64,000 bases of DNA. Source: Candidatus Saccharimonadota bacterium. Its GTDB lineage: Bacteria; Patescibacteriota; Saccharimonadia; Saccharimonadales; Saccharimonadaceae. Each line of letters opens with the position of its first letter. The first letter of the stretch is position 1. The stretch lies in contig JAUCSC010000001.1 in NCBI GenBank assembly GCA_030445265.1, forward strand, positions 372,001-436,000. Direction: 5' to 3'. The position numbers and the translations under genes are program-made. Positions 1 to 64,000 of the stretch are shown in pieces. A model generated the notes under the pieces. That model was not told the origin of the DNA and made no database searches. It was given only the letters and a program-made list of their open reading frames with translations.

Positions 1-1
1 G

Positions 2-229
2 CTTGGTTCACGGCACGATGAGGCGCTTGCTGAGCTCGTCGGTGAGATCACCGAGAACTCAGACGCGCGACTCCACGAACTCCGTATTGGCGTTCCGCTC
101 GACGATCCCGTCACACCAGTCTTGCAGCAGTATGAATTCATGCCGACCGGTCGATTTAGCGACCAGGTACCGGGCGCAGAGGGCATTACGCAGGAATTAT
201 ACCGCCGGCCAGCTCGGCGAATGAAATAG
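2..229 (+). CDS. C-terminal fragment of a probable GNAT-family acetyltransferase
   Basis: The frame beginning at base 2 is open from the window edge to a TAG at 227-229, giving about 75 residues of a gene that starts outside the window. Near the end it reads QQYEFMPTGRFSDQVPG, which recalls the common GNAT C-terminal pattern (tyrosine, G/E-F-x-P-T-G-R). This suggests an N-acetyltransferase, but the acetyl-CoA-binding motif would lie upstream and is not visible. A competing overlapping frame has an ATG at base 18 but an arginine/serine-rich, non-protein-like translation. The family assignment rests on one short motif and is tentative. Confidence 0.5.
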   Translation, partial: LGSRHDEALAELVGEITENSDARLHELRIGVPLDDPVTPVLQQYEFMPTGRFSDQVPGAEGITQELYRRPARRMK

Positions 230-233
230 TATC

Positions 234-262
234 TTGACTCATTACAGACAAGCAGTCATAAT
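234..262 (+). promoter_or_regulatory. Promoter of rpoB-rpoC
   Basis: TTGACT (234-239) and CATAAT (257-262) are separated by exactly 17 bases, a near-consensus housekeeping sigma promoter. It lies just after the upstream gene's stop. Transcription would begin near 269, leaving a leader of about 150 bases before rpoB. Confidence 0.75.
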
Positions 263-417
263 AGGTGACAAGAAGTAGTGTAGCCTGGGTTTATCATGTC
301 CTTATGCGCAAGTGGCGGTGCAGACGGAATAACCTCGTGCTTAGGGAATCTTCGGCGCCAAAGAACCCCTTATAAACCTAATCTAACAATCTAATTACGC
401 GAGGACCAGTATTTATA

Positions 418-3400
418 ATGGCAAAAGCTAAGCCTGCATCAGCGAAGCGTGTCTTCTTTACGCAAGACGACACGGCATTATCACTACCAAACTTAATTGC
501 GCACCAACGTGACAGCTGGCGAGACTTCGTCGAGACCGGCCTCGGCGAGATTTTTGCCGAGCTGAACCCAATCGACGACTACACCGGACAAAAGCTTGCA
601 CTCCGTTTCAAGGATTACAATTTCCATGATCCGAAGAACACTGAGCAGTTCGCCAAAGAAAACAACTTAACTTTTGACGCGCCGCTACACGCCAATGTCG
701 AACTGACCAACAAAGTCACCGGTGAAGTTAAAGAGCAGGAAATTTATCTTGGTGACTATCCATGGATGACCGATCGCGGTTCATTCATTATTAATGGCAC
801 CGAGCGTGTTGTCGTTTCTCAGCTGATTCGATCCGCTGGTGTATTCTTTACCGCTGACAAAGCTGCCACGCGTAATTACTACGGCGCAAAGTTGATTCCT
901 GGCCGTGGTGCATGGCTCGAATTTGAAACCGCTACCAATGGCGTCCTCTACGTCAAAATTGACCGCCGCCGTAAACTGCCTGTTACGACGTTGTTCCGTG
1001 CCCTTGGTTATTCCAAGACATCTGAAATCAGCGATCTATTTAAAGATGTTGATACCGGTGAAGTAAAATACATCGAAGCCACTCTCGATAAGGACCCGGC
1101 CCGGGGTTCCAATGAAGCATTAATCGAAGTCTACCGACGCCTCCGTCCTGGCGACCTGGCGACTGTTGATAATGCCCGAAGCATGATTGAACGTATGTTC
1201 TTTGACTTTAAGCGCTTTGACTACTCACGTGTTGGTCGTTACAAGCTCAACCAGCGCCTCGGCCTGGAAGTCGCAAACACCACCGAAAACCGTGTTTTCC
1301 AATTGACTGACCTCATCGCGATTGTCCATGAGATTATTCGTCTCAATAACTCACAAGAGCCAGCCGATGACATCGACGCACTTTCAAACCGCCGCGTAAA
1401 ACTCGTTGGTGAGCTCGTTGCTCGTCAGTTCCGTGTTGGTATGCTCCGTATGCAGCGTAATGCTATGGACCGGATGAGTATGAGTGATATCGAAAACGTA
1501 TCGCCAAACCAGCTAATCAATGCGCGACCTGTTGTGGCCGCCGTCCGTGAATTCTTTGCCAGCTCACAGCTTTCACAGCTGATGGACGAAACGAACCCGA
1601 TGGCTGAACTCGCACACAAACGACGACTTAGCTCGCTTGGTCCAGGTGGACTCAGCCGTGAGCGTGCAGGGTTTGATGTCCGTGACACCCACCCGACGCA
1701 CTACGGAAAACTCTGTGTCGTTGAAACACCTGAAGGCGCCAACATCGGCCTGGTGCTCAACCTTGCCTCATATGCCCGTATCAATGAGTACGGCTTTATC
1801 GAGACACCATACCTGAAAGTTGTTGATGGTAAGGTAACGGCTGAAATCGTTTATCTCGACGCCGCTCAAGAAGCCGTCGAAGTCATTGCTGACGCCGGTG
1901 CCTCATTGAACGATGACCGTTCATTTGCTGACGAACGCGTCAGTGCTCGTAACGGCCTCTTCCCTGAGCAGGTTGACGCGACGGAGATCACCTACATGGA
2001 TGCTGCGCACAAGCAGATTCTCGGTGCAACCGCCTCACTGGTTCCATTCGTGGAAAAGAACCGTGTTGACCGAAGCTTGATGGCCTCAAGCATGCAGAAA
2101 CAAGCCGTCCCTCTTCTTATTCCGAAAGCTCCTATTGTGGGAACTGGTACTGAAGCAGATATTGCTCGTAATACCAGTCAGCTTATCGTTGCTGAAGGCA
2201 GCGGCGAAGTTGTTCGTGCCGATGGTGATGAAATTCACGTCAAGTACGATGACGGCATCAAGACCTATAAGTTGATCCACTTTGCAAAATCAAACGATGA
2301 CCGTTCTATTAACCAAAAAGTGTGCGTTGAACGCGGCCAAAAGGTGAAAAAGGGCGACATTCTAATTGAAGGTGCCTCAATTGACGATGGCGAAATTGCG
2401 CTTGGTCGTGACCTTATTGTTGCCTTCATGCCGTGGAATGGATACAACATGGACGACGCTATTGTATTGTCCGACCGCATCGTCAAGGATGACACGTTGA
2501 CCAGTATTAACATCAAGGACTACACCGTCGAAGTCCGTGAGACGAAACTAGGACCTGAAATTGTTACCCGCGACATCCCGAATGTTTCTGAAGAATCACT
2601 TCGTCATCTTGATGAAAATGGTATTGTTCAGCTCGGAAGCGAAGTCAAAGCCGGCGATGTGCTTGTTGGTAAGATTACACCGAAGGGTGAGCAAGAACTA
2701 TCGAGCGAAGAGCGCCTCCTCCGAGCTATCTTTGGTGAAAAGGCAAAAGATGTCCGCGATACCTCACAGCGCATGAATAATGCCGGTGGTGGTAAGGTTG
2801 TTGGCGTTAAGGTATTCTCTCGTGAGAATGGCCATGAACTAAAGGCTGGTGTCCTGATGCAGATCCAGATCTTTGTCGCCCAGTTCCGTAAGATCTCAGT
2901 TGGCGACAAGCTCGCTGGTCGTCACGGTAACAAGGGTGTCGTTGCCCGTATCCTTCCGACTGAAGACATGCCATTTATGGAAGACGGTACGCCAGTTGAT
3001 GTCGTATTGAACCCACTCGGTGTGCCATCTCGTATGAATATTGGACAGCTGTTCGAAACACATCTTGGTATGGCTGCACTTGCCCTCGGCTACAAAGTAG
3101 CAACTCCTCCATTCAATGGAATTTCAGAAGAGGTCATTAGTGACGAGCTTGAAAAAGCTGGTTACGCTCGTGATGGAAAGAGCCAGCTATTTGACGGACG
3201 AAGCGGTGAGCCGTTTGAAGAGCGGACAACAGTCGGTGTCATGCACATGCTGAAACTTCACCACATGGTTTCTGATAAGATCCATGCTCGATCAACTGGT
3301 CCTTACACAATGGTGACCCAGCAGCCACTTGGTGGTAAAGCACAAAATGGTGGACAGCGCTTTGGTGAAATGGAAGTTTGGGCACTGGAAGCCTATGGTG

Positions 3401-3789
3401 CTGCCAGTACCTTGCAGGAAATGTTGACTATCAAGTCCGATGATGTCTATGGCCGTGCTAAAGCATATGAATCGATCATTAAAGATGAAGCAATTGTCGG
3501 TCCAAAGCTTCCTGAAAGCTTTAACGTCCTCGTAAAGGAACTTCAAGGACTCGGTCTACGTGTCGACTTGCTCGACTTGTCAGAAGATGAGGTCGTTGAT
3601 GCTGAGGAAATCCTCGGAAGTATCATTAACGGTGAGCCAGTCGCGGCGATACCACTATTGCCATCGAGTGGCGATGATGATGACGAAGTAGCGATTCTCG
3701 ACGAAGCCGATGAAGAATTTGGTGACATTGAAGACGGCGTGAGTATCCAAGATATCGAAGATATAGAAGAAATAAGGGAGGAGGCGTAA
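418..3789 (+). CDS. rpoB: DNA-directed RNA polymerase subunit beta
   Basis: This 1123-residue protein is the beta subunit of core RNA polymerase. It forms part of the catalytic cleft and the rifamycin pocket. The rifamycin region (about residues 381-410) is well conserved: SQLSQLMDETNP followed by HKRRLSSLGPGGLSRERAG. The residues equivalent to E. coli D516, H526 and S531 are unchanged. The catalytic-side motifs GRHGNKGVV and the C-terminal KAQNGGQRFGEMEVWALEAYGA are present. The last 40 residues are an unusually acidic tail rich in Asp/Glu. A GAGG sequence near 401 precedes the ATG. rpoC follows one base after the stop. No rplJ/rplL genes lie immediately upstream, unlike the classical rplKAJL-rpoBC order. 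Confidence 0.98.
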   Translation: MAKAKPASAKRVFFTQDDTALSLPNLIAHQRDSWRDFVETGLGEIFAELNPIDDYTGQKLALRFKDYNFHDPKNTEQFAKENNLTFDAPLHANVELTNKVTGEVKEQEIYLGDYPWMTDRGSFIINGTERVVVSQLIRSAGVFFTADKAATRNYYGAKLIPGRGAWLEFETATNGVLYVKIDRRRKLPVTTLFRALGYSKTSEISDLFKDVDTGEVKYIEATLDKDPARGSNEALIEVYRRLRPGDLATVDNARSMIERMFFDFKRFDYSRVGRYKLNQRLGLEVANTTENRVFQLTDLIAIVHEIIRLNNSQEPADDIDALSNRRVKLVGELVARQFRVGMLRMQRNAMDRMSMSDIENVSPNQLINARPVVAAVREFFASSQLSQLMDETNPMAELAHKRRLSSLGPGGLSRERAGFDVRDTHPTHYGKLCVVETPEGANIGLVLNLASYARINEYGFIETPYLKVVDGKVTAEIVYLDAAQEAVEVIADAGASLNDDRSFADERVSARNGLFPEQVDATEITYMDAAHKQILGATASLVPFVEKNRVDRSLMASSMQKQAVPLLIPKAPIVGTGTEADIARNTSQLIVAEGSGEVVRADGDEIHVKYDDGIKTYKLIHFAKSNDDRSINQKVCVERGQKVKKGDILIEGASIDDGEIALGRDLIVAFMPWNGYNMDDAIVLSDRIVKDDTLTSINIKDYTVEVRETKLGPEIVTRDIPNVSEESLRHLDENGIVQLGSEVKAGDVLVGKITPKGEQELSSEERLLRAIFGEKAKDVRDTSQRMNNAGGGKVVGVKVFSRENGHELKAGVLMQIQIFVAQFRKISVGDKLAGRHGNKGVVARILPTEDMPFMEDGTPVDVVLNPLGVPSRMNIGQLFETHLGMAALALGYKVATPPFNGISEEVISDELEKAGYARDGKSQLFDGRSGEPFEERTTVGVMHMLKLHHMVSDKIHARSTGPYTMVTQQPLGGKAQNGGQRFGEMEVWALEAYGAASTLQEMLTIKSDDVYGRAKAYESIIKDEAIVGPKLPESFNVLVKELQGLGLRVDLLDLSEDEVVDAEEILGSIINGEPVAAIPLLPSSGDDDDEVAILDEADEEFGDIEDGVSIQDIEDIEEIREEA

Positions 3790-3790
3790 T

Positions 3791-6700
3791 ATGTCGCGCA
3801 TACTTGTAAATAACGGCATTGCTGACTTTGACGCGATTCGCCTTGCAGTCGCAAGCCCAGAAGATATTCTGAACTGGAGCTATGGTGAAGTCACCAAGCC
3901 TGAAACGATTAACTACCGTACGCAGAAGCCAGAGCGTGATGGTCTCTTCTGTGAGCGAATCTTTGGACCGGTCAAAGATATCAACCCGCACGACAACAAG
4001 CTTAAGGGCGTCCGTTCTCGTGAAGCGGCTGTCGACAAGAAGGGTGACCTCGTTACCAAGTCGATCGTTCGACGTGAGCGCATGGGACACATTGGCCTTG
4101 CAACACCAGTTGCACACATCTGGTTTATGCGTGGTACGCCAAGCGCGATGTCACTCCTGCTCGGCGTGACTGTCCGAAACCTCGAACGCATCGCTTACTT
4201 TGCTACCTATGTAATCTTGAAAGCCGATGAGACCAAGCGAGATCAATATCTTGCTGATCTTGAGGCTGAGACCGAAGCAGCTCGTCTAGCTATCAAAGCT
4301 CGCTATGAAAAAGAGGCTGAGGCTGAAAATGCTGACGTCAAGACGCTTGCTGAACAGCAAACCCGCGAACTTGAAGAAGTGAACGAGGGCTATGTGATTA
4401 AGAAAGCCCAGCTGGAAAGTCTCGTAAAGAATGCGCTGATTAGTGAAGTCGACTATCGAAACTTACCAGAAGAATACGAAGACCTGGTTGAAGTTGGCAT
4501 GGGCGGACTTGCTCTCAAAGCTATGCTTGATGACATCAAGCTTGATAAGCTCATCGCTCAACTGAGCGAAGAAGTTGAAAGTGCCAAGGGCCAACGTGAG
4601 AAAAAACTTCTCAAACGATTAAAGGTTCTTGAAGGTATGCAGGCAGCTGGCATTAAGCCAAGCAGCTTAACGCTGACCGTACTCCCAGTTATTCCTCCAG
4701 ATCTCCGCCCGATGGTTCAACTCACCGGTGGCCGATTTGCAACAAGTGATCTTAATGATCTCTACCGCCGTGTCATCAACCGTAACAACCGTCTTAAGAA
4801 GCTCATCGAGCTTAATGCACCTGAAGTGATTCGACGCAATGAAATGCGCATGCTGCAGGAAGCTGTTGACGCGTTGATCGACAACAGCGCAGCCCGTGGT
4901 GGCCGTGCTGTCAATGCGACTGGTGGTCGCCGTCGTCTCAAGAGTATCTCCGATATGCTTAAGGGAAAGCAAGGGCGATTCCGTCAGAATCTTCTCGGTA
5001 AGCGTGTTGACTACTCTGGACGTTCAGTGATCGTGGTTGGTCCACGCCTGAAGATTCATCAGTGTGGTCTACCAAAGCAGATGGCGCTCGAACTCTTTAA
5101 GCCGTTTGTCGTCAGCTGGTTGATTCGTGGCGAACATGCCCACAATATTCGCTCTGCAACTCGCCTGATTGAAGCCGGGGAAGCGATTGTATGGGACGCA
5201 CTCGACGCAGTTATTGAAGGCAAGTATGTGCTTCTGAACCGCGCACCATCACTGCACCGTTTGTCTATCCAGGCCTTCCAGCCAAAGCTAGTCGAAGGTA
5301 AGGCTATTCAGCTGCACCCGCTCGTTGCCAACGGATTTAACGCTGACTATGACGGTGACCAGATGGCTGTTCACCTTCCGCTTTCAAAGCAGGCGCAAAC
5401 TGAAGCTCGCGAGCTGATGAGCGCTACGGCTAACATGTTGAAGCCAGCCGATGGCTCACCGGTACTATCGATTGCACAGGACGTTGTGCTGGGTAACTAT
5501 TACCTCACATACGAGAAGCCAAGTGCCCAGACCGAGAATGTAAAAGCGTATAGCTCAGTCTATGAAGCCGAAATGGCATATGAAAACCATGTCATCCAAC
5601 TCCAGACTCCTATCCGTGTTTTCGCAAAGGGTGAGCTTCGTACGACGACACTAGGCCGCGTTTTCTTCAATGAAATATTGCCGGAAGATCTTCCTTTCGA
5701 CAATAAGGTTCAGAACAAGAAGCAGCTCAAGAAAGTGCTCGCGAAAATATTTGAACAGTATGGTGCCGAAACGACAGCCAAGACGGCTGACCGTATGAAG
5801 GGGCTTGCCTTCCGCTTTGCGACAATTGCCGCTATCTCCACTGGTAAAGATGATTACATTACCTTTGATGAAACTCAGCAGTTCGTTGCAGAAGGTGACG
5901 CAAAGACGACGTTGATCAGTGAGCAATTTGACCAAGGTCTTATCACTGAAGACGAGCGTTACAGCCTTACAGTGGGTGCATGGCGTAATGTTGACCGTCA
6001 GGTGACCGAGTTTATCCAAGATAAGCTCAAAGACATGGATACCAGCATCAGCGTGATGGTAAACAGTGGTGCACGTGGTGATATCTCGAACGTTAAGCTT
6101 GCGAGCTCAATGATCGGTATCATGGTGGATGCGAATAACCGCGAAATTGAGTTGCCAATCCGCTCAAGTTACAAGCAGGGTCTGAGCTCGCTTGAGCAGT
6201 TCGTGGCAACACGAGGTGCTCGTAAGGGTCTTATCGACACCGCGCTCAAGACCGCTGACTCAGGTTACTTAACTCGACGTCTTGTTGACGTGTCACAGGA
6301 TGTCTTTACCGTTGAAGGTGAAGATGGCCAGGATGACGGCTTTGCGATCTACCGTAGCGAAACCGAAGAGACGATGATCGCGTTCTCAGACCGTCTTTAC
6401 GGACGATTTGCCGCTGAAGACATATCAAGTTATGTGAAGGCTGGCGAACTGATTACGCGAGTAATTGCTGATGCCATCCAAGCTGACGAAGGTATAGCGG
6501 AAGCAAAGATCCAATCAGTCCTGACGACCAAGAACCTACGCGGTGTTCCGCAAAAAAGTTACGGTATCGACATGGCAACTGGTGTGCTCGTCGCAGCCGC
6601 ACAGCCGGTCGGTGTTATCGCCGCACAATCAGTCGGTGAGCCTGGTACGCAGTTAACCCTCCGTACCTTCCACGCCGGTGGTGTAGCCGGTGGGGATATT

Positions 6701-7627
6701 ACCCAGGGTCTCCCTCGTGTCGAAGAGCTGTTTGAAGCCCGAACACCTAAGGGTCAGGCATACATCACGGAAGTGACTGGTACGGTTGAACTGTGGGAAG
6801 ATGGTAAGAAGTACATTGTCCAAGTAACACCTGAAGTCGGTCATGTTGAGCAGATTGCGCTCGAAGGCCGGACTGCTCAGATTAAAACGGGCAGTAATGT
6901 CAAGGTTGGAGACGTGTTGGCTGCTGGCGAAAGCGAATCGAAGCCACTTGTCGCACCGTTTGACGGCGTCGTTGAGTTTACCGATGACGTAATCGTGCTG
7001 ACCGCAAACGCGAGCTCACCAGTCCGTTATGAAGTACCTGGTACCCTGCAGCTCGTTGTGAGCTCTGGAGACCGTCTTGAAGCGGGTGATCGTCTAACGA
7101 TCGGCTCATTGAACTTGCACGATCTGATGCGGCTTAAGGGCATTGAATCAACCGAGCGATATATCATCAACGAAGTGCTCCGTATTTACGCCGCACAGGG
7201 TCAAGACGTTGCGAATAAGCACCTCGAGATCATCGTTCGCCAGATGTTTAGTCGTGTCCAGGTTGAAGATCCGGGTGATAGCACGTTTGTTACCGGTGAT
7301 ATCGTATCGAAAGCAGCCGTTGTTGAGGCTAATACCCAATTAGCTGCTGAAGGGAAAGAGGAGATCAGTTACACGCAGCTCCTCCTCGGTATCACGAAGG
7401 TATCGATTTGGTCGGACAGCTTCCTCTCAGCTGCATCCTTCCAGGATACGACGCGTGTGCTCATTAATGCTGCCGTCAGCGGACGAGTCGACCACCTCCA
7501 CGGTCTGAAAGAGAACGTGATTATTGGTCGGAAGATTCCTGTCGGAACAGGAGCATTGAACCTTGCTGGAAATGATCGTAGCAGCGATCTCAGCCACATC
7601 GAAGAAGACTTAGCTGTAGAAGCCTAA
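3791..7627 (+). CDS. rpoC: DNA-directed RNA polymerase subunit beta-prime, lacking zinc-binding cysteines
   Basis: This 1278-residue beta-prime subunit holds the catalytic Mg-binding loop, seen as NADYDGDQ at about residue 517 (usually NADFDGDQ). The trigger-loop region GVIAAQSVGEPGTQLTLRTF is intact. The ATG follows a strong GGAGG in the end of rpoB. In the N-terminal zinc ribbon (about residues 58-90) the expected CxC and CxxC pairs are absent; the segment reads KDINPHDNKLKG...AAVDKKGDLVTK. In the second zinc site (about residues 907-925) the usual LTCET..GVCAKCYG is replaced by LTTKNLRGVPQKSYG. The fold around both sites is still recognisable, so the cysteines appear to have been lost by substitution. 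This is strongly supported as rpoC. Confidence 0.98.
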   Translation: MSRILVNNGIADFDAIRLAVASPEDILNWSYGEVTKPETINYRTQKPERDGLFCERIFGPVKDINPHDNKLKGVRSREAAVDKKGDLVTKSIVRRERMGHIGLATPVAHIWFMRGTPSAMSLLLGVTVRNLERIAYFATYVILKADETKRDQYLADLEAETEAARLAIKARYEKEAEAENADVKTLAEQQTRELEEVNEGYVIKKAQLESLVKNALISEVDYRNLPEEYEDLVEVGMGGLALKAMLDDIKLDKLIAQLSEEVESAKGQREKKLLKRLKVLEGMQAAGIKPSSLTLTVLPVIPPDLRPMVQLTGGRFATSDLNDLYRRVINRNNRLKKLIELNAPEVIRRNEMRMLQEAVDALIDNSAARGGRAVNATGGRRRLKSISDMLKGKQGRFRQNLLGKRVDYSGRSVIVVGPRLKIHQCGLPKQMALELFKPFVVSWLIRGEHAHNIRSATRLIEAGEAIVWDALDAVIEGKYVLLNRAPSLHRLSIQAFQPKLVEGKAIQLHPLVANGFNADYDGDQMAVHLPLSKQAQTEARELMSATANMLKPADGSPVLSIAQDVVLGNYYLTYEKPSAQTENVKAYSSVYEAEMAYENHVIQLQTPIRVFAKGELRTTTLGRVFFNEILPEDLPFDNKVQNKKQLKKVLAKIFEQYGAETTAKTADRMKGLAFRFATIAAISTGKDDYITFDETQQFVAEGDAKTTLISEQFDQGLITEDERYSLTVGAWRNVDRQVTEFIQDKLKDMDTSISVMVNSGARGDISNVKLASSMIGIMVDANNREIELPIRSSYKQGLSSLEQFVATRGARKGLIDTALKTADSGYLTRRLVDVSQDVFTVEGEDGQDDGFAIYRSETEETMIAFSDRLYGRFAAEDISSYVKAGELITRVIADAIQADEGIAEAKIQSVLTTKNLRGVPQKSYGIDMATGVLVAAAQPVGVIAAQSVGEPGTQLTLRTFHAGGVAGGDITQGLPRVEELFEARTPKGQAYITEVTGTVELWEDGKKYIVQVTPEVGHVEQIALEGRTAQIKTGSNVKVGDVLAAGESESKPLVAPFDGVVEFTDDVIVLTANASSPVRYEVPGTLQLVVSSGDRLEAGDRLTIGSLNLHDLMRLKGIESTERYIINEVLRIYAAQGQDVANKHLEIIVRQMFSRVQVEDPGDSTFVTGDIVSKAAVVEANTQLAAEGKEEISYTQLLLGITKVSIWSDSFLSAASFQDTTRVLINAAVSGRVDHLHGLKENVIIGRKIPVGTGALNLAGNDRSSDLSHIEEDLAVEA

Positions 7628-7643
7628 GTCGGGAGTTTTCACA

Positions 7644-7685
7644 AACAGCACTCTAGGATACGTCTCGGAGTGCTGTTGTGTTCTC
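7644..7685 (+). terminator. Terminator after rpoC
   Basis: A perfect 10-bp stem (AACAGCACTC 7644-7653 with GAGTGCTGTT 7668-7677) with a 14-base loop lies 16 bases after the rpoC stop. The following T-tract is weak (GTGTTCTC), so termination may be partial. Confidence 0.6.
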
Positions 7686-7694
7686 GGGTAGCGC

Positions 7695-7723
7695 TTTACA
7701 TCTACGCTTAAAATTGGTATAGT
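7695..7723 (+). promoter_or_regulatory. Promoter of rpsL-rpsG
   Basis: TTTACA (7695-7700), a 17-base spacer, then TATAGT (7718-7723) preceded by TGG, an extended -10. Predicted start of transcription is near 7730, leaving a 139-base leader before rpsL. Confidence 0.75.
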
Positions 7724-7733
7724 TATTAACGAG

Positions 7734-7801
7734 TTTCCGTCCAGATATCAGAAGAACCGTGTACAAGACTTCTGATGCTTGGGCAACGCAATGAGCGGAA
7801 A
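7734..7801 (+). promoter_or_regulatory. Structured 5' leader of rpsL
   Basis: Within the predicted leader, TTTCCG (7734-7739) can pair with CGGAAA (7796-7801). Inside this, ATCAGAAG (7747-7754) pairs perfectly with CTTCTGAT (7769-7776). This nested arrangement directly after the transcription start is typical of autoregulatory ribosomal protein leaders, with S7 or S12 as likely ligands by analogy. No known leader family was matched, so the role is inference. Confidence 0.45.
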
Positions 7802-7868
7802 GCTGAACCGCACATCGCAAACAGCCAATGCCGGCATTATTTAGTAAGGTAAGGGAGAATATTTATTC

Positions 7869-8282
7869 ATGCCAACCATTAATCAATTGGTGCGTAAACC
7901 ACGCCATACAGCTGGAAAGAAGAGTAAATCACCAGCACTTGGCCGTATTCATAACGCTCTCAAGGTTCGTTACTACGATCAGGACGCTCCGCTAAAGCGC
8001 GGCGTGTGTATTCGTGTTACGACCAAGACACCAAAGAAACCTAACTCAGCCCTCCGCAAGGTGGCTCGTGTTCGCCTGACAAATGGACAAGAAGTATGGG
8101 CGTACATCGGCGGCGAAGGTCATAACCTTCAGGAGCACGCGGTTGTTCTCGTTCGTGGTGGACGTGTGCCGGATCTTCCAGGTGTCCGTTACCACATCGT
8201 TCGCGGTGCACTTGACCTCCAGGGTGTTGCAAAGCGCCAACAGGGCCGTTCAAAGTACGGTACCAAGAAGGAAAGTAAGTAA
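7869..8282 (+). CDS. rpsL: 30S ribosomal protein S12
   Basis: This 137-residue protein sits at the decoding centre of the small subunit. The two conserved loops are present: [19 protein letters not shown] and [16 protein letters not shown], which carry the residues contacting A-site tRNA and where streptomycin-resistance substitutions usually arise. The start ATG follows AAGGGAGA at 7851-7858. The stop is two bases before rpsG, so the pair forms the classical str-operon head. Unlike the usual arrangement, fusA and tuf do not follow directly; two unknown genes intervene. Confidence 0.98.
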
Positions 8283-8284
8283 TC

Positions 8285-8764
8285 ATGCCTCGTAAAGTAA
8301 CTGCCAGTCTTCAACGACGACTATCTCCAGACCGTAAGTACCAAAGCGTGCTTGTTCAGCGTCTTATCAACAAGGCTATGCTCGACGGCAAAAAGATGCT
8401 TGCGGAACGTGAAGTATACCGTGCACTCGAAATTGCTGCTAAAAAGCTTGATAGTGAGAACCCTCTCGAAGTTTTCGAACGGGCACTTAAAAATGTATCG
8501 CCAAACTTCGAAGTAAAATCTCGACGTGTCGGTGGTGCAAACTACCAAATCCCATTCCCAGTCGCTGGTCACCGTCAGCTCCACTATGCCTATAGCTGGC
8601 TCGTGCAAGCTGCACGATCACGCAAAGGCATACCATTTGCTGAGCGCCTGGCTGCTGAAATCGTGGACGCACACAACGAAGCCGGCTCTGCCTTCAAGAA
8701 GAAGGAAGATACCCACAAGATGGCTGAAGCCAACCGAGCATTTGCTCACTTCGCCCGCGGCTAA
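8285..8764 (+). CDS. rpsG: 30S ribosomal protein S7
   Basis: This 159-residue protein organises the head of the 30S subunit by binding the 3' major domain of 16S rRNA. The N-terminal MPRKVTASLQRRLSPDRKY and the signature RRVGGANYQIPFPV identify it. The C-terminal helix ending NRAFAHFARG is also typical. It begins two bases after rpsL and is followed by a strong terminator, so the transcript is bicistronic. S7 is the translational repressor of the str operon in E. coli; here it may act on the structured leader upstream of rpsL, which is inference. Confidence 0.98.
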   Translation: MPRKVTASLQRRLSPDRKYQSVLVQRLINKAMLDGKKMLAEREVYRALEIAAKKLDSENPLEVFERALKNVSPNFEVKSRRVGGANYQIPFPVAGHRQLHYAYSWLVQAARSRKGIPFAERLAAEIVDAHNEAGSAFKKKEDTHKMAEANRAFAHFARG

Positions 8765-8782
8765 TCCTAAAGTGAAGATAAT

Positions 8783-8815
8783 AAATCCGGTTACTATAAC
8801 CGGATTTTTATTTTT
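8783..8815 (+). terminator. Terminator after rpsG
   Basis: An 11-bp stem, AAATCCGGTTA (8783-8793) with TAACCGGATTT (8797-8807), has a 3-base loop and is followed by TTATTTTT. This is a classical rho-independent terminator. Confidence 0.85.
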
Positions 8816-8826
8816 AAACAAAAAGG

Positions 8827-8855
8827 TTTACAGCGACCAATGAGTCATGTATAAC
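8827..8855 (+). promoter_or_regulatory. Promoter of the unknown gene at 8900
   Basis: TTTACA (8827-8832) and TATAAC (8850-8855) with a 17-base spacer and an extended TG before the -10. Transcription would start near 8862, giving a leader of about 38 bases. Confidence 0.7.
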
Positions 8856-8899
8856 CATAAGCAAATGAGCAGCAAAATAAAGAGTGGAGCGCGTGGCTG

Positions 8900-9688
8900 A
8901 TGACAGACTTGGCAGAGTTTTCGACACATGAATTACTCGAACGCCTGCCGCCTATCGATAAAGCTCCTATCCTTGAGAAGCTTGCAACGCTTGGTCTGAG
9001 ACGATTTCAGAATGAACACGCCATTCCTACGCCGGTAGACCGCGAAACCGGTTTAGTTGACCACGAAGCATTAATGAATGAAATGCGCTTGCTTGTCGAT
9101 CCGCAGTATAAATGGCAAGCACCTTTTTTTGACGAGCATCATTTGTATTGGTACGCTCACCGATATAAAACAAGTTTTCAGCCTAATCCGGCTTTGGCTG
9201 TTGAATTCCGTGATTCTGCATTCAATAAGTTTTGGGCACCCCGTCAATATCATGACTTCCTGCATACTGTAACGGTACCATCGGATGTTCCAAGTACTGA
9301 TAGGATGCGATCAGAAGTTAAAAATTATAGACGTAAAAGCTACATTTATCGTATTACGACGAATGCAATCGTACTGAGTGACAGGCTTAGTCGCATAAAA
9401 CCGCAGAATAATAGAGGCGATATCATGTATATAGATCCGGAGACCCGTTCAATAACAAGAAATCCCGAAGCACTTGACCAATGGCGAGAAGAGTTTATTC
9501 GCTATATAGAAAGGTCGCACCGGAAAGGCCTTATAGACTTATCGCAACTTGCCACTATTGACCTTACGGACATTGAAACAGTAGTAGAACTATTGCCTCA
9601 GATCCGGGACTTGATGGACGAAGGTTTAGTGCGGCACAAAGGAAAAGCGGCGCTTGGGGTCAATATTCCTTTCGAAAAAGTCGCATGA
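8900..9688 (+). CDS. Conserved-looking protein of unknown function (262 aa)
   Basis: I do not recognise this family. The protein is 262 residues, soluble-looking, with no signal peptide or membrane segment. The middle is rich in aromatic and charged residues (DEHHLYWYAHRYK, about residues 77-90). A basic stretch (KNYRRKSYIYRITTNAIVLSDR) lies around residues 141-162. The C-terminal third is helical and acidic. GTGGAG at 8884-8889 can serve as a ribosome site for the ATG. It has its own promoter, and another unknown gene follows. It sits between rpsG and fusA, a position that usually has no extra genes. Function cannot be assigned. Confidence 0.75.
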   Translation: MTDLAEFSTHELLERLPPIDKAPILEKLATLGLRRFQNEHAIPTPVDRETGLVDHEALMNEMRLLVDPQYKWQAPFFDEHHLYWYAHRYKTSFQPNPALAVEFRDSAFNKFWAPRQYHDFLHTVTVPSDVPSTDRMRSEVKNYRRKSYIYRITTNAIVLSDRLSRIKPQNNRGDIMYIDPETRSITRNPEALDQWREEFIRYIERSHRKGLIDLSQLATIDLTDIETVVELLPQIRDLMDEGLVRHKGKAALGVNIPFEKVA

Positions 9689-9724
9689 CCGCTAATTGAT
9701 TACGTTTTCTGACTATGTCCGTTG

Positions 9725-9752
9725 TTGATTTACCAAACCAACCGAGTATAAT
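9725..9752 (+). promoter_or_regulatory. Promoter of the unknown gene at 9770
   Basis: TTGATT (9725-9730), a 16-base spacer, TATAAT (9747-9752). The predicted start near 9759 leaves only about 11 bases before the ATG, with no Shine-Dalgarno sequence in them. Confidence 0.65.
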
Positions 9753-9769
9753 TACAACCCATACCGTAT

Positions 9770-10405
9770 ATGAATGATTTTGTCCGGACACCCACTGAAA
9801 CTGACTATAGAGCAGCTATCGAACTCGTCGATGATACGCTGCAACGCGACGGTGGAGCTTGGGTATCAGCCATGCGGCCCGAGATGTACGCCAAGTACAG
9901 TGAGGAAGCGAAAGATTTCTTAGCTGCCTTATCAAATCTTACTGCTGGTTCCCATACGCTCGTAGAAGGGCCCGAGCTTCCTAGTCCTGTGCCAGCACGA
10001 CGGGCACTCCGGTACGGGTACCAAATAGGACTAGAGGTAACGGACATCCTGTACTCAAGCCATATTCGTCTTGACCACATTAGTGATGCAATGCAAAAAA
10101 TCATCACGGTAAATCGGTCTGACGATAAAGAGACTAATAGAATCACCGAACAGGCAGAAATTATCAAAACAATTGGAGAGGCGGGGCTAGAGCTCCTGGA
10201 CTTCGGATCGCAGTTAGCGGTAGAGCGTTGGTCGGACGAAGCTGTGGCTGAAGTTTATTTACGACGAATATATACCTTAGGGTGTGGTGCGATACTTTGT
10301 GTGGCTCACTCGTATCACGATGCCATTATGGATGGTATATGCGAACGTGAAGTAGCGAAGGCTAATTGGGATGATCTTCTCCCGCCTAACCCTGGCGAGA
10401 AATAA
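9770..10405 (+). CDS. Protein of unknown function (211 aa)
   Basis: This is not a family I recognise. The 211-residue protein is mostly helical by eye, with an acidic N-terminal half and no clear signal peptide. A segment around residues 170-190 contains two cysteines and hydrophobic residues ([19 protein letters not shown]). The leader is about 11 bases without a ribosome-binding site, so it is probably translated from a near-leaderless mRNA. It has its own promoter separate from the 8900 gene, although both lie in the same rpsG-fusA gap and face the same way. The reading frame has coding-like composition throughout. Confidence 0.7.
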
Positions 10406-10421
10406 GAAATTCTGCTATAAT
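10393..10421 (+). promoter_or_regulatory. Promoter of fusA
   Basis: A consensus TATAAT (10416-10421) with a weak -35 (TGGCGA 10393-10398) at 17 bases. It lies just after the upstream gene and leaves a leader of about 52 bases containing AGGGAA before the fusA ATG. Confidence 0.65.
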
Positions 10422-10479
10422 CTTACTAAAGTGCTATTTTTTATGGCTAAAAATAATTATATGGAAAGATAGGGAACAC

Positions 10480-12573
10480 ATGGCTCAAGCTAACGTCCAA
10501 CTCAAGGACTTTCGTAACATCGGCATTATCGCACACATTGACGCAGGGAAGACCACGACAACCGAGGGTATTTTGTACCGTACTGGTATAAATCACAAAA
10601 TTGGCGAGGTCCGTGGTGACGGTGATGGCGCGACAACCGACTGGATGGCACAGGAAAAAGAGCGCGGTATTACTATTACTTCTGCTGCCGTGACGTGTTT
10701 CTGGAAGGGCTGTAAGATCAACATTATCGATACGCCTGGCCACATTGACTTCACCGCTGAAGTTGAGCGATCCCTCCGTGTACTCGACGGTGCGGTAACG
10801 GTCTTCGACGGAAAGATGGGCGTTGAGGCTCAAACAGAAACCGTCTGGCGCCAAGCCAACAAGTACGGCGTGCCACGTATCTGTTTCATTAACAAGATCA
10901 ACCAAATTGGTGGCGACTTTTACAAGTCTCTCGACACCATTCATAACCGCCTCTCAAAGCATGCGCTTCCTGTTCACTTGCCAATTGGCTTTGAAAAAGA
11001 GATTAACGGTCTTATCGACCTCCTTGATATGAAGGCATACACATACGGCGACTTCACCGACAAAGAACTCACGGTAGGCGAAATTCCTGCGGACATGCTT
11101 GAAAAAGCAAAGAATGCTCGTAGCCTGCTGGTAGAAGCTGCAGTTGAAGCCGAGGATGAATTATTTGAACGTTTTCTCGAACAAGGCGAAGAGTCAATAT
11201 CTCTCGAAGACCTTAAGCGCGCTCTCCGTAAGCGTGTACTAGCTGGCGACTTCTTTCTTGTTACGGGTGGAGATGGTCGTGGCGTTATTGTCGAAAAAAT
11301 CCTTGACCTTGTTGCCGATTTTCTTCCCTCGCCGCTCGATGTTGAAGCAATTCAGGGAACCAACCCGAAGACCGGTGATGTTGTGGAACGGCAGCCAGCA
11401 GATGATGAACCCCTCTCAGCCTTAGCGTTTAAGATTGCCTCCGACCCTTTTGTTGGACGACTCATTTTCGTTCGTGTCTATAGCGGCAAACTCTCGGCCG
11501 GTAGCTACATCGTCAACACGACTACGGGTGAAAAAGAGCGAATTGGACGAATCGTCCGTATGCACGCCGACAAACGCGAGGACATTGATGCAGTCGGTGC
11601 CGGTGACATCGCGGCAGTAGTAGGTCTTAAGAGTACCTTTACTGGTCATACGCTTGCAGATCCAGCGCACCCAATCGTGCTCGAATCAATTGTGTTTCCT
11701 GAACCTCCAGTATCGATTGCCGTTGAACCGAAGACAAAAGCGGACCAGGAAAAAATGGGTATTGCGTTGCAGCGCCTTGCAGAAGAAGATCCAACCTTCC
11801 GCATTCACACCGACGACGAAACCGGACAGACTATCATGTCAGGAATGGGTGAGCTTCACCTCGATATTCTTGTCGACCGAATGAAGCGAGAATTTAATGT
11901 CGAAGCTAACGTCGGTGAACCGCAAGTTGCCTTCCGTGAATCGATCAAAGGAACAAGTGCCGTGCAGGGTAAGCACGCCAAACAATCCGGTGGACGTGGT
12001 CAATACGGCGACGTTTGGGTACGTTTTGAGCCGAACGAAACCGGTAAAGGATTTGAGTTCTTTGACGAAATCAAGGGCGGTGTCGTCCCTCAGGAATACC
12101 GAGGTCCTGTCCAAGCTGGTATCAAAGAAACACTGGAAGGCGGAGTCATCGCCGGTTACCCGGTCGTCGACGTCAAAGCAACGCTCTATGACGGAAGCTA
12201 TCACGATGTTGACTCAAGCGAACTTGCCTTTAAGCTGGCCGGTAGCCTTGCAGCTCGCGAGGGCATTAAGCGGGCGACGCCAATTATCCTCGAGCCGGTG
12301 ATGAAGGTCGAGGTCACTACCCCAGAGGAATTCATGGGTGACGTTATCGGTGACCTTAACGCACGACGTGGCCGCATAGAGGCTATGGAAGATCTTCAAG
12401 GTGGAGCTAAGCTCATTCGCGCTATCGTACCGCTTTCGAACCTGTTTGGTTATACGAACGATATTCGTTCGATGAGTCAGGGGCGTGCAGCCAGTACTAT
12501 GGAACTTGCGCAATACGAGGAAGTACCACCAAACGTTGCGCAGCAGATCATCGAAAAAAGAGCCAGCAAGTAA
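10480..12573 (+). CDS. fusA: Elongation factor G
   Basis: This 697-residue translational GTPase drives ribosomal translocation and, with RRF, ribosome recycling. The G domain shows G1 [12 protein letters not shown], switch [10 protein letters not shown] and the effector-loop sequence [10 protein letters not shown]. The C-terminal domains follow with the usual MGELHLDIL and [11 protein letters not shown]. Length is normal for EF-G. The ATG is preceded by AGGGAAC. It has its own promoter and terminator, so it is expressed apart from rpsL-rpsG and tuf even though all belong to the ancestral str operon. Confidence 0.97.
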
Positions 12574-12590
12574 TCACTTCTTGGCATATA

Positions 12591-12630
12591 AACAACACCG
12601 CTCGAAATGGGCGGTGTTGTTAATTTAATA
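12591..12630 (+). terminator. Terminator after fusA
   Basis: An 11-bp perfect stem, AACAACACCGC (12591-12601) with GCGGTGTTGTT (12611-12621), is followed by AATTTAAT. It separates fusA from the pilin-like gene. Confidence 0.75.
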
Positions 12631-12678
12631 GAGGTAAAAGACTGGAAAAAGCTTACGCTTTTTGGTAAGATGAGAGGA

Positions 12679-13299
12679 ATGCGTTCAAACAATTTATCAT
12701 CAATACAGCGAGGGTTTACCATCGTTGAGCTCCTCATCGTGATTGTCGTTATAGGCATATTGGCATCAGTAACTATTGTTGCCTATAACGGCGTCACAAA
12801 ACGTGCCCAAGATATAAAAACCTTATCGCTCGTCAGGACCTGGGAGCAGCAACTATCGTCCTACGCTGTGTTAAAAGGCGAATACCCATATGTATCTCAG
12901 GTTGGTGCCTCGACAGTATACGGAGGTCCATTCTGCCTCGGTAAACTGCCGGCGGACGGCAATTTCAGCGACGGGGAATGTGTCAAAAATGCCGACTTGG
13001 TATATAACGAAAGTTATTATTCGCCACAGTTAGTCAGCGAGAAGTTTACTGTACCAAATTCGACCATTACTACCGTTACCTTAGCTGGCGGCCGACAGTA
13101 CCGTGGTATCTATGTTGATACCTATGACGATAAGAAGACCAATTACTCAATCATCTACCCGCTGGTGCAACAGAACTGCCAGTCTGGTGATAGTGTCGGA
13201 TTCCAAAATACGGCAGATGGGTCCTCGATCACCGGTGCTGCCGCACCTGGTACATTCGGGATTCCAAAGATTTGCGTCCATCCACTACCGAATTTGTAA
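12679..13299 (+). CDS. Type IV pilin-like protein (prepilin)
   Basis: The protein has a class III signal sequence: a short basic leader ending QRG, then FTIVELLIVIVVIGILASV, the hydrophobic N-terminal helix with the conserved glutamate at mature position 5. Prepilin peptidase should cut between Gly and Phe (about residue 12). The remaining 170 residues would form a globular pilin head; they include several cysteines that could pair. I chose the ATG at 12679, giving 206 residues. TAAGAT at 12666-12671 would start transcription at about 12678, and upstream in-frame codons overlap the fusA terminator. Pili are used by Saccharibacteria for motility and host contact; a role here is inference. Confidence 0.85.
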   Translation: MRSNNLSSIQRGFTIVELLIVIVVIGILASVTIVAYNGVTKRAQDIKTLSLVRTWEQQLSSYAVLKGEYPYVSQVGASTVYGGPFCLGKLPADGNFSDGECVKNADLVYNESYYSPQLVSEKFTVPNSTITTVTLAGGRQYRGIYVDTYDDKKTNYSIIYPLVQQNCQSGDSVGFQNTADGSSITGAAAPGTFGIPKICVHPLPNL

Positions 13300-13316
13300 A
13301 CGCTCCGTCTATCGTC

Positions 13317-13345
13317 TTTACGAAACTGATAATAATCTGTATAAT
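13317..13345 (+). promoter_or_regulatory. Promoter of tuf
   Basis: TTTACG (13317-13322), 17-base spacer, TATAAT (13340-13345) with an extended TG. A small hairpin (TGAGG 13361-13365 with CCTCA 13374-13378) sits in the leader. AAAGGAG (13395-13401) precedes the start codon. Confidence 0.8.
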
Positions 13346-13413
13346 CATCCCTATACGTCGTGAGGTGGTATATCCTCATGCGAAAATAATTTAAAGGAGA
13401 AAGAATTCCCCCT

Positions 13414-14595
13414 ATGGCAAATTTCGATCGAACCAAGCCTCACGTCAACGTCGGTACTATGGGACACGTCGACCATGGTAAAACAACTTTGACTGCTGCA
13501 ATTACTTCCGTACTTGCGAAGCGTCTTCCGAGTGATGTCAATAAGCCAGTTGCTTATGACCAAATTGACAACGCACCTGAAGAGCGCGCACGTGGTATTA
13601 CCATTGCGTCATCTCACCAGGAATATGAATCTGAAATCCGTCACTATGCCCATGTTGACATGCCAGGTCACGCCGACTATGTCAAAAACATGATTACGGG
13701 TGCGGCCCAAATTGACGGAGCAATCCTTGTAGTTGCCGCAAACGATGGCCCACTTCCACAGACTCGTGAGCACGTACTGCTCGCTAAGCAAGTTGGTGTG
13801 CCTAAGATCCTCGTTTTCCTCAACAAGATGGACCTTGCTGATCCTGAACTTGTTGAACTCGTTGAAATGGACATCCGTGAACTGCTCGCTAAGAACGGTT
13901 TCGATGAAGATGCTCCTATTATCAAGGGTTCGGCGACTAAGGCTCTCGAAGGTGATTCTGCGAGCGAAGACGCTATCATGGAATTGGTCGCTGCTCTTGA
14001 CAGCTACGTACCAGAGCCAGTCCGCGACCTCGACAAGCCATTCCTCATGCCTATCGAAGACGTGTTCTCGATTAAGGGTCGTGGTACGGTTGCAACCGGC
14101 CGTATCGAGCAGGGAATTGTCAAAATCAACGACGCCGTTGAAATTGTCGGTATCAAGCCAACTCAGAACTCAGTCGTGACCGGTATTGAAGCCTTTAAGA
14201 AGCAACTTGACCAAGGTCAGGCTGGTGATAACGCTGGACTGCTTCTTCGTGGTATTGAACGCGAACAAATCGAACGTGGACAAGTTGTCGTGAAGCCAGG
14301 TAGCCTGACTCCACACACCGAGTTTGACGCTGAAGTGTATATCCTGAAGAAAGAAGAAGGTGGACGACACACACCATTCTCTAAGGGATACAAGCCTCAG
14401 TTCTACTTCCGAACAACTGACGTTACCGGCGAAGTCGAGCTTCCAGCTGACAAGGAACTTGTTATTCCTGGTGACACCGTTACCTTCAAGGTGACACTGC
14501 TCGCTCCTATTGCTATGGAGCAAGGTCTGAACTTCGCTATCCGCGAAGGTGGTAAGACTGTTGGTGCTGGTGTTGTAACCAAGATCAACAAGTAA
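13414..14595 (+). CDS. tuf: Elongation factor Tu
   Basis: EF-Tu delivers aminoacyl-tRNA to the ribosome. The protein is 393 residues, as usual. G1 is [11 protein letters not shown]3 is DMPGHADY (canonically DCPGHADY), and G4 is NKMD (canonically NKCD). A few otherwise near-invariant positions differ from the textbook sequence, such as [11 protein letters not shown] for GITINTSHVEY. Domains 2 and 3 are complete, including [12 protein letters not shown]. Translation starts after AAAGGAG. A strong promoter precedes it and a strong bidirectional terminator follows, so it is a single-gene transcript. Confidence 0.98.
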
Positions 14596-14607
14596 GACCT
14601 ATCTTAC

Positions 14608-14643
14608 AATAAAAAACCTCCGTATTATCGGAGGTTTTTTATT
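14608..14643. terminator. Bidirectional terminator after tuf
   Basis: A perfect 15-bp stem (14608-14622 with 14629-14643) with loop TATTAT is flanked by A and T runs on both sides. It can end tuf on the plus strand and also stop transcripts arriving on the minus strand. Confidence 0.85.
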
Positions 14644-14654
14644 GGACGAATATT

Positions 14655-14691
14655 GAGGACCCCGCCAGCTCGGAGGCTATGCGGGGTCCTC
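14655..14691 (-). terminator. Terminator of the minus-strand gene at 14705-15010
   Basis: An 11-bp GC-rich stem, GAGGACCCCGC (14655-14665) with GCGGGGTCCTC (14681-14691), lies 13 bases beyond the stop of the minus-strand gene. It lacks a strong T-run but the second hairpin at 14608-14643 lies just beyond it. Confidence 0.55.
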
Positions 14692-14704
14692 AACGAGTGC
14701 GGGG

Positions 14705-15010
14705 TCAGGTAGATGGTTGTCCCGGACGAGCCGGCATGAAGACGGTGAGCCGATGCAGCCTAGGATCCCATGCGTATTTGTACGTGTATGGGATGTCGGG
14801 CGGCAAGGCCCTTCCGTGGTATCCGTCGAGCTCTCGCCCCAGCTTCTCGAGCGTCTCCGTAGAGACGTTCATGTCGCTCGGGAGCAGGTCACTGATGGCG
14901 ACGGAATCTCCGTTGCCGAGCGCCTTTGTCGAGAGACGCTCCCGAAGTTCTGCACGTGCCATGTTGGCTAATCCCAGCAGACTCGATAAAACGACGCCTT
15001 CATTTGGCAT
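14705..15010 (-). CDS. Orphan small protein between tuf and rpsJ (101 aa)
   Basis: I do not recognise this protein. The start at 15010 is fixed by AAAGGAGG five bases upstream, and gives 101 residues beginning MPNEGVVLSSLLGLANMA. It is soluble-looking, proline-rich near the C-terminus (ALPPDIPYTYKYAWDP) and ends MPARPGQPST. GC content looks higher than in the ribosomal genes around it. It is transcribed against its neighbours from a near-consensus promoter, and two hairpins lie beyond its stop. That isolation inside a translation-gene cluster suggests an independently acquired gene or a strongly expressed lineage-specific one; this is inference. Confidence 0.7.
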   Translation of the reverse strand: MPNEGVVLSSLLGLANMARAELRERLSTKALGNGDSVAISDLLPSDMNVSTETLEKLGRELDGYHGRALPPDIPYTYKYAWDPRLHRLTVFMPARPGQPST

Positions 15011-15059
15011 GCGTCCTCCTTTCAATCGTAGATGAGATGAAAACGCTAAACCGCTGTAA

Positions 15060-15088
15060 ACTATAAGATTTTCATCCCGGCATGTCAA
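15060..15088 (-). promoter_or_regulatory. Strong promoter of the orphan gene at 14705-15010
   Basis: On the minus strand, consensus TTGACA (15088-15083), a 17-base spacer and TATAGT (15065-15060). This is one of the best matches to the housekeeping sigma consensus in the window. Transcription would start near 15053. Confidence 0.8.
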
Positions 15089-15096
15089 CCCTAGAA

Positions 15097-15125
15097 TGTA
15101 CAATCATGTTGTTCTATGGTATAAA
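15097..15125 (+). promoter_or_regulatory. Probable promoter of rpsJ
   Basis: TATAAA (15120-15125) with TGTACA (15097-15102) at 17 bases. It is divergent from, and close to, the orphan gene's promoter. The resulting leader would be about 90 bases. Confidence 0.5.
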
Positions 15126-15220
15126 TAATAGCTGTACTACTTAATCATATCGAGAACTCGGCCAGAGGTAATAGAAGCCATTCGAGCAGAGGTTACGATA
15201 TAGCTCATGAGGAGAAAATC

Positions 15221-15544
15221 ATGGCAGAAGCAAAAGACCAAGGCCTACGAATTCGCATTCGTTTGAAAGCCTATGATCACAAAGTGATCGACCAGTCAGC
15301 AAAACAAATTATCGATACGGCTATCCGCACAGGGGCTAGTATTGCGGGGCCAGTGCCACTTCCAACGCGTCGAAGCACGTTTACGGTAGTGAAGAGCCCA
15401 CACGTCTACAAGCAAGGTGGTGAGACGTTTGAGATGCGTGTCCACAAACGTTTGATTGACATTACAAATGCCACACCAAAGACAATTGATTCGTTGCAAA
15501 ACCTTAGCCTACCAGCTGGAGTTGATGCCGAAATCCGAATGTAA
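15221..15544 (+). CDS. rpsJ: 30S ribosomal protein S10
   Basis: The 107-residue protein packs in the 30S head and, in other bacteria, also joins antitermination complexes as NusE. It shows the S10 core [20 protein letters not shown] and the loop [20 protein letters not shown]. The ATG follows GAGGAG at a normal distance. In most bacteria rpsJ leads the S10 operon and runs straight into rplC. Here it has its own strong terminator and an antisense gene follows, so S10 is expressed as a single-gene unit. Confidence 0.98.
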
Positions 15545-15554
15545 TCGAATACAT

Positions 15555-15590
15555 ATAAAAAAACCGCCTACGTTCAGGCGGTTTTTTTAT
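15555..15590. terminator. Bidirectional terminator after rpsJ
   Basis: A perfect 15-bp stem (15555-15569 with 15576-15590), loop ACGTTC, with A/T runs on both sides. It serves rpsJ and also the minus-strand gene whose stop is at 15603. Confidence 0.85.
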
Positions 15591-15602
15591 ATGCTTTAGG
15601 TT

Positions 15603-15887
15603 TTAAGCATTTTGTAGCAGGATGCTGTCAGTGAGATCGACGATCTCCAGCTGGAGCTTTAGCACCCAGAGCTGGGTAACAAGAATGAATACCAGCAGTA
15701 TCGCCCAGTAGAGCGTTTGCTTGTTGGGTCGAAAGCTGACGAAGGGTCGTGGTTCTTTTGTGAGTTTGAACGACTGAAGAGCAGGGGCCTTCTTACTAGC
15801 GGTCTTCTTTTTGCTCACTGAGCGTTTCGCTGCCGATTTTACCGGAACCTTTTTAGTCGATGTGGACGTACGAGCTTTTGTGGCCAT
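15603..15887 (-). CDS. Small lysine-rich membrane protein (94 aa)
   Basis: The start at 15887 is supported by AAGGAGAAAT directly upstream. The first 50 residues are dominated by Lys, Ser, Thr and Ala (repeated KK and SKKK motifs), giving a strongly basic, probably disordered tail. A single membrane segment follows (about residues 62-80, WAILLVFILVTQLWVL), then a short acidic C-terminus. The basic tail could bind nucleic acid or anionic lipids, but no function can be assigned. It is transcribed antisense to the flanking ribosomal genes and interrupts the usual rpsJ-rplC junction. Confidence 0.7.
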   Translation of the reverse strand: MATKARTSTSTKKVPVKSAAKRSVSKKKTASKKAPALQSFKLTKEPRPFVSFRPNKQTLYWAILLVFILVTQLWVLKLQLEIVDLTDSILLQNA

Positions 15888-16008
15888 ATTTCTCCTTAAT
15901 GAGCTGAAAAGATTAACTATTCTGTCAGTATGACGAAAGTGAAGCTGAAACACAAGCATTATCTCTCCATATTTGATCTCATTCTTCACTTGGTTTACCG
16001 TCTATTAA

Positions 16009-16037
16009 TTGACGCGTAACAGATAGTATGCTAAAGT
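16009..16037 (+). promoter_or_regulatory. Candidate promoter of the rplC ribosomal operon
   Basis: TTGACG (16009-16014), 17-base spacer, TAAAGT (16032-16037). A second -10-like TATAGT sits at 16057-16062 without a good -35. Either would place a structured leader ahead of rplC. Confidence 0.5.
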
Positions 16038-16066
16038 TAGTCGGTAACATTACGAATATAGTAACG

Positions 16067-16132
16067 ATTCTTGGTGAATTGGTAAGTCCATGACTCAACA
16101 CGAGTCTGAGGATACTGCCTCCCACCAAGAAT
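16067..16132 (+). promoter_or_regulatory. Structured leader of the rplC operon
   Basis: ATTCTTGGTG (16067-16076) pairs perfectly with CACCAAGAAT (16123-16132), enclosing a second stem GACTC (16092-16096) with GAGTC (16102-16106). In gamma-proteobacteria the S10 operon leader binds L4. Since the operon here begins with rplC-rplD, an L4-responsive leader relocated after rpsJ is a reasonable reading, but it is inferred from position and pairing only. Confidence 0.5.
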
Positions 16133-16154
16133 TTTAAGTGGGAGCAAAGTGGCA

Positions 16155-16769
16155 ATGAAATCACTTCTCGGTACCAAAATTGGTATGACCCAAATCATCA
16201 GCGAGGATGGGAGAGCTGTTCCAGTAACACTCATCCAAGCTGGCCCTATGACTGTGACTCAGGTTAAGTCTGTCGAAAAAGACGGCTACAACGCAGTTCA
16301 ATTGGGGTTTGATTTAGGTAAGAACCTGAGCAAGGCCGTAGCTGGACATGTAAAACCAGCACAAGTGTCGCCGAAATTCATTCGTGAATTTCGTACCGAC
16401 GAACTGCCGGCAGATATGGCCGTCGGCAGTAGCTTCGATGTAACAGTATTTACCATTGGTGACGTCGTTAACGCGACGGGTACAAGCAAGGGTAAAGGAT
16501 TCGCTGGTACAGTCAAGCGACACAACTTTAACACGAGCAAAAGTACGCACGGTGGAAACGGTGACGTACGTAAGGTCGGATCGATCGGCTCGATGTACCC
16601 ACAAAAAGTCTTTAAGGGTAAGCGCATGGCTGGACGTATGGGCCATGACCGGGTTACCGTCAAGAATCTTGTCGTCATGTACATTGACGCTGAGAACAAC
16701 TTGATTGGTCTACGCGGCGCCGTACCTGGACCTAAGCGTGGCTTAGTGATGATAGGAGGCAAAGCATAA
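16155..16769 (+). CDS. rplC: 50S ribosomal protein L3
   Basis: This 204-residue protein reaches toward the peptidyl transferase centre. I chose ATG 16155 over the in-frame GTG at 16149: GGGAG (16140-16144) is then at a normal distance, and the protein starts MKSLLGTKIGMTQI as the family does. The conserved methylated-glutamine region near STHGGNGDVRKVGSIG and the GKRMAGRMGHDRVTVKNL segment are present. The stop overlaps the rplD start by one base, and rplC heads a nearly gapless run of ribosomal genes ending at rplO. Confidence 0.97.
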   Translation: MKSLLGTKIGMTQIISEDGRAVPVTLIQAGPMTVTQVKSVEKDGYNAVQLGFDLGKNLSKAVAGHVKPAQVSPKFIREFRTDELPADMAVGSSFDVTVFTIGDVVNATGTSKGKGFAGTVKRHNFNTSKSTHGGNGDVRKVGSIGSMYPQKVFKGKRMAGRMGHDRVTVKNLVVMYIDAENNLIGLRGAVPGPKRGLVMIGGKA

Positions 16770-17383
16770 TGGCACAATCTACTAAAGCAGCAGCACCTTC
16801 GCTGCCAAAAGAAATATTTGCCGTGGAGATTGCAAACCACCAGCTTCTTAAGCTGGCCTACGAATCTTACCTAGCCAAGTCTCGTCTTGCGAGCGCAACG
16901 ACAAAGACTCGTGGTGAAGTCCGCGGTGGCGGTAAGAAGCCATGGAAACAAAAAGGTACCGGTAGGGCTCGCTTCGGATCAAGCCGTAACCCTATTTGGA
17001 AGGGCGGTGGTATCGTCTTTGGACCACTCGGTAACGAGAACTACACAAAGAAGATTAGTGTTGGCAGCAAGCGAACAGCCGTTCGCCAAGCTCTCACACT
17101 GGCAGACCAAGCAAAGAAAGTGCACGTTTTTGACTTTACGACAACTGGGAAGACAGCTGAAATTGTTAGTCAGTTAGATCAGAACAAGTTCGAGCGTTCG
17201 GTACTTATCGTTGTTGATGAGAAGACACCAGAGCTACTGCGTGCTACCAATAACTTGCAGAATGTCACGCTTGTCCGCGCCAGCTACCTTAACGTATTTC
17301 AAATTCTAAACGCCGATCACATTGTTATCGCTGCTAAGGCAATCGATGTACTGAAAAACTGGCTGATCAAGGAGGAGGCGTAA
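16769..17383 (+). CDS. rplD: 50S ribosomal protein L4
   Basis: This 204-residue protein lines the exit tunnel through its extended loop, visible here as GGGKKPWKQKGTGRARFGSS. It begins on the last base of the rplC stop codon, implying translational coupling. In several bacteria L4 represses its own operon through the S10 leader; the hairpins before rplC are candidates for the same here. The C-terminal half has the usual alternating Rossmann-like segments. Confidence 0.97.
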   Translation: MAQSTKAAAPSLPKEIFAVEIANHQLLKLAYESYLAKSRLASATTKTRGEVRGGGKKPWKQKGTGRARFGSSRNPIWKGGGIVFGPLGNENYTKKISVGSKRTAVRQALTLADQAKKVHVFDFTTTGKTAEIVSQLDQNKFERSVLIVVDEKTPELLRATNNLQNVTLVRASYLNVFQILNADHIVIAAKAIDVLKNWLIKEEA

Positions 17384-17384
17384 T

Positions 17385-17699
17385 ATGCTACTGACAGTAA
17401 CACCACGACGCACCGAAAAAGCCTTTGGTCTCAGTCAAAGTAACACCTACGTCTTTGACGTACCTGTTGGTGTGAATAAACAAGAGATCGTCCAGGCGAT
17501 TGAGTCACAATACGGTGTAAGTATCAAAAGTATTACCACGTTAGTACAGAATGGAAAGGCTATTCGCTTCTCACGAGGCAAGAATCGCTACCCTGGTACA
17601 ACGACCCGCAAAAACAGCAAGAAGGCCTATGTCGTCTTGGCTGAAGGCAGCACGCTCGATATCTTCGATGCGCCTGTCGCGGAAGAGGAGACAAAATAA
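17385..17699 (+). CDS. rplW: 50S ribosomal protein L23
   Basis: This 104-residue protein sits at the tunnel exit and docks SRP and trigger factor. Family features include TEKAFGLSQSNTYVFDVPV near the start and the tunnel loop region SRGKNRYPGTTTRKNSKKAYV. It follows rplD by one base, with AAGGAGG at the end of rplD as its ribosome site. Its stop overlaps the rplB start. Length is normal. Confidence 0.96.
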   Translation: MLLTVTPRRTEKAFGLSQSNTYVFDVPVGVNKQEIVQAIESQYGVSIKSITTLVQNGKAIRFSRGKNRYPGTTTRKNSKKAYVVLAEGSTLDIFDAPVAEEETK

Positions 17700-18535
17700 T
17701 GCCGATTAAAGCATACAATCCTACAACCCCAGCTCGACGCGGGATGACTTCACAGGACATGAGTGACGTTACGACCCGTAAGCCTCTCAAGAGCCTCATC
17801 AAGAGCAAGAAGCAAAAGGCTGGTCGCAATAACACGGGACGGATTACGGTTCGTCATCGTGGTGGTGGTGTCAAGCGACACTATCGTTTGGTAAATCACA
17901 ACTTAGCTGCCGGTCTCACCGTAACAGTAGAAGAGATTGAATACGATCCAAATCGCAGCGCCCGAATTGCCCGTGTCAAAGACCAATACGGTCTTTACCA
18001 CTACATCCTTGCTGACACCAGCATGGTCAAAGGCAAAGTAATTAGCTCGGGTGACGATAGCGTCATTGAAGCTAGCAACCGTATGACACTCGCTAAGATT
18101 CCTGTCGGTTCGCAAATTTATGCGATCGAAATCAATCCTGGTAAGGGTGCCCAGATGGTGCGTGCGGCTGGTACAAAAGCTCAGCTCATGGCAAAAGAAG
18201 GCGACTACGCCCAAGTACGTATGCCGTCAGGTGAAGTTCGACGCTTCCGATTGGATGCTACGGCAGCTATCGGTGTCGTCGGTAACGTCCAGCACCAAAA
18301 CGTTAAGATCGGTTCAGCTGGTCGCAATCGCCGTAAAGGTATTCGACCAGGTGTCCGTGGTGTCGTCATGAACGCCGCCGATCACCCACACGGTGGTGGT
18401 GACGGTGGACGACATGGTACCGGTAAACCACCACGTACACCGTGGGGTCAATTGACTCTTGGTTACCGAACCCGTCGACGCAAGAGTACAAATAATATGA
18501 TTGTTCGCTCACGTCATGCAGCGAAACGGAAATAA
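17699..18535 (+). CDS. rplB: 50S ribosomal protein L2
   Basis: This 278-residue protein is needed for subunit association and peptidyl transferase assembly. Recognisable stretches are NTGRITVRHRGGGVKRHYR, the KGAQMVRAAGTKAQLMAKEG segment and RPGVRGVVMNAADHPHGGG, which contains the conserved histidine near the catalytic centre. It starts on the last base of rplW's stop. It is complete, with the C-terminal basic tail TRRRKSTNNMIVRSRHAAKRK-like in content. Confidence 0.97.
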   Translation: MPIKAYNPTTPARRGMTSQDMSDVTTRKPLKSLIKSKKQKAGRNNTGRITVRHRGGGVKRHYRLVNHNLAAGLTVTVEEIEYDPNRSARIARVKDQYGLYHYILADTSMVKGKVISSGDDSVIEASNRMTLAKIPVGSQIYAIEINPGKGAQMVRAAGTKAQLMAKEGDYAQVRMPSGEVRRFRLDATAAIGVVGNVQHQNVKIGSAGRNRRKGIRPGVRGVVMNAADHPHGGGDGGRHGTGKPPRTPWGQLTLGYRTRRRKSTNNMIVRSRHAAKRK

Positions 18536-18551
18536 GGTAGGAGTCTAGGAT

Positions 18552-18818
18552 ATGAGTCGATCATTGAAAAAAGGTCCGTTCGTTGACTTCAAGCTTGCAA
18601 AAAAGATTGCCGGCTTGTCGATAGACGATCGTACTATCATCAAAACCTGGGCTCGTGCCAGCACGATTAGCCCAGACATGGTAGGTCGCACGATTGCCGT
18701 TCACAACGGCCGTGTGCACGTACCAGTGCTTGTTTCGGAAAACATGGTGGGTCATAAACTCGGTGAGTTTAGCCCAACACGTAAATTCCGTAAGCACGGC
18801 GGAAAGGACAAGAAGTAA
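18552..18818 (+). CDS. rpsS: 30S ribosomal protein S19
   Basis: This 88-residue protein forms part of the 30S head and bridges to the 50S. It begins [15 protein letters not shown] and carries [20 protein letters not shown] and [18 protein letters not shown]. Sixteen bases separate it from rplB, containing TAGGAG. Its stop overlaps the rplV start by one base. Confidence 0.97.
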
Positions 18819-19225
18819 TGGCTGAACTATATACTGTTCGTGCCTATGCCAAGGATGTTGATCAGGCGCCACGTAAAGTGAGCCTCGTTGCTAGCCTTGT
18901 TCGTGGACGCAGTGTCGCTGACGCGCTTGTTATCCTTTCGCACACACCAAAGCGATCCGCACTTCCACTTGTGAAGGTGATCGAAAGTGCCCGCGCTAAC
19001 GCTGCCAACAATCACGGCATCGATACCAAGACACTGGTTATATCAACCCTGTCTGTAACGACCGGATCTCGGATCAAGCGTTTCCACCCTGCAAGTCGGG
19101 GCCGCGCTCTTCCATTTGAAAAGAAGGCATCAAATATTCTTGTTGAAGTAACTGGTGACCTAAAACCAAAGAAGACGCCGTCAAAGCCAGCCGCTGAGAC
19201 GACGGTAAAGGAAGAGGAGAAGTAA
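18818..19225 (+). CDS. rplV: 50S ribosomal protein L22
   Basis: This 135-residue protein contributes a long beta-hairpin to the exit tunnel, where macrolide-resistance changes occur. The family core APRKVSLVASLVRGRSVADAL and the hairpin end around RIKRFHPASRGRALPFEKK are visible. The C-terminal 20 residues, rich in Lys, Pro and Glu, extend beyond a minimal L22 and are probably flexible. It starts on the last base of the rpsS stop. Confidence 0.97.
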   Translation: MAELYTVRAYAKDVDQAPRKVSLVASLVRGRSVADALVILSHTPKRSALPLVKVIESARANAANNHGIDTKTLVISTLSVTTGSRIKRFHPASRGRALPFEKKASNILVEVTGDLKPKKTPSKPAAETTVKEEEK

Positions 19226-19226
19226 T

Positions 19227-19856
19227 ATGGGACAGAAAGTAAATCCAACCAGCTTCCGTCTCCAAGTCCACAAGAATTGGGATTCTCGCTGGTTTGCAAA
19301 CAAGAGAGACTTTGCCAAGTGGCTGAAAGAAGACATCTTGATACGTGAACTGATTGAAAAGCGATTTGAAAGTCGTCCTACGATCGGCCGCATCGAGATT
19401 GAACGAAGCGCCAACTTGGCTACCATTACGATTCATACTGCCAAAGCGGGTGTCGTGATCGGTAAGGGTGGTGCTGGAGTCACTGAACTTAAGGGCCTGA
19501 TTGAAAAACTGACCAGCCTCCCGGTTCGTATTAACATCGAAGAAATTAAGCGACCAGAAATGTCTGCAAAACTTGTCGCCGAGAACATTGCTCGCCAGCT
19601 GGAACGCCGCGCCAATTTCCGCCGCGCCATCAAGATGTCAGCACAGAACACGATGGCTGCAGGCGCTAAGGGTATTCGTATCCAAGTGTCTGGACGACTG
19701 AACAACGCTGAAATGGCTCGTCGTGAAAAGGTAAGTGAAGGCTCAGTGCCATTGCACACCCTTCGTGCGGACGTTGATTTCCATACCGCTCGTGCCAAGA
19801 CACCAGCTGGTATCATCGGCGTTAAAGTATGGATATATAAGGGCGAAAGGAGCTAA
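19227..19856 (+). CDS. rpsC: 30S ribosomal protein S3
   Basis: This 209-residue protein lies at the mRNA entry channel and has helicase-related activity. The KH domain is clear: [21 protein letters not shown] contains the GxxG loop. The S3 C-terminal domain begins at about residue 115 and shows [20 protein letters not shown]. Start [13 protein letters not shown] is canonical, following GGAAGAGGAG. One base separates it from rplV. Confidence 0.97.
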
Positions 19857-19861
19857 TCGAT

Positions 19862-20275
19862 ATGTTGTTACCTAAAAAAACGAAGTATCGAAAAGTTCGT
19901 ATCGGCAAGAACGATGGCGTTGCCACACGTGGGCACTATATTGCCTTTGGTGACTACGGTCTCCAATCACAGAGCAACGAACGCATTACCAGCCGACAAA
20001 TTGAAGCTGCACGTCAAGCGATGACTCGTCATATCAAGCGTGGTGGTAAGATTTGGATCCGTATTTTCCCACACACACCGGTGACTCGTAAGCCACAGGA
20101 CGTAAAGATGGGTAGCGGAAAAGGTAATCCCGAATTCTTTGTCGCAAAGGTCAAGACTGGTACAGTCCTCTTTGAGATGAAGGGTGTTGATGAAACGGTT
20201 GCTCGCGAAGCAATGCGACTTGCTGCACATAAGTTACCTGTCAAGACAAAATTTGTCATGAGGGAGCATAACTAA
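19862..20275 (+). CDS. rplP: 50S ribosomal protein L16
   Basis: This 137-residue protein binds near the A-site tRNA elbow and the catalytic centre. It starts [19 protein letters not shown] and has [19 protein letters not shown] and [20 protein letters not shown], both standard. A GAAAGGAG site overlaps the end of rpsC. The stop overlaps the rpmC start by one base. Confidence 0.97.
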
Positions 20276-20517
20276 TGGCTGATAAAAAAACAGTCGTGAA
20301 GACGACTAAGACCGTTGAACCAGCAGCGCCACTTACCCTGGAGCAGCTTCGTGAGAAGCTCACCAGTAGCCTTCAGGAGCAACTTGATAGCAAGCGAAGT
20401 CACGTGCAGGGTGAATTAGTAAATCCCCATGTACTCACCGTTAAACGTAAAGAAATCGCCCGTTTACAGACTGCCATTCGGCAGCTTGAAATCGCGGCGG
20501 CTAAGGAGAATAAGTAA
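20275..20517 (+). CDS. rpmC: 50S ribosomal protein L29
   Basis: This 80-residue protein surrounds the tunnel exit with L23. The family's two-helix hairpin is seen in LTLEQLREKLTSSLQEQL and KEIARLQTAIRQLEIAA. About 17 extra N-terminal residues (DKKTVVKTTKTVEPAAP) precede the conserved core, so it is a little longer than most L29 proteins. It overlaps rplP by one base and rpsQ follows one base after its stop. Confidence 0.93.
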   Translation: MADKKTVVKTTKTVEPAAPLTLEQLREKLTSSLQEQLDSKRSHVQGELVNPHVLTVKRKEIARLQTAIRQLEIAAAKENK

Positions 20518-20518
20518 T

Positions 20519-20797
20519 ATGGCCAAGACATTGACCGGCGTCGTCAGCTCAGATGTGAGCGACAAGACGATTACCGTCGTTGTTACTAGTCGTGAAACAC
20601 ATCCTATTTACGGCAAGCAGTATACTGTTACCCGTAAATATGCCGCTCACGATGAAAACAATGAGGCAAAAAAAGGCGATAAAGTTGTTATTGCGGAATC
20701 ACGTCCATTTTCAAAACGGAAGTCATTCATATTAGAATCTATCGTTGAAAAGTCACGCGGAAGCGTTGAGCTGAAGGACGAAGAGGTAAGCGCATGA
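20519..20797 (+). CDS. rpsQ: 30S ribosomal protein S17
   Basis: The start at ATG 20519 gives 92 residues beginning [20 protein letters not shown], matching the family; in-frame codons further upstream lie inside rpmC. S17 binds helix 11 of 16S rRNA. The central [20 protein letters not shown] and [18 protein letters not shown] are typical. AAGGAG lies in the end of rpmC. Its TGA stop overlaps the rplN ATG (ATGA), an arrangement that also shows UGA is a true stop in this organism. Confidence 0.96.
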
Positions 20798-21162
20798 TCC
20801 AACAAGAATCACGGCTAAAGGTAACCGACAACAGCGGGGCAAAAGAAATTCTTTGCATCCGTGTTCTTGGTGGTACCCGTCGCCGATACGCACGAGTTGG
20901 TGACATTATTGTTGCCACCGTTAAAGAAGCGAATCCAACCGGAGTCGTCAAGAGAAAGTCTGTTGTCAAGGCAGTTGTTGTCCGGACGCGCAAGCGAATG
21001 CTTCGTAAAGACGGCAGCACGATTGCATTTGATGACAACGCGGCAGTGATTATTAACGATGACAAGACACCAAAAGGTACTCGTGTCTTCGGACCAGTTC
21101 CTCGCGAACTTCGTGACCTTGGCTATAGCAAGATTATTAGCCTTGCACCGGAGGTACTCTAG
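20794..21162 (+). CDS. rplN: 50S ribosomal protein L14
   Basis: This 122-residue protein sits at the subunit interface and is the docking site of RsfS. It begins [20 protein letters not shown] and has [20 protein letters not shown] and the C-terminal [23 protein letters not shown] motif, all typical. Its ATG overlaps the rpsQ stop. rplX starts one base after its stop. Confidence 0.97.
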
Positions 21163-21163
21163 T

Positions 21164-21490
21164 ATGTCTGTTAAGAAACTGCTCAAAGGTGACACCGTTA
21201 AGATCATTAGCGGCTCACTCAAAGGTACTACCGGCAAGATTGAACGTGTCAACGCCAAGAACAGTACCGTCGTTATCGAAGGTATTGGCCTCAAGCACCG
21301 TCATGTGAAGCCGACTCAGCTCAACCCTCGTGGTGGTCACAAGGATATTCATATTCCTGTTTCAATCCATAAGGTAGCACTTGTCGTCGATGAGAAGTCA
21401 TCGAAAACGAGTCGTGTTGGACTCATTAAGCGGGTCGACGGAACGAAAGCGCGAATTGCGCGCCAAGCTAATAGTAAGGAGATAAAATAA
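21164..21490 (+). CDS. rplX: 50S ribosomal protein L24
   Basis: The start at ATG 21164 gives 108 residues beginning MSVKKLLKGDTVKIISGS. GGAGG in the end of rplN is its ribosome site. The KOW motif lies in GDTVKIISGSLKGTTGKIERV. L24 starts 50S assembly by binding domain I of 23S rRNA. Longer in-frame extensions run antiparallel to no other signal and overlap rplN, so they were not used. Confidence 0.96.
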   Translation: MSVKKLLKGDTVKIISGSLKGTTGKIERVNAKNSTVVIEGIGLKHRHVKPTQLNPRGGHKDIHIPVSIHKVALVVDEKSSKTSRVGLIKRVDGTKARIARQANSKEIK

Positions 21491-22071
21491 TGGCAAAAGC
21501 AACTGCTATTACCGCTCCTCGCCTGAAAGCCTTGTATGCGACAACGTATACCAAGGAACTACAAGCCGAACTTGAACTGGGAAATGTGAATGAAGTTCCC
21601 AAACTTGAAAAGATTGTAGTCAGCGTCGGGATAGGTAAGAATAAAGACGATAAACGACACTACGAAGTCGTTAAGAACACCCTCATTAAAATTACCGGAC
21701 AACAGCCAGTCGACCGCATGGCCAAGAAATCGATTGCTGGCTTTAAGATTCGTGCCGGCATGAACCGTGTTGGTATCAACGTCACCCTCCGTGGTGCACG
21801 AATGTACGAATTCCTCGATCGCCTCGTCAATGTGGCCCTACCTCGTGTCCGTGACTTTCACGGCGTCAGCGCTACCGCGTTTGACCGAGACGGAAACTAC
21901 AATCTCGGCATCGTTGAGCAATCAATCTTTCCTGAGCTGACGTTTGAGGAAACACAAGTCGCACATGGAATTCAAATTACATTTGTCATCAGCGGCAAAA
22001 GCAAGGCCGGAAGCCGAGCACTACTTGAAAAGTTTGGTATGCCGTTTGAAAAAGAAGGAGGAAGACGATAA
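21490..22071 (+). CDS. rplE: 50S ribosomal protein L5
   Basis: This 193-residue protein anchors 5S rRNA in the central protuberance. The family core is seen in [37 protein letters not shown] and the C-terminal [19 protein letters not shown]. It overlaps rplX and rpsN by one base on each side, implying coupled translation. Length is slightly above the usual 180 because of an N-terminal extension. Confidence 0.97.
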
Positions 22072-22340
22072 TGGCTAAGACATCTGCTGTTGTACGTGAT
22101 GAAAAGCGTAAGAAAATGATCCTCAAATATGCGGCAAAACGCGCTGAACTTAAAGAGCTCGGTGACCAGGAAGGCCTGGCGAAGCTGCCCCTAAACAGCT
22201 CACCAACCCGCTGGAAGAACCGCGACGCATTGCATGGTCGCCCACGTGGATACATGCGCCGATTCGGCCTTAGCCGTATCAATTTCCGGGAAAAAGCCTC
22301 AAACGGCCAGATCCCAGGCATAACTAAGAGTAGCTGGTAA
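22071..22340 (+). CDS. rpsN: 30S ribosomal protein S14, cysteine-free type
   Basis: This 89-residue protein belongs to the long form of S14 that lacks the CxxC...CxxC zinc ribbon. The C-terminal [20 protein letters not shown] is the signature. S14 binds the 30S head late in assembly. AAGGAGG at the end of rplE is its ribosome site. The zinc-free type is common in bacteria, but here it fits a wider pattern in which S4, L33, L36 and RNA polymerase beta-prime have also lost zinc ligands. Confidence 0.96.
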
Positions 22341-22357
22341 GGAAGGAGAATTAAATT

Positions 22358-22759
22358 ATGTCATTACAAACTACTGACCCTATTGCCGACCTCCTTACCC
22401 GTATTCGTAACGCGGTACTCGTTGGCAAAAATGAAATTCGTGTCCCATCAAGCAAATTGAAGGTCACGATTGCGAAAGAATTAAAGAAAGCGCATTACCT
22501 CACCGATGTGAAAGTCGAAAGTGGTAAGCCTCGTGATGTTTTGATAGTTACTATCAATAACCCTGGCGAAAATGCGAATATTACCGAAATTACCCGCTTG
22601 AGTAAGCCTGGTCGCCGCGTATATGTTGGTGCCAAGGAAATTCCAAAGGTAAAGAGCGGCCGAGGCTTGGTTCTCGTGAGCACCAGTAAAGGTGTCGTGA
22701 CGGGTGCTGAGGCAACTAAACAAAAGCTTGGCGGCGAACTGCTGCTCAAGATCTATTAA
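22358..22759 (+). CDS. rpsH: 30S ribosomal protein S8
   Basis: This 133-residue protein binds the central domain of 16S rRNA; in E. coli it represses the spc operon. MSLQTTDPIADLLTRIRNA at the start and the C-terminal GVVTGAEATKQKLGGELL are typical, with STSKGV matching the RNA-binding loop. AAGGAGG at 22341-22347 precedes the ATG by 10 bases. A 14-base gap holding AAGGAG follows before rplF. Confidence 0.97.
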   Translation: MSLQTTDPIADLLTRIRNAVLVGKNEIRVPSSKLKVTIAKELKKAHYLTDVKVESGKPRDVLIVTINNPGENANITEITRLSKPGRRVYVGAKEIPKVKSGRGLVLVSTSKGVVTGAEATKQKLGGELLLKIY

Positions 22760-22773
22760 TAAGGAGTAAAGAA

Positions 22774-23307
22774 ATGAGTCGAATCGGAAAACTACCAATT
22801 CAGATTCCATCCGGTGTGACAATCACGGTCGGCGATGCTTCTATTACTGTCGTAGGGCCAAAAGGCCAACTCGAAGTACCGAAGCTGCCACTGACCAATG
22901 TTGCGCAGGAGGAAACTGCAATCATCGTCACTCGTAAGGATGATGAACGTCAATCACGCGCACAACACGGTTTGCAGCGCGCACTGCTTAATAACGCCGT
23001 TGATGGTGTTGTTAAGGGCTTTGAGAAGAAACTTGAAGTGAACGGTGTCGGATTCCGTGTGAACGGTGGCGGTCAGGAAATTGAGATGAGTCTTGGTTTT
23101 TCTCACCCAGTCAAATATACCGCTAAGCCAGGTGTGAGCCTGACTGTAGAAAAAATGAGCATTACAGTCAGTGGAATCGATAAGCAACTTGTTGGACAAG
23201 TCGCTGCCGAAATCCGCGAGCTGAAAAAACCTGAACCATACAAAGGTAAGGGAATTAAGTATGCCGATGAGGTGATCATCCGTAAGGCTGGAAAGGCTGG
23301 AAAATAA
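22774..23307 (+). CDS. rplF: 50S ribosomal protein L6
   Basis: This 177-residue protein lies near the sarcin-ricin loop and stabilises factor binding. It begins MSRIGKLPIQIPSGVTITV and has the second-domain signature PEPYKGKGIKYADEVIIRKAG. The two homologous domains span about residues 8-82 and 83-165. AAGGAG lies just before the ATG. rplR starts two bases after its stop. Confidence 0.97.
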   Translation: MSRIGKLPIQIPSGVTITVGDASITVVGPKGQLEVPKLPLTNVAQEETAIIVTRKDDERQSRAQHGLQRALLNNAVDGVVKGFEKKLEVNGVGFRVNGGGQEIEMSLGFSHPVKYTAKPGVSLTVEKMSITVSGIDKQLVGQVAAEIRELKKPEPYKGKGIKYADEVIIRKAGKAGK

Positions 23308-23309
23308 TC

Positions 23310-23663
23310 ATGGCTAACCTTGCAAAGAAATTACTCAATAAGACGCTTCGTAAGAATCGCGTGCGCCAAACGGTGAGCGGAACGACTGAACGTCCTCGCC
23401 TCAGCGTCACCATTAGTAACAAGCATGTCAGTGCGCAGATCATTGATGATACAACCCACAACACATTAGTAGCAGCAACGACTATCGGCTCCAAGCAAGC
23501 CGGAACCATGACAGAGCAAGCCGCGTATGTCGGTACCGATATTGCCAAGAAGGCCAAAAAGGCCAAGATTAGCCGCGTAGTATTTGATAGGAACGGTCGA
23601 CAGTATGCCAAGCGCCTCCAAGCGCTCGCCGATGCAGCTCGACAGGAAGGTTTGGAGTTTTAA
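23310..23663 (+). CDS. rplR: 50S ribosomal protein L18
   Basis: This 117-residue protein binds 5S rRNA together with L5. The signature RPRLSVTISNKHVSAQIIDD and the C-terminal RVVFDRNGRQYAKRLQALAD are standard. It follows rplF by two bases and precedes rpsE by one. Length is normal for the bacterial form. Confidence 0.97.
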   Translation: MANLAKKLLNKTLRKNRVRQTVSGTTERPRLSVTISNKHVSAQIIDDTTHNTLVAATTIGSKQAGTMTEQAAYVGTDIAKKAKKAKISRVVFDRNGRQYAKRLQALADAARQEGLEF

Positions 23664-23664
23664 C

Positions 23665-24198
23665 ATGGCAGAATTTTCAAGAAATAACACGAACCGACGA
23701 CGTGATGAACCATCAGAACCAAAGCAATTTGAAGAGCTGGTGATCAACGTTGACCGTGTTGCCCGTGTCGTAAAGGGCGGCCGCCGGTTCCGTTTCAAGG
23801 CGCTCGTCGTTGTCGGTGACCGTAAGAGCAAAGTTGGTGTTGGTGTCGCTAAAGGCGCTGACGTTCAAGTTGCTATTGCCAAGGCGACCGATGTTGCTAA
23901 GAAGCATATGATTACCATCCCACTTGTTAATGATACGATTCCACACGAAGCCGAGGTCAAGTACTCGGGCGCTCAGGTACTCCTCAAGCCAGCTGCACCT
24001 GGTACGGGTATTATCGCCGGTGGTGTGGTCCGATCGATTATCGGTGTGACCGGTATTCGTAATATGCTCTCTAAGTCACTCAATTCGACCAACAAGGTCA
24101 ACATTGCTTACGCAACGATTGCCGCGCTCGAAAGCCTCGTACCGCGCGAAGAGTGGATTGGTACAAAGGCTAAGGCTGCGAAAAAGGAGACGAAATAA
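23665..24198 (+). CDS. rpsE: 30S ribosomal protein S5
   Basis: The start at ATG 23665 gives 177 residues; upstream in-frame codons overlap rplR. S5 contributes to decoding accuracy and the mRNA entry tunnel. The double-stranded-RNA-binding-like domain has RVARVVKGGRRFRFKALVVV and the C-terminal domain has GTGIIAGGVVRSIIGVTGI. A hydrophilic N-terminal tail of about 35 residues precedes the core. The next gene is rplO; rpmD (L30), expected between them in most bacteria, is absent. Confidence 0.97.
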   Translation: MAEFSRNNTNRRRDEPSEPKQFEELVINVDRVARVVKGGRRFRFKALVVVGDRKSKVGVGVAKGADVQVAIAKATDVAKKHMITIPLVNDTIPHEAEVKYSGAQVLLKPAAPGTGIIAGGVVRSIIGVTGIRNMLSKSLNSTNKVNIAYATIAALESLVPREEWIGTKAKAAKKETK

Positions 24199-24680
24199 TG
24201 ACTAAGTTTAACGAACTCGACCTTACTGCCAGCAAAACACGCAAGCGTGTTGGACGTGGTATTGCCGCTGGTCAAGGCAAAACTGCCGGCCGTGGTACCA
24301 AAGGGCAGGGCGCGCGTACCGGTAAGAAGAATCTTTCCGTGTTCCAGGGTGGATCTGGATCTCTGGTTCGCCGTACGCCTAAATCAAAAGGCTTCAAAAG
24401 CCTCCGTACTCCTGCTCAAGTCGTTTTCCTCGATCACCTGAACGCCTTTAAGGGACAGAAAGTTGATAACAACAGCCTGTTTGAAAACGGCTACATTGCC
24501 ACGCCATTTCACAGTGTGAAGATTATTTCTCGCGGTGAGTTGACCGAAGCAGTGACCGTTGAAGTCGCTGGTGCCAGCAAAAGCGTGGTAATCGCCATCG
24601 AAAAAGCTGGTGGAAGTTTCACCAAAACTCCTGTACCATTAAAGCAGTCAACCGACGCAGCTGAAGCTGCCGAAAAATAA
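24198..24680 (+). CDS. rplO: 50S ribosomal protein L15
   Basis: This 160-residue protein is an early 50S assembly protein. It shows KTRKRVGRGIAAGQGKTAGRG and KGFKSLRTPAQVVFLDHL. It starts on the last base of the rpsE stop codon, so the missing rpmD has left no gap. It ends the gapless ribosomal run; a hairpin region separates it from secY. Confidence 0.96.
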   Translation: MTKFNELDLTASKTRKRVGRGIAAGQGKTAGRGTKGQGARTGKKNLSVFQGGSGSLVRRTPKSKGFKSLRTPAQVVFLDHLNAFKGQKVDNNSLFENGYIATPFHSVKIISRGELTEAVTVEVAGASKSVVIAIEKAGGSFTKTPVPLKQSTDAAEAAEK

Positions 24681-24696
24681 TCGTTGCTGCACTTTT

Positions 24697-24737
24697 CGTG
24701 AGTCAGATAGGGTGAGTAATCTCTCCGCTGACTCACG
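24697..24737 (+). promoter_or_regulatory. Hairpin between rplO and secY
   Basis: CGTGAGTCAG (24697-24706) pairs perfectly with CTGACTCACG (24728-24737) around a 21-base loop. No T-run follows, so it is more likely an RNA stability or processing element, or a regulatory site for secY, than a terminator. Confidence 0.45.
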
Positions 24738-24774
24738 TGGAGTAACAGCATATCAGTAGTAAGAGGGTTATATC

Positions 24775-26187
24775 GTGAACTGGAAAACCATTTTCAAATC
24801 ATTTAGAAACAAGGATATGCAAAAACGATTGCTCATCGTACTCGGCATTATTATTGTTTATCGACTGCTTTCATTTATTCCGGTTCCACTAGCTGAACCG
24901 ACCCAGCTAAAAGAAGTCATCGACAGCATCGTAGGCAGTACTGACTTTGGTGGCTTCCTCAATCTCCTTTCTGGTGGTGCCCTGGCGAGTTTATCTATTG
25001 TTCTCGTTGGTCTGACGCCTTTCATTACCGCCTCGATCATCACACAGCTGCTGACCAAGGCAATTCCAAAGCTGGAAGAGATTCACCAGGACGGCGAAAG
25101 TGGCCGTAAGAAAATTAATCAGTGGACTCGCATGATCAGCGTGCCACTCGCTATTATTCAGTCCATTGCGATGATCTTCATCCTTCGGCAGACGGTGCTA
25201 GCAGGTAACACAACAGTCCTGGCTGACCCGACGATGATTGAATGGATTGTCGCTGTCGGTGCGTTGACCGCTGGTTCAATCTTACTGATGTGGCTCGGGG
25301 AGTTGATCACCGAGCAGGGTATCGGCAACGGCATCAGCTTGATCATCTTCGCTGGTATCATCAGTCAGCTACCGACGACACTAACAGCCCTCGGTACGTC
25401 TCTCCTCGATACGCAAAATGGCTCACTCAGTGTCTTTGGGTGGTTTACTTTACCGGTTAATCCGCAGCTCTTTTGGGTCACGCTGGCCCTCGCCATTGGT
25501 TCGCTGCTTATCTTATATCTGCTGGTAAAGATCAATGAAGCGCAGCGGGTGATTACCGTTAATTATGCGAAGCGTGTCCAGGGCAACAGTAGCTACGGTG
25601 GCGTCAAAAGTATCCTGCCAGTCAAGCTGATTGCTGCCGGCGTGATTCCCGTGATTTTCGCGGTGGCATTTCTATCACTGCCAGCTTTTGTCGGACAGGT
25701 CCTGAAGTCGACGAATAATCCAGCGTATTTGGAGATTGCCAATAACCTCATTCTTTGGTTCCAGGCGCCGAATCCAGGTGCGTTCACGGGATCGTCCATG
25801 CAAGCGTTTATTTATCCAGTGGCTTACTTTATTCTTGTCATTCTATTCACGTACTTTTACACGGGCATCGTATTTAATTCCAACGAAATCGCCGAGAACC
25901 TACAAAAGCAAGGCGGCTTCATTGAAGGCGTACGACCTGGACCGAGTACTGAACAGTATCTCTCTCGAACTGTGAACCGATTGATCCTCTTCGGAGCAAT
26001 GATGCTCGGTTTTATCGCCGTCATGCCTTTTGTCGCCGAATATCTTCTCTATAATTTTGCCAACATAACGGGCACCAACCTTTCCATTGGTGGCACGGGT
26101 CTGCTGATCGTGGTCGCGGTAGCCCTCGAATCACTTCGTCAGATCAACAGCCGTGCGCTGATGGTCACCTACGACGATTACAAGTAG
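24775..26187 (+). CDS. secY: Protein translocase subunit SecY
   Basis: This 470-residue protein is the channel of the Sec translocon in the cytoplasmic membrane. It begins with GTG (reads MNWKTIFKSFRNKDMQKRLL) and has ten hydrophobic segments. The signature GIGNGISLIIFAGIISQLP in the middle and the cytoplasmic loop NLQKQGGFIEGVRPGPSTEQ are conserved. It is the last gene of the spc-like block. adk and map, which often follow secY, are missing here; an unrelated orphan gene follows instead. Confidence 0.97.
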   Translation: MNWKTIFKSFRNKDMQKRLLIVLGIIIVYRLLSFIPVPLAEPTQLKEVIDSIVGSTDFGGFLNLLSGGALASLSIVLVGLTPFITASIITQLLTKAIPKLEEIHQDGESGRKKINQWTRMISVPLAIIQSIAMIFILRQTVLAGNTTVLADPTMIEWIVAVGALTAGSILLMWLGELITEQGIGNGISLIIFAGIISQLPTTLTALGTSLLDTQNGSLSVFGWFTLPVNPQLFWVTLALAIGSLLILYLLVKINEAQRVITVNYAKRVQGNSSYGGVKSILPVKLIAAGVIPVIFAVAFLSLPAFVGQVLKSTNNPAYLEIANNLILWFQAPNPGAFTGSSMQAFIYPVAYFILVILFTYFYTGIVFNSNEIAENLQKQGGFIEGVRPGPSTEQYLSRTVNRLILFGAMMLGFIAVMPFVAEYLLYNFANITGTNLSIGGTGLLIVVAVALESLRQINSRALMVTYDDYK

Positions 26188-26260
26188 CCAGTTGTCCTTA
26201 CCGCCTGCGCTTTTAGTTTACTGATTCCTCTGGTATAACTAAGGGGTTCATATTGGTCCC

Positions 26261-26281
26261 GTTCACTGGTGACCAGTGAAC
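26261..26281. repeat. Perfect palindrome at the start of the orphan gene
   Basis: GTTCACTGGT (26261-26270) and ACCAGTGAAC (26272-26281) form a perfect 10-bp inverted repeat around one central G. It lies about 15 bases after the predicted transcription start and overlaps the GTG at 26276. It could be an operator for a dimeric repressor or an RNA hairpin masking the start; both are inference. Confidence 0.7.
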
Positions 26282-26719
26282 GCACATAGACAGGTGCATA
26301 CTATCGGAACTCAAAACCCTTCGGAAGTCCTCCGTATCCAGCTTCGGGCTGTGATGCGGTCACGTCTCACGAAGCTCGAACGGCAGTACAAGGAGCTCAG
26401 GACGCGGAAAGCGGCGTCTGTCGATGAATCTATGCGGGCATGGCTCGCTGACAAGGTGCTCATCGGCAATGCCACGTTCGAGACACTGCGTACCACATGG
26501 GGAGAGCTTCTCCATACGCGTCCGCTAGAGATTCAGCCTCCCAGCGTACATGCTGAAGCATTCCGCATCTTTCCGTCGGTGCTTCAAAGCCTGCCGGAGA
26601 CTTCGAGTATCCCGCGGGATATCTCGGTCACCATCGGCTACCAAGGCCTCGATCTCGGCGGTCTCCCGTCCCGACCGTTCATCGTCATCCACATACCAAG
26701 TGACGGCGATAACGAGTGA
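26276..26719 (+). CDS. Orphan protein between secY and infA (up to 147 aa)
   Basis: I do not recognise this protein. The longest frame starts with GTG inside the palindrome; GTG 26294 or ATG 26354 are possible shorter starts and no clear ribosome site decides. The N-terminal third is basic and helical (RLTKLERQYKELRTRKA, about residues 30-46). The C-terminal half is proline-rich and beta-like (SIPRDISVTIGYQGLDLGGL). An extended -10 TGGTATAAC (26231-26239) precedes it, so it appears to have its own promoter. GC looks higher than in neighbouring genes. It occupies the place of adk-map in the usual spc operon. Confidence 0.6.
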   Translation: MNAHRQVHTIGTQNPSEVLRIQLRAVMRSRLTKLERQYKELRTRKAASVDESMRAWLADKVLIGNATFETLRTTWGELLHTRPLEIQPPSVHAEAFRIFPSVLQSLPETSSIPRDISVTIGYQGLDLGGLPSRPFIVIHIPSDGDNE

Positions 26720-26750
26720 GGACGAGTGCTGCCAAAAGCGTGCACCTGTC

Positions 26751-26793
26751 CTCATCTCTTACTACTCGAAGCTATCGAGTCATAAGAGATGAG
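26751..26793. repeat. Imperfect long hairpin after the orphan gene
   Basis: CTCATCTCTTA (26751-26761) pairs with TAAGAGATGAG (26783-26793), and inside it CTCGA (26765-26769) pairs with TCGAG (26775-26779). There is no T-run. It may act as a terminator-like or RNA-stabilising structure for the orphan gene's transcript. Confidence 0.5.
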
Positions 26794-26890
26794 AAGCCTG
26801 TCAATATTGACCTCGGTCCTACTTTTGCTACAATAAGACCACAAGCACATTACGCCGGTCGTAAAAACGGGGTAATATTCTTTAAAACGC

Positions 26891-26919
26891 TTTACGCGGC
26901 CAGTGTTTTGGTGTATAAT
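26891..26919 (+). promoter_or_regulatory. Promoter of the infA-rpsI operon
   Basis: TTTACG (26891-26896), 17-base spacer, TATAAT (26914-26919) with extended TG. Transcription would start near 26926, leaving a leader of only about 9 bases before infA. Confidence 0.8.
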
Positions 26920-26934
26920 TCACTACTGTAGCTT

Positions 26935-27159
26935 ATGGCCGATCAAAAGGAAGTAATCAAAATGCGAGGTACGGTGGTGGAAGCACTGCCTAATACTCAA
27001 TTCAAGATAGAACTAGAGAATAGTCATAGTATTATCGCTCACATCAGCGGAAAAATGCGAAAAAATTATATCCGCTTGGTGCCGGGAGATGCGGTCGATG
27101 TCGAGATGACCCCTTACGATCTTACGAAGGGCAGAATCGTTTATCGCCACCAAAATTAA
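26935..27159 (+). CDS. infA: Translation initiation factor IF-1
   Basis: This 74-residue OB-fold protein occupies the ribosomal A site during initiation. It starts [20 protein letters not shown] and has the conserved [20 protein letters not shown] and the C-terminal [10 protein letters not shown]. No Shine-Dalgarno sequence fits in the short 9-base leader, so infA itself seems to be read from a near-leaderless mRNA. It heads the alpha-like operon infA-rpmJ-rpsM-rpsK-rpsD-rpoA-rplQ-rplM-rpsI. Confidence 0.97.
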
Positions 27160-27190
27160 TTTAATGGAAACTGGAGTTTGAGTAGCGCTC

Positions 27191-27307
27191 ATGAAAGTCC
27201 GTGCGAGTGTCAAAAAAATCAGTCCTGATGATCAACTAGTCCGCCGTAAGGGCCGACTAACGGTGATCAACAAGAAGAAAAAACGTAATAAGCAAAGGCA
27301 GGGTTAA
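27191..27307 (+). CDS. rpmJ: 50S ribosomal protein L36, cysteine-free
   Basis: This 38-codon gene encodes [20 protein letters not shown] and so on, ending NKQRQG, clearly aligned with bacterial L36. The canonical C-x2-C...C...H zinc ribbon is replaced: the KKICRNC segment becomes KKISPDD and the later cysteine and histidine become Asn and Arg. The backbone [10 protein letters not shown] and the KQRQG end are intact. It therefore should not bind zinc. It lies between infA and rpsM, the usual order, and has no strong ribosome site of its own. Confidence 0.93.
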
Positions 27308-27309
27308 GT

Positions 27310-27696
27310 ATGGCTCGAATTGCTGGAATTGTTATTCCATCAGAAAAGCAAGTTGGCATCGCATTGACGTATATTTACGGCATCGGTCCCAAGTTCGCTT
27401 CGACCATCCTTGCGGCGGCTACTATTGAGCCGACCACTCGGGTGAAAGATCTCACCGAGGCTGAAGAACAACGACTTCGAGATATTATCGATCGTGATTA
27501 CACCGTAGAAGGTGACCTACAGCGCTTGGTGACTAATAACATTAAACGACTTAAAGACATCAACGCGTATCGTGGACTTCGTCACAAATCAGGACTTCCT
27601 GTAAATGGACAACGGACTCGTACGAATGCACGAACTCGTAAGGGCCGCGCCGTTGCCGTTGGTGGATCACAACCTAAGTCGGCAACGAAGACATAG
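27310..27696 (+). CDS. rpsM: 30S ribosomal protein S13
   Basis: This 128-residue protein contacts the 50S and P-site tRNA from the 30S head. It begins [26 protein letters not shown] and ends with the basic tail beginning [20 protein letters not shown]. The H2TH-like domain is complete. It starts two bases after rpmJ. Confidence 0.97.
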
Positions 27697-27712
27697 GAAG
27701 GAAGAATAGATT

Positions 27713-28105
27713 ATGGCAGATGCAAAAACCACTACTAAGAAAAAGCAACGCCGATCAGTTCCTTCTGGTCAGTTGCATATTCAAGCGACATTCAACAACA
27801 CAATCGTGAGCTTTTCTGACAAGAAAGGTAACGTCCTTGCTGCCAGCAGTGCTGGAGCAACCGGATTCCGCGGCAGCAAAAAAGGAACAGCCTATGCTGC
27901 TCAAGTTGCAGCAGAAAAAGCAGCCGGAACAGCTAAAGAACAATACGGCATCAATTCTGTTGACGTATTCGTTAAAGGAGTTGGTCTCGGCCGCGATGCT
28001 GCAATCCGCGCGATGAGTAACTTTGAGATTGCTGTTGATAGCATTAAAGACGTGACAGGCGTACCTCATGGTGGCGCTCGTCCACGAAAGCAGAGGAGAG
28101 CTTAA
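27713..28105 (+). CDS. rpsK: 30S ribosomal protein S11
   Basis: This 130-residue platform protein is identified by GQLHIQATFNNTIVSFSDK, SSAGATGFRGSKKGTAYAAQ and VTGVPHGGARPRKQRR. The C-terminal motif is usually HNGCRPPKRRR, so a cysteine is again replaced, although that one is not a zinc ligand. GGAAGGAAG precedes the start. Confidence 0.97.
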   Translation: MADAKTTTKKKQRRSVPSGQLHIQATFNNTIVSFSDKKGNVLAASSAGATGFRGSKKGTAYAAQVAAEKAAGTAKEQYGINSVDVFVKGVGLGRDAAIRAMSNFEIAVDSIKDVTGVPHGGARPRKQRRA

Positions 28106-28106
28106 T

Positions 28107-28724
28107 ATGGCGCGTGACACATCACCGATTGTCAAGCAGAGCCGTCGAGAAGGCTATGCGCTACATCCAAAGGCGCATAAGATCATGGCAAAGAAAACTG
28201 GTATTCCAGGTCAGCATGCCAATTCACGACAAGGTAAGCCAAGTCTCTATCTGACACAACTCCGTGAAAAGCAGAAGGTTCGCCGTCTGTATGGGCTTCT
28301 GGAACGTCAGTTCGCTAAGCTTATGTCAGAAGCAGGACGCCGCGAAGGGCTAGCTGGTGAAAACCTTCTTCAGCTACTCGAGCTCCGTCTTGATAATGCC
28401 GTATACCGGGCCGGTTTTGCGACCAGCCGTCGTGCTGCTCGCCAGCTCGTTGGCCATGGCCACTTTATGCTTAATGGACGGCGTGTTGATATTCCGTCAA
28501 TCCGCGTAAAGCCAGGCGATGAGATCGTCGTTCGTCCAAAGAGTACGAAATCTGGTTATTTCACCACAATGGATGAAATTACCAAGAATTCGTTCCAAGG
28601 CGCACTCAGCTGGCTAAAGAGCGACCCGAAGAAGTTGACTATTTCTATTACATCACTGCCAAAGCGTGATGAAGCTGAAGCAGACATTAACGAACAGCTA
28701 ATCGTCGAGTATTACTCACGTTAA
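28107..28724 (+). CDS. rpsD: 30S ribosomal protein S4, zinc-free
   Basis: The start at ATG 28107 (after AGGAGAG) gives 205 residues. S4 nucleates 16S rRNA assembly and forms part of the mRNA entry site. The S4 domain is seen in RLDNAVYRAGFATSRRAARQ and HFMLNGRRVDIPSIRVKPGD. Zinc-type S4 proteins begin with two CxxC-like pairs. Here the equivalent N-terminus reads DTSPIVKQSRREGYALHPK, which keeps the surrounding sequence (the usual PVCRLCRREG) but replaces the cysteines. It lies one base after rpsK. Confidence 0.97.
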   Translation: MARDTSPIVKQSRREGYALHPKAHKIMAKKTGIPGQHANSRQGKPSLYLTQLREKQKVRRLYGLLERQFAKLMSEAGRREGLAGENLLQLLELRLDNAVYRAGFATSRRAARQLVGHGHFMLNGRRVDIPSIRVKPGDEIVVRPKSTKSGYFTTMDEITKNSFQGALSWLKSDPKKLTISITSLPKRDEAEADINEQLIVEYYSR

Positions 28725-28742
28725 GGTAAGGAGCCTACATAC

Positions 28743-29666
28743 ATGACTAAAGTTATTCACAACCCCGCACTGTCCAGCGTCGAAGAACACACCCCTACCA
28801 GCGCAAGCTTCGTTATTGAACCGCTTCACGCTGGCTATGGTAATACGCTCGGCAACAGCCTCCGCCGCGTACTCATTTCGAGTATTAAGGGTGGCGCAAT
28901 CGTTGCTTTCCGTATCGAAGGCGCAAGCCACGAATTCACGACTATTCCTGGTATCAAAGAAGATGTCGTTGACATCATGCTGAACCTCAAGAATGTTCGC
29001 CTCCGAGTTCACACTGATGAGCCAGTAGAAATTCGACTTGAAAAGAAGGGTGCCGGTGTTGTCACCGCTGCCGACATCAAGACGACCAGCGACGTTGAAG
29101 TAATCAATCCTGAGCAAGTGATTGCCACGATTGACGATCCTAAGACGTCACTTCTCATGGACATCGTTGCCGAATCAGGTCGCGGCTATGAAACAATCGA
29201 AGAATCAAGCGTCAACCGTCTTCACAGCGATATGATTGCGATCGATGCAATGTACAGTCCTGTCCTACGTGTCCGTTACAAAGTTGACAGCACGCGTGTT
29301 GGACAGGAAACGAATCTTGATAAGCTCATCCTCAACGTTGAGACTGATGGTTCGATTACACCAAGAGAAGCATTTGAAGAAGCGTCTGCTATTCTTGTTA
29401 ACCAATATTCAGCACTCGCAGGATCAACGGTTGTTGAGTCTGCTCCAGCGCTTGGTCAGTCTACTGACGAAGATGCCAATGAGCTGAATACACCGATCGA
29501 AGAGCTGAACCTCAGCGCACGTACTGCCAACGCTTTGATCAACAATGATATCCGCACCGTTCATGACCTCGTGACATTAAGCGAGCAGGATCTCCGCGAA
29601 CTCAAAGGCTTTGGCAGCAAGGCGCTTGATGAAGTCAAAGATAAGCTGGCGGAACTGGAACTTTAG
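28743..29666 (+). CDS. rpoA: DNA-directed RNA polymerase subunit alpha
   Basis: This 307-residue protein dimerises to nucleate polymerase assembly. The N-terminal domain has GYGNTLGNSLRRVLISSIKG. The C-terminal domain (about residues 245-307) has the DNA- and activator-binding helices in IEELNLSARTANALINND and ELKGFGSKALDEVKDKL. AAGGAG precedes the ATG. It sits in the standard rpsD-rpoA-rplQ order. Confidence 0.98.
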   Translation: MTKVIHNPALSSVEEHTPTSASFVIEPLHAGYGNTLGNSLRRVLISSIKGGAIVAFRIEGASHEFTTIPGIKEDVVDIMLNLKNVRLRVHTDEPVEIRLEKKGAGVVTAADIKTTSDVEVINPEQVIATIDDPKTSLLMDIVAESGRGYETIEESSVNRLHSDMIAIDAMYSPVLRVRYKVDSTRVGQETNLDKLILNVETDGSITPREAFEEASAILVNQYSALAGSTVVESAPALGQSTDEDANELNTPIEELNLSARTANALINNDIRTVHDLVTLSEQDLRELKGFGSKALDEVKDKLAELEL

Positions 29667-29668
29667 AT

Positions 29669-30070
29669 ATGCACCGACACGGATATAAAGGACGTAAATT
29701 TGGCCGCGAACGTGATCAACGTCGCGCTTTGCTCAAGGGCTTGGCAACAAGCTTGATTGAGCATGGCAAGATCGAGACGACACTTCCAAAAGCTAAAGAA
29801 CTTGTCCGATACATTGAAAAGTTAATCACTAAAGCGAAGAAGGGTGACCTTCACAATCGCCGCCAAGTTATTGCTGGTGTTTCGACACAAGCAGCAGCTA
29901 TGAAACTGGTTGATGAAATTGCTCCACAGCTGACCGGCCGCACGAGCGGTCACGTCCGAGTGGAACGCACCCGCCTGCGTATTGGTGACGGCGCTCAAAT
30001 GGCTACTATCGGCTTCGTCGATGAGCTTAAAGCAACGGCCACACCGCAAGCCGAGGAGGTAAAGGCATAA
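29669..30070 (+). CDS. rplQ: 50S ribosomal protein L17
   Basis: This 133-residue protein near the tunnel exit shows RHGYKGRKFGRERDQRRALLK and the KIETTLPKAKELVRYIEKLI segment. The C-terminal 15 residues are an extension rich in Ala and Glu. It starts two bases after rpoA and overlaps the rplM start by one base. Confidence 0.97.
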   Translation: MHRHGYKGRKFGRERDQRRALLKGLATSLIEHGKIETTLPKAKELVRYIEKLITKAKKGDLHNRRQVIAGVSTQAAAMKLVDEIAPQLTGRTSGHVRVERTRLRIGDGAQMATIGFVDELKATATPQAEEVKA

Positions 30071-30507
30071 TGGTACAAAAAACCTATTCTCACAAGTCCG
30101 CAGACGTGACGCGTCGCTGGATATTGATTGACGCAGCCGCTGCGCCACTTGGCCGAGTCTCAACAGAAATTGCCAAGTACTTAATCGGTAAGTACAAGCC
30201 GACGTATACACCACATGTTGACGGTGGCGACTATGTTGTTGTCATCAACGCAGCGAATACCATCGTGACCGGTAACAAAGAAGACGACAAGACATACTAT
30301 CGACACAGTGGTTTCCCTGGCGGTATCAAAAGTGCTGCACTAAGTGAAGTACGTAAGAAGTCTCCAGAGAGTATCATTGAAGCAGCTGTCAAAGGCATGA
30401 TTCCACGCAATAAGCTTGCGGCTGAGCGTTTGAAGCGCCTCCGGGTGTTTCCTGGCGCAGAACATGCTCACACGGCTCAAACCCCTGAGAAAGTAGAGGT
30501 TAAATAA
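30070..30507 (+). CDS. rplM: 50S ribosomal protein L13
   Basis: This 145-residue early-assembly protein has RWILIDAAAAPLGRVSTEIA, DYVVVINAANTIVTGNKEDD and GMIPRNKLAAERLKRLRVF. In many bacteria rplM-rpsI form a separate operon; here they are attached to the end of the alpha-like operon with a one-base overlap to rplQ. The ribosome site GAGGTAAAGG is in the end of rplQ. Confidence 0.97.
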   Translation: MVQKTYSHKSADVTRRWILIDAAAAPLGRVSTEIAKYLIGKYKPTYTPHVDGGDYVVVINAANTIVTGNKEDDKTYYRHSGFPGGIKSAALSEVRKKSPESIIEAAVKGMIPRNKLAAERLKRLRVFPGAEHAHTAQTPEKVEVK

Positions 30508-30508
30508 T

Positions 30509-30907
30509 ATGGCACAAGGATCCTATTTTTACGGACTTGGTCGACGCAAGAGCGCGACAGCCCGGGCACGTCTTTTCGCTGGAAAAGGTGAGCTGACTAT
30601 CAATAATAAGCCAGCTGCTGAGTACCTGTCTGACAATAAGTCACTTCTTGCTGAAGTAACTGACCCGTTAGCACTTGTTAATAAGCAGCAGGACTATGAT
30701 GTGACTATCCTTGTTCAAGGTGGTGGTATCTCTGGTCAAGTCGATGCAATTAAGCTTGCAATCGCTAAAGCCCTCACGACTGCACATGCCGATCTTCGCC
30801 CAACATTGAAGAAGGCAGAACTCTTAAAGCGTGATTCACGTGAGAAAGAGCGCAAGAAGTACGGTCTTCGGTCTGCTCGTAAACGTGAGCAGTTCTCGAA
30901 GCGTTAG
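30509..30907 (+). CDS. rpsI: 30S ribosomal protein S9
   Basis: This 132-residue protein places its C-terminal arginine near the P-site tRNA; here the chain ends FSKR as expected. YGLGRRKSATARARLFAGKG and GGGISGQVDAIKLAIAKAL are family signatures. It is the last gene of the operon, one base after rplM and followed by a strong terminator. Confidence 0.97.
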   Translation: MAQGSYFYGLGRRKSATARARLFAGKGELTINNKPAAEYLSDNKSLLAEVTDPLALVNKQQDYDVTILVQGGGISGQVDAIKLAIAKALTTAHADLRPTLKKAELLKRDSREKERKKYGLRSARKREQFSKR

Positions 30908-30924
30908 TTTGTACGACGCATTAC

Positions 30925-30957
30925 AAAAACCCACTCTTATATACGAGTGGGTTTTTG
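30925..30957 (+). terminator. Terminator of the infA-rpsI operon
   Basis: A 12-bp stem, AAAAACCCACTC (30925-30936) with GAGTGGGTTTTT (30945-30956), loop of 8 bases. The stem's own T-run makes it a strong rho-independent terminator. Confidence 0.85.
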
Positions 30958-30972
30958 ATTAAAGAGAGCGGT

Positions 30973-31001
30973 CAGACAAAAGAAGGGGAGTACGTTATAA
31001 T
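30973..31001 (+). promoter_or_regulatory. Promoter of trpS, giving a near-leaderless mRNA
   Basis: TATAAT (30996-31001) with CAGACA (30973-30978) at 17 bases. The predicted transcription start (about 31008) is two bases before the trpS ATG, so no ribosome-binding site can be included. Confidence 0.7.
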
Positions 31002-31009
31002 AAAGGTAT

Positions 31010-32041
31010 ATGAGTAATCCTGTAATTCTGACCGGCCTGCGCGCAAATAATGACCTCACACTCGGCAATTATTTTGGCGGTATCAAACCGATGACAGCAA
31101 TGGCTACGTCACGCGCCAGTGAATATCAAGTGAATATGTTTATTCCTGATCTCCATAGCTTCACGACACCCGTCGACCACACTTCTCTTTATAGTAATGT
31201 GATCCATAATGCAAAACTCTATGTTGCTGCCGGTCTGCCGATTGATAACGACTCGATTTCACTGTATCGTCAAAGTTTCGTCCCCGCTCATAGTGAGCTA
31301 ACATGGATACTGAACTGTTTCACCGGGTTTGGTGAGATGGGGCGTATGACGCAATTTAAAGACAAATCAGCGACCCTCAATCAGGACCGTATCAGTATGG
31401 GTCTTTTTGATTATCCCGTGCTTATGGCGGCTGATATCCTTCTCTACGGTGCTACGTATGTGCCCGTAGGCGAGGACCAGACGCAGCATCTTGAATTTAC
31501 TCGTGATATTGCTGAACGTTTGAACCGACAGTTCGGTGATTTATTCGTCGTACCAGCGCCTGTTCTCAAGCAAAACGAATTCTTTGGTAACTCCTACGGA
31601 CTGCGCATCAAAGACCTCGTTGATCCCTCGAAGAAAATGAGCAAAAGTGATGATAGCGGTAAAGGAGTCATATTCCTCGGCGATCATCCGGATGAAGCAG
31701 CAAAGAAGATTCAGTCAGCCACAACAGACAGCCTCGGCGCGGTTCATTATGATAAGGAAAACCAGCCAGGAATTTCAAACCTGCTGGAGCTACATGCGCT
31801 CCTTACCAATCAGCCGTTGGCTGAGGTTATCCGCGAGTATGAAGGTACTAGCCAATATGGCGACTTCAAATCAACCGTTGCCGATGCCGTACGGAACTTT
31901 CTGATTGGTTTTCAATCTCAGTTAGCGGCTATTGATGAAGTCGTTATTCTGCAGAAACTTGAAGCATCTGAAGCTCGTATGAATCAAATAGCCAATGAGA
32001 CGCTTCAACGCGTCCAAGTTGCTGTAGGACTGCGTAAATAG
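31010..32041 (+). CDS. trpS: Tryptophanyl-tRNA synthetase
   Basis: This 343-residue class I synthetase charges tRNA-Trp. The first signature is the LTLGNYFGGI segment (HIGH equivalent) near residue 20. The second is KKMSKSDDSG near residue 205. The GEDQTQHLEFTRDIAERLN segment is characteristic of TrpS. No zinc or anticodon-binding extension is visible. Transcription should start almost at the ATG. A pseudouridine synthase gene begins three bases after its stop, so the two are probably co-transcribed, with a delta-prime gene next. Confidence 0.96.
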   Translation: MSNPVILTGLRANNDLTLGNYFGGIKPMTAMATSRASEYQVNMFIPDLHSFTTPVDHTSLYSNVIHNAKLYVAAGLPIDNDSISLYRQSFVPAHSELTWILNCFTGFGEMGRMTQFKDKSATLNQDRISMGLFDYPVLMAADILLYGATYVPVGEDQTQHLEFTRDIAERLNRQFGDLFVVPAPVLKQNEFFGNSYGLRIKDLVDPSKKMSKSDDSGKGVIFLGDHPDEAAKKIQSATTDSLGAVHYDKENQPGISNLLELHALLTNQPLAEVIREYEGTSQYGDFKSTVADAVRNFLIGFQSQLAAIDEVVILQKLEASEARMNQIANETLQRVQVAVGLRK

Positions 32042-32044
32042 TCT

Positions 32045-33196
32045 ATGAGGGTTACTCTTCGGGATATTATTGACGTGCTTCGACACTATGAACTCGCTGA
32101 CGGTGATACGACGACGCAGGCGATCAATGTACAGACAACAAAGCATCCCACTGAAGGAGTGACAGATATCGCCTTTATTTATCGACGCAATAAGTATCAT
32201 CTCTACATCGATAATACTGCCCTGGAAGACAGCGACTACATAAAGTCCGCAATCAATGACGCCAAGCCCGCCGATTCATTTACGGTACTCCAGCCGACAG
32301 AAGGAATGGCAATCAGTGTTTTCTTTAAAGGCAAAGATGCCTATCTCGTCCAAGTGGGGGCCACAGTATCTCGGCTCGATGCGGAACTAGCCAGGCGCTA
32401 TCCTGACATATCCCGCAGTCTGTGGCAGAAATACATCAAAAGTGAATATGTCACCGTCAACGGCAATGTCGTTACACAGCCTAAAACAGAAGTGACTGAT
32501 ACCGACGAAATTGCCGTCTCATTGCCCGAAATGACGGACTATACTGATCATTCGCTACCTATTATATATAGCGACGATAATGTCATTGTCGTGGATAAGC
32601 CGGCCGGCGTCCTAACTCACAGTAAAGCAGCGGATAATGACGAATTTACGGTAGCAGAATTCTTTGCGCGCTATAGCTCATTTAATAAAGATACCAATAA
32701 AGCTGGTATCGTCCACCGGCTGGACCGCGATACCAGCGGTGTCATTATCGGTGCACGCACGGAGCAGACGGGCCTCTATTTACAGAAACAGTTTGCCAAT
32801 CGACAGGTTAAGAAGACTTATTATGCGGTTGTTGAAGGTCTGCCAAAAGAATTAACGGCCATCATTGACATACCACTCGGCCGCAACCCATCGGCACCGG
32901 GTACCTACCGTCCCGACGCCAGCGGCAAGTCGGCACAAACCTCCTATGAGGTCATTGAAACAAATGGCAAACAATCGCTCATCAAGCTCCAGCCATTGAC
33001 CGGGCGTACGCATCAGCTTCGGGTACACATGCAGTATATCAATACGCCAATCAAGGGTGACCGAGTATATGGAAAGCCATCAGATCGGATGTATCTGCAT
33101 GCCCACGAGCTTATTATCTCGACCAAACACGATCACGTGCAAACGTTTACCTCTCCTGTTCCGGATATATTCACGGATATATTTCCAAAGAAGTAG
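32045..33196 (+). CDS. RluA/RluD-type pseudouridine synthase with an N-terminal extension
   Basis: This 383-residue protein should convert uridine to pseudouridine in rRNA or tRNA. The catalytic motif HRLDRDTSGV (about residue 225, catalytic Asp) and the RTHQLRVHM motif near the end are clear. An S4 RNA-binding domain lies at about residues 108-155 (SRLDAELARRYPDISRSLWQ). The first 105 residues are not part of the usual RluD architecture and I do not recognise them. Target position cannot be decided from sequence. It lies three bases after trpS and five before the delta-prime gene. Confidence 0.9.
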   Translation: MRVTLRDIIDVLRHYELADGDTTTQAINVQTTKHPTEGVTDIAFIYRRNKYHLYIDNTALEDSDYIKSAINDAKPADSFTVLQPTEGMAISVFFKGKDAYLVQVGATVSRLDAELARRYPDISRSLWQKYIKSEYVTVNGNVVTQPKTEVTDTDEIAVSLPEMTDYTDHSLPIIYSDDNVIVVDKPAGVLTHSKAADNDEFTVAEFFARYSSFNKDTNKAGIVHRLDRDTSGVIIGARTEQTGLYLQKQFANRQVKKTYYAVVEGLPKELTAIIDIPLGRNPSAPGTYRPDASGKSAQTSYEVIETNGKQSLIKLQPLTGRTHQLRVHMQYINTPIKGDRVYGKPSDRMYLHAHELIISTKHDHVQTFTSPVPDIFTDIFPKK

Positions 33197-33201
33197 CTGA
33201 C

Positions 33202-34017
33202 ATGGATATACTCCTCAATCCCCGTACTCAGAAGCTGCTAGACGGACTGACCAGGGATGTGCCACAGTCGCTCCTTTTTACTTCCACTGCAGGTGTTGAC
33301 ATCGATGCCGCAATCACGTATCTCCAGCAGGGTACAGACTATGATAGGATGGCCGTTAATCCAGACACATCGAAAAAAGAGCCAGTCATCACCGTTGAGC
33401 AAATGAGGGGATTGTACGACTCACTTAAAACGAAGACGGATAGGCCGCGGTTTATCATTATCAATAATGTCAATGCCATGACGGTTCAAGCTCAGAATGC
33501 CTTCTTGAAGCTTCTCGAAGAGCCACTAGCGCGTACCCACTTTCTCCTGATTGCCCATCATCCGGTACGTTTAATCCCGACGATACGGTCACGAGTGATT
33601 GAACTCGAAATCTTACCCCTTGAACGGTCACAATCAAATACACTACTCGATAGTCTCCAGGTTGATGATACGATGAAGCGCCAGCAATTATTGTTTATCG
33701 CCGACGGACGCGGTGCTGAGCTCAAGCAACTAGCAACGGATAGTAACTACTTTGAGCATCGTTCACACATTATCCGCGACGCGAGGTCATTTATCCAGGC
33801 GAGGCCTTTTGATGCGCTTGCCGTTATTAATAACTATAAAGATGACCGCACTCAGGCTCTCATGCTGCTGGAAGATGTCCTCAAGCTTCTCCGTTTGAAT
33901 ATTTCAAAGACACCTGATCTTCGGCGCATCCATAATCTATCGCAGTATGTCGATGCGTATGAGCGTATTGAAGCGAATGGAAACGTACGGCTGGTGCTGA
34001 CAGCGCTCGTGGTATAA
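33202..34017 (+). CDS. holB: DNA polymerase III delta-prime-like clamp-loader subunit
   Basis: This 271-residue protein shows QNAFLKLLEEPLARTHFLLI followed by LIPTIRSRVIELE, the classic clamp-loader sensor region including the SRC-like arginine motif (cysteine absent). The N-terminal Walker A is degenerate (LLFTSTAGVDIDAA), as expected for a non-hydrolysing delta-prime subunit. The zinc module found in many delta-prime proteins is not visible. It lies in a compact trpS-pseudouridine synthase-holB string. Confidence 0.85.
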   Translation: MDILLNPRTQKLLDGLTRDVPQSLLFTSTAGVDIDAAITYLQQGTDYDRMAVNPDTSKKEPVITVEQMRGLYDSLKTKTDRPRFIIINNVNAMTVQAQNAFLKLLEEPLARTHFLLIAHHPVRLIPTIRSRVIELEILPLERSQSNTLLDSLQVDDTMKRQQLLFIADGRGAELKQLATDSNYFEHRSHIIRDARSFIQARPFDALAVINNYKDDRTQALMLLEDVLKLLRLNISKTPDLRRIHNLSQYVDAYERIEANGNVRLVLTALVV

Positions 34018-34025
34018 TAAATGGG

Positions 34026-34679
34026 ATGTTAGGTTTACTTGCAATTGCTTTACTTGGCACATGGGCCATTTTTCAGCGACAGGTGATTGGCGAAGTCGTC
34101 ACCGACTTACCAACCAAATTATCTGATAAACTCGATCAGCTATGGTCGATTGCTCAACAGTCTCTTCAGGACCGCAAATACCTGCGTGCTGAAAAGGCAT
34201 TACTGACCATTCTCCGTGTTGACGAACGTAATGCCAGTGCCTATAACCGTCTTGGTATCCTCTATGCAAAGCAACAGCAGTACAAAGATGCCATTGAGTG
34301 CTTTGAGATAGCCCAAAGCCTCGAACCGAGCGCCAGCAGCCTTCATAACGTTGGCCTTATTTACTATGAGACGCAGAACTACGATAAGGCAGCCCTCGCC
34401 TTTGAGCAAGCGCTTGCTATGGACAGCGACCTGGCGGCACGGCACATTGCCTATGCCAAGGTTCAAGAAAAACTCGGCAATGATCGCCGTATGATAGAGT
34501 CGCTGGAACGTGCCGTCGAACTCGACCCGCTCCCGCAGACCTTAACAATTCTGGCCGATGCCTATGAGCGCACCGGACAGCCTGATGTTGCGCAAATTCA
34601 CCGCGACCGGGCAACAAAATTAATGGTTCCCGATTCTCGCCAAAAACGCATAAGACAGCCACGCCGCGTGGTGATGTAG
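34026..34679 (+). CDS. Membrane-anchored TPR protein
   Basis: This 217-residue protein begins with a hydrophobic segment (LGLLAIALLGTWAIF) that should anchor it in the membrane. Four or so tetratricopeptide repeats follow, e.g. ASAYNRLGILYAKQQQYKDA and SSLHNVGLIYYETQNYDKAA. Such repeats mediate protein-protein contacts. TATAAT at 34013-34018 ends 8 bases before the ATG, so this gene can be transcribed as a leaderless mRNA in addition to read-through from holB. Partners are unknown. Confidence 0.85.
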   Translation: MLGLLAIALLGTWAIFQRQVIGEVVTDLPTKLSDKLDQLWSIAQQSLQDRKYLRAEKALLTILRVDERNASAYNRLGILYAKQQQYKDAIECFEIAQSLEPSASSLHNVGLIYYETQNYDKAALAFEQALAMDSDLAARHIAYAKVQEKLGNDRRMIESLERAVELDPLPQTLTILADAYERTGQPDVAQIHRDRATKLMVPDSRQKRIRQPRRVVM

Positions 34680-34689
34680 AAGGGGGAGT

Positions 34690-35091
34690 ATGAGCGAAAA
34701 AGAAGAAACAACCGCGTACAATCAATCTGCAGGCCTTGTAAAGGTCCATGGTGTCATATCTATCGTTCTCGGCGCATTAGGAGTGCTATTTGGACTCTTG
34801 CTCTGCATTGCCTCCAGTATACTGCCCAGTCTCGGCGATAATGAGTTCTCGACACTTGGCGGTGTAGTCCTGGGATTCATCATATTCATCTTTGTTGTTA
34901 TTCCACACGTTTACTTCATCGTTTCAGGCATCTACCTCATACGTCAACCGTCGCCCCGGCTCGTCAAAGGCTTCGTTATCGGCAATCTGATCCTCGGCTT
35001 GTTATATGGGAATGTGATTATTTTAGTATTCGCTATCATTAACCTCATCCAAGCCAGCGCATATGAGCGTGGCTATGATAATCCCTCATAA
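34690..35091 (+). CDS. Small integral membrane protein (133 aa)
   Basis: The protein has four hydrophobic segments at about residues 20-43, 55-75, 76-95 and 100-125, joined by short loops; both ends are polar. It follows the TPR gene by 10 bases, and AAGGGGGAG precedes its ATG, so the two are likely an operon. The loop IRQPSPRLVKG and glycine-rich helices recall small uncharacterised CPR membrane proteins, but I cannot assign a function. Confidence 0.75.
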   Translation: MSEKEETTAYNQSAGLVKVHGVISIVLGALGVLFGLLLCIASSILPSLGDNEFSTLGGVVLGFIIFIFVVIPHVYFIVSGIYLIRQPSPRLVKGFVIGNLILGLLYGNVIILVFAIINLIQASAYERGYDNPS

Positions 35092-35098
35092 ATAAAAC

Positions 35099-35120
35099 AT
35101 CCCGCCATGGCGGGATACTT
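35099..35120 (+). terminator. Terminator-like palindrome after the membrane protein gene
   Basis: ATCCCGCCATGGCGGGAT (35099-35116) is a perfect palindrome followed by ACTTTATAT. It separates the plus-strand genes from the convergent tRNA cluster and may stop transcription from both sides. Confidence 0.6.
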
Positions 35121-35124
35121 TATA

Positions 35125-35210
35125 TGGTACTGGGGGCAGGATTCGAACCTGCGAAGGCGAAAGCCGACAGATTTACAGTCTGTTGTGTTTGACCGCTCCA
35201 CAACCCCAGC
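35125..35210 (-). tRNA. tRNA-Tyr (GTA)
   Basis: On the minus strand the sequence folds with acceptor GCTGGGG/CCCCAGT (a G-U pair at the first position), T-arm GCAGGTTCGAATCCTGC, anticodon GTA and the long variable arm expected for bacterial tRNA-Tyr. CCA is encoded. It is the last of three tRNAs in one transcript. Confidence 0.93.
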
Positions 35211-35220
35211 GTACGACATT

Positions 35221-35297
35221 TGGAGCCGCCTCACGGATTCGAACCGTGGACCTGCTGTTTACAAAACAGCCGCTCTAACCAACTGAGCTAAGGCGGC
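35221..35297 (-). tRNA. tRNA-Thr (TGT)
   Basis: Acceptor GCCGCCT/AGGCGGC, D-arm with AGCTCAGTTGGTTAGAGC, anticodon stem CTGTT/AACAG with anticodon TGT, T-arm CACGGTTCGAATCCGTG, discriminator T and encoded CCA. It is the middle gene of the cluster. Confidence 0.95.
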
Positions 35298-35343
35298 GGA
35301 CTTATCGTAGTGTACTTGATTGCGCGCATCATTTCAAGGTTCA

Positions 35344-35419
35344 TGGAGCCACGATCGGGGGTCGAACCCGAGACCTCATCCTTACCATGGATGCGCTCTA
35401 CCAACTGAGCTATCGCGGC
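35344..35419 (-). tRNA. tRNA-Thr (GGT)
   Basis: Acceptor GCCGCGA/TCGTGGC (one G-U pair), anticodon stem CATCC/GGATG with anticodon GGT, T-arm CTCGGGTTCGACCCCCGA-like, encoded CCA. It is the first tRNA after the promoter; with the TGT isoacceptor it covers ACU/ACC and ACA/ACG codons. Confidence 0.93.
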
Positions 35420-35429
35420 GCACTGATAG

Positions 35430-35458
35430 ATTTTAGCATAAAACCCCTTTAGCCTCAA
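35430..35458 (-). promoter_or_regulatory. Promoter of the tRNA-Thr/Thr/Tyr cluster
   Basis: On the minus strand TTGAGG (35458-35453), 17-base spacer, TAAAAT (35435-35430). Transcription would start about four bases before the first tRNA. Confidence 0.65.
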
Positions 35459-35478
35459 TCGTTATCCCGGTGCATATC

Positions 35479-35507
35479 TTGATATTGTTGGTAATTTTTG
35501 CTATAAT
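35479..35507 (+). promoter_or_regulatory. Promoter of rpmG
   Basis: TTGATA (35479-35484), 17-base spacer, TATAAT (35502-35507). A leader of about 28 bases with AAAGGA follows. It is divergent from the tRNA promoter. Confidence 0.75.
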
Positions 35508-35541
35508 TTACTTTTGAAAGTTTAGAAATTAAAGGAACCGT

Positions 35542-35748
35542 ATGGCAAAGAAGAACACGAAGCGAAAGTTGATTGGTCTGGTGAGCGAACTCTCTGGTCA
35601 CCGTACTTACTACACGACCAAAAATTCCCAGAACACCACCGAACGTATCTCCCTTAAGAAGTACGATCCTGTTGCACGCCAGCATGCAACATACACCGAA
35701 ACCAAGAAGAACTTGGGACGCAACGAAGTAAAAGCTCGTCAGAGCTAG
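35542..35748 (+). CDS. rpmG: 50S ribosomal protein L33, cysteine-free
   Basis: This 68-residue protein matches L33 through RTYYTTKNSQNTTERISLKKYDP and the following QHATYTETK. In zinc-type L33 the segment reads KKYCPxCRKH with a second CxxC at the N-terminus; here it is KKYDPVARQH and the N-terminal pair is absent. It is about 15 residues longer than usual at the C-terminus. It is monocistronic. Its TAG stop shares the palindrome CTAG with the stop of the convergent gene at 35745. Confidence 0.9.
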   Translation: MAKKNTKRKLIGLVSELSGHRTYYTTKNSQNTTERISLKKYDPVARQHATYTETKKNLGRNEVKARQS

Positions 35749-36452
35749 TTTTCAATGAGCTGAGCGTTTTCGTCAAGCGCGCTCGCGAGCCAGACACCAT
35801 TTTCAAGCATTGTACTCAGAAGTTGCATAGTCACATGCTTATGGTTGCTCGCATAAATATAAACAGTATTATGATACACCTCGACAGCTAGCGGCCAGAA
35901 ATGAGCCGCTATTTTTCTGGTAATGATCGCGTTAAGGTACTTTTCGGTCCGTAATGCATCCGTGGGTGTCACGAATACGCCATATCGACGACTAAATTCT
36001 GGCGGCTGTGCAGCAAAAACATCCAGACTCGCTGGCTGTAATTTTGCAAAAGCCAAGAATAACTTTGCGTATGCTGCTTCTTCGTGGCTATGTGGCTGAA
36101 GAAAGAAATGCGGAACGTCTTTTGACGTGTTAAGATCGATCTCCAGAATGAGCCAGTTATGTGACACGGAATTTTGCTTGGCATCGACCACGATATCGGT
36201 ACGGTCCACCAGGCTAATATCATAGCCGTTGTACGATCCGACGCAGTAGCTATCATCTTTGTGTGTTGAAGAGACTGTTAAGCCTCGCACAACTCGGTGT
36301 TCATCAATGAATTGGTCGACGCGCCCGAAGTATACCATGCCCATCTTTTCGGCAAACTTTAATATGAGCCGGCGCCTGTTGCGGCTATTGGGACTATTCC
36401 GACGGACGACCGACTGGAGCCGTAGTGCCGTATGCTTGAGTGATGGACGCAT
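35745..36452 (-). CDS. Unknown protein, last gene of the alpha-glucan operon (235 aa)
   Basis: I do not recognise this family. ATG 36452 begins one base after the GH15 stop, which indicates translational coupling; longer in-frame starts lie inside GH15. The N-terminus is very basic (SLKHTALRLQSVVRRNSPNSRNRRRLILK), suggesting nucleic acid or membrane surface contact. The middle contains VSHNWLILEIDLNTSKDVPHFF, and the C-terminal half is an alpha/beta-like region ending in an acidic tail. Its position suggests a link to glucan metabolism, but operon membership is the only evidence. Confidence 0.75.
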   Translation of the reverse strand: MRPSLKHTALRLQSVVRRNSPNSRNRRRLILKFAEKMGMVYFGRVDQFIDEHRVVRGLTVSSTHKDDSYCVGSYNGYDISLVDRTDIVVDAKQNSVSHNWLILEIDLNTSKDVPHFFLQPHSHEEAAYAKLFLAFAKLQPASLDVFAAQPPEFSRRYGVFVTPTDALRTEKYLNAIITRKIAAHFWPLAVEVYHNTVYIYASNHKHVTMQLLSTMLENGVWLASALDENAQLIEN

Positions 36453-36453
36453 A

Positions 36454-38397
36454 TTATTCAAGGTCCGTGGCCGAATCCAGCAACGTTGAAAGCAGTTCGG
36501 CATGTGACCAAGTGAGTGGGGCAGGGGCAATCGTTTGTCGAGTCAGCGGATCGATTTGTTCGGCCAGCATACCGGTCTTAAGGGCAAAGCCAAGAATCCA
36601 GTCGATAATTTCAATTGCTTTCTTCGGGTCGCCGCTCTCTATCTCGTACTGAGCCAGCCATAGTGAGGTAATAAACCACCAGTTTCCCGTGACCGCATCC
36701 GATTCGCGGCGGTAGTCGTCATCTTCATAGCGCGGTAAGCCATGATTATCGTCACTTAGTGCGAACCGGCTTTTTAATGTCTCGACCGATCGAGTGACCT
36801 CAGGGCTCGTCATGTCGAACAAGCCAAACATGTACGCACCGTAGAAGGCCGATGTATCAATCACGTCGTCATACTCAATCTGTCCATCCTTCACCATGAT
36901 GCCACGACGGAAGAAGCCACGCTCAGTATTAAATAAATGGCGATGTGCGGCAGCGTGAATATCCTCAGCGACACTTCGCCACTTCACGGCATTATCATGA
37001 TCTTCGACAGCTGCGGCTAAGTCAGAGGCAGCCAGGAGAGCGGCATAGACGAGTGACGTCGTATAGGTCGTCGTGGAGAATATTTGTTCCCACAAGTCAT
37101 AGCTCGGTTTTGGCAAGCCAGATATATCATCAACGTAACCAGCCATAAATTCAGCCATCGGTTTGATCATCGGCTCGTAGAATTCTCGGAGAAGCTGTGG
37201 CTTGCCGTGCATCTGATAAAATTGCGCAAAGACATACAAGACAAGCGCTGTTTCATCTTCCTGAATAGGTGGGGCGATGACGCCGTCGTGAAGATATGGG
37301 TGCCAGCTACTACCGAGTGCGCCATCGGCCCGGTACTTGTGCATTAGATAGCCATTCGGGTGAATGCCGCGTTTACAAAATTCAAAGAACCGATACGCCT
37401 CGTCCTCGTAGCCCATACGAATCAAGGGCCATAGGACATGCGCACCATCCCGCGGCCAGCTATAGGCATAGGCATCCCGGGAATAGTTGAGCATCGTGGT
37501 ATCGGTACTCGCCATGATCGCACCGCGCTTATCAATCTGCGATTTGATAATCATCGTGCTTCGAATAAAGTCGTCATGGTACTTTGGCGGCAGTTTACTG
37601 GCTGCCTCCAGCGCGGGCGTCAGCCATTTGTGCCACCAAGAAGCAGTGGCATGTAATCGCTTTAAGACACCCTCTTCCTTGATACTCTTATGGACGTAGA
37701 GCGCTTCACGGGTTGATGTCCCGGCGGCGATCCAATAATGAACACGCTCAGAGCTGTGTGGGCCGAGTTGCAAAGAAAAACGGATAGCTGAGTCAACTCG
37801 ACCGTGTTCGACGTTACCGCCGCCGAGATGGCCGTCTTCGGCATCTTTGTAGGTGCCTTCATGGCCTTCGATACCAAATAGGCCGACTGAATACTCATCA
37901 AACGGCGCATCGTTGTGAACTCCTGAAATAATAAATGCCCTGCGGCCTCGGTAGTGTAAAATTGCGTTACTGTCGGGCAAGTACTGTGCTGTGTCGGTAT
38001 TACTGCGCGAATCACCGATAGCAAACGCCTGGTGCATGAATAATCGTACTTCACGATCTTCATTACGAAGATTAATGACGTGGATGTTGCGCATAAACAC
38101 ACTGATTTCCGCATCGACACAGTCATCAAATTCGAGCAGGATGCCTAATGCCTCATTCTTGGCAAGCGTATGTCCGATCAGCGCTGTCTGGGGGTAGCGG
38201 AAGGTAAACTCCCATTCTCCAACCGTATCAAGCCAGCTCAATACTCCATTTACCCATACACCGACTTTGTGACGAAGGTTTTTACCGGCAACATGGTTCT
38301 CGAAACCGACATAGGGAAAATAAAAGTCATGTACCAGACCAGAGCTATTCAGTCCAACGTGAAGTTCACCATTGCTGAGAACAATTGGTCTAGCCAT
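36454..38397 (-). CDS. GH15-family glucoamylase/glucodextranase-like enzyme
   Basis: This 647-residue glycoside hydrolase should release glucose from alpha-glucans. The (alpha/alpha)6 catalytic domain (about residues 270-640) shows YSWPRDGAHVLWPLIRMG, HDGVIAPPIQEDETALVLY and KPSYDLWEQIF with candidate catalytic glutamates. The N-terminal beta-sandwich domain begins SNGELHVGLNSSGLVHDFYF, typical of bacterial GH15 proteins. ATG 38397 overlaps the end of the GH57 gene by 8 bases and gives the family's usual N-terminus. No signal peptide is seen, so it is probably cytoplasmic, acting on stored glycogen or imported dextrins. Confidence 0.9.
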   Translation of the reverse strand: MARPIVLSNGELHVGLNSSGLVHDFYFPYVGFENHVAGKNLRHKVGVWVNGVLSWLDTVGEWEFTFRYPQTALIGHTLAKNEALGILLEFDDCVDAEISVFMRNIHVINLRNEDREVRLFMHQAFAIGDSRSNTDTAQYLPDSNAILHYRGRRAFIISGVHNDAPFDEYSVGLFGIEGHEGTYKDAEDGHLGGGNVEHGRVDSAIRFSLQLGPHSSERVHYWIAAGTSTREALYVHKSIKEEGVLKRLHATASWWHKWLTPALEAASKLPPKYHDDFIRSTMIIKSQIDKRGAIMASTDTTMLNYSRDAYAYSWPRDGAHVLWPLIRMGYEDEAYRFFEFCKRGIHPNGYLMHKYRADGALGSSWHPYLHDGVIAPPIQEDETALVLYVFAQFYQMHGKPQLLREFYEPMIKPMAEFMAGYVDDISGLPKPSYDLWEQIFSTTTYTTSLVYAALLAASDLAAAVEDHDNAVKWRSVAEDIHAAAHRHLFNTERGFFRRGIMVKDGQIEYDDVIDTSAFYGAYMFGLFDMTSPEVTRSVETLKSRFALSDDNHGLPRYEDDDYRRESDAVTGNWWFITSLWLAQYEIESGDPKKAIEIIDWILGFALKTGMLAEQIDPLTRQTIAPAPLTWSHAELLSTLLDSATDLE

Positions 38398-39619
38398 TGA
38401 GCACTCCGGCATTATGGTAGCTGTGGAGACGCCACCGCATATCCCGCATGGCATTCATGAAGTACAGAAAGGCGTCATACGGGGATTCGTACGGGCTGAA
38501 ATAGGCATGAACATCGCCATCAGTAAACCACTTCGTACACATGTAGTAGACATGGTCTGACGTCTGAAGCTTGCGCCAGTCGGAAATAAGGTCGACGTCA
38601 TTTGAGCGCATGACATCTTTTTCCATCGCGTATAAGCAGTTTAAGGCTTCCTGTTGCATACTATTACCAAGCCAGGCCGTTAGGTCACGTTCGCTGTCGG
38701 CCCAGGTGACCGTCTGCGGCATGCTGATCTCATCAGATGGTTCATTGGCATCGACCGCTTCGCTGGCGGTATAAAATCCGTGGTCGGGATTAGCCAGCCA
38801 GGCGCCAACGAATGATTCAAAGAATGAGAAGATACCCGTATCGGCCCACTGGTGCTCACCGAAAGTCTCATAATCCATGAATAAGTTTAATATCGGCTGA
38901 TTGTCGAGTGCCTCTTCAGCCCAGCTGATGTACTTCTCGGTGCTCAGCGGCCAATCTTTCCAACCTTGATTACTAAAACGGAAGGCTATGTCGTCGCTCA
39001 TACGGTAGTTCTTGAGGAGCAGCTTGATGTTCTTTGTTCCGCTTGGCCGGTACACGAAGTTTGGACTACGCCACTGGAGGATCGGGTCCCAACCTTCGGC
39101 AAGTATACCTTTGAAGCCATACCCGTCGGCCCACTGAGCTAATTCGTCGTTATAGGCTAGCTCGGTGTTTCGAAATACCGACGTCTCAACCCCAAAAACT
39201 TCGCGAATCTTATTTTTGTGTGATTCGACTTGCCGTTCAAATTCTTCGCGGCTATAAAAGAAGGCGAGTGAATGGTAATACGTTTCAGCAACGATTTCAG
39301 CTCGTCCGCTATTGACGATACGTTTGAAACTTTCGATGATATCTGGACCCCATTTTTCGGCTTGCTCCAGGAATGTACCGGTGATACTGAATGACACTCG
39401 AAAGTCCGGCTGTTCTGCTAGAAGTTTCTCCAGCAAAGCATTCATCGGTCGGTAGGATTTGTCAGCTACTTTACGAAATACCCGTTCGTTATTGCGATCG
39501 GTATCAGGAGACGGATCGTCGAAGTAATCATGACTGACCGCTGTATCAAAAACGCTATAGTTCCGAATACGGAGTGGTTGGTGGACGTGGAGGTAGAGGA
39601 CAACGTTTTGCTTACTCAT
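38390..39619 (-). CDS. GH57-family alpha-amylase-like enzyme
   Basis: This 409-residue protein belongs to glycoside hydrolase family 57. The five conserved regions can be followed: HVHQP near residue 12, the nucleophile glutamate in FRNTELAYND, the acid-base aspartate in LFMDYETFGEH, and the aromatic-rich C-terminal segment. Family 57 includes alpha-amylases, 4-alpha-glucanotransferases and branching enzymes; its short length favours an amylase type. Its ATG overlaps the stop of the glycosyltransferase (ATGA). No signal peptide is present, implying cytoplasmic action. Confidence 0.92.
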   Translation of the reverse strand: MSKQNVVLYLHVHQPLRIRNYSVFDTAVSHDYFDDPSPDTDRNNERVFRKVADKSYRPMNALLEKLLAEQPDFRVSFSITGTFLEQAEKWGPDIIESFKRIVNSGRAEIVAETYYHSLAFFYSREEFERQVESHKNKIREVFGVETSVFRNTELAYNDELAQWADGYGFKGILAEGWDPILQWRSPNFVYRPSGTKNIKLLLKNYRMSDDIAFRFSNQGWKDWPLSTEKYISWAEEALDNQPILNLFMDYETFGEHQWADTGIFSFFESFVGAWLANPDHGFYTASEAVDANEPSDEISMPQTVTWADSERDLTAWLGNSMQQEALNCLYAMEKDVMRSNDVDLISDWRKLQTSDHVYYMCTKWFTDGDVHAYFSPYESPYDAFLYFMNAMRDMRWRLHSYHNAGVLNG

Positions 39620-40839
39620 ACCAATACCCCAACTGGCGCTGTTTCATAGGCGCGCATACACTTTTGTGCGACGTCGTGCCAAGAGAAGCGGGTGTACTCA
39701 TGTGTCACATTGTGTTTGAGCGAGGAAGCCAAGGCTTCGGAGGTAGCGATGCCGACGATCTGATCAGCCAGGCGAGTCGTATCCCAGAAGTCGTAGCGGA
39801 AGATGCTATTGAGCACTTCACCGACACCAGACTGTTTGGTGATGATAAGGGCATTGTCATGATGAGCGGCTTCAAGTGCGGTCAGGCCAAAAGGTTCACT
39901 GACGGAGCTCATGACAAAGATGTCCGATACGCTGTAGGCGTCACGCCACTGCTTGCCGCGAACAAAGCCAGTAAAGAATACTTTGTCAGATATACCGAGC
40001 TCAGACGCCAGGGCAATTAATTCATTGCGCTGCTCACCGTCACCGGCGAGGAGGAGGACGAGGCGATCATATTTGTTAGTCGCCATAGCGAAGGCGCGTA
40101 CCAGGTGGTCGAGGCCTTTTTGTAGAGCAAATCGAGTCACGGTACTAATGACGGTGTAGCCTTCACCCTTGAGGTGTTCTAGGTAGCGGTATGTACGATG
40201 GTCATATTCGTAGCCATCATTCAGCGAATCGACGTCAATGGCGTTATGGACGACCTCCACCTTGTCTGCCGGAATATTATAGCGACTGACAATGATGTCT
40301 TTCGTAATCTGGCTCACTGCTAGGATGCGGTCAGCCATCATTAGGCCGTTATATTCAATGTCATGTATCAATGGGTTGCCAAATTTACTACCGGCTCGGT
40401 CAAATTCGGTCGCATGGACATGGACGATCAGCGGTGCATCGGTGAGTTCTTTGGCGCGAACGCCCGCTTCCATAGTGAGCCAGTCATGGGCATGAATCAC
40501 ATCGGGTACTTTGAGAGCTACCATTTTTTCGACGTGCTTGATATATCGGCGCTGGATGCTGCGGATGTCGACCGCTTGATTCGGATCGGCCGATTCGCCA
40601 ATCACTTCTTTGACGGCGTTACTGTCATAGGCACCCATACCAAAACGGTGGAGGGGAGAGAGGTTGGTGGCAGGATGAATTTTCATAAAATCGATGTCTG
40701 GATGCGATGCCTTATAAGGAACAACAAAATCAATAGTTGCTCCGGAGAGAGCGAGTGCTTTTGACATATGGTAGCACGCGACGCCTAGCCCACCGCTGTT
40801 ATGCGGCGGCAACTCCCACCCGAGCATCAATATGTTCAT
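39616..40839 (-). CDS. GT-B fold glycosyltransferase, glycogen/starch-synthase-like
   Basis: This 407-residue retaining glycosyltransferase has the glycine-rich N-terminal loop of starch and glycogen synthases (WELPPHNSGGLGVACYHMSKAL) and the C-terminal EPFGLTALEAA motif with the two conserved glutamates. HAHDWLTMEAG is also typical of GT4/GT5 enzymes. It may build alpha-1,4-glucan from nucleotide-glucose, or transfer sugars to another acceptor. Co-transcription with GH57 and GH15 genes favours glycogen metabolism. The GT5-like KxGG motif is not complete, so the exact family is uncertain. Confidence 0.88.
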   Translation of the reverse strand: MNILMLGWELPPHNSGGLGVACYHMSKALALSGATIDFVVPYKASHPDIDFMKIHPATNLSPLHRFGMGAYDSNAVKEVIGESADPNQAVDIRSIQRRYIKHVEKMVALKVPDVIHAHDWLTMEAGVRAKELTDAPLIVHVHATEFDRAGSKFGNPLIHDIEYNGLMMADRILAVSQITKDIIVSRYNIPADKVEVVHNAIDVDSLNDGYEYDHRTYRYLEHLKGEGYTVISTVTRFALQKGLDHLVRAFAMATNKYDRLVLLLAGDGEQRNELIALASELGISDKVFFTGFVRGKQWRDAYSVSDIFVMSSVSEPFGLTALEAAHHDNALIITKQSGVGEVLNSIFRYDFWDTTRLADQIVGIATSEALASSLKHNVTHEYTRFSWHDVAQKCMRAYETAPVGVLV

Positions 40840-40880
40840 GTTTTACTGTCGAATAACCACGTTTTTTGGGTTACCAACAC
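40836..40880 (-). CDS. Possible 14-codon leader peptide of the alpha-glucan operon
   Basis: In the leader of the glycosyltransferase gene, AAAAAAAGGA directly precedes a GTG (40880). The frame reads MLVTQKTWLFDSKT and stops with a TGA that overlaps the glycosyltransferase ATG as ATGA, the same coupling seen downstream in the operon. The spacing between purine-rich site and start is too short for an ideal ribosome site, so the call is weak. Confidence 0.25.
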   Translation of the reverse strand: MLVTQKTWLFDSKT

Positions 40881-40914
40881 TCCTTTTTTTCGTTTTACTG
40901 CTGCTTCAACGCTG

Positions 40915-40943
40915 ATTATAGTCAAGCGCTTATGCTTTTACAA
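40915..40943 (-). promoter_or_regulatory. Promoter of the alpha-glucan operon
   Basis: On the minus strand TTGTAA (40943-40938), 17-base spacer, TATAAT (40920-40915). Transcription would start near 40908, leaving a leader of about 69 bases that holds the possible leader peptide. Confidence 0.7.
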
Positions 40944-40955
40944 CACTTTTATTGA

Positions 40956-42116
40956 TCAAATATCGACTTGGCTGATATCATGCGAGCGCCAAATTGCCAC
41001 CGCCTTTTGAAAAGGGAGAATATTACAGTAATCAACTAGCTCAATTAGACGTCGAATCAATGATCCTGGACGCCCAGCTGCGTACACGCCAAACCACTCG
41101 ACATATCCCCATTTATCACCGACGGGGATGCCACTTGGTGGCAGGGCTGGCTTGTAGGCCTTCAGCGGACGTCCAGAGGCCTTGCGAGCCAAGTGCTGGG
41201 CAACAAAGGCACCTTGTCGCAGTGCTGGCCATGCGAGCCCTCCATATTGGACTGTGTTGTTGTCACCGATAACATAAATATCCTTATGGCCTTCCAAAAA
41301 CTTATTGACGTTAGCCCGTCCATTCGGAGCGAGGTCGAAGTATGATGCATTCGCCTTAAAGAAAGGATGGTTTGCGACGCCCGATGTCCAGACGGCTGTC
41401 TTGGTCGGAACTTTCTTGCCAGCTATGGTGATGTTTTCTTCGTCAAGCGCTTCAACCTTCTTGTTTGTCTGAACATCGACACCGATAGCCTTCAGCCGCT
41501 TTTCGACGATCTTTGCTGCTGTTGCTGATGAGCGAGGGAGGATACGCGGAGCGGCTTCAATGAGCGAGAGCTTGACCCGGGCGTGCTTGAGCTGATGCAA
41601 ATCAATCAAATGATGGAGATACTCGCAGAGTGCCCCGACCAGTTCGACACCAGTTGGGCCCGCGCCTATGATCACATAGTTGCGATCCAGCTGTCCCTCG
41701 TGTACGACTTCATTCTCAATATGCTGATGAAAGGCGCGGATCTCATCAAGTGACTTGATACCGTAGGCATGCTGCTCCATACCGCTGATACCGAAGTATG
41801 TCGTGACAGAACCGAGGGCAATGATCACATTGTCGTACTGATAACTTTTTTTATCGCTGACGACAAGCTTACGATCAGGGTCGATCGAAGTAACCGTATC
41901 CTGCACGACCGTCACATTTGGATGATTAAAAAAGATTTCATTGAGGGGAATGATTGACTCGGCGGCACTTCTTCCGGTCGCTGTCGCATATAATGTTGCA
42001 TGGTGGAGAAAATATGGCTCATTTGAGATCAGCGTGACTTTACCTATTTGTTTTTTGCTGAGTTCGAGCGCTGCTTTAACGCCTGCGAACCCACCACCAA
42101 CGACGACTGTATGCAT
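40956..42116 (-). CDS. Type II NADH dehydrogenase-like FAD/NAD(P) oxidoreductase
   Basis: This 386-residue flavoprotein has two Rossmann dinucleotide-binding motifs: VVGGGFAGVKAAL at the N-terminus for FAD and IIGAGPTGVELVG near residue 155 for NAD(P)H. DIYVIGDNNTV carries the conserved FAD-contacting aspartate, and the C-terminal region has a basic amphipathic end suited to membrane contact. In other bacteria the family passes electrons from NADH to quinone. AGGA precedes the ATG. No other respiratory genes are in the window, so the electron acceptor is unknown. Confidence 0.88.
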   Translation of the reverse strand: MHTVVVGGGFAGVKAALELSKKQIGKVTLISNEPYFLHHATLYATATGRSAAESIIPLNEIFFNHPNVTVVQDTVTSIDPDRKLVVSDKKSYQYDNVIIALGSVTTYFGISGMEQHAYGIKSLDEIRAFHQHIENEVVHEGQLDRNYVIIGAGPTGVELVGALCEYLHHLIDLHQLKHARVKLSLIEAAPRILPRSSATAAKIVEKRLKAIGVDVQTNKKVEALDEENITIAGKKVPTKTAVWTSGVANHPFFKANASYFDLAPNGRANVNKFLEGHKDIYVIGDNNTVQYGGLAWPALRQGAFVAQHLARKASGRPLKAYKPALPPSGIPVGDKWGYVEWFGVYAAGRPGSLIRRLIELVDYCNILPFQKAVAIWRSHDISQVDI

Positions 42117-42174
42117 GGATGTTTCCTATTTAATAAGCTTATGGTACCAGAAAGCGGGTCGGTATCAAAGGTGT

Positions 42175-42203
42175 TTTAACATCTATTCGCTATCTGTTAC
42201 AAT
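42175..42203 (+). promoter_or_regulatory. Promoter of tRNA-Trp
   Basis: TTTAAC (42175-42180), 17-base spacer, TACAAT (42198-42203). Transcription would begin about seven bases before the tRNA 5' end. Confidence 0.6.
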
Positions 42204-42216
42204 TAATGACGCGCCT

Positions 42217-42291
42217 AGGGGCATAGTACAACGGTTAGTATATGGGTCTCCAAAACCTAGGATCGTGGTTCGATTCCACGTGCCCCTGCCA
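42217..42291 (+). tRNA. tRNA-Trp (CCA)
   Basis: Acceptor AGGGGCA/TGCCCCT, anticodon loop CTCCAAA with anticodon CCA, T-arm CGTGGTTCGATTCCACG and encoded CCA after discriminator G. trpS lies about 11 kb away. Confidence 0.95.
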
Positions 42292-42292
42292 A

Positions 42293-42329
42293 AAAAATAA
42301 GATCATCCTTTAGTGATGGTCTTATTTTT
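42293..42329. terminator. Terminator after tRNA-Trp
   Basis: AATAAGATCATC (42296-42307) pairs with GATGGTCTTATT (42315-42326) with one G-U pair, flanked by A-run and T-run. It can work in both directions. Confidence 0.75.
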
Positions 42330-42347
42330 ATTACGGAGCTATGTGAA

Positions 42348-42422
42348 GCGCACCACGATCGGCCGGCAAAGCCGGACATGATCGTGGTGCGCGTACTGTC
42401 AAATCTTCGATTTGTACAGTAC
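42348..42422. repeat. Two adjacent strong hairpins downstream of tRNA-Trp
   Basis: The first is a perfect 13-bp inverted repeat, GCGCACCACGATC (42348-42360) with GATCGTGGTGCGC (42380-42392), whose loop holds a smaller CCGGC/GCCGG stem (42363-42367, 42371-42375). One base later begins the second: GTACTGT-CAAATC (42393-42405) pairs with GATTTG and ACAGTAC (42409-42414, 42416-42422) with one bulged T. Such paired GC-rich stems resemble REP- or small mobile-element-type structures, but no second copy was noticed in this window. Confidence 0.6.
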
Positions 42423-42617
42423 CTGGCCGATAATAGAACTAGCATAGTTATATCATCGAAGCGTCGGACACGTGCCCTATCTTCTCAAAACACGACGCAA
42501 ATGTATCTAATGATAGTTGAGTTCTCTCTACTAGGAATATGTGCCTCAATAAAGCCACAAATATATAGGCATCTTACTTATGGTTGTCAGTTGGAATATT
42601 TTGCCCATAATTAGGTC

Positions 42618-43169
42618 ATGGACGATAAAAAGAACAACCCACCTACAAGAACAGAAATGTTGAATATGATGATAAATATCTCGGCAGAATATGTTACGGT
42701 TGTCGAAAAAACTGAAACTGCAAAACTGGACCAAAAACGCGACATAATGAGAGATCTTTCTAATGCAGGTCTAGCGCTTCTTGGAGGAGTGCTCACACTA
42801 GCAACCGTAGGACAACAATTCATCCGCACACCAGCAGCAGTTTATACAGGCGTATCCGTCGTGGCTCTTGCGGTAATCACCGCATTCTTTTTTAGAATTA
42901 GAATAAGCAGACGATTTACGAAACTTATAGATAAACAATATAACGACTATTCAACCCGTGCAAATGCTATTAGGGGAGTCATGTCTTCTCCGCAAGAGAA
43001 CGAACAACGCGCTCAATTTGAATTGGACAGAACTATACAGGACTATCCTTTTAGCTCCGAGCCACTTACTCGAATGCTTTCTATAAGTGAAATCATTGTG
43101 TCTTTAGCGCTATTCATCGGCACGATTATTACAGCGGCGGGTCTAGTCCTAAGCATAAACATTAGTTAG
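42618..43169 (+). CDS. Unknown membrane protein (183 aa)
   Basis: This AT-rich gene encodes a 183-residue protein with a polar N-terminus, two membrane segments around residues 52-95 (LALLGGVLTLATVG and VYTGVSVVALAVITAFFF), a charged middle loop of about 55 residues, and a C-terminal membrane segment (about 155-180). I do not recognise the family. TTGTCA (42584-42589) and CATAAT (42606-42611) form its promoter; the predicted transcription start coincides with the ATG. Codon use looks more AT-rich than the neighbouring housekeeping genes, so it may be acquired. Confidence 0.7.
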   Translation: MDDKKNNPPTRTEMLNMMINISAEYVTVVEKTETAKLDQKRDIMRDLSNAGLALLGGVLTLATVGQQFIRTPAAVYTGVSVVALAVITAFFFRIRISRRFTKLIDKQYNDYSTRANAIRGVMSSPQENEQRAQFELDRTIQDYPFSSEPLTRMLSISEIIVSLALFIGTIITAAGLVLSINIS

Positions 43170-43280
43170 TCTAGTCCGCATTTCATCCACTTTTATCTGC
43201 ACGATAGTATTAAAACATAAGTGTATCGACATTTTTATGTTTTTATGTTAGAGTATTTCATGTTACTCGAAAGGTAGTGC

Positions 43281-43943
43281 GTGGAATTACTTGTTATCAT
43301 ATTCTTCTTATCAGTTTTTGTACTTGCGCCTATTATCGGTGGGATAGCTCTCTTTGCATCTATAGCTCATAGGCCACAGTTTACTAAGTCTAAACTTGCT
43401 GAGTTAAAAGTAAATGAGGCGTTGCGTAAAATCGATCTTAAATCATATGTCGTCTTTGAAAATGTAATTCTCCCATCTACCGGAAATACAGCTCACACCG
43501 AGATAGACCATATAGTAGTATCCCCTTATGGAATATTTTGTATAGAAACGAAGTCTCACAGTGGGTCGATCTATGCCTACGAAAAAAATAAGTCATGGGT
43601 TCAATATCTTGGGAATCAAAGATATACATTCCATAACGCTTGTCGTCAGAACTATAAACACATAAAAGCCATAGAGGCCTTAGTGGGAACAATCTTGAAG
43701 GCACCTGTTCACTCTTTTGTGGTTTTCCCAAATGCGCACAAAGTTGTTACTGATGGCAAGAGTGTATATGCCAATGTGAATACTGTAGTAGAGCGTATTC
43801 ACCAGCATCAACGACCTGTATATAATATTGATGAGTGTACGCGTATATTGAGATCCTTGGCTTATGCAAGTAGTAAAAAGGAATCGCTATCTTACATACA
43901 TATCGAAGAAGTACAATCTTACTTGGCTAATACATCTTCCTAA
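43281..43943 (+). CDS. Membrane-anchored NERD-domain protein (nuclease-related)
   Basis: This 220-residue protein starts with GTG behind AAAGG. An N-terminal membrane segment (about residues 3-28) is followed by a NERD domain. The expected conserved residues are visible in NTAHTEIDHIVVSPYGIFCI and the following ETK, matching the E...D...E-x-K core of PD-(D/E)xK-like nucleases. QNYKHIKAIEALVG is also typical. The family's activity is not well defined but it is thought to be a nuclease or to act in DNA processing. It sits in an AT-rich patch after tRNA-Trp with other unknown genes. Confidence 0.85.
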   Translation: MELLVIIFFLSVFVLAPIIGGIALFASIAHRPQFTKSKLAELKVNEALRKIDLKSYVVFENVILPSTGNTAHTEIDHIVVSPYGIFCIETKSHSGSIYAYEKNKSWVQYLGNQRYTFHNACRQNYKHIKAIEALVGTILKAPVHSFVVFPNAHKVVTDGKSVYANVNTVVERIHQHQRPVYNIDECTRILRSLAYASSKKESLSYIHIEEVQSYLANTSS

Positions 43944-44045
43944 CATCTATTCAGTTACAAGCCCGAAGCTCGTCCAAAAGGGACTACACAGCATAAGCAA
44001 TAATGACAGGTCTCCACATAGGAGGCTTTTTGTTATGATGATCAT

Positions 44046-44513
44046 ATGAAGATACACTATATTTGTCGTGGGAATGTCGTCCGAAGCCTTACGGCTGAAG
44101 CTTATACCAATTCTTTACATATTCCTGGTGTCGAAGCGACTTTCAGCGGCACGGTAGCTGAACAAGATCGCAACGAGCAATTCACCATAGATCACCGAGC
44201 ACGTACGGTAAAGCTGCTCCAGAGACATGGCCTTAACGATACTATCAAGGCCACCATTGACCAAGTGTCACAGGGATTAGTCGATAGCCAAGATGTCGTC
44301 GTGTGCGTCAATCAACGTGCATATGATGAAGCAACGAAAATCATCGATTTACCAGACACAACCATCATCTGGGACGTGGATGACATAGGAGAGGGTGAAC
44401 GTCGTGCTAAAGACGGCGATAGAACTGAAAGCGAAGAGGCTATCTTCGCCGAAGTGACCACACATGTGGATAGACTAATGGGCATGCTCGGCTTAGCCAG
44501 CTCATTAAGCTGA
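44046..44513 (+). CDS. Low-molecular-weight phosphotyrosine phosphatase-like protein
   Basis: This 155-residue protein begins MKIHYICRGNVVRSLTAEAY. This matches the CX5R-S phosphate loop of low-molecular-weight tyrosine phosphatases (usually C-x4-C-R-S-P), with the second cysteine replaced by valine and proline by leucine. The general-acid region (usually DPY) is not clear; WDVDDIGEGER lies where it might be. It could be a phosphatase or a related arsenate-reductase-like protein. TATGAT (44034-44039) ends 7 bases before the ATG, predicting a fully leaderless mRNA. Confidence 0.7.
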   Translation: MKIHYICRGNVVRSLTAEAYTNSLHIPGVEATFSGTVAEQDRNEQFTIDHRARTVKLLQRHGLNDTIKATIDQVSQGLVDSQDVVVCVNQRAYDEATKIIDLPDTTIIWDVDDIGEGERRAKDGDRTESEEAIFAEVTTHVDRLMGMLGLASSLS

Positions 44514-44571
44514 ATCTTGACAGGGGTTAGTCAGTAGATCAATACAATATATTATTGTATAATTAGCTTTT

Positions 44572-45702
44572 ATGAATTACGTCGAGACTTTAAACGACTC
44601 TTTTGGTAAACACCAGACTCTAGCGCCGGCTCCTGCCGGCATTGTCGAGCGTGCGCTTGAAATGAGATTTTCCCGTCAGCTCGATGATCCGATGAATGAT
44701 GCCGTAGATCAGCTTGACTTGAACCGACTTCCGCCTGAAGAACGTAGGCTATACCAATTCCGCATAATCGGAAGTATAGCAACGAGGCTGGAAATAGCTT
44801 CGTATCTTACTCCTTCGCTGCCAACCTTTCATGAACTTTCGCAGGACGAGCAAACTGCCCATTTGATGACGGCATCAAGACGTTATTCAGATAATCTCCT
44901 GTCCGATACCGCAAGCAGGGTAGAGGAGACACCAGAGGAAGTGTTAACATATAAAAAAGAATACGATCCTCTCGTCAACATATCGCACGCATTTGCTCGG
45001 TCGGTTATCTATACATCCCGCCTCAAACAAATGAGTAGAGCCGATCGGATAGCTATGGCGATGTCCTACGCCAATGTCTCTCCAGGAAGTTTTCCGCCTT
45101 CACCGTATCGCGTCACCCCTATGGGCAAGAACGACGTTGTTTTAGCTCAGGCCTTTGGCCGAGATAGCATCACCGATAGCGAACTCGTATCGATACGGGA
45201 CATGCGTCAACGTCTTGGCAACGATGATGACATGATGGGATATCTCGACGGCACGCATTTTATTGCCGGCCCCTCGAACGATGCACTGGCAGACGAAATT
45301 AACAAACAGCTGTTAAGCGGCCCCGCTGAACAGATAATACAGTGGGAAGTCGCCTATGCACTTTGGCATAATCATCCCGCGACGTATCAGACATACCGTC
45401 ACTATCTGCATATTCTCTGGCCACACACAGGATTCTACCCGACATATGAGGTAAAATCAGATTCTGTCGCGGTCATGGACAATGTCGGTCTTTATAACCC
45501 TAAAGAACTTGCCCACAAAGACATGATGGTTCGAGCTCTGGGTATTCTCAATAAACGAGGCATTATTGCAGATCCACTCGTCGTGGACGTACCCTTTGAT
45601 CCCGGATCGACACAGCCGCACGTGAGAAATAGTAAAGCATGGGTACGCCGTGAAGCATTGGCGCGTGGTGAACATATCCTCCGCGGTAGAGTTAAGTTTT
45701 AA
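44572..45702 (+). CDS. Unknown protein (376 aa)
   Basis: I do not recognise this protein. It is 376 residues, soluble and rich in helices by eye, with no signal peptide. Notable patches include LPPEERRLYQFRIIGSIATR near residue 52 and QIIQWEVAYALWHNHPATYQ near 258, the second with histidine and tryptophan residues. TATAAT (44558-44563) ends 9 bases before the ATG and the preceding sequence is A/T-rich without a ribosome site, predicting a leaderless mRNA. It is a single gene, convergent with the FKBP gene. Confidence 0.72.
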   Translation: MNYVETLNDSFGKHQTLAPAPAGIVERALEMRFSRQLDDPMNDAVDQLDLNRLPPEERRLYQFRIIGSIATRLEIASYLTPSLPTFHELSQDEQTAHLMTASRRYSDNLLSDTASRVEETPEEVLTYKKEYDPLVNISHAFARSVIYTSRLKQMSRADRIAMAMSYANVSPGSFPPSPYRVTPMGKNDVVLAQAFGRDSITDSELVSIRDMRQRLGNDDDMMGYLDGTHFIAGPSNDALADEINKQLLSGPAEQIIQWEVAYALWHNHPATYQTYRHYLHILWPHTGFYPTYEVKSDSVAVMDNVGLYNPKELAHKDMMVRALGILNKRGIIADPLVVDVPFDPGSTQPHVRNSKAWVRREALARGEHILRGRVKF

Positions 45703-45729
45703 AAACTTACTAATTGGTTGGATTAACTA

Positions 45730-46116
45730 CTAGATCGCGACGAGTTCTATATCAAACACCAAATCACTATTGGGTGGGATGGTTGCTGAAGCCCTGCGTG
45801 GGCCATACGCCATAGCAGAAGGGATGACAAGACGACGAATGCCACCGACTTTCATGCCGGGAACGCCTTTTGTCCAGCCTTCGATGACTTGATCGAGTCC
45901 GAAGGTAGCAGGGCGACCTGAGTCATGGCTGCTTTCAAAAATCGTGCCGTCGGTGCAAAGTGCACCAGTATAGTGAGCGGTTATTGTCGCGCCGACTGGG
46001 ACTTCCTGTCCTGTTCCGTCGACAATATCGATTATGAGTAATTCTGCTACAGTGCTTTTCTTGCCATAGGGCGTGAAATCTTGTAGGGTTGTGCCTTTGA
46101 GTTTTTGATTCTTCAT
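45730..46116 (-). CDS. FKBP-type peptidyl-prolyl isomerase
   Basis: This 128-residue protein folds proline-containing proteins. GATITAHYTGALCTDGTIFE, FGLDQVIEGWTKGVPGMKVG and RLVIPSAMAYG form the FKBP active site. No signal peptide is seen, so it is probably cytoplasmic. I chose ATG 46116. TACAAT (46128-46123) then ends 7 bases before the start, making the transcript leaderless; the longer frame to 46143 would begin upstream of the predicted transcript. The catalytic aspartate is not obvious (usually D in the Y..D loop), but overall identity is clear. Confidence 0.92.
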   Translation of the reverse strand: MKNQKLKGTTLQDFTPYGKKSTVAELLIIDIVDGTGQEVPVGATITAHYTGALCTDGTIFESSHDSGRPATFGLDQVIEGWTKGVPGMKVGGIRRLVIPSAMAYGPRRASATIPPNSDLVFDIELVAI

Positions 46117-46172
46117 ATACCTATTGTACCAAGTAGCGGACATGTTAACTATTTTGCGCGAAAGAATGAATT

Positions 46173-46205
46173 AATAAAAACGCCCCATTCAGAGGCGTTT
46201 TTATT
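46173..46205. terminator. Bidirectional terminator between two minus-strand genes
   Basis: AATAAAAACGCC (46173-46184) pairs with GGCGTTTTTATT (46194-46205), loop of 9 bases. It ends the transcript of the 46219 gene before the FKBP promoter. Confidence 0.8.
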
Positions 46206-46218
46206 ATGCGTATAGCCG

Positions 46219-46425
46219 CTAGAGATTTATCAACCAGATAAATAGGCCTAGCGAAATCAGCGTCAGCGCAAAGAATAGTCCAAGGCCCACTGGTGAACCC
46301 CAGCTAAACCATGATCCCCATGCACGCCAATGCTGTACCGGCCAACCTGCGTCACGGGCTTGCTTCTGCACTTCGAAAGCTTCTTGAAGCTTATCATTCT
46401 TACGCTTTTGTCTTTCTGTTTCCAT
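46219..46425 (-). CDS. Small single-span membrane protein (68 aa)
   Basis: GAGGAGC lies just upstream of ATG 46425, which gives 68 residues; longer frames have no ribosome site. The N-terminal 40 residues are charged and helical (METERQKRKNDKLQEAFEVQ), followed by a tryptophan-rich linker and one membrane segment at the C-terminus (GLGLFFALTLISLGLFIWLI). It looks like a tail-anchored protein. No family is recognised. It is flanked by a terminator and a separate upstream gene. Confidence 0.7.
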   Translation of the reverse strand: METERQKRKNDKLQEAFEVQKQARDAGWPVQHWRAWGSWFSWGSPVGLGLFFALTLISLGLFIWLINL

Positions 46426-46610
46426 ACAAGAGCTCCTCGTTATTTTAACTAACTCATTCGACCTATGCGTTAATGCTCTTCGAGTGAAACCGCTGCCTCT
46501 TTGTGTCACGAGCGATGACGAGGTTAGCTAGGCGGATTTATTCATCATTATATTAACACATGTGCTACTTGCGTACAGGCTCCTTCACCGCAGAGGAAGT
46601 GAGTTTATTC

Positions 46611-48197
46611 TTAGCGTAAGACGGGGTTCGATTTCATGTCGGCTTTGTGTATCACTTTATGAATCGTGACATAACGCGTACCGCCATCAGTCTTCTGGGA
46701 GAATATAATTCTGGTATTGCGGCCGATGGGACCACCAGAAATTCCGCTGGCTTGAGCTCCGGAATAACGCATGAACTGCTCTTTCAAACCATCTTCATTG
46801 AGATGGGCTTTTTCTTTCATATTGGCCCACTGCGTAATAGTACGATCGGTACCAGTGTAATTGCTTCGGGTCGTAATAATATTGATAGCATTGACGACCA
46901 TCGCATTCAATTTATCGTCATGATACGTATCAAGATACTTTTTGAACAGCTTTTGCTCAGTAACTTGCTGAGCAACCGCATTTATATCGTTAATATTATT
47001 TGGATTGTTGATGACGAATGGTTCATCCTGGTTTACCAGGCGTAGTACGACACGTTCAAAGGATGGAGTTTCTAACTCTGCCGCGCCAACCAAAGCAACA
47101 TCTCTTTTTTCCAGCTTAATTACTGTGGCAGCCCTTTTGCGTGACGTCGCATTCGTTGCTACCGTATCTTCACTAAATATGACAGAGCTATCGAGAATTC
47201 TGCTGACAGGTTTCCTCTTGGCGAAAGCAAGCAGGTCGTTCATTCTCTTTTGTGCCGCCGCGTCGTCACGACATGCGAGATCTCTTTTTAATTCTTCAGG
47301 GAACTGATCTTCGGGTACCTTGGCCATGGCGTATGTACATATACCAAGTGCATTGAACGGACATTCTGGCGCACCCATGACTTTCATCCCAAGCTTTACC
47401 GCTAACAATGATTTTTTTACATTGTCTGGCATCCCATTTTTCTTGATATAGTCCGTAAGTCGTTCGGCTGGTGTCTTCTCTCCGAGCGCTAACTTGCGGG
47501 CATTATCAAGGAGGACGCTTTGGCCGAACCCGCGATCAATGTCTAATTTAGCGATGCGCTGTAGACTGTCAGGTAGGTCTTCGATGGTCGAAGGGTCAAA
47601 CACTGTTTGTAAAACATCTGGACTATCCTGGTTTATGCGCTGCATTAACGCCCTGACAACATACTCCATTTGAAATGCCGTCCTAAGCTCTTCGTAGAGA
47701 TAGTCGGCCTTACTATTTTCATGGTTCTTAGTCCGTTTACTTTGCTTTTGCAAAATACGCTGCTCAGTTCCGCGTAATAATATTCCCGACGGCGCTCCTT
47801 CGTTCACGAGATTGTCTTTAAAAATGACATCGAATTCGGTAGAGCGTAGCTCATTGGCTGCTCGGTTATGAGCAGAGGCGATGTTCAGCGCCAGCCACGA
47901 CTCTCGGTTACGGTCACGCGACCTGAGCTCATCCCTCGAGCTTGATGCCGCAATATCCGCCATGGCGACCGCAGATCTACCGTTTTTGATATATACATCG
48001 ACGTTGCGAGTAAAAACCTCCCAATAGCGTGCGGCGTCAACCATAGTCTCCAGTTGCTCAGATTCACGCTCATCGAGCGATTCTGTCAGATAGCGCTCAC
48101 TCTCCAGGCGTTCGAGATGACAAGATTCATCAGTAAGACATGGTTCGCTGGATACCTGCACAGCGGGAGTATCGGGAGTTCGACGGCTGAAAAACAT
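46611..48197 (-). CDS. Unknown large protein (528 aa)
   Basis: I do not recognise this 528-residue protein. It lacks membrane segments and a signal peptide. The N-terminal quarter is highly charged (ESERYLTESLDERESEQLET). A cysteine pair occurs at GAPECPFNALGICTYAMA (about residue 280). The C-terminal stretch NTRIIFSQKTDGGTRYVTIH followed by KVIHKAD faintly recalls RelE-type toxins, but that is a weak impression. TATGAT (48212-48207) ends 10 bases before the ATG, so the mRNA should have almost no leader. It diverges from the Nudix gene. Confidence 0.72.
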   Translation of the reverse strand: MFFSRRTPDTPAVQVSSEPCLTDESCHLERLESERYLTESLDERESEQLETMVDAARYWEVFTRNVDVYIKNGRSAVAMADIAASSSRDELRSRDRNRESWLALNIASAHNRAANELRSTEFDVIFKDNLVNEGAPSGILLRGTEQRILQKQSKRTKNHENSKADYLYEELRTAFQMEYVVRALMQRINQDSPDVLQTVFDPSTIEDLPDSLQRIAKLDIDRGFGQSVLLDNARKLALGEKTPAERLTDYIKKNGMPDNVKKSLLAVKLGMKVMGAPECPFNALGICTYAMAKVPEDQFPEELKRDLACRDDAAAQKRMNDLLAFAKRKPVSRILDSSVIFSEDTVATNATSRKRAATVIKLEKRDVALVGAAELETPSFERVVLRLVNQDEPFVINNPNNINDINAVAQQVTEQKLFKKYLDTYHDDKLNAMVVNAINIITTRSNYTGTDRTITQWANMKEKAHLNEDGLKEQFMRYSGAQASGISGGPIGRNTRIIFSQKTDGGTRYVTIHKVIHKADMKSNPVLR

Positions 48198-48254
48198 GAT
48201 TGCATTATCATAACACGATTCTTATGATTTGCAAGGGTTTGGTATGATAGGACT

Positions 48255-48758
48255 ATGTCAGAGAGAATCCAATACGTTGACGAAAATGACCAGCCAATCG
48301 GTGCCGGTTCTAACGATAACGCCTGGGCAAAAGGCATTCACCACCGACTGGTCCGCGTAATCCTGCGCGACGAGACCGGCATGATTCTCTCCCAGCTCAG
48401 AAGTCCCGCAAAAAAGTCGTATCCGAATCGATGGACAGACAGCGCCACTGGACATGTCGATGAAGGCGAAGACTATGAACAAGCCGTTCACCGAGAAATG
48501 TACGAAGAGATCGGCGTTAAAACCACTCTAACATTTCTGGGCAAATTTTTGCTGACCGGTCACCAAGACGGAGTAGCGGTGCCCGTCTTTAACGGCGTCT
48601 TTGATGGTACCATCAGCCGACAGACACCATTAACTATGTCGAAGGATGAAGTAGCAGATGTACAATGGATTGATATACAAGACTTGAAGCAGTCCATGAA
48701 AGATAACCCAGACCTCTATACACCTGGTTTCATCGAAACCATTCGGCGCTTCTATTAA
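48255..48758 (+). CDS. Nudix hydrolase, isopentenyl-diphosphate-isomerase-like
   Basis: This 167-residue protein has a complete Nudix box, GHVDEGEDYEQAVHREMYEE followed by IG, which binds metal and hydrolyses nucleoside diphosphate derivatives. The N-terminus YVDENDQPIGAGSNDNAWAKG matches the subgroup that includes YfcD-like hydrolases and IPP isomerase. Without the isomerase's cysteine/glutamate pair being certain, a hydrolase is the safer call. TATGAT (48243-48248) ends 7 bases before the ATG, giving a leaderless mRNA. The promoter region is shared with the divergent 46611 gene. Confidence 0.88.
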   Translation: MSERIQYVDENDQPIGAGSNDNAWAKGIHHRLVRVILRDETGMILSQLRSPAKKSYPNRWTDSATGHVDEGEDYEQAVHREMYEEIGVKTTLTFLGKFLLTGHQDGVAVPVFNGVFDGTISRQTPLTMSKDEVADVQWIDIQDLKQSMKDNPDLYTPGFIETIRRFY

Positions 48759-48831
48759 TATATGTTTATATTTATAAAGAAGTAGTGCTTTGAGTATTGA
48801 TATATTCAAATGTTTCGATATAGTTAAGTAC

Positions 48832-49122
48832 ATGGAAGCAATAACACAAAACAATACGGCAATAATCTTGAAAAGTCTTGCCGACGATATGCGACTATCA
48901 ATTGTCCGCAAGCTGGCACATGACAACTGCGAAGTAGCGAGTAGCGAGATCGTACAGAGCTGCGCTGAATTTTTGAAGCTATCGCAGCCAGCCATGAGCC
49001 ACCATTTCAACAAGCTCGTGACTGCGGGCGTTATCGTCGAGCGAAAGATAGGCGTCGAGAAGTACTATCAACTCAATAAACAACTTTTAAGCCTCGCTGG
49101 CATAAACCCAGATAAATTATAA
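48832..49122 (+). CDS. ArsR-family transcriptional regulator
   Basis: This winged-helix regulator has the ArsR pattern: ADDMRLSIVRKLAH, then the recognition helix LKLSQPAMSHHFNKLVTAG, then the wing VERKIGVEKYYQLN. I chose ATG 48832, giving 96 residues. TTGATA (48797-48802) and TATAGT (48819-48824) are 16 bases apart and would start transcription one base before it, whereas the longer frame from 48790 starts upstream of the promoter. Two cysteines lie in the N-terminal half; they could sense redox or metal. It heads an operon with two redox enzymes, which it probably controls. Confidence 0.87.
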   Translation: MEAITQNNTAIILKSLADDMRLSIVRKLAHDNCEVASSEIVQSCAEFLKLSQPAMSHHFNKLVTAGVIVERKIGVEKYYQLNKQLLSLAGINPDKL

Positions 49123-49132
49123 AGGACCTATC

Positions 49133-50191
49133 ATGACCGATAAAAAAATATCCCAGCCAAAGTACTTATTTGGCCTCGACTCGTTTGGTGACATTGCCGT
49201 CGACACAAAAGGACAGCCCCTGACGTATGCCGCGTCAATCCGACAAGTTGTCAAAGAAGCAGTGCTTGCTGATACCTTAGGAGTTGATATTATTGCCCTT
49301 GGTGAGCACCACCGATCAGAATACGCAATTTCCAGTCCAGAGACGGTTCTTGCGGGTATCGCGACTAAAACAAAGAACATCAAGCTAGCAAGCGGTGTCA
49401 CCGTCCTCAGCTCTGACGATCCGGTGCGTGTATTTGAACGTTTTGCCACACTCGATGCCTTGTCAAACGGCCGCGCGCAGGTGATACTCGGCCGGGGATC
49501 TTTTACTGAATCCTTCCCGCTATTTGGCTATGACTTACAGGATTACGAATTACTATTTGAAGAAAAAATTGATTTGTTTTCGAAACTTTTGTCCGAGCAA
49601 CCAGTCACCTGGGAAGGAAAGACACGGGCAGCACTCGATAAGGCTGATGTTTTTCCAAAAACTGAATCTGGCCGCCTGGAAACCATGGTTGGCGTTGGAG
49701 GCTCGCCTCAATCTATAGTCCGCGCAGCTGCCTACGGCTTTCCCGTTGTCCTGGCCATTATCGGCGGCTCTCCGGATCGCTTCAAGCCGTACGTCGAACT
49801 CTACCAACGAGCGGCACGAGAGTTCGGACACGAGGAACATCCACTTGGCATGCACTCACCAGGATATATCGCCGATACTGACGCGCAGGCGATAAAAGAA
49901 GCCTTCCCACGGTTTAAGAAAGCGATGGATGCCGTCGGGCTCAGCCGAGGCTGGCAGCCAATGACGCGCGACCATTTTATGAATGAAGTAAAGAACGGCT
50001 CAATGTACGTCGGATCACCAGAAACGGTTGCGCAGAAGATAGCTCGAGCCATGAAGGTCGTCGGCGTGAATCGTTTTGACTTGGTATACGGCTTTGGACC
50101 AGTCACGGCCGAAGCGCGCTTACATATGGTGGAATTGTACGCAACAAAGGTCATACCACGCGTCCGTGAACTACTAGCTGAGGCATCATAA
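49133..50191 (+). CDS. LLM-class flavin-dependent oxidoreductase
   Basis: This 352-residue protein belongs to the bacterial luciferase-like family of FMN or F420 TIM-barrel enzymes. ADTLGVDIIALGEHHRSEYA contains the conserved GEHH motif, and RVFERFATLDALSNGRAQVI and the following GRGSF match the fold. Many members are monooxygenases; the substrate is unknown. It starts 10 bases after the ArsR regulator with AAAGGA upstream, and the reductase-like gene follows by one base. The three form a regulated redox module. Confidence 0.92.
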   Translation: MTDKKISQPKYLFGLDSFGDIAVDTKGQPLTYAASIRQVVKEAVLADTLGVDIIALGEHHRSEYAISSPETVLAGIATKTKNIKLASGVTVLSSDDPVRVFERFATLDALSNGRAQVILGRGSFTESFPLFGYDLQDYELLFEEKIDLFSKLLSEQPVTWEGKTRAALDKADVFPKTESGRLETMVGVGGSPQSIVRAAAYGFPVVLAIIGGSPDRFKPYVELYQRAAREFGHEEHPLGMHSPGYIADTDAQAIKEAFPRFKKAMDAVGLSRGWQPMTRDHFMNEVKNGSMYVGSPETVAQKIARAMKVVGVNRFDLVYGFGPVTAEARLHMVELYATKVIPRVRELLAEAS

Positions 50192-50192
50192 C

Positions 50193-50831
50193 GTGTTATC
50201 TCCAATTCGACGTATCGGTATCCTCGGGGCTGGCAAACTGGGCATTACACTAGCCCAGCTGGCCCTAAAAGCCGGCTACGAAGTAATCATTGCGGGTTCA
50301 ACCCATCCAGGGAAGATCGCCCTGAGCATAGAGGTACTCACGCCTGGCGCTGTCGCCGCTTCAGCTGATGAGGTAGCTAGCCAAGCAGATATTATTATCT
50401 TGGCATTACCACTTGGGAAATTTAAAGAACTTCCCAAGCAAGCTCTCGGCGGCAAATTAGTCATCGATGCGATGAATCACTGGTGGGAAATTGATGGAGA
50501 CCGCGAAATAATAGTTGGGCCCCACCGGTCTTCAAGTGAATCCGTCCAAGAATATTTAGCGACATCACGCCTGGTGAAAGCCTTCAATCACATGGGCTAT
50601 CATGACCTGCATGACGAACATAAGCCGTCGATGGCGGAAGGCCGCAAGGCAATTGCGGTAGCGGCGGACAACCCAGAAGACGTCAAGGCAGTGAGCGACG
50701 TCATTGATACACTCGGTTTTGATCCGTTATACATCGGTGGACTGTCGGAGGGACGTCGACTTGAGCCTGGCACAAAAGCCTTTGGCGCCAACGTACCAGC
50801 GGATCAGTTAGTACGTCTCATTACTCCGTAA
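50193..50831 (+). CDS. NADPH-dependent F420 reductase-like protein
   Basis: This 212-residue protein has the N-terminal Rossmann motif RRIGILGAGKLGITLAQLAL and the family segments VIIAGST and DIIILALPLGKFKELP. Related proteins reduce coenzyme F420 or act as NADP oxidoreductases. The start codon is GTG, one base after the LLM enzyme stop. The usual partner cofactor F420 has not been shown in this lineage by anything in the window, so the enzyme may instead serve flavin or another cofactor. Confidence 0.87.
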   Translation: MLSPIRRIGILGAGKLGITLAQLALKAGYEVIIAGSTHPGKIALSIEVLTPGAVAASADEVASQADIIILALPLGKFKELPKQALGGKLVIDAMNHWWEIDGDREIIVGPHRSSSESVQEYLATSRLVKAFNHMGYHDLHDEHKPSMAEGRKAIAVAADNPEDVKAVSDVIDTLGFDPLYIGGLSEGRRLEPGTKAFGANVPADQLVRLITP

Positions 50832-50923
50832 CTTCCTGAGAATAAGCTTTCATCATGTTCGGCACATCACGGTTATACTGCTGATTTGTTAAAACCATAA
50901 GTCTATACGATACAATAGGAGTA

Positions 50924-53263
50924 ATGAATAAGGACGGTACTACGGCTGGTTTCACTTCCGATCTCCCGGTCTATAACTACTCTTCGGCCATTACTGATGC
51001 CGTTGATAATAATCAGGTGACAATTATTACCGCGGAGACCGGTGCTGGGAAAAGCACCCAGGTTCCTCAGTATCTTGCGGATCATGGCTATAGCAAAGTC
51101 ATCGTGACACAACCTCGTATCTTGGCTGCCAGGAATTTATCGAGGAGGGTCCGTGAGGAATGGGCCCTCCGCACGTCCAGCGATAGTGAACCAGTCATTG
51201 GCTATCGGACCGCCCATGAACGTGATGACAGCCCCGACACGCAGATTCTCTATTGCACTGATGGTCTCCAGCTCGTACGCGAGGTGACTGGAGCCGGCAT
51301 CAAAGAACGTCAGGTGCTCGTGCTCGATGAGGTCCACGAGTGGAACGAGAACATGGAAGTGCTGATTGCCTGGGCAAAGAAACGTTGCCAAGAAGAACCG
51401 CGGTTTAAAGTAGTGATCATGAGCGCAACAATTGATACAGCCCCGCTGGCTAATTTCTTTGGGACATCTGCCGTTATTACTATTCCAGGGAGAAGCTTCC
51501 TCGTAAAAAAACGCCGGGGGACTGATGTAATCAGCGAGATTCTTGAAAAGATTCAAACGGCTTCAAGTAATATCCTCGTTTTCTTACCTGGCAAAGCTGA
51601 GATAAAGGATGTGAGTGACGCCATTGCACAAAAAGCCCATGCGGCGGGAGTGCCTATCATTCCCCTGCATTCGCAGCTCGAAGCGACGGCACAACAACAA
51701 GCGTTCGCCAGTTATCCAAACGGTAAAATCATTTTGTCGACCAACATTGCTCAAACGAGTGTCACAATCGATGATATCGACGTCGTTATCGACAGCGGTC
51801 TGGAACGGCGGAGCGAGGTGAGAAATGGTGTGGAGGGGTTATTCATTGCCCAAGTCGCCCAGTCAGACTGTCTTCAGCGAGCTGGTCGCGCCGGCCGGAC
51901 AAAAGAAGGTGAGTACATACTCGCGCAGTACGACACGCTGCCATGCCTGAGCTTCGAAGAGCGTCCTGAATATGGTACTCCTGAAATACTTCGTAAACAT
52001 ATCGACCGTTTGACACTCCGGCTTGCAAACGTCGGCATTGATATCGAGCAGCTCGATTTTTATCACGATCCAAGCATCCGCGCCATTCGCCGTGCAAAAC
52101 AAACGCTCATCGCGCTTGGCGCTATGACGCAAAGTGGCCAAGTAACCGACACGGGACGAGCGATGGAGCGATATCCCGTCGAGTCCAGTTATGCGCGCAT
52201 GTTAGTCGAATCACATAAGTACGACGAACAAGTCCAGTCTAAGTTGGCCGCAATTATTGCTATTCAAGAGATTGGTGGCATCGTAAAGGGCGGTACGAGA
52301 TATACGGGCTGGCACCGACTAACCCGGCAAAAAAAATCGGATCTCTTGGCGCAGTACGACGTCTACCGGGCGCTTCCAACCCTCGCGCCAGAGGAATATG
52401 AAGAGCTTGGCATCATTAGCAAAAATGTATCGAAGGCCAGCGAAGTCATGGAGCGCCTCAACCGTGATATTGCGAGCATTACGCTTGATGAGTCCTCACT
52501 GACACCGATTAGCGAGACGGAGCAGGACCTGGTCATGCGCTGCATCGTTGCTGGACAAATAGATCAAGTATGGACAGTGGACATTGAAGGTAACGCCACG
52601 CACATTACGACGAAGGCAGTTCGAGAACTATCGAGCAGTACGATTGTGAAAAATGCTCTTCTTGTCACTGGTACGCCGTTTGATTTACAGGTTCCTTCAA
52701 GGGATGGCACTCTTCAAACCCTCCATCTGGTGCAAGGTATTACCTCTATAAAAACCGAATGGCTGACTGAATTAGCACCAGATTTCTTTACGACCCGTCA
52801 TGGAAAGGTGGCATATGACCCACGCTCGGGATTTTTAGTCATACGTCAGCAAGTACGGTCTGGTAAACAGACCTTTGAGGGAGTAGGCGTACCAGTCACC
52901 GAAAATACCAAGCAAAATCAGAAATTTTTCCAGGAAGCAGTTACCAAGTGGATATATGATCAACTCGAGAAGGAACGGGCCAAGCTAGCCGCATTTCATG
53001 TCAAACGCATCCCGAAGATTCCTCTTCCGCTCATCAAGTCGAGTGTTAGCTCATTAGCGGCCGGCGTCATCAATGTAGAAAGTCTTGCCCCTGAGCAGCG
53101 CAAGTGGCTATTCGACCTCACGAAGTTGGAAACGCATCTTGGCCGCGAATACATGAATCAAGTCGCCGCATCGTTTCGTGGTGGACACGCTCCTGGTCGC
53201 CATCATGCACACCGTGGCTGGAAGCCGTCGCACAAACGACAAAATCGACGCGATAATCGCTAA
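50924..53263 (+). CDS. DEAH-box ATP-dependent helicase (HrpA/HrpB-like)
   Basis: This 779-residue superfamily 2 helicase shows Walker A TAETGAGKSTQVPQYL, motif II VLDEVHEWN (DEVH), motif III MSATIDTAPL, and motif VI QRAGRAGRTKEGEYI. A helicase-associated helical region follows from about residue 360. The C-terminal tail is basic and histidine-rich (GGHAPGRHHAHRGWKPSHKR), which would suit RNA binding. HrpA proteins act on RNA, including rescue of stalled ribosomes in E. coli. It is shorter than E. coli HrpA. TACAAT (50911-50916) ends 8 bases before the ATG. Confidence 0.93.
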   Translation: MNKDGTTAGFTSDLPVYNYSSAITDAVDNNQVTIITAETGAGKSTQVPQYLADHGYSKVIVTQPRILAARNLSRRVREEWALRTSSDSEPVIGYRTAHERDDSPDTQILYCTDGLQLVREVTGAGIKERQVLVLDEVHEWNENMEVLIAWAKKRCQEEPRFKVVIMSATIDTAPLANFFGTSAVITIPGRSFLVKKRRGTDVISEILEKIQTASSNILVFLPGKAEIKDVSDAIAQKAHAAGVPIIPLHSQLEATAQQQAFASYPNGKIILSTNIAQTSVTIDDIDVVIDSGLERRSEVRNGVEGLFIAQVAQSDCLQRAGRAGRTKEGEYILAQYDTLPCLSFEERPEYGTPEILRKHIDRLTLRLANVGIDIEQLDFYHDPSIRAIRRAKQTLIALGAMTQSGQVTDTGRAMERYPVESSYARMLVESHKYDEQVQSKLAAIIAIQEIGGIVKGGTRYTGWHRLTRQKKSDLLAQYDVYRALPTLAPEEYEELGIISKNVSKASEVMERLNRDIASITLDESSLTPISETEQDLVMRCIVAGQIDQVWTVDIEGNATHITTKAVRELSSSTIVKNALLVTGTPFDLQVPSRDGTLQTLHLVQGITSIKTEWLTELAPDFFTTRHGKVAYDPRSGFLVIRQQVRSGKQTFEGVGVPVTENTKQNQKFFQEAVTKWIYDQLEKERAKLAAFHVKRIPKIPLPLIKSSVSSLAAGVINVESLAPEQRKWLFDLTKLETHLGREYMNQVAASFRGGHAPGRHHAHRGWKPSHKRQNRRDNR

Positions 53264-53326
53264 ATACTCCATTTGCACGTGAGCCATAACCTAACGAGTG
53301 TTGTAATAATGTGTTAGACTGGAGGC

Positions 53327-53704
53327 ATGAAAGACGGAATATCGGAGAAAAAGCTAGCCGAAAATCAAGTCTTTTTCAGAGGCCTGAACGCCAAGGTACG
53401 TGAAGGAATTGAGAATATTAAGCAAGTTGCCGATGAAGATGGCTCCAAAGCTGATTTGATCGATGAGAATACCGTCTTTGAGTTTCACTGCGAGTGTTCA
53501 CACAACCATTGCCTTAACCGCATAAAAATAAGCCTCGCTGACTATGAGGCAATCCACAAGGATAACGCCTCCTTTACTATTACGCCTGGCCATAATATTC
53601 CGGAGGTTGAGGATGTGACATTTACATGCCCGGCTTACTGTGTCGTTACAAAACATAAAGAACCGCCAAAAAAAGTGACGACGGTGCATCCGATTGACCA
53701 ATGA
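53327..53704 (+). CDS. Small cysteine-containing protein of unknown function, actinobacterial-like
   Basis: This 125-residue protein has FEFHCECSHNHCLNRIKISL followed by a TPGHNIPEVEDV stretch and a short Y.VV.K end. From memory this pattern (F-x-C-E-C...C...I...L..Y.......PGH..PE.E.V) occurs in a widespread group of small proteins from Actinobacteria with no assigned function. The CEC and HNHC residues could bind a metal. A -10-like TTAGAC (53314-53319) ends 8 bases before the ATG. The TGA overlaps the next gene's ATG, so the two are coupled. Confidence 0.72.
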   Translation: MKDGISEKKLAENQVFFRGLNAKVREGIENIKQVADEDGSKADLIDENTVFEFHCECSHNHCLNRIKISLADYEAIHKDNASFTITPGHNIPEVEDVTFTCPAYCVVTKHKEPPKKVTTVHPIDQ

Positions 53705-53898
53705 AACGACCTAAAAAAATTACAAGGCAGTCACACGTTTTCAACTTGCCATGCGAAAAGAAAACCGCCTACAAAACTGAAGCAGATGCGGTAGCAGCTG
53801 CCGACCATCGCATGCTCGAGAATATGAGCGTTGATCTGGAAGTATATCAGTGCAATGTTTGTAATCAATGGCATTTAACCAGGGCCAAGAAAAAATAA
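53701..53898 (+). CDS. Small zinc-ribbon-like protein (65 aa)
   Basis: The ATG overlaps the upstream TGA (ATGA), indicating translational coupling. The 65-residue basic protein carries YQCNVCNQWHLTRAKKK at its end, a C-x2-C-x2-WHLT motif seen from memory in many short actinobacterial and phage proteins. An additional cysteine at residue 18 and a histidine could complete a metal site. Function unknown. Together with the preceding gene it forms a two-gene unit after the helicase. Confidence 0.7.
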   Translation: MKRPKKITRQSHVFNLPCEKKTAYKTEADAVAAADHRMLENMSVDLEVYQCNVCNQWHLTRAKKK

Positions 53899-53993
53899 CC
53901 GCGCTCATAAAACTTTCCCTGCGTATACCATAAATTAATGTTTGTATTTTAATCCGCTCCGAGTGATAATAAGTTTCAAAGGAGTAATTGTCG

Positions 53994-54773
53994 TTGGATC
54001 CCGAAAGCAAAGAATATGTATTGCAAAACGGTGAATACATCACTATTACCCGTGACAATACGGAGATATTCCGGCATATGAGTTCACTAGCAATCTATGA
54101 TGTCATTGTCAGTGATGGCCACTACATATGGGAGGAACAAAAATTTGATTTCCAACGCTTACTCGGTTATGCACGAAAGTTGAAAGTGCCAGAACATCTC
54201 AATTTAGCCGAAGCCAAAACAGACATAGTAGAGAAGTATGTTGCCGAAAAATCTGATGATCTTAGGGCACTCGATACTTTTCCGGCCGAATGGCAGCACA
54301 AAGAAAAGGATATTTTATATAGTATCGATACGATTGTTGATAAAGACACGAATATCGATGGGGTTCAATACGAGACCACGATCGTCAATCTCCTCATTGC
54401 GCTTGGTCACTTCGAACGGCTTAATAGGATAACAAAAAGCGCGACAGGTAAAACGTTCGTGGATCTCGCCGGTTCGGACCCTGCATCGGCGTACAAACTG
54501 GCAAAATCGATGCTAAAGAGAATCGCAAATGATCATGAGTATGAAATTATCCGTCCTATGCCATCGATGGCTAACCCATTCAGTGATGGCTTGCAAAATA
54601 CTTCAGGACTGTCCCGCTTATCATTTGCTGACATGCCCGACGAAAGGTTTCACCATATAAAAATGAATATCGGTGTTCATATATCTGAAGATGACGAGAG
54701 TGCATTAGACTATCAGCAAAAACACATTCCGATCGTGAGTTTCTATTCGAAACCAGAGGATGCTCCCAAATAG
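53994..54773 (+). CDS. Unknown protein (259 aa)
   Basis: I do not recognise this protein. It has no ATG at the beginning. TTG at 53994 lies 9 bases after AAAGGAG (53978-53984) and is the better placed start; TTG at 53988 is an alternative two codons longer. The protein is acidic and soluble, with conserved-looking patches such as YDVIVSDGHYIWEEQKFDFQ and EYETTIVNLLIALGHFERL-like segments around residue 125. The C-terminal 60 residues are polar. It is preceded by an intergenic gap of 90 bases and appears to be a single gene. Confidence 0.68.
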   Translation: MDPESKEYVLQNGEYITITRDNTEIFRHMSSLAIYDVIVSDGHYIWEEQKFDFQRLLGYARKLKVPEHLNLAEAKTDIVEKYVAEKSDDLRALDTFPAEWQHKEKDILYSIDTIVDKDTNIDGVQYETTIVNLLIALGHFERLNRITKSATGKTFVDLAGSDPASAYKLAKSMLKRIANDHEYEIIRPMPSMANPFSDGLQNTSGLSRLSFADMPDERFHHIKMNIGVHISEDDESALDYQQKHIPIVSFYSKPEDAPK

Positions 54774-54866
54774 TTCTTTCGACTGACAGAAAATAATTGA
54801 TGCTCCACGCAGTGACTGCTGCCAAATTGCTTATGCAGACCATAAAATCGGATATAATAGAACTAT

Positions 54867-56231
54867 ATGTTTGAATATCCGGTGGTGTTTGTTGACATTG
54901 AGACGACAGGAGGAAGTTACCGAAATAGCCGGGTACTTGAAGTTGCGGCAATTCGTGTCGAAAATGGGGTCATCACTGGAGAGTTCAGTTCTCTCGTTCA
55001 TCCCGGGACATCGATACCGCCAAAAATCACTCAGATAACTGGTATTACGGAACACGATATTGTCGATGCTCCAGCATTTGAAGACATCGCGGACGAATTG
55101 CATGAAATTCTCCAGGGGGCTATCTTTGTCGCACATAATGTTCGTTTCGACTATTCATTTTTGAAACAAGAGTTCTCCCTCGTGGGCACGGACTTTCATC
55201 CAAAATTACTATGCACTGTCCGCTTGTCACGCTTGCTGTATGCCGATAGGCAAGGGCATAGCCTCGGCAAACTCATTGAGAGACATTCTATACCATATCG
55301 GTTTAGACACCGAGCGCTCGATGATGCGAGAGCTATCCATTACTTTTCTCAATTAGCCTACGATGAGCACGGCAAAGCAGTCTTTGAGGACGCCGTCAAC
55401 CGCCAGCTCCGTTCTCAGTACGTACCATCACATCTTGATTCGTCGGAAATCGAGACAATTAAAGATGAGCCAGGCGTGTATATATTTGAAGATGAACAGC
55501 GAACACCGATATACATCGGTAAGAGTATTCATCTGAAAAAAAGAGTCGTCTCACACTTCCAAGACCAGGCCGCACGGGAACTAAAAATGTCCCAACACGT
55601 TCACCACGTCAGGGTCATACCGACTCAGAATGAACTGTCGGCACTCCTACTCGAATCTCAGATGGTAAAAGAGCATAAGCCGCTATACAACCGTCAGCTT
55701 CGCCGTGTATCGAAATACGCACTGCTCGTAAAGAGCACGGTAGATGAATACGCCACATTACGCATAGACTCGGGAACGGTTGACGAAGCTGCCGACCTGG
55801 GTATTATTTATGGGTTGTATGAAAGTAGGACGAAGGCAAAAAATCGTATTATTGAGCTGACAAAGACATTCCAGCTGTGTCCGAAACTCATGGGCTTTGA
55901 AAATACGAAGACCGCCTGCTTTTCGCATTCACTAGGACGCTGCAAGGGTGCCTGTATCGGCCTCGAAGAGGCTGCATCATACAATCGCCGCTTCGAACTC
56001 GCTTTGATGCACAGCAAGCTTGAAGCATGGCCGTACAAAAATGCCATCGCCATTCCCTTCGACGCAATAAGCGGCGTTGTTATCAATAATTGGATGGTCC
56101 AAGGCTTTTATGACTCGGGTGAGCCAGAACCCGTCCATCAATACGATTCTTACTTTGATCTTGATGAATATAAGATTATTCGAAGATTCATACGTACCAA
56201 TGCCGCCTCGATCATACCACTAGCACCGTAG
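54867..56231 (+). CDS. DEDDh exonuclease fused to a GIY-YIG (UvrC/Cho-like) nuclease
   Basis: The N-terminal domain (about residues 1-175) is a DnaQ-like 3'-5' exonuclease: VFVDIETTGG, HNVRFDYSFL and HRALDDARA give the D-E-D-D plus histidine set. The central domain (about 195-285) is GIY-YIG: PGVYIFEDEQRTPIYIGKSI. After it, CPKLMGFENTKTACFSHSLG followed by RCKGAC supplies four cysteines in the positions that bind a [4Fe-4S] cluster in UvrC. This architecture, known from mycobacterial UvrC-like proteins and E. coli Cho in part, suggests a nucleotide excision repair nuclease. TATAAT ends 9 bases before the ATG. Confidence 0.92.
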   Translation: MFEYPVVFVDIETTGGSYRNSRVLEVAAIRVENGVITGEFSSLVHPGTSIPPKITQITGITEHDIVDAPAFEDIADELHEILQGAIFVAHNVRFDYSFLKQEFSLVGTDFHPKLLCTVRLSRLLYADRQGHSLGKLIERHSIPYRFRHRALDDARAIHYFSQLAYDEHGKAVFEDAVNRQLRSQYVPSHLDSSEIETIKDEPGVYIFEDEQRTPIYIGKSIHLKKRVVSHFQDQAARELKMSQHVHHVRVIPTQNELSALLLESQMVKEHKPLYNRQLRRVSKYALLVKSTVDEYATLRIDSGTVDEAADLGIIYGLYESRTKAKNRIIELTKTFQLCPKLMGFENTKTACFSHSLGRCKGACIGLEEAASYNRRFELALMHSKLEAWPYKNAIAIPFDAISGVVINNWMVQGFYDSGEPEPVHQYDSYFDLDEYKIIRRFIRTNAASIIPLAP

Positions 56232-56264
56232 GGCCAGTATCAACGCAGAAGGAAGCGGCCAGAC

Positions 56265-57905
56265 CTACGCTTTTGAGCCGATAAGGAGCACTTCGCCGCC
56301 GATAGAATCGCGGAAATAGCCGTCGTGACTGACGTAGAGAATGGCGCCAGAGTATTTACTGAGTGCTGTTTCCAGCTCCTCAATACTCGGCAGATCAAGG
56401 TGATTGGTCGGTTCATCGAGGATCAGTAGCTGGGGATCATTGGCTAACATTGTGATGAGTTGAAAGCGCGCCTTTTGGCCACCGCTCAGCCGCCTGATAG
56501 GCACTTTTCCGTCGCCTTCCGTAAAAAGATAATCATTCATCAGGCTGCGAACTTTTGTCGTCGTGATTGAAAGGTCACGATCCAGGTACATTTGTTCGAT
56601 TGCCTGCTCGAGCGGGAGGTCAAAGTATGTCGGTGACACTTCTTGCTCATAGACGCCAATACGGACTTGCTTATCGACAGTGACCTCGCCTTTATAAACG
56701 GTAGGGGATGTATCACCAAGAATTGCTTTTATCAGCGTCGTTTTTCCTGCGCCGTTACGACCGCGGAATTCCATCGCTTCACCCTCACGGAGGTCGATAT
56801 TAATGCCCTCAAAAAGCGGCGCGTCATAGCCCAGACTAAGATCGCGTGCTGACAGCAAGATATGTTTGCTCCGTGATTCATCACTTTTCAAATCAATCCG
56901 GACGTTACGTGCCTTGAACTTTTGGTACTGATTGGCAACTTTGTAATTCAGTTCGGCGGCCGAATCCTTATCGATCCAAAACGTTGGTTTCTCTTTTGCT
57001 TGGAGCTCAGCCAGCTCTTTACGCGATATCTCTTCGAGTCGTTTGAATTTTTGAATCGTACCAGGATTACGTGATTTTTCTTTCAATCGCTGATAGTCAA
57101 TCACTTTGACCTTAAGATTTGCGATACGCTTTTCGATCATTTCGAATTCGTTCATTTGACTACCGGTTGAAACAGCATTCTGCTTCAAATAAGCATCATA
57201 ATTGCCCTTGTAGCTATCCGAACCGCCATCTTTTAACTCGACAATGCGATCAACTTCACGCAGAACATCACGATCATGAGTAATAACCAGGATGGCTTCG
57301 CGGGCATTTTTCATCCACTCGATAAACTGGGCTTTTGCAATATAGTCCATGTGGTTCGTCGGCTCATCGATAAGAGCAAGCTGAGCATCAGAATGCATGA
57401 TTTTTACGACTTCAATGAGTCGCTTTTGACCGCCTGATAGTGTTGAGAATTTCTTATGAGCAACATTTGGAAGCTGGAAGTTGTCCAGCTCACGCTCGAT
57501 CTGTTCTTCAATTTGATAGAACCCTTTATCATCAAATCGCTGCAGAGCTTCCGTATAGGCTTCAATCATTTTTAAATTATCGCCCATGGTTTCGGGGTAT
57601 GTTTCCATGATGTGGCTTAGGTCAGCATACTCGGGCAAACCAGCCAGGACGTATTGGAGGACTGTCTGATCGCCGACATCGTGATGTTCCTGTTGGGTAG
57701 CAACGACGACGGAACCCCGCTTGAATATAATTTCACCGGTAAAGTCTTTGTCTGAACCAGCCAGTATACCGAATAATGTCGACTTTCCAACACCGTTTCT
57801 ACCAATAACACCGATTTTTTCGGCATCATCAACAGAGAACCGAATGTTCGACATAAGCGACTTTGGTCCAAATGATTTTTCTGTAACCGTAACGTCTGCA
57901 ATCAT
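56265..57905 (-). CDS. ABC-F family ATPase
   Basis: This 546-residue protein has two ATPase cassettes in one chain, with Walker A GRNGVGKST and GRNGAGKTT, signatures LSGGQKRL and LSGGQKAR, and Walker B LIDEPTNHMD and LILDEPTNHLD. There are no membrane segments. The linker (about residues 240-310) is charged and helical like the P-site tRNA interaction motif. ABC-F proteins act on the ribosome, either in translation control (EttA-like) or antibiotic protection; which applies cannot be told. TACTAT (57920-57915) ends 10 bases before the ATG. Confidence 0.93.
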   Translation of the reverse strand: MIADVTVTEKSFGPKSLMSNIRFSVDDAEKIGVIGRNGVGKSTLFGILAGSDKDFTGEIIFKRGSVVVATQQEHHDVGDQTVLQYVLAGLPEYADLSHIMETYPETMGDNLKMIEAYTEALQRFDDKGFYQIEEQIERELDNFQLPNVAHKKFSTLSGGQKRLIEVVKIMHSDAQLALIDEPTNHMDYIAKAQFIEWMKNAREAILVITHDRDVLREVDRIVELKDGGSDSYKGNYDAYLKQNAVSTGSQMNEFEMIEKRIANLKVKVIDYQRLKEKSRNPGTIQKFKRLEEISRKELAELQAKEKPTFWIDKDSAAELNYKVANQYQKFKARNVRIDLKSDESRSKHILLSARDLSLGYDAPLFEGINIDLREGEAMEFRGRNGAGKTTLIKAILGDTSPTVYKGEVTVDKQVRIGVYEQEVSPTYFDLPLEQAIEQMYLDRDLSITTTKVRSLMNDYLFTEGDGKVPIRRLSGGQKARFQLITMLANDPQLLILDEPTNHLDLPSIEELETALSKYSGAILYVSHDGYFRDSIGGEVLLIGSKA

Positions 57906-58108
57906 ACCTGTACCATAGTACCATTCTATGACCCCTGATGTCTTGGGGGAGAACTTTATAATTTGCTAATTAATCATATTCCCAATATTGTGGTGCTATT
58001 CTAGCAAGCTAAACTGTGACGATTGACTCATTACTTTGGTAATTCTACATACCGTCCGTTTCAACAAACAACCTTAATCACACACAGTTTTAATGGTACT
58101 ATTATCGT

Positions 58109-58642
58109 ATGATTTCGGAGCGAGACCCATTCCTGCGTTTACAAGTACAGCCTGATTTTCCCGCAAGCGACTAATCCGAAGAGAACACTGAGCTACTTCC
58201 ATACATTTTAGAAGGAAGTGGCACAGAGGCTCAAGCTGCGCACTTACGACATGACCAACGAGCGCTTTATGAAGTTGCCCATAGAGCTCTTTTATTTTCC
58301 GATTATCCGGCAAAGAATTCACCTGACGAGTATCAAGCCTTTACGCTTGGGTTTGCGGCGTTTGAGGCTATTTCCTCCGCCGTTCGTCCTCCGCAGGTGT
58401 ATGACATGTCTCTTGCGGCCGTCAATGCCTATTTATATTACATAGAACCAAATCACTTTGCTGATTTCGAGCTATCAAAGCGAATGAAGAACTGGCCGAA
58501 TGATTATCCCAACACACATATCGTCATTACTACAATCGGTTTACGACGTAAGGAAACTATGAATGAACTACGTGCAAGGACAATTGGCGCTCATATTGCA
58601 TTCGAGTTGCAGATGCCAGTTACCATCGAAGATTCAATCTAA
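58109..58642 (+). pseudogene. Gene interrupted by a single in-frame TAA (177 codons)
   Basis: The frame from ATG 58109 reads MISERDPFLRLQVQPDFPAS-D, then TAA at 58172-58174, then continues open as SEENTELLPYILEGSGTEAQ and on to a TAA at 58640-58642, with protein-like composition throughout (LRHDQRALYEVAHRALLFSD, ELQMPVTIEDSI). TACTAT (58097-58102) ends exactly 7 bases before the ATG, as in intact leaderless genes of the window. No ATG, GTG or TTG follows the TAA until GTG 58397. Either one point mutation has inactivated the gene, a sequencing error is present, or the stop is read through. I do not recognise the family. Confidence 0.65.
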
Positions 58643-58682
58643 CTCGTGCTTGTACCTGCATACCATCGAATAGTAAACTGTG

Positions 58683-59720
58683 ATGCATATGCAAGAGAGT
58701 TATGAGCGCACCACCGGAAAAAACATTCCGGCAGAATACCTACGCGATAATCCATTATTCTCAGAGGCTTACGCCCGTCAAGATAATTTAAGCCGACGTC
58801 ACTTTAAGACATATGAAGATGCTCACACTCAGGCATTCAAAAACTGCGATGTCCTGAATAGGAAACTCGAACAAGCCGGAGCGAAAGGTCAGTTTGTCAC
58901 AATATCCGCATTAGAATATATGCATACGACGGTGGCGATAGAGCCCAGTACGGGAAGTCATGTCATCCAGTCGGTCTTTGTTACACCCGAAGAGAAGGCT
59001 GATATGCCGTTTGAACCCATAGTCTTCAGCGCGCAGCTCGAAGGGTTCGCACCGACTGTCCGAGCACAGGCATCAGAAAAAAGTAAGATGCAGTCTTTTT
59101 TTCCTGAGATTAACTATCAATTTCTTGAAAGTGAGCGCGTCGCGTTACCAATCTTTGAAGGCAATCTCTATGGATTTGCACCGATAAAAACCACGATCCT
59201 GGAATTCCACGCCGATAAGGAACGTGAAGACAGCGGCATAGCAATAGGAAATCTGCTTAATATTGAAGGGCCCCATGCGAGCGCCATCCACGAAATCGAT
59301 GAAATTTTACTCTCAGATCAAAAGTATACTCACGAGGGACTGGCTCGAATCGGTTATTTATTTCGTGAAGAACTGACAAAAGGGGAAATACTACCCGATA
59401 AAGCCATGCACGCTCTTATCGATCTCGTGAAGGCTCGCCTAGGCTTTTACGGCGATCGCGTGTTCCAGCTGGATTTGCAATTTGTATCAACATTCTCTGA
59501 AAAGTCACCAGGTGCAAGAGAAATCTTCATAGAACCACTGCCTGCATCGTTGTCAGTTAAAGATTTAATATTGTCATCATACTATTATTACGACGAGGGC
59601 CAGTGGCGCTACGATCCGGATACCATGGCTCTTTCTCTGGTGCTGGATCCGTTAGACGGATCAGACAAAGATTTCCTCGTCGCACAGTTTGAAAATATCA
59701 ATTCAATTTCGCCAGAATAA
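58683..59720 (+). CDS. Unknown protein (345 aa)
   Basis: I do not recognise this family. Starts at GTG 58680, ATG 58683 and ATG 58689 are all possible; a -10-like TAGTAAACT directly upstream suggests a leaderless mRNA and ATG 58683 fits best. The protein is soluble, 345 residues, with motifs such as SALEYMHTTVAIEPSTGSHV and SGIAIGNLLNIEGPHASAIH; the last 100 residues include a tyrosine-rich stretch (SSYYYYDEGQWRYDP). It follows the broken gene by 40 bases, in the same orientation, and the two may once have been functionally linked. Confidence 0.7.
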   Translation: MHMQESYERTTGKNIPAEYLRDNPLFSEAYARQDNLSRRHFKTYEDAHTQAFKNCDVLNRKLEQAGAKGQFVTISALEYMHTTVAIEPSTGSHVIQSVFVTPEEKADMPFEPIVFSAQLEGFAPTVRAQASEKSKMQSFFPEINYQFLESERVALPIFEGNLYGFAPIKTTILEFHADKEREDSGIAIGNLLNIEGPHASAIHEIDEILLSDQKYTHEGLARIGYLFREELTKGEILPDKAMHALIDLVKARLGFYGDRVFQLDLQFVSTFSEKSPGAREIFIEPLPASLSVKDLILSSYYYYDEGQWRYDPDTMALSLVLDPLDGSDKDFLVAQFENINSISPE

Positions 59721-59759
59721 TATTGTGGCCTCCTGACATGTTTTACGAAAAAAAGTAAG

Positions 59760-60224
59760 TTACGAGGCTATGTCGAGGCGCATGCGCGGAAATTCATCAT
59801 CAAGCTCTAAACGATAATCGCGAATCTCGGTGAAGCCAAGTTTCCGGTAAAAACGGACTGCCTCAGGAGCGGAATATAGTTCGAGCGCACGACGACCATC
59901 ATTAATAGCAGTCTGAGATAAGCATCGTATCATGAAGCTCCCAACACCCGAACGCTGCCGCTCTGGTCTCGTCGCCATGCCATTAATCCAGCCATAATCG
60001 CGGCAAAGACTTGGCGTATAATTGGCAACGCCAAGTACCCGACCAGCCTCACAAGCAACATATGTTTGCTGCCCATTAAACTCTTCGAGTAAACGCGATA
60101 AGTCCGAAAAGTCACCATACTCAGCGTACTGATTTATTTGTGCGTATATCGCTAAGACGTCACGGTGAACCGGTTCACTAAGATGATCGATGACAAGTGG
60201 CATATCGACACGGGAAATTTCCAT
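59760..60224 (-). CDS. GNAT-family N-acetyltransferase
   Basis: This 154-residue protein shows the GNAT acetyl-CoA loop RPERQRSGVGSFMIRCLSQT (R/Q-x2-G-x-G) and the C-terminal ALELYSAPEAVRFYRKLGF, the standard substrate-side motif. It would acetylate an amine; the substrate is unknown. TATAAC (60238-60233) ends 9 bases before the ATG, leaving a leader of about two bases. Confidence 0.9.
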   Translation of the reverse strand: MEISRVDMPLVIDHLSEPVHRDVLAIYAQINQYAEYGDFSDLSRLLEEFNGQQTYVACEAGRVLGVANYTPSLCRDYGWINGMATRPERQRSGVGSFMIRCLSQTAINDGRRALELYSAPEAVRFYRKLGFTEIRDYRLELDDEFPRMRLDIAS

Positions 60225-60301
60225 ACCGTCTTGTTATACTCTTTTTTCTCCAGTAATCAATCGCGTTGCCGGCGTACGATGAGCACTGTTAAAATATATC
60301 C

Positions 60302-60877
60302 ATGGATCAGTCTCTAGATTTTCTTGACGGTGACGTTATTATTGCAGCTCAGCGGCTTCTTGGTTGTGACCTCATCCGAAACATCGACGGCACGACCGTA
60401 CGAGCCCGTATCATAGAGACCGAAGCCTACGACCAGTCAGACGTTGCTAGCCATAGTTACAAAGGTCGTACGCCGCGAACCGACGTCATGTTTGGCCCGG
60501 CGGGTCATTTATATGTCTACTTTACCTACGGTATGCATTACTGCTGCAATATCGTCGTAGGCCCGGAGAATTATGGTGCCGCGGTGTTAATCAGGGCAGT
60601 CGAACCGCTTGATGGAGTTTTATTGCTAGAGAAGCGCCGTCGAAAGTCAGGCATCGAGGTGACAAATGGGCCGGCTAAGTTATGCCAAGCGCTCGATATC
60701 GATAAGGGCCTTAACGGGCATAACCTGCGAGTCAAACCACTTCAGCTTATTGTCAATAAGCCGGTTGATAGGACGTCGATTATCCAGACGTCACGAATCG
60801 GTATATCTCGTGGCAAGGAGGCCCAATGGCGGTTTTACATAAAAGATAATCCATATGTATCCAAAACCGCCTCGTAA
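60302..60877 (+). CDS. 3-methyladenine DNA glycosylase (AAG/MPG family)
   Basis: This 191-residue protein excises alkylated purines, starting base excision repair. RARIIETEAYDQSDVASHSY contains the catalytic glutamate in the ETEAY motif. RTDVMFGPAGHLYVYFTYGM and the following HYCCNIV are the DNA-intercalating and active-site segments. Length is normal for the bacterial family. TAAAAT (60290-60295) with TTGCCG upstream ends 7 bases before the ATG, predicting a fully leaderless mRNA. Confidence 0.95.
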   Translation: MDQSLDFLDGDVIIAAQRLLGCDLIRNIDGTTVRARIIETEAYDQSDVASHSYKGRTPRTDVMFGPAGHLYVYFTYGMHYCCNIVVGPENYGAAVLIRAVEPLDGVLLLEKRRRKSGIEVTNGPAKLCQALDIDKGLNGHNLRVKPLQLIVNKPVDRTSIIQTSRIGISRGKEAQWRFYIKDNPYVSKTAS

Positions 60878-60976
60878 TGCACAGCCAGCCAAAATCGTAT
60901 GATGAGCTTTGTACCCGCCCGCAAGGGTAAGCAGAAGTGCTGCATATTACATACTGTCTCTGTTATACTTTGATAT

Positions 60977-61567
60977 ATGAAGTCGTTGAGTCTTGACCGG
61001 CCACATTTGATGGTCATGGTAGGGTTGCCTGGTGCTGGAAAGACCACCTTGGCTGTGCAATTTGCACATACCTTCAAAGCACCAATCATCAGCTTTGACC
61101 GGATTCGTGCTGAATTATTCAATGAGCCAACCTTTAGTAGCGACGAGCAAGAAATTATCGGACGCATAGCGTCTTACATGCTCGAAGAGCTCGTCAAGAC
61201 GAACCAATCCATCCTCTATGATGGGCCGACGTTGCTCCGTTCTGAACGTCAAGCTCTTATGAAGCTTGCTCTTGCCGCGGGGTACACGCCGATGATTATA
61301 TGGGTGCAGACGGACCCCGCTGAAGCAAGACGTCGCGCCCTTAAACAGCAAGTCAATAAGGCTGCGCTCAGCCCAAGCCAGTTCATCGCCGCAACCAAGC
61401 GGTTTACGCCGCCTTCGGCAAATGAGCGTCCTATCGTCGTCAGCGGTAAACATACCTATGCTACTCAGCTAAAGATAATTTTAAAGCACTTGGTCCAGCC
61501 ACGTATTGGCGCGGCCGCTACTCACGCCTCGACTGCACGGCCCGGACGCAACATTATTATTCGGTAA
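60977..61567 (+). CDS. P-loop kinase/ATPase (AAA_33-like)
   Basis: This 196-residue protein begins with a clear Walker A (MVMVGLPGAGKTTLAVQF, about residues 11-28), then SFDRIRAELF and a predicted LID region rich in arginine (DPAEARRRALKQQ). The pattern matches small kinases of the zeta-toxin/polynucleotide-kinase-like group (AAA_33). The substrate could be a nucleotide, sugar or RNA end. TATACT (60964-60969) ends 8 bases before the ATG. It is followed by a metallopeptidase-like gene whose -10 lies inside its own last codons. Confidence 0.82.
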   Translation: MKSLSLDRPHLMVMVGLPGAGKTTLAVQFAHTFKAPIISFDRIRAELFNEPTFSSDEQEIIGRIASYMLEELVKTNQSILYDGPTLLRSERQALMKLALAAGYTPMIIWVQTDPAEARRRALKQQVNKAALSPSQFIAATKRFTPPSANERPIVVSGKHTYATQLKIILKHLVQPRIGAAATHASTARPGRNIIIR

Positions 61568-61571
61568 TACT

Positions 61572-62267
61572 ATGTCGATCATTACAGATGAAGAATTCGG
61601 TAAGATCACCATACGAAGGAGCGCAAGGGCCACACAAGTACGGATTCGTGTCGCACCCGATGGAACACTGCGAGCATCTCTGCCGCTTTACGCTCCTTTA
61701 TGGGTAGTAAAGCGACTCATCAAGTCATCACGCGATCAATTACGGTCGCTCATTAAAGCTTCCCGGCCGTCCCTAAAGGTAGAAGATGGCATGCGCATTG
61801 GCAAAAGCCACTCGCTGCTCGTGACAAGAACTCATGGAGAAAAGTCGAAGGTCTCGCGTACCAAGCAGCATATTATTGTTGAGCTTGCTGGTCATGACGA
61901 ATTGACAGACGGCCATATTGAAAAAGAGGTGCGCGATATGATCATCGATACGTTAAGAAAAGAAGCGAAAAGCTATTTACCGCGCCGCTTGCAATATCTG
62001 GCTGACCAAATGGGGATGCACTACGAGCGTGTGCGTTTTTCTCATGCCAGTAGCCGGTGGGGAAGTTGTAGCTCTACGGGTACCATCAGCCTAAATATTG
62101 CTTTGATGAAGCTTCCCTTCGAACTGATTGATTACGTGATAGTACACGAACTGGCACACACGCAGCACATGGACCATAGTAAAGCCTTCTGGCAGCTGGT
62201 ACTCGCGATGGATCCACACTATATTCAGCATCGCCGCCTCCTCGGCAAAGAAACTCCATCGATATGA
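61572..62267 (+). CDS. YgjP-type metallopeptidase-domain protein
   Basis: The 231-residue protein carries VHELAHTQHMDHSKAFW, a HExxH-like HELAH motif with a downstream histidine in the DHSKAFW segment, typical of the YgjP (DUF45) family. FSHASSRWGSCSSTGTISLN is also characteristic. I chose ATG 61572 over an in-frame upstream start inside the previous gene: TATTAT (61555-61560) predicts transcription starting at about 61567. The family is widespread and its activity not fully established; zinc binding is expected, showing that this organism still uses zinc elsewhere. Confidence 0.88.
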   Translation: MSIITDEEFGKITIRRSARATQVRIRVAPDGTLRASLPLYAPLWVVKRLIKSSRDQLRSLIKASRPSLKVEDGMRIGKSHSLLVTRTHGEKSKVSRTKQHIIVELAGHDELTDGHIEKEVRDMIIDTLRKEAKSYLPRRLQYLADQMGMHYERVRFSHASSRWGSCSSTGTISLNIALMKLPFELIDYVIVHELAHTQHMDHSKAFWQLVLAMDPHYIQHRRLLGKETPSI

Positions 62268-62294
62268 AGACGGGTACTGTATAATATAAGCACT

Positions 62295-63950
62295 ATGTAT
62301 ACGGGTGGACCAACTTATACGCCGCAGGCTGCGCGACTCGTGCGATTTGCAGGTCTCGTTGTCCCATTCGTGCTCTTTATTTATGGCTTGCTCGTCCAGT
62401 ACAACCTTGTTGAAACATATCGCTCGCTCAGTAGCGTCGGCATGAACATACCAGTCTTTTACGGGATTATGGTGTCTTGGTTCATATTATCAGTCGTTCA
62501 ATATCTACGTCCTAGCAAAACAGCCATCGAGTCGATGCTGCGACTGTTGGCGTATCATTTCTTTGCAGCTGTGTACCTATTACTCGTAACTGGCATCGCG
62601 ACACCAATCGTCGCGTTTTGGATTGTTCTTTTGATCGCATCCAGTATTTACTTTGGCAAGAATGGGCTGCTCTTAAGCGTCTTCTGGTTTATCTGTCTGA
62701 CGCTCATTGATGTCTTCTTTTTCTCGGCGAATGATCCGACGCTGATCTCATATAACGTCCTTACGCTTATAGCTGTTTCGCTGAGCGGCCTCGTCGCTAT
62801 GAGCCTCTCTACTAGCCAAGAGGCGGATCAGGAAGCGCTTGAGCAAAGCAAAAAACAAGAAACGATTCAACGTGACAGAATCCTGACGATCGTTAACAAT
62901 CTGACGGATGCCATCATGAGCACCGATATCAATGGGGTGATCCGGATGTATAACGCCGCCAGTCTTAACTTGCTCGATACCAATGAGAGCCTGAATGGTC
63001 AGCAAATCGATAAGATACTGAAGCTTGTCGATCAAGACGACAAGCCGGTACTCATGAGCAAAGAGTTTGGTAAGAGCGCGAGCACCAAGACGCGCGACGA
63101 CTTGAATTTTACTTTTAGCGACGGCGAAGAGATTCGGCTTGAAGTTACTTACTCGCCAATCAAGAGTACATTTAGTCGCAATAAACACGCCGAGGGCCAA
63201 GAGGGCTATATCATCATTATGCGCGACATTACCAAGGCTAAAAGTCTGGAAGAAGAACGCGATGAGTTTATTAGTGTCGTCAGCCATGAGCTACGCACAC
63301 CAATCACTATCGTCGAAGGGACTTTATCGAACCTCCAGTTAATGCTCGAAAAAAATAAGAAAGTTGATCTCAAGCCAAACGTCGACATGGCCCATGACCA
63401 GACACTCTACCTCGCGAAAATGGTGAATGATCTCAGTACCCTGTCACGAGCTGAGCGCGGTGTGGCCGATACGCCAGAAACAATTAGTGTCGGTGACCTG
63501 GTGAAGACAATGCACGAGCGCTACAGCGACGAAGCTAGTGCAAAGAGTCTTCACTTTGATCTTGATGCATCTCCAAAGCTTGGACAAATTCATGTCAGTC
63601 GCTTGTATGTCGAAGAGCTGCTGCAAAACTTCATCACAAACGCAATCAAGTACACCAAGAAGGGGACCGTCACCCTCATTACCACCCAGAACGATAAAGA
63701 AGTAACTTTCACCGTTAAAGATACCGGCATAGGCATTAGTAAAACAGACCAGGCAAAAGTGTTTGAAAAATTCTACCGCTCTGAAGATTATCGTACGCGC
63801 GAGACCAACGGTACTGGCCTTGGCTTGTACGTTGCGGCGAAGCTTTCCCATAAGCTCCACACCCATATTACGCTGACGAGCAGGCTGAATCATGGATCAG
63901 CATTTAGCTTCTCTCTGCCTCTCGTGCCTTCGACTGATAAAACCGTCTAG
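62295..63950 (+). CDS. Membrane sensor histidine kinase with PAS domain
   Basis: This 551-residue protein has about six N-terminal membrane segments (residues 10-175), a PAS domain (about 190-310, ILTIVNNLTDAIMSTDINGV), a dimerisation domain with the phospho-accepting histidine in SVVSHELRTPITIVEGTLS (His about 330), and an ATPase domain with N box LLQNFITNAIKYTKKG, G1 DTGIGISK and G2 GTGLGLYVAAKL. No response regulator is seen beside it within the window. TATAAT (62280-62285) ends 10 bases before the ATG, leaving three bases of leader. Confidence 0.95.
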   Translation: MYTGGPTYTPQAARLVRFAGLVVPFVLFIYGLLVQYNLVETYRSLSSVGMNIPVFYGIMVSWFILSVVQYLRPSKTAIESMLRLLAYHFFAAVYLLLVTGIATPIVAFWIVLLIASSIYFGKNGLLLSVFWFICLTLIDVFFFSANDPTLISYNVLTLIAVSLSGLVAMSLSTSQEADQEALEQSKKQETIQRDRILTIVNNLTDAIMSTDINGVIRMYNAASLNLLDTNESLNGQQIDKILKLVDQDDKPVLMSKEFGKSASTKTRDDLNFTFSDGEEIRLEVTYSPIKSTFSRNKHAEGQEGYIIIMRDITKAKSLEEERDEFISVVSHELRTPITIVEGTLSNLQLMLEKNKKVDLKPNVDMAHDQTLYLAKMVNDLSTLSRAERGVADTPETISVGDLVKTMHERYSDEASAKSLHFDLDASPKLGQIHVSRLYVEELLQNFITNAIKYTKKGTVTLITTQNDKEVTFTVKDTGIGISKTDQAKVFEKFYRSEDYRTRETNGTGLGLYVAAKLSHKLHTHITLTSRLNHGSAFSFSLPLVPSTDKTV

Positions 63951-64000
63951 CGAGCGCGCAGATGGACATCGGTGGTTGTGACGGGACGATTCTTCCACGT
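63947..64000 (-). CDS. C-terminal fragment of a convergent gene
   Basis: On the minus strand the frame entering from the window edge reads TWKNRPVTTTDVHLRAR and stops with TAG at 63949-63947. That stop shares the palindrome CTAG with the sensor kinase stop, the same arrangement as at 35745-35748. Seventeen residues are too few to assign a family. Confidence 0.35.
   Translation of the reverse strand, partial: TWKNRPVTTTDVHLRAR

What the first reader, a model, noticed from the sequence alone, without database searches (positions are those of the whole stretch)
42348..42422. Tandem GC-rich hairpins after tRNA-Trp
Two stems of 13 bp each lie back to back in noncoding DNA, the first nested with a smaller stem. 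This exceeds what a terminator needs (one already lies at 42293-42329). It resembles REP/BIME-like or miniature mobile sequences, or a small structured RNA.
Basis: partly seen in the sequence, partly recalled or inferred. Interest (0 to 1): 0.5.

Follow-up and report, generated by a model that had tools for sequence, protein, structure and literature searches.

The report
Hairpin mini-elements inserted after tRNA genes
The hairpins are part of a roughly 185-base non-coding insertion that recurs behind many different tRNA genes in Saccharibacteria, each time with a copy of the local tRNA's 3' end; it looks like a tiny mobile element of a sort we could not match to any known family, and what moves it is unknown.

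Summary
The hairpins are real and far beyond chance (z -8.7), but are the middle of a longer element, about 42292-42477: tRNA-Trp | terminator hairpin | antisense copy of the T-arm | sense copy of the T-arm's 5' half | hairpins 2 and 3 | copy of the tRNA 3' end. The layout recurs behind tRNAs of ten isotypes in Saccharibacteria: 27 of 199 relatives carry this module; 46 of 60 copies lie at most 178 nt behind a tRNA gene. Hairpins 2 and 3 are kept by compensatory changes (14 of 27 pairs). Empty and occupied tRNA-Trp sites in one genus show that a sister family is a true insertion duplicating the tRNA's 3' end. REP/BIME is not supported: 19 of 27 carriers lack RAYT, and 12 of 15 RAYT loci inspected have unrelated palindromes. 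Tests for integron attC, Cas1 and IS110 also failed. Best reading: a non-coding, non-autonomous mobile element at tRNA 3' ends whose folded strand is recognised by an unidentified enzyme. A structured-RNA function remains open.

The parts
42217..42291 (+). tRNA-Trp (CCA), target gene; its 3' part (about position 43 to CCA) matches the copies inside the element
   Evidence: ARAGORN; Rfam RF00005
42292..42477 (+). Whole element as inferred: everything between the CCA of tRNA-Trp and the end of the second tRNA 3'-end copy
   Evidence: layout shared with the other copies; boundaries inferred
42293..42329 (+). Hairpin 0: terminator-like palindrome directly after the tRNA
   Evidence: z -5.76 on 42290-42330
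42345..42360 (-). Antisense copy of the local tRNA T-arm (14 of 16 nt), left arm of hairpin 1
42348..42392 (+). Hairpin 1, 13-bp perfect stem with a nested GC stem
42380..42391 (+). Sense copy of the 5' half of the tRNA T-arm (11 of 12 identical to the tRNA)
   Evidence: family D1
42393..42422 (+). Hairpin 2, 13 bp with bulged T at 42415; conserved core CAAATC..GATTTG
42428..42458 (+). Hairpin 3 (slightly decayed in this copy), loop GCA
   Evidence: covariation; read
42384..42465 (+). Match to covariance model R1 (hairpins 2 and 3 with flanks)
   Evidence: G000:C1:414384-414465, 88.7 bits, (this copy is one of the 18 rows of the model, so it matches by construction)
42469..42477 (+). Second copy of the tRNA-Trp 3' end (CACGTGCCC), truncated here; runs to the CCA in other copies
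   Evidence: 9 nt; maximum 7 in 20 shuffles

Best explanation
The hairpins belong to a non-coding, non-autonomous mobile element of about 150-190 bp that inserts at the 3' end of tRNA genes in Saccharibacteria. SHOWN: the recurrent layout behind tRNAs of ten isotypes; a copy of the local tRNA's 3' end after the module, which in the best-kept copies starts in the T-loop; an antisense copy of the local T-arm (clear in some copies, significant over the set); tandem units; covarying hairpins; for a sister family at tRNA-Trp, an empty and an occupied site in one genus. INFERRED: insertion leaves the tRNA intact and gives it a terminator at its CCA; the tRNA-sense strand, folded into hairpins 1-3, is what the recombination or transposition enzyme recognises; the enzyme acts in trans, since in the 57 copies whose preceding tRNA end is seen the gap is too short for a gene; new units enter next to the intact tRNA and push older ones downstream. 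My estimates: inserted mobile-type element, about 0.8; hairpins acting as folded-strand recognition sites, about 0.45.
For: Of 60 copies, 46 lie 60-178 nt behind a same-strand tRNA (Trp, Glu, Ser, Arg, Asp, Leu, Met, Pro, Asn, Val); 11 of the other 14 follow a tRNA-end-like fragment, some decayed, plus a hairpin 0. In 44 copies the exact match to the cognate tRNA 3' end has median 13 nt against 4 for other isotypes. Antisense T-arm copies are cognate over the set (0 of 2000 permutations for positions 43-60): 19/20 in L119, 19/20, 16/17 and 18/24 behind tRNA-Lys, -Glu and -Asn of this genome, 14/16 in the window. Same-genus tRNA-Trp sites: empty with a shared flank in G015 and G003; in G014 a unit plus a full copy of the tRNA end precedes that flank; the flank also follows the second tRNA copy in 2 of 7 tRNA-Trp copies of the present family, L033 and L097. 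The pair L110/L111 in one genome sits behind tRNA-Met and tRNA-Glu (SH-aLRT 99, quick tree) with similar hairpin 0. Tandem units in L029, L080, L110, L164. Covariation 14 of 27 pairs; 0 of 500 shuffles and no slid version comes near. G-U 87 against A-C 22 cells (60 distinct rows; 19 against 7 on the MAFFT alignment), as expected if one strand folds.
Against: No mobilising enzyme was identified: PF00589 hits are none in 5, one in 20 and two in 2 of the 27 carriers (the single ones, open frames of 306-357 aa, I take to be Xer, untested); large serine recombinases are absent in 7 of 27, including the genome with ten copies (that genome is 68% complete), and the one serine-recombinase island delimited has a tRNA block starting in the D-loop, not the T-loop. 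The empty/occupied comparison is clean only for the sister family. At tRNA-Asn (L184) the repeat runs on through the terminator, which a duplication ending at the CCA does not explain. The sense T-arm copy alone is not significantly cognate (290 of 2000 permutations). Modules still cluster weakly by isotype (25 changes, shuffled mean 30.5). No strain-level data show movement. Covariation also fits an RNA function. The window's copy is partly decayed, and its downstream flank matched no empty site in the loci compared.
Confidence: 0.5

Rival explanations
1. A structured RNA gene appended to tRNA genes: the unit is transcribed and processed like, or pairs with, the tRNA (sense and antisense T-arm copies, CCA-like end), and spreads because it does something useful.
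For: Strand-biased covariation (G-U 87, A-C 22); hairpins kept over large divergence; a terminator-like hairpin follows the second tRNA end in several copies, e.g. L184, L110, L164, L080; antisense copy of the local T-arm.
Against: Patchy presence, 1 of 17 in the genus; a terminator-like hairpin separates it from the tRNA promoter; Rfam gives only the tRNA above threshold; several different hairpin modules occupy the same slot. No expression data were available.
Confidence: 0.22
2. Ordinary attachment-site scar: the units are attR/attP arms of islands brought by T-loop ('class II') tyrosine integrases, the hairpins being arm-type binding sites, with cargo and integrase lost.
For: The duplicated block of the best-kept copies starts in the T-loop and runs to the 3' end, as in class II sites (PMC1762012, passages read); larger stretches of genes lie between stacked units in L078 and L079.
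Against: In the 57 copies whose preceding tRNA end is seen no gene fits between it and the hairpins; one module family serves ten isotypes, whereas for Ms6 a one-base difference from the 26-base core prevented integration in BCG; most carriers have at most one PF00589 hit; the one tyrosine-integrase island delimited, in a same-genus genome without this module, repeats at least the last 45 nt of its tRNA-Arg and shows no such module.
Confidence: 0.18
3. REP/BIME repeats spread by a RAYT transposase.
For: Hairpin 2 has a conserved bulged base, and 8 of 27 carriers have Y1_Tnp hits; one lies beside a tRNA-Glu that carries a unit (L204).
Against: 19 of 27 carriers lack Y1_Tnp hits, among them G032, G039, G103 and G127, 98-99% complete with 3-4 copies; the 12 RAYT loci inspected, of 15 found, have palindromes of their own, unlike the units by eye; the model finds only the known unit there, next best E 0.049; copies sit at tRNA ends.
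Confidence: 0.02
4. Local replication error: direct-inverted-direct triplication of the tRNA end by template switching, not a mobile element.
For: Sense, antisense and sense copies of the local tRNA in a row; the tRNA-Asn repeat includes the terminator.
Against: Hairpins 2 and 3 are homologous across isotypes and genera, which local copying cannot give. It could still explain the tRNA-derived parts.
Confidence: 0.06

Closest known systems
tRNA-integrated genomic islands and prophages, class II (T-loop) attachment sites (e.g. mycobacteriophage Ms6)
   Same: Insertion at a tRNA 3' end; identity block from the T-loop to the end of the gene; tRNA stays intact.
   Different: About 150-190 bp, no genes, no integrase, ten isotypes served by one module family, antisense T-arm copy, covarying hairpins.
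Integron cassette arrays with attC sites
   Same: Hairpin units in tandem next to a primary site; apparently newest unit nearest the site (inferred).
   Different: No R'/R'' core-site pairs (0 of 44 elements), no IntI recognised, no cassette genes, target is a tRNA gene.
REP/BIME and RAYT
   Same: Short imperfect palindromes with a bulged base.
   Different: Located at tRNA ends; no RAYT hit in 19 of 27 carriers; flanking tRNA copy.
E. coli rtT repeats of the tyrT locus (recalled; one search found no paper, one paper with a single mention, listing only)
   Same: Tandem units behind a tRNA gene, each holding a copy of the tRNA 3' end.
   Different: Hairpin modules shared across isotypes and genera; antisense T-arm copy. 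Sequences not compared.
Casposons (recalled: tRNA 3' end as target)
   Same: tRNA 3' end as target with a duplication of similar size.
   Different: No Cas1 hit in 26 of 27 carriers; no genes.

Membership tests
REP/BIME with RAYT | RAYT (Y1_Tnp) in the same genome | tested here: not met
   0 hits in the window's genome (77.55% complete); 8 of 27 carriers positive
REP/BIME with RAYT | RAYT gene flanked by the same palindromes | tested here: not met
   12 of 15 RAYT loci inspected: other palindromes; the only strong model hit there is the known unit near one of them, next best E 0.049
REP/BIME with RAYT | dispersed intergenic copies | tested here: not met
   46 of 60 copies at most 178 nt behind a tRNA, 11 more behind tRNA-end-like fragments
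Class II tRNA-integrated element | duplicated tRNA 3' end, block starting in the T-loop | tested here: met
   the start varies between copies (about positions 53-61), 58-59 in most of the best-kept ones
Class II tRNA-integrated element | encodes a tyrosine integrase | tested here: not met
   units too short for a gene; PF00589 hits none, one or two per carrier
Integron cassette / attC | R'' RYYYAAC and R' GTTRRRY core sites (motifs recalled) | tested here: not met
   0 of 44 elements; shuffled mean 0.6
Integron cassette / attC | IntI integrase | tested here: inconclusive
   PF00589 found in 22 of 27 carriers; the IntI-specific domain was not tested
Casposon / Cas1 | Cas1-type integrase | tested here: not met
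   hit in 1 of 27 carriers
IS110 / bridge RNA | DEDD IS110 recombinase | tested here: not met
   0 of 27 carriers
Known Rfam RNA family | covariance-model match above gathering score | tested here: not met
   only tRNA
Miniature mobile element (generic) | multiple copies with flanking duplication and an empty site | tested here: met
   empty site shown for a sister family; for this family only 2 of 7 tRNA-Trp copies have the same flank
Miniature mobile element (generic) | autonomous partner with the same ends | tested here: not met
   none seen among the 60 copies in the fetched loci

The most novel reading that the evidence does not exclude
A previously undescribed kind of genetic element: non-coding folded-strand cassettes that use the T-arm of many tRNA genes as landing site, build sense-antisense-sense copies of that tRNA's 3' end on arrival, and are moved in trans, perhaps by the cell's own Xer recombinase or by an RNA-templated step (an 18-19 nt duplicate, positions 58/59-76, is also what reverse transcription of a tRNA 3' end stopping at m1A58 would give; recalled, not tested, and some copies start elsewhere).
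Probability: 0.25. Interest if true: 0.85.

Novelty: new variant of a known kind. Interest (0 to 1): 0.62.

Why it matters
Saccharibacteria have very small genomes, yet these units recur behind tRNA genes of ten isotypes. If they move, one non-coding structure can use many tRNA genes without harming them, unlike integrases that are tied to one tRNA. That would make a concrete question testable: which enzyme reads the folded strand. If instead they are RNAs, they are a new tRNA-linked RNA family carrying antisense copies of the local T-arm.

Tried and rejected
REP/BIME with RAYT: rejected. Integron attC motifs: absent in 44 elements. Cas1 and IS110: in 1 and 0 of 27 carriers. Large serine recombinases as the mobiliser: unlikely, since 7 of 27 carriers have no PF07508 hit and an 8.4-kb island in G005 has a tRNA-Trp block that starts in the D-loop. 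Dedicated tyrosine integrase: not found; an island in G009 repeats at least the last 45 nt of its tRNA-Arg (the comparison was limited to 45 nt), and no tRNA copy was found near the second integrase of G050 and G166. Phage origin of the module: a pattern scan of viral contigs gave 7 hits, none with a tRNA in the stretch held and, by eye, none with hairpin 3. Rfam: nothing above threshold beyond tRNA. Of 20 genome-contig hits to the hairpin-2 pattern, 14 have the module and layout and 6 are chance matches in records titled as other bacteria. Literature: nine searches were answered; their listings showed nothing on such elements; passages were read in two papers.

Rows dropped: of 61 model hits the reverse-strand overlap in L090 was left out before the 60; for the tree also L116 (weak, no tRNA fragment) and L085 (taken as the same copy as L084, both at contig ends). 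In the own-genome scan a 10-nt match behind tRNA-Thr (L173) was set aside because it lies in the neighbouring tRNA. Of 15 RAYT hits 12 were fetched. Weak controls: tree support is low (33 of 55 inner branches open, quick method); the G-U count on the model-fitted alignment leans towards the model and includes the L090 overlap and L116; pairing of the CCA in hairpin 0 is only modestly enriched, 19 of 44 against 7 of 40; cognate antisense for positions 61-76 was reached by 1 of 2000 permutations, for 61-73 by none, and the sense T-arm copy alone by 290 of 2000. The permutations ignore that some copies are related.

Full report
Observation. Both stems are present at the stated coordinates: 42348-42360/42380-42392 is a perfect 13-bp stem, and 42393-42422 is a 13-bp stem with one bulged T. 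Together (42345-42435) they fold to -50.9 kcal/mol, z -8.7 against shuffles. A terminator-like hairpin precedes them (42293-42329) and tRNA-Trp ends at 42291.

Wider anatomy. Reading on, a third hairpin spans about 42428-42458, and 42469-42477 repeats nine bases of the tRNA-Trp 3' end. The left arm of stem 1 with its flank (42345-42360) matches the antisense of the tRNA T-arm at 14 of 16 positions, and 42380-42391 is a sense copy of the T-arm's 5' half, 11 of 12. So the unit reads: tRNA, terminator, antisense T-arm, sense T-arm 5' half, two more hairpins, tRNA 3' end.

Copies. A BLAST search of the own genome found a second copy behind tRNA-Glu, and relatives gave more behind other tRNAs. A pattern scan of genome contigs (84,980 species by the tool's description) gave 20 hits; 14 have the module and layout, in records titled Saccharibacteria, Saccharimonadia, Patescibacteria or just bacterium, and six are chance matches in other bacteria. 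A covariance model from 18 copies found the module in 27 of 199 relatives (17 of 140 good genomes), but in only 1 of 17 genomes of the own genus, with up to ten copies in one genome. In 379 genomes drawn across the phylum it was in 8, all of the own family; the relatives search also found it in seven genomes of other families of the order.

Position. Of 60 copies, 46 lie 60-178 nt behind a same-strand tRNA of one of ten isotypes. Ten have no upstream tRNA in the stretch held and four lie more than 1 kb from one. Of these 14, eleven directly follow a tRNA-end-like fragment (some decayed) and a hairpin 0; L116 does not; L085 is cut by a contig end; and the outer L029 unit starts at a contig end with TCACCA. 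In the 44 copies closest to a tRNA, the sequence after the module matches the cognate tRNA 3' end over a median of 13 nt, against 4 for other isotypes. The best-kept examples copy 18-22 nt starting in the T-loop.

Antisense copy. Over these 44 copies the segment between terminator and module matches the antisense of the cognate tRNA better than that of other tRNAs (0 of 2000 permutations for positions 43-60, 0 for 61-73, 1 for 61-76). The best cases are 19/20 (L119), 19/20 (tRNA-Lys of this genome) and 16/17 (tRNA-Glu of this genome). The sense T-arm copy alone is not significantly cognate (290 of 2000).

Own genome. Four of the 30 tRNAs found carry such units: Trp and Glu with this module (the Glu one behind what looks like a remnant of the Asn-type module), Lys and Asn with other modules in the same slot. 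In the ten-copy genome 7 of 26 tRNAs show a tRNA-end copy of 11 nt or more within 500 nt. At tRNA-Asn the repeat runs on through the terminator; I cannot tell whether this is the remnant of a second unit or a longer duplication.

Insertion. At tRNA-Trp in the same genus, G015 and G003 have an empty site (CCA followed by AGC.TAAG); G014 has a unit of a sister family followed by a full copy of the tRNA end and then that same flank; G006 and G002 carry similar units by eye. The flank was recognised in 3 of 13 same-genus loci compared and in 2 of 7 tRNA-Trp copies of the present family (L033, L097), where it follows the second tRNA end; it was not found at the window's own copy. Within genome G076 the module pair behind tRNA-Met and tRNA-Glu is a sister pair (SH-aLRT 99) with similar terminators, and in G072 similar modules sit behind Arg, Ser and Pro tRNAs, each with the local tRNA end. 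Units occur in tandem, and stretches of genes separate units in L078 and L079.

Structure. On 18 sequences 95.5% of cells pair, 14 of 27 pairs have changes on both sides, and no shuffle or slide comes near. G-U cells exceed A-C cells (87 to 22 on the model-fitted alignment; 19 to 7 on the MAFFT alignment), which suggests that the tRNA-sense strand folds, as RNA or as single-stranded DNA. The shuffle controls ignore relatedness, so I lean on the slid controls and on the variety of pair types.

Mechanism. Shown: recurrent insertion-like units with local tRNA copies and conserved hairpins. Inferred: a mobile non-coding element whose folded strand is recognised by an enzyme acting in trans. The enzyme is unknown. 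PF00589 hits number none in 5, one in 20 and two in 2 of the 27 carriers; PF07508 is absent in 7, and one serine-recombinase island has another type of tRNA block; Cas1 is in 1 of 27, IS110 in none, Y1_Tnp in 8, with unrelated palindromes at the 12 loci inspected. Integron core motifs are in 0 of 44. Several genomes are incomplete (the window's 77.55%, G072 68%), so an absence in one of them means little.

Comparison. The T-loop start of the duplicated block is like class II integrase sites (PMC1762012; passages read), but there is no gene, no integrase and no restriction to one isotype. Nine answered literature searches listed nothing on such units; the library lacks most subscription papers, so this is weak evidence of novelty.

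Verdict.

Noticed in passing
L139 (G005), L142 (G009); fragments in L138 (G001) and L130 (G004): A large serine recombinase gene runs antisense into tRNA-Trp, so that its C-terminus (WQGHVESNH.. or a close variant) is encoded by the antisense strand of the tRNA gene. The enzyme's C-terminus would change on excision. The two fragments are assigned by likeness only.
   Followed up: partly
L145 (G005:C6:62047-62106): Right end of an 8.4-kb island at tRNA-Trp with a 60-nt tRNA copy starting in the D-loop.
   Followed up: partly
L079 3139-4770: A serine recombinase (PF00239, PF07508) whose reading frame ends inside the hairpin unit behind tRNA-Glu.
   Followed up: partly
42618-43943: Two ORFs in DNA of about 0.38-0.41 GC (surroundings about 0.48): one without Pfam match, one with a NERD nuclease-related domain, directly behind the element; possibly acquired.
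   Followed up: partly
L184 (tRNA-Asn) and L104: Restriction-endonuclease-like ORFs (my reading, no family search) lie close behind units, so these tRNA flanks may collect defence genes.
   Followed up: no
L172, L184, L134, L147, L168, second unit of L110: Several different hairpin modules occupy the same slot in units of the same layout.
   Followed up: partly
L203-L214: RAYT-like genes of unit-bearing genomes have short palindromes of their own beside them, in most cases near-perfect, unlike the units; one (L204) lies beside a unit-bearing tRNA-Glu.
   Followed up: partly
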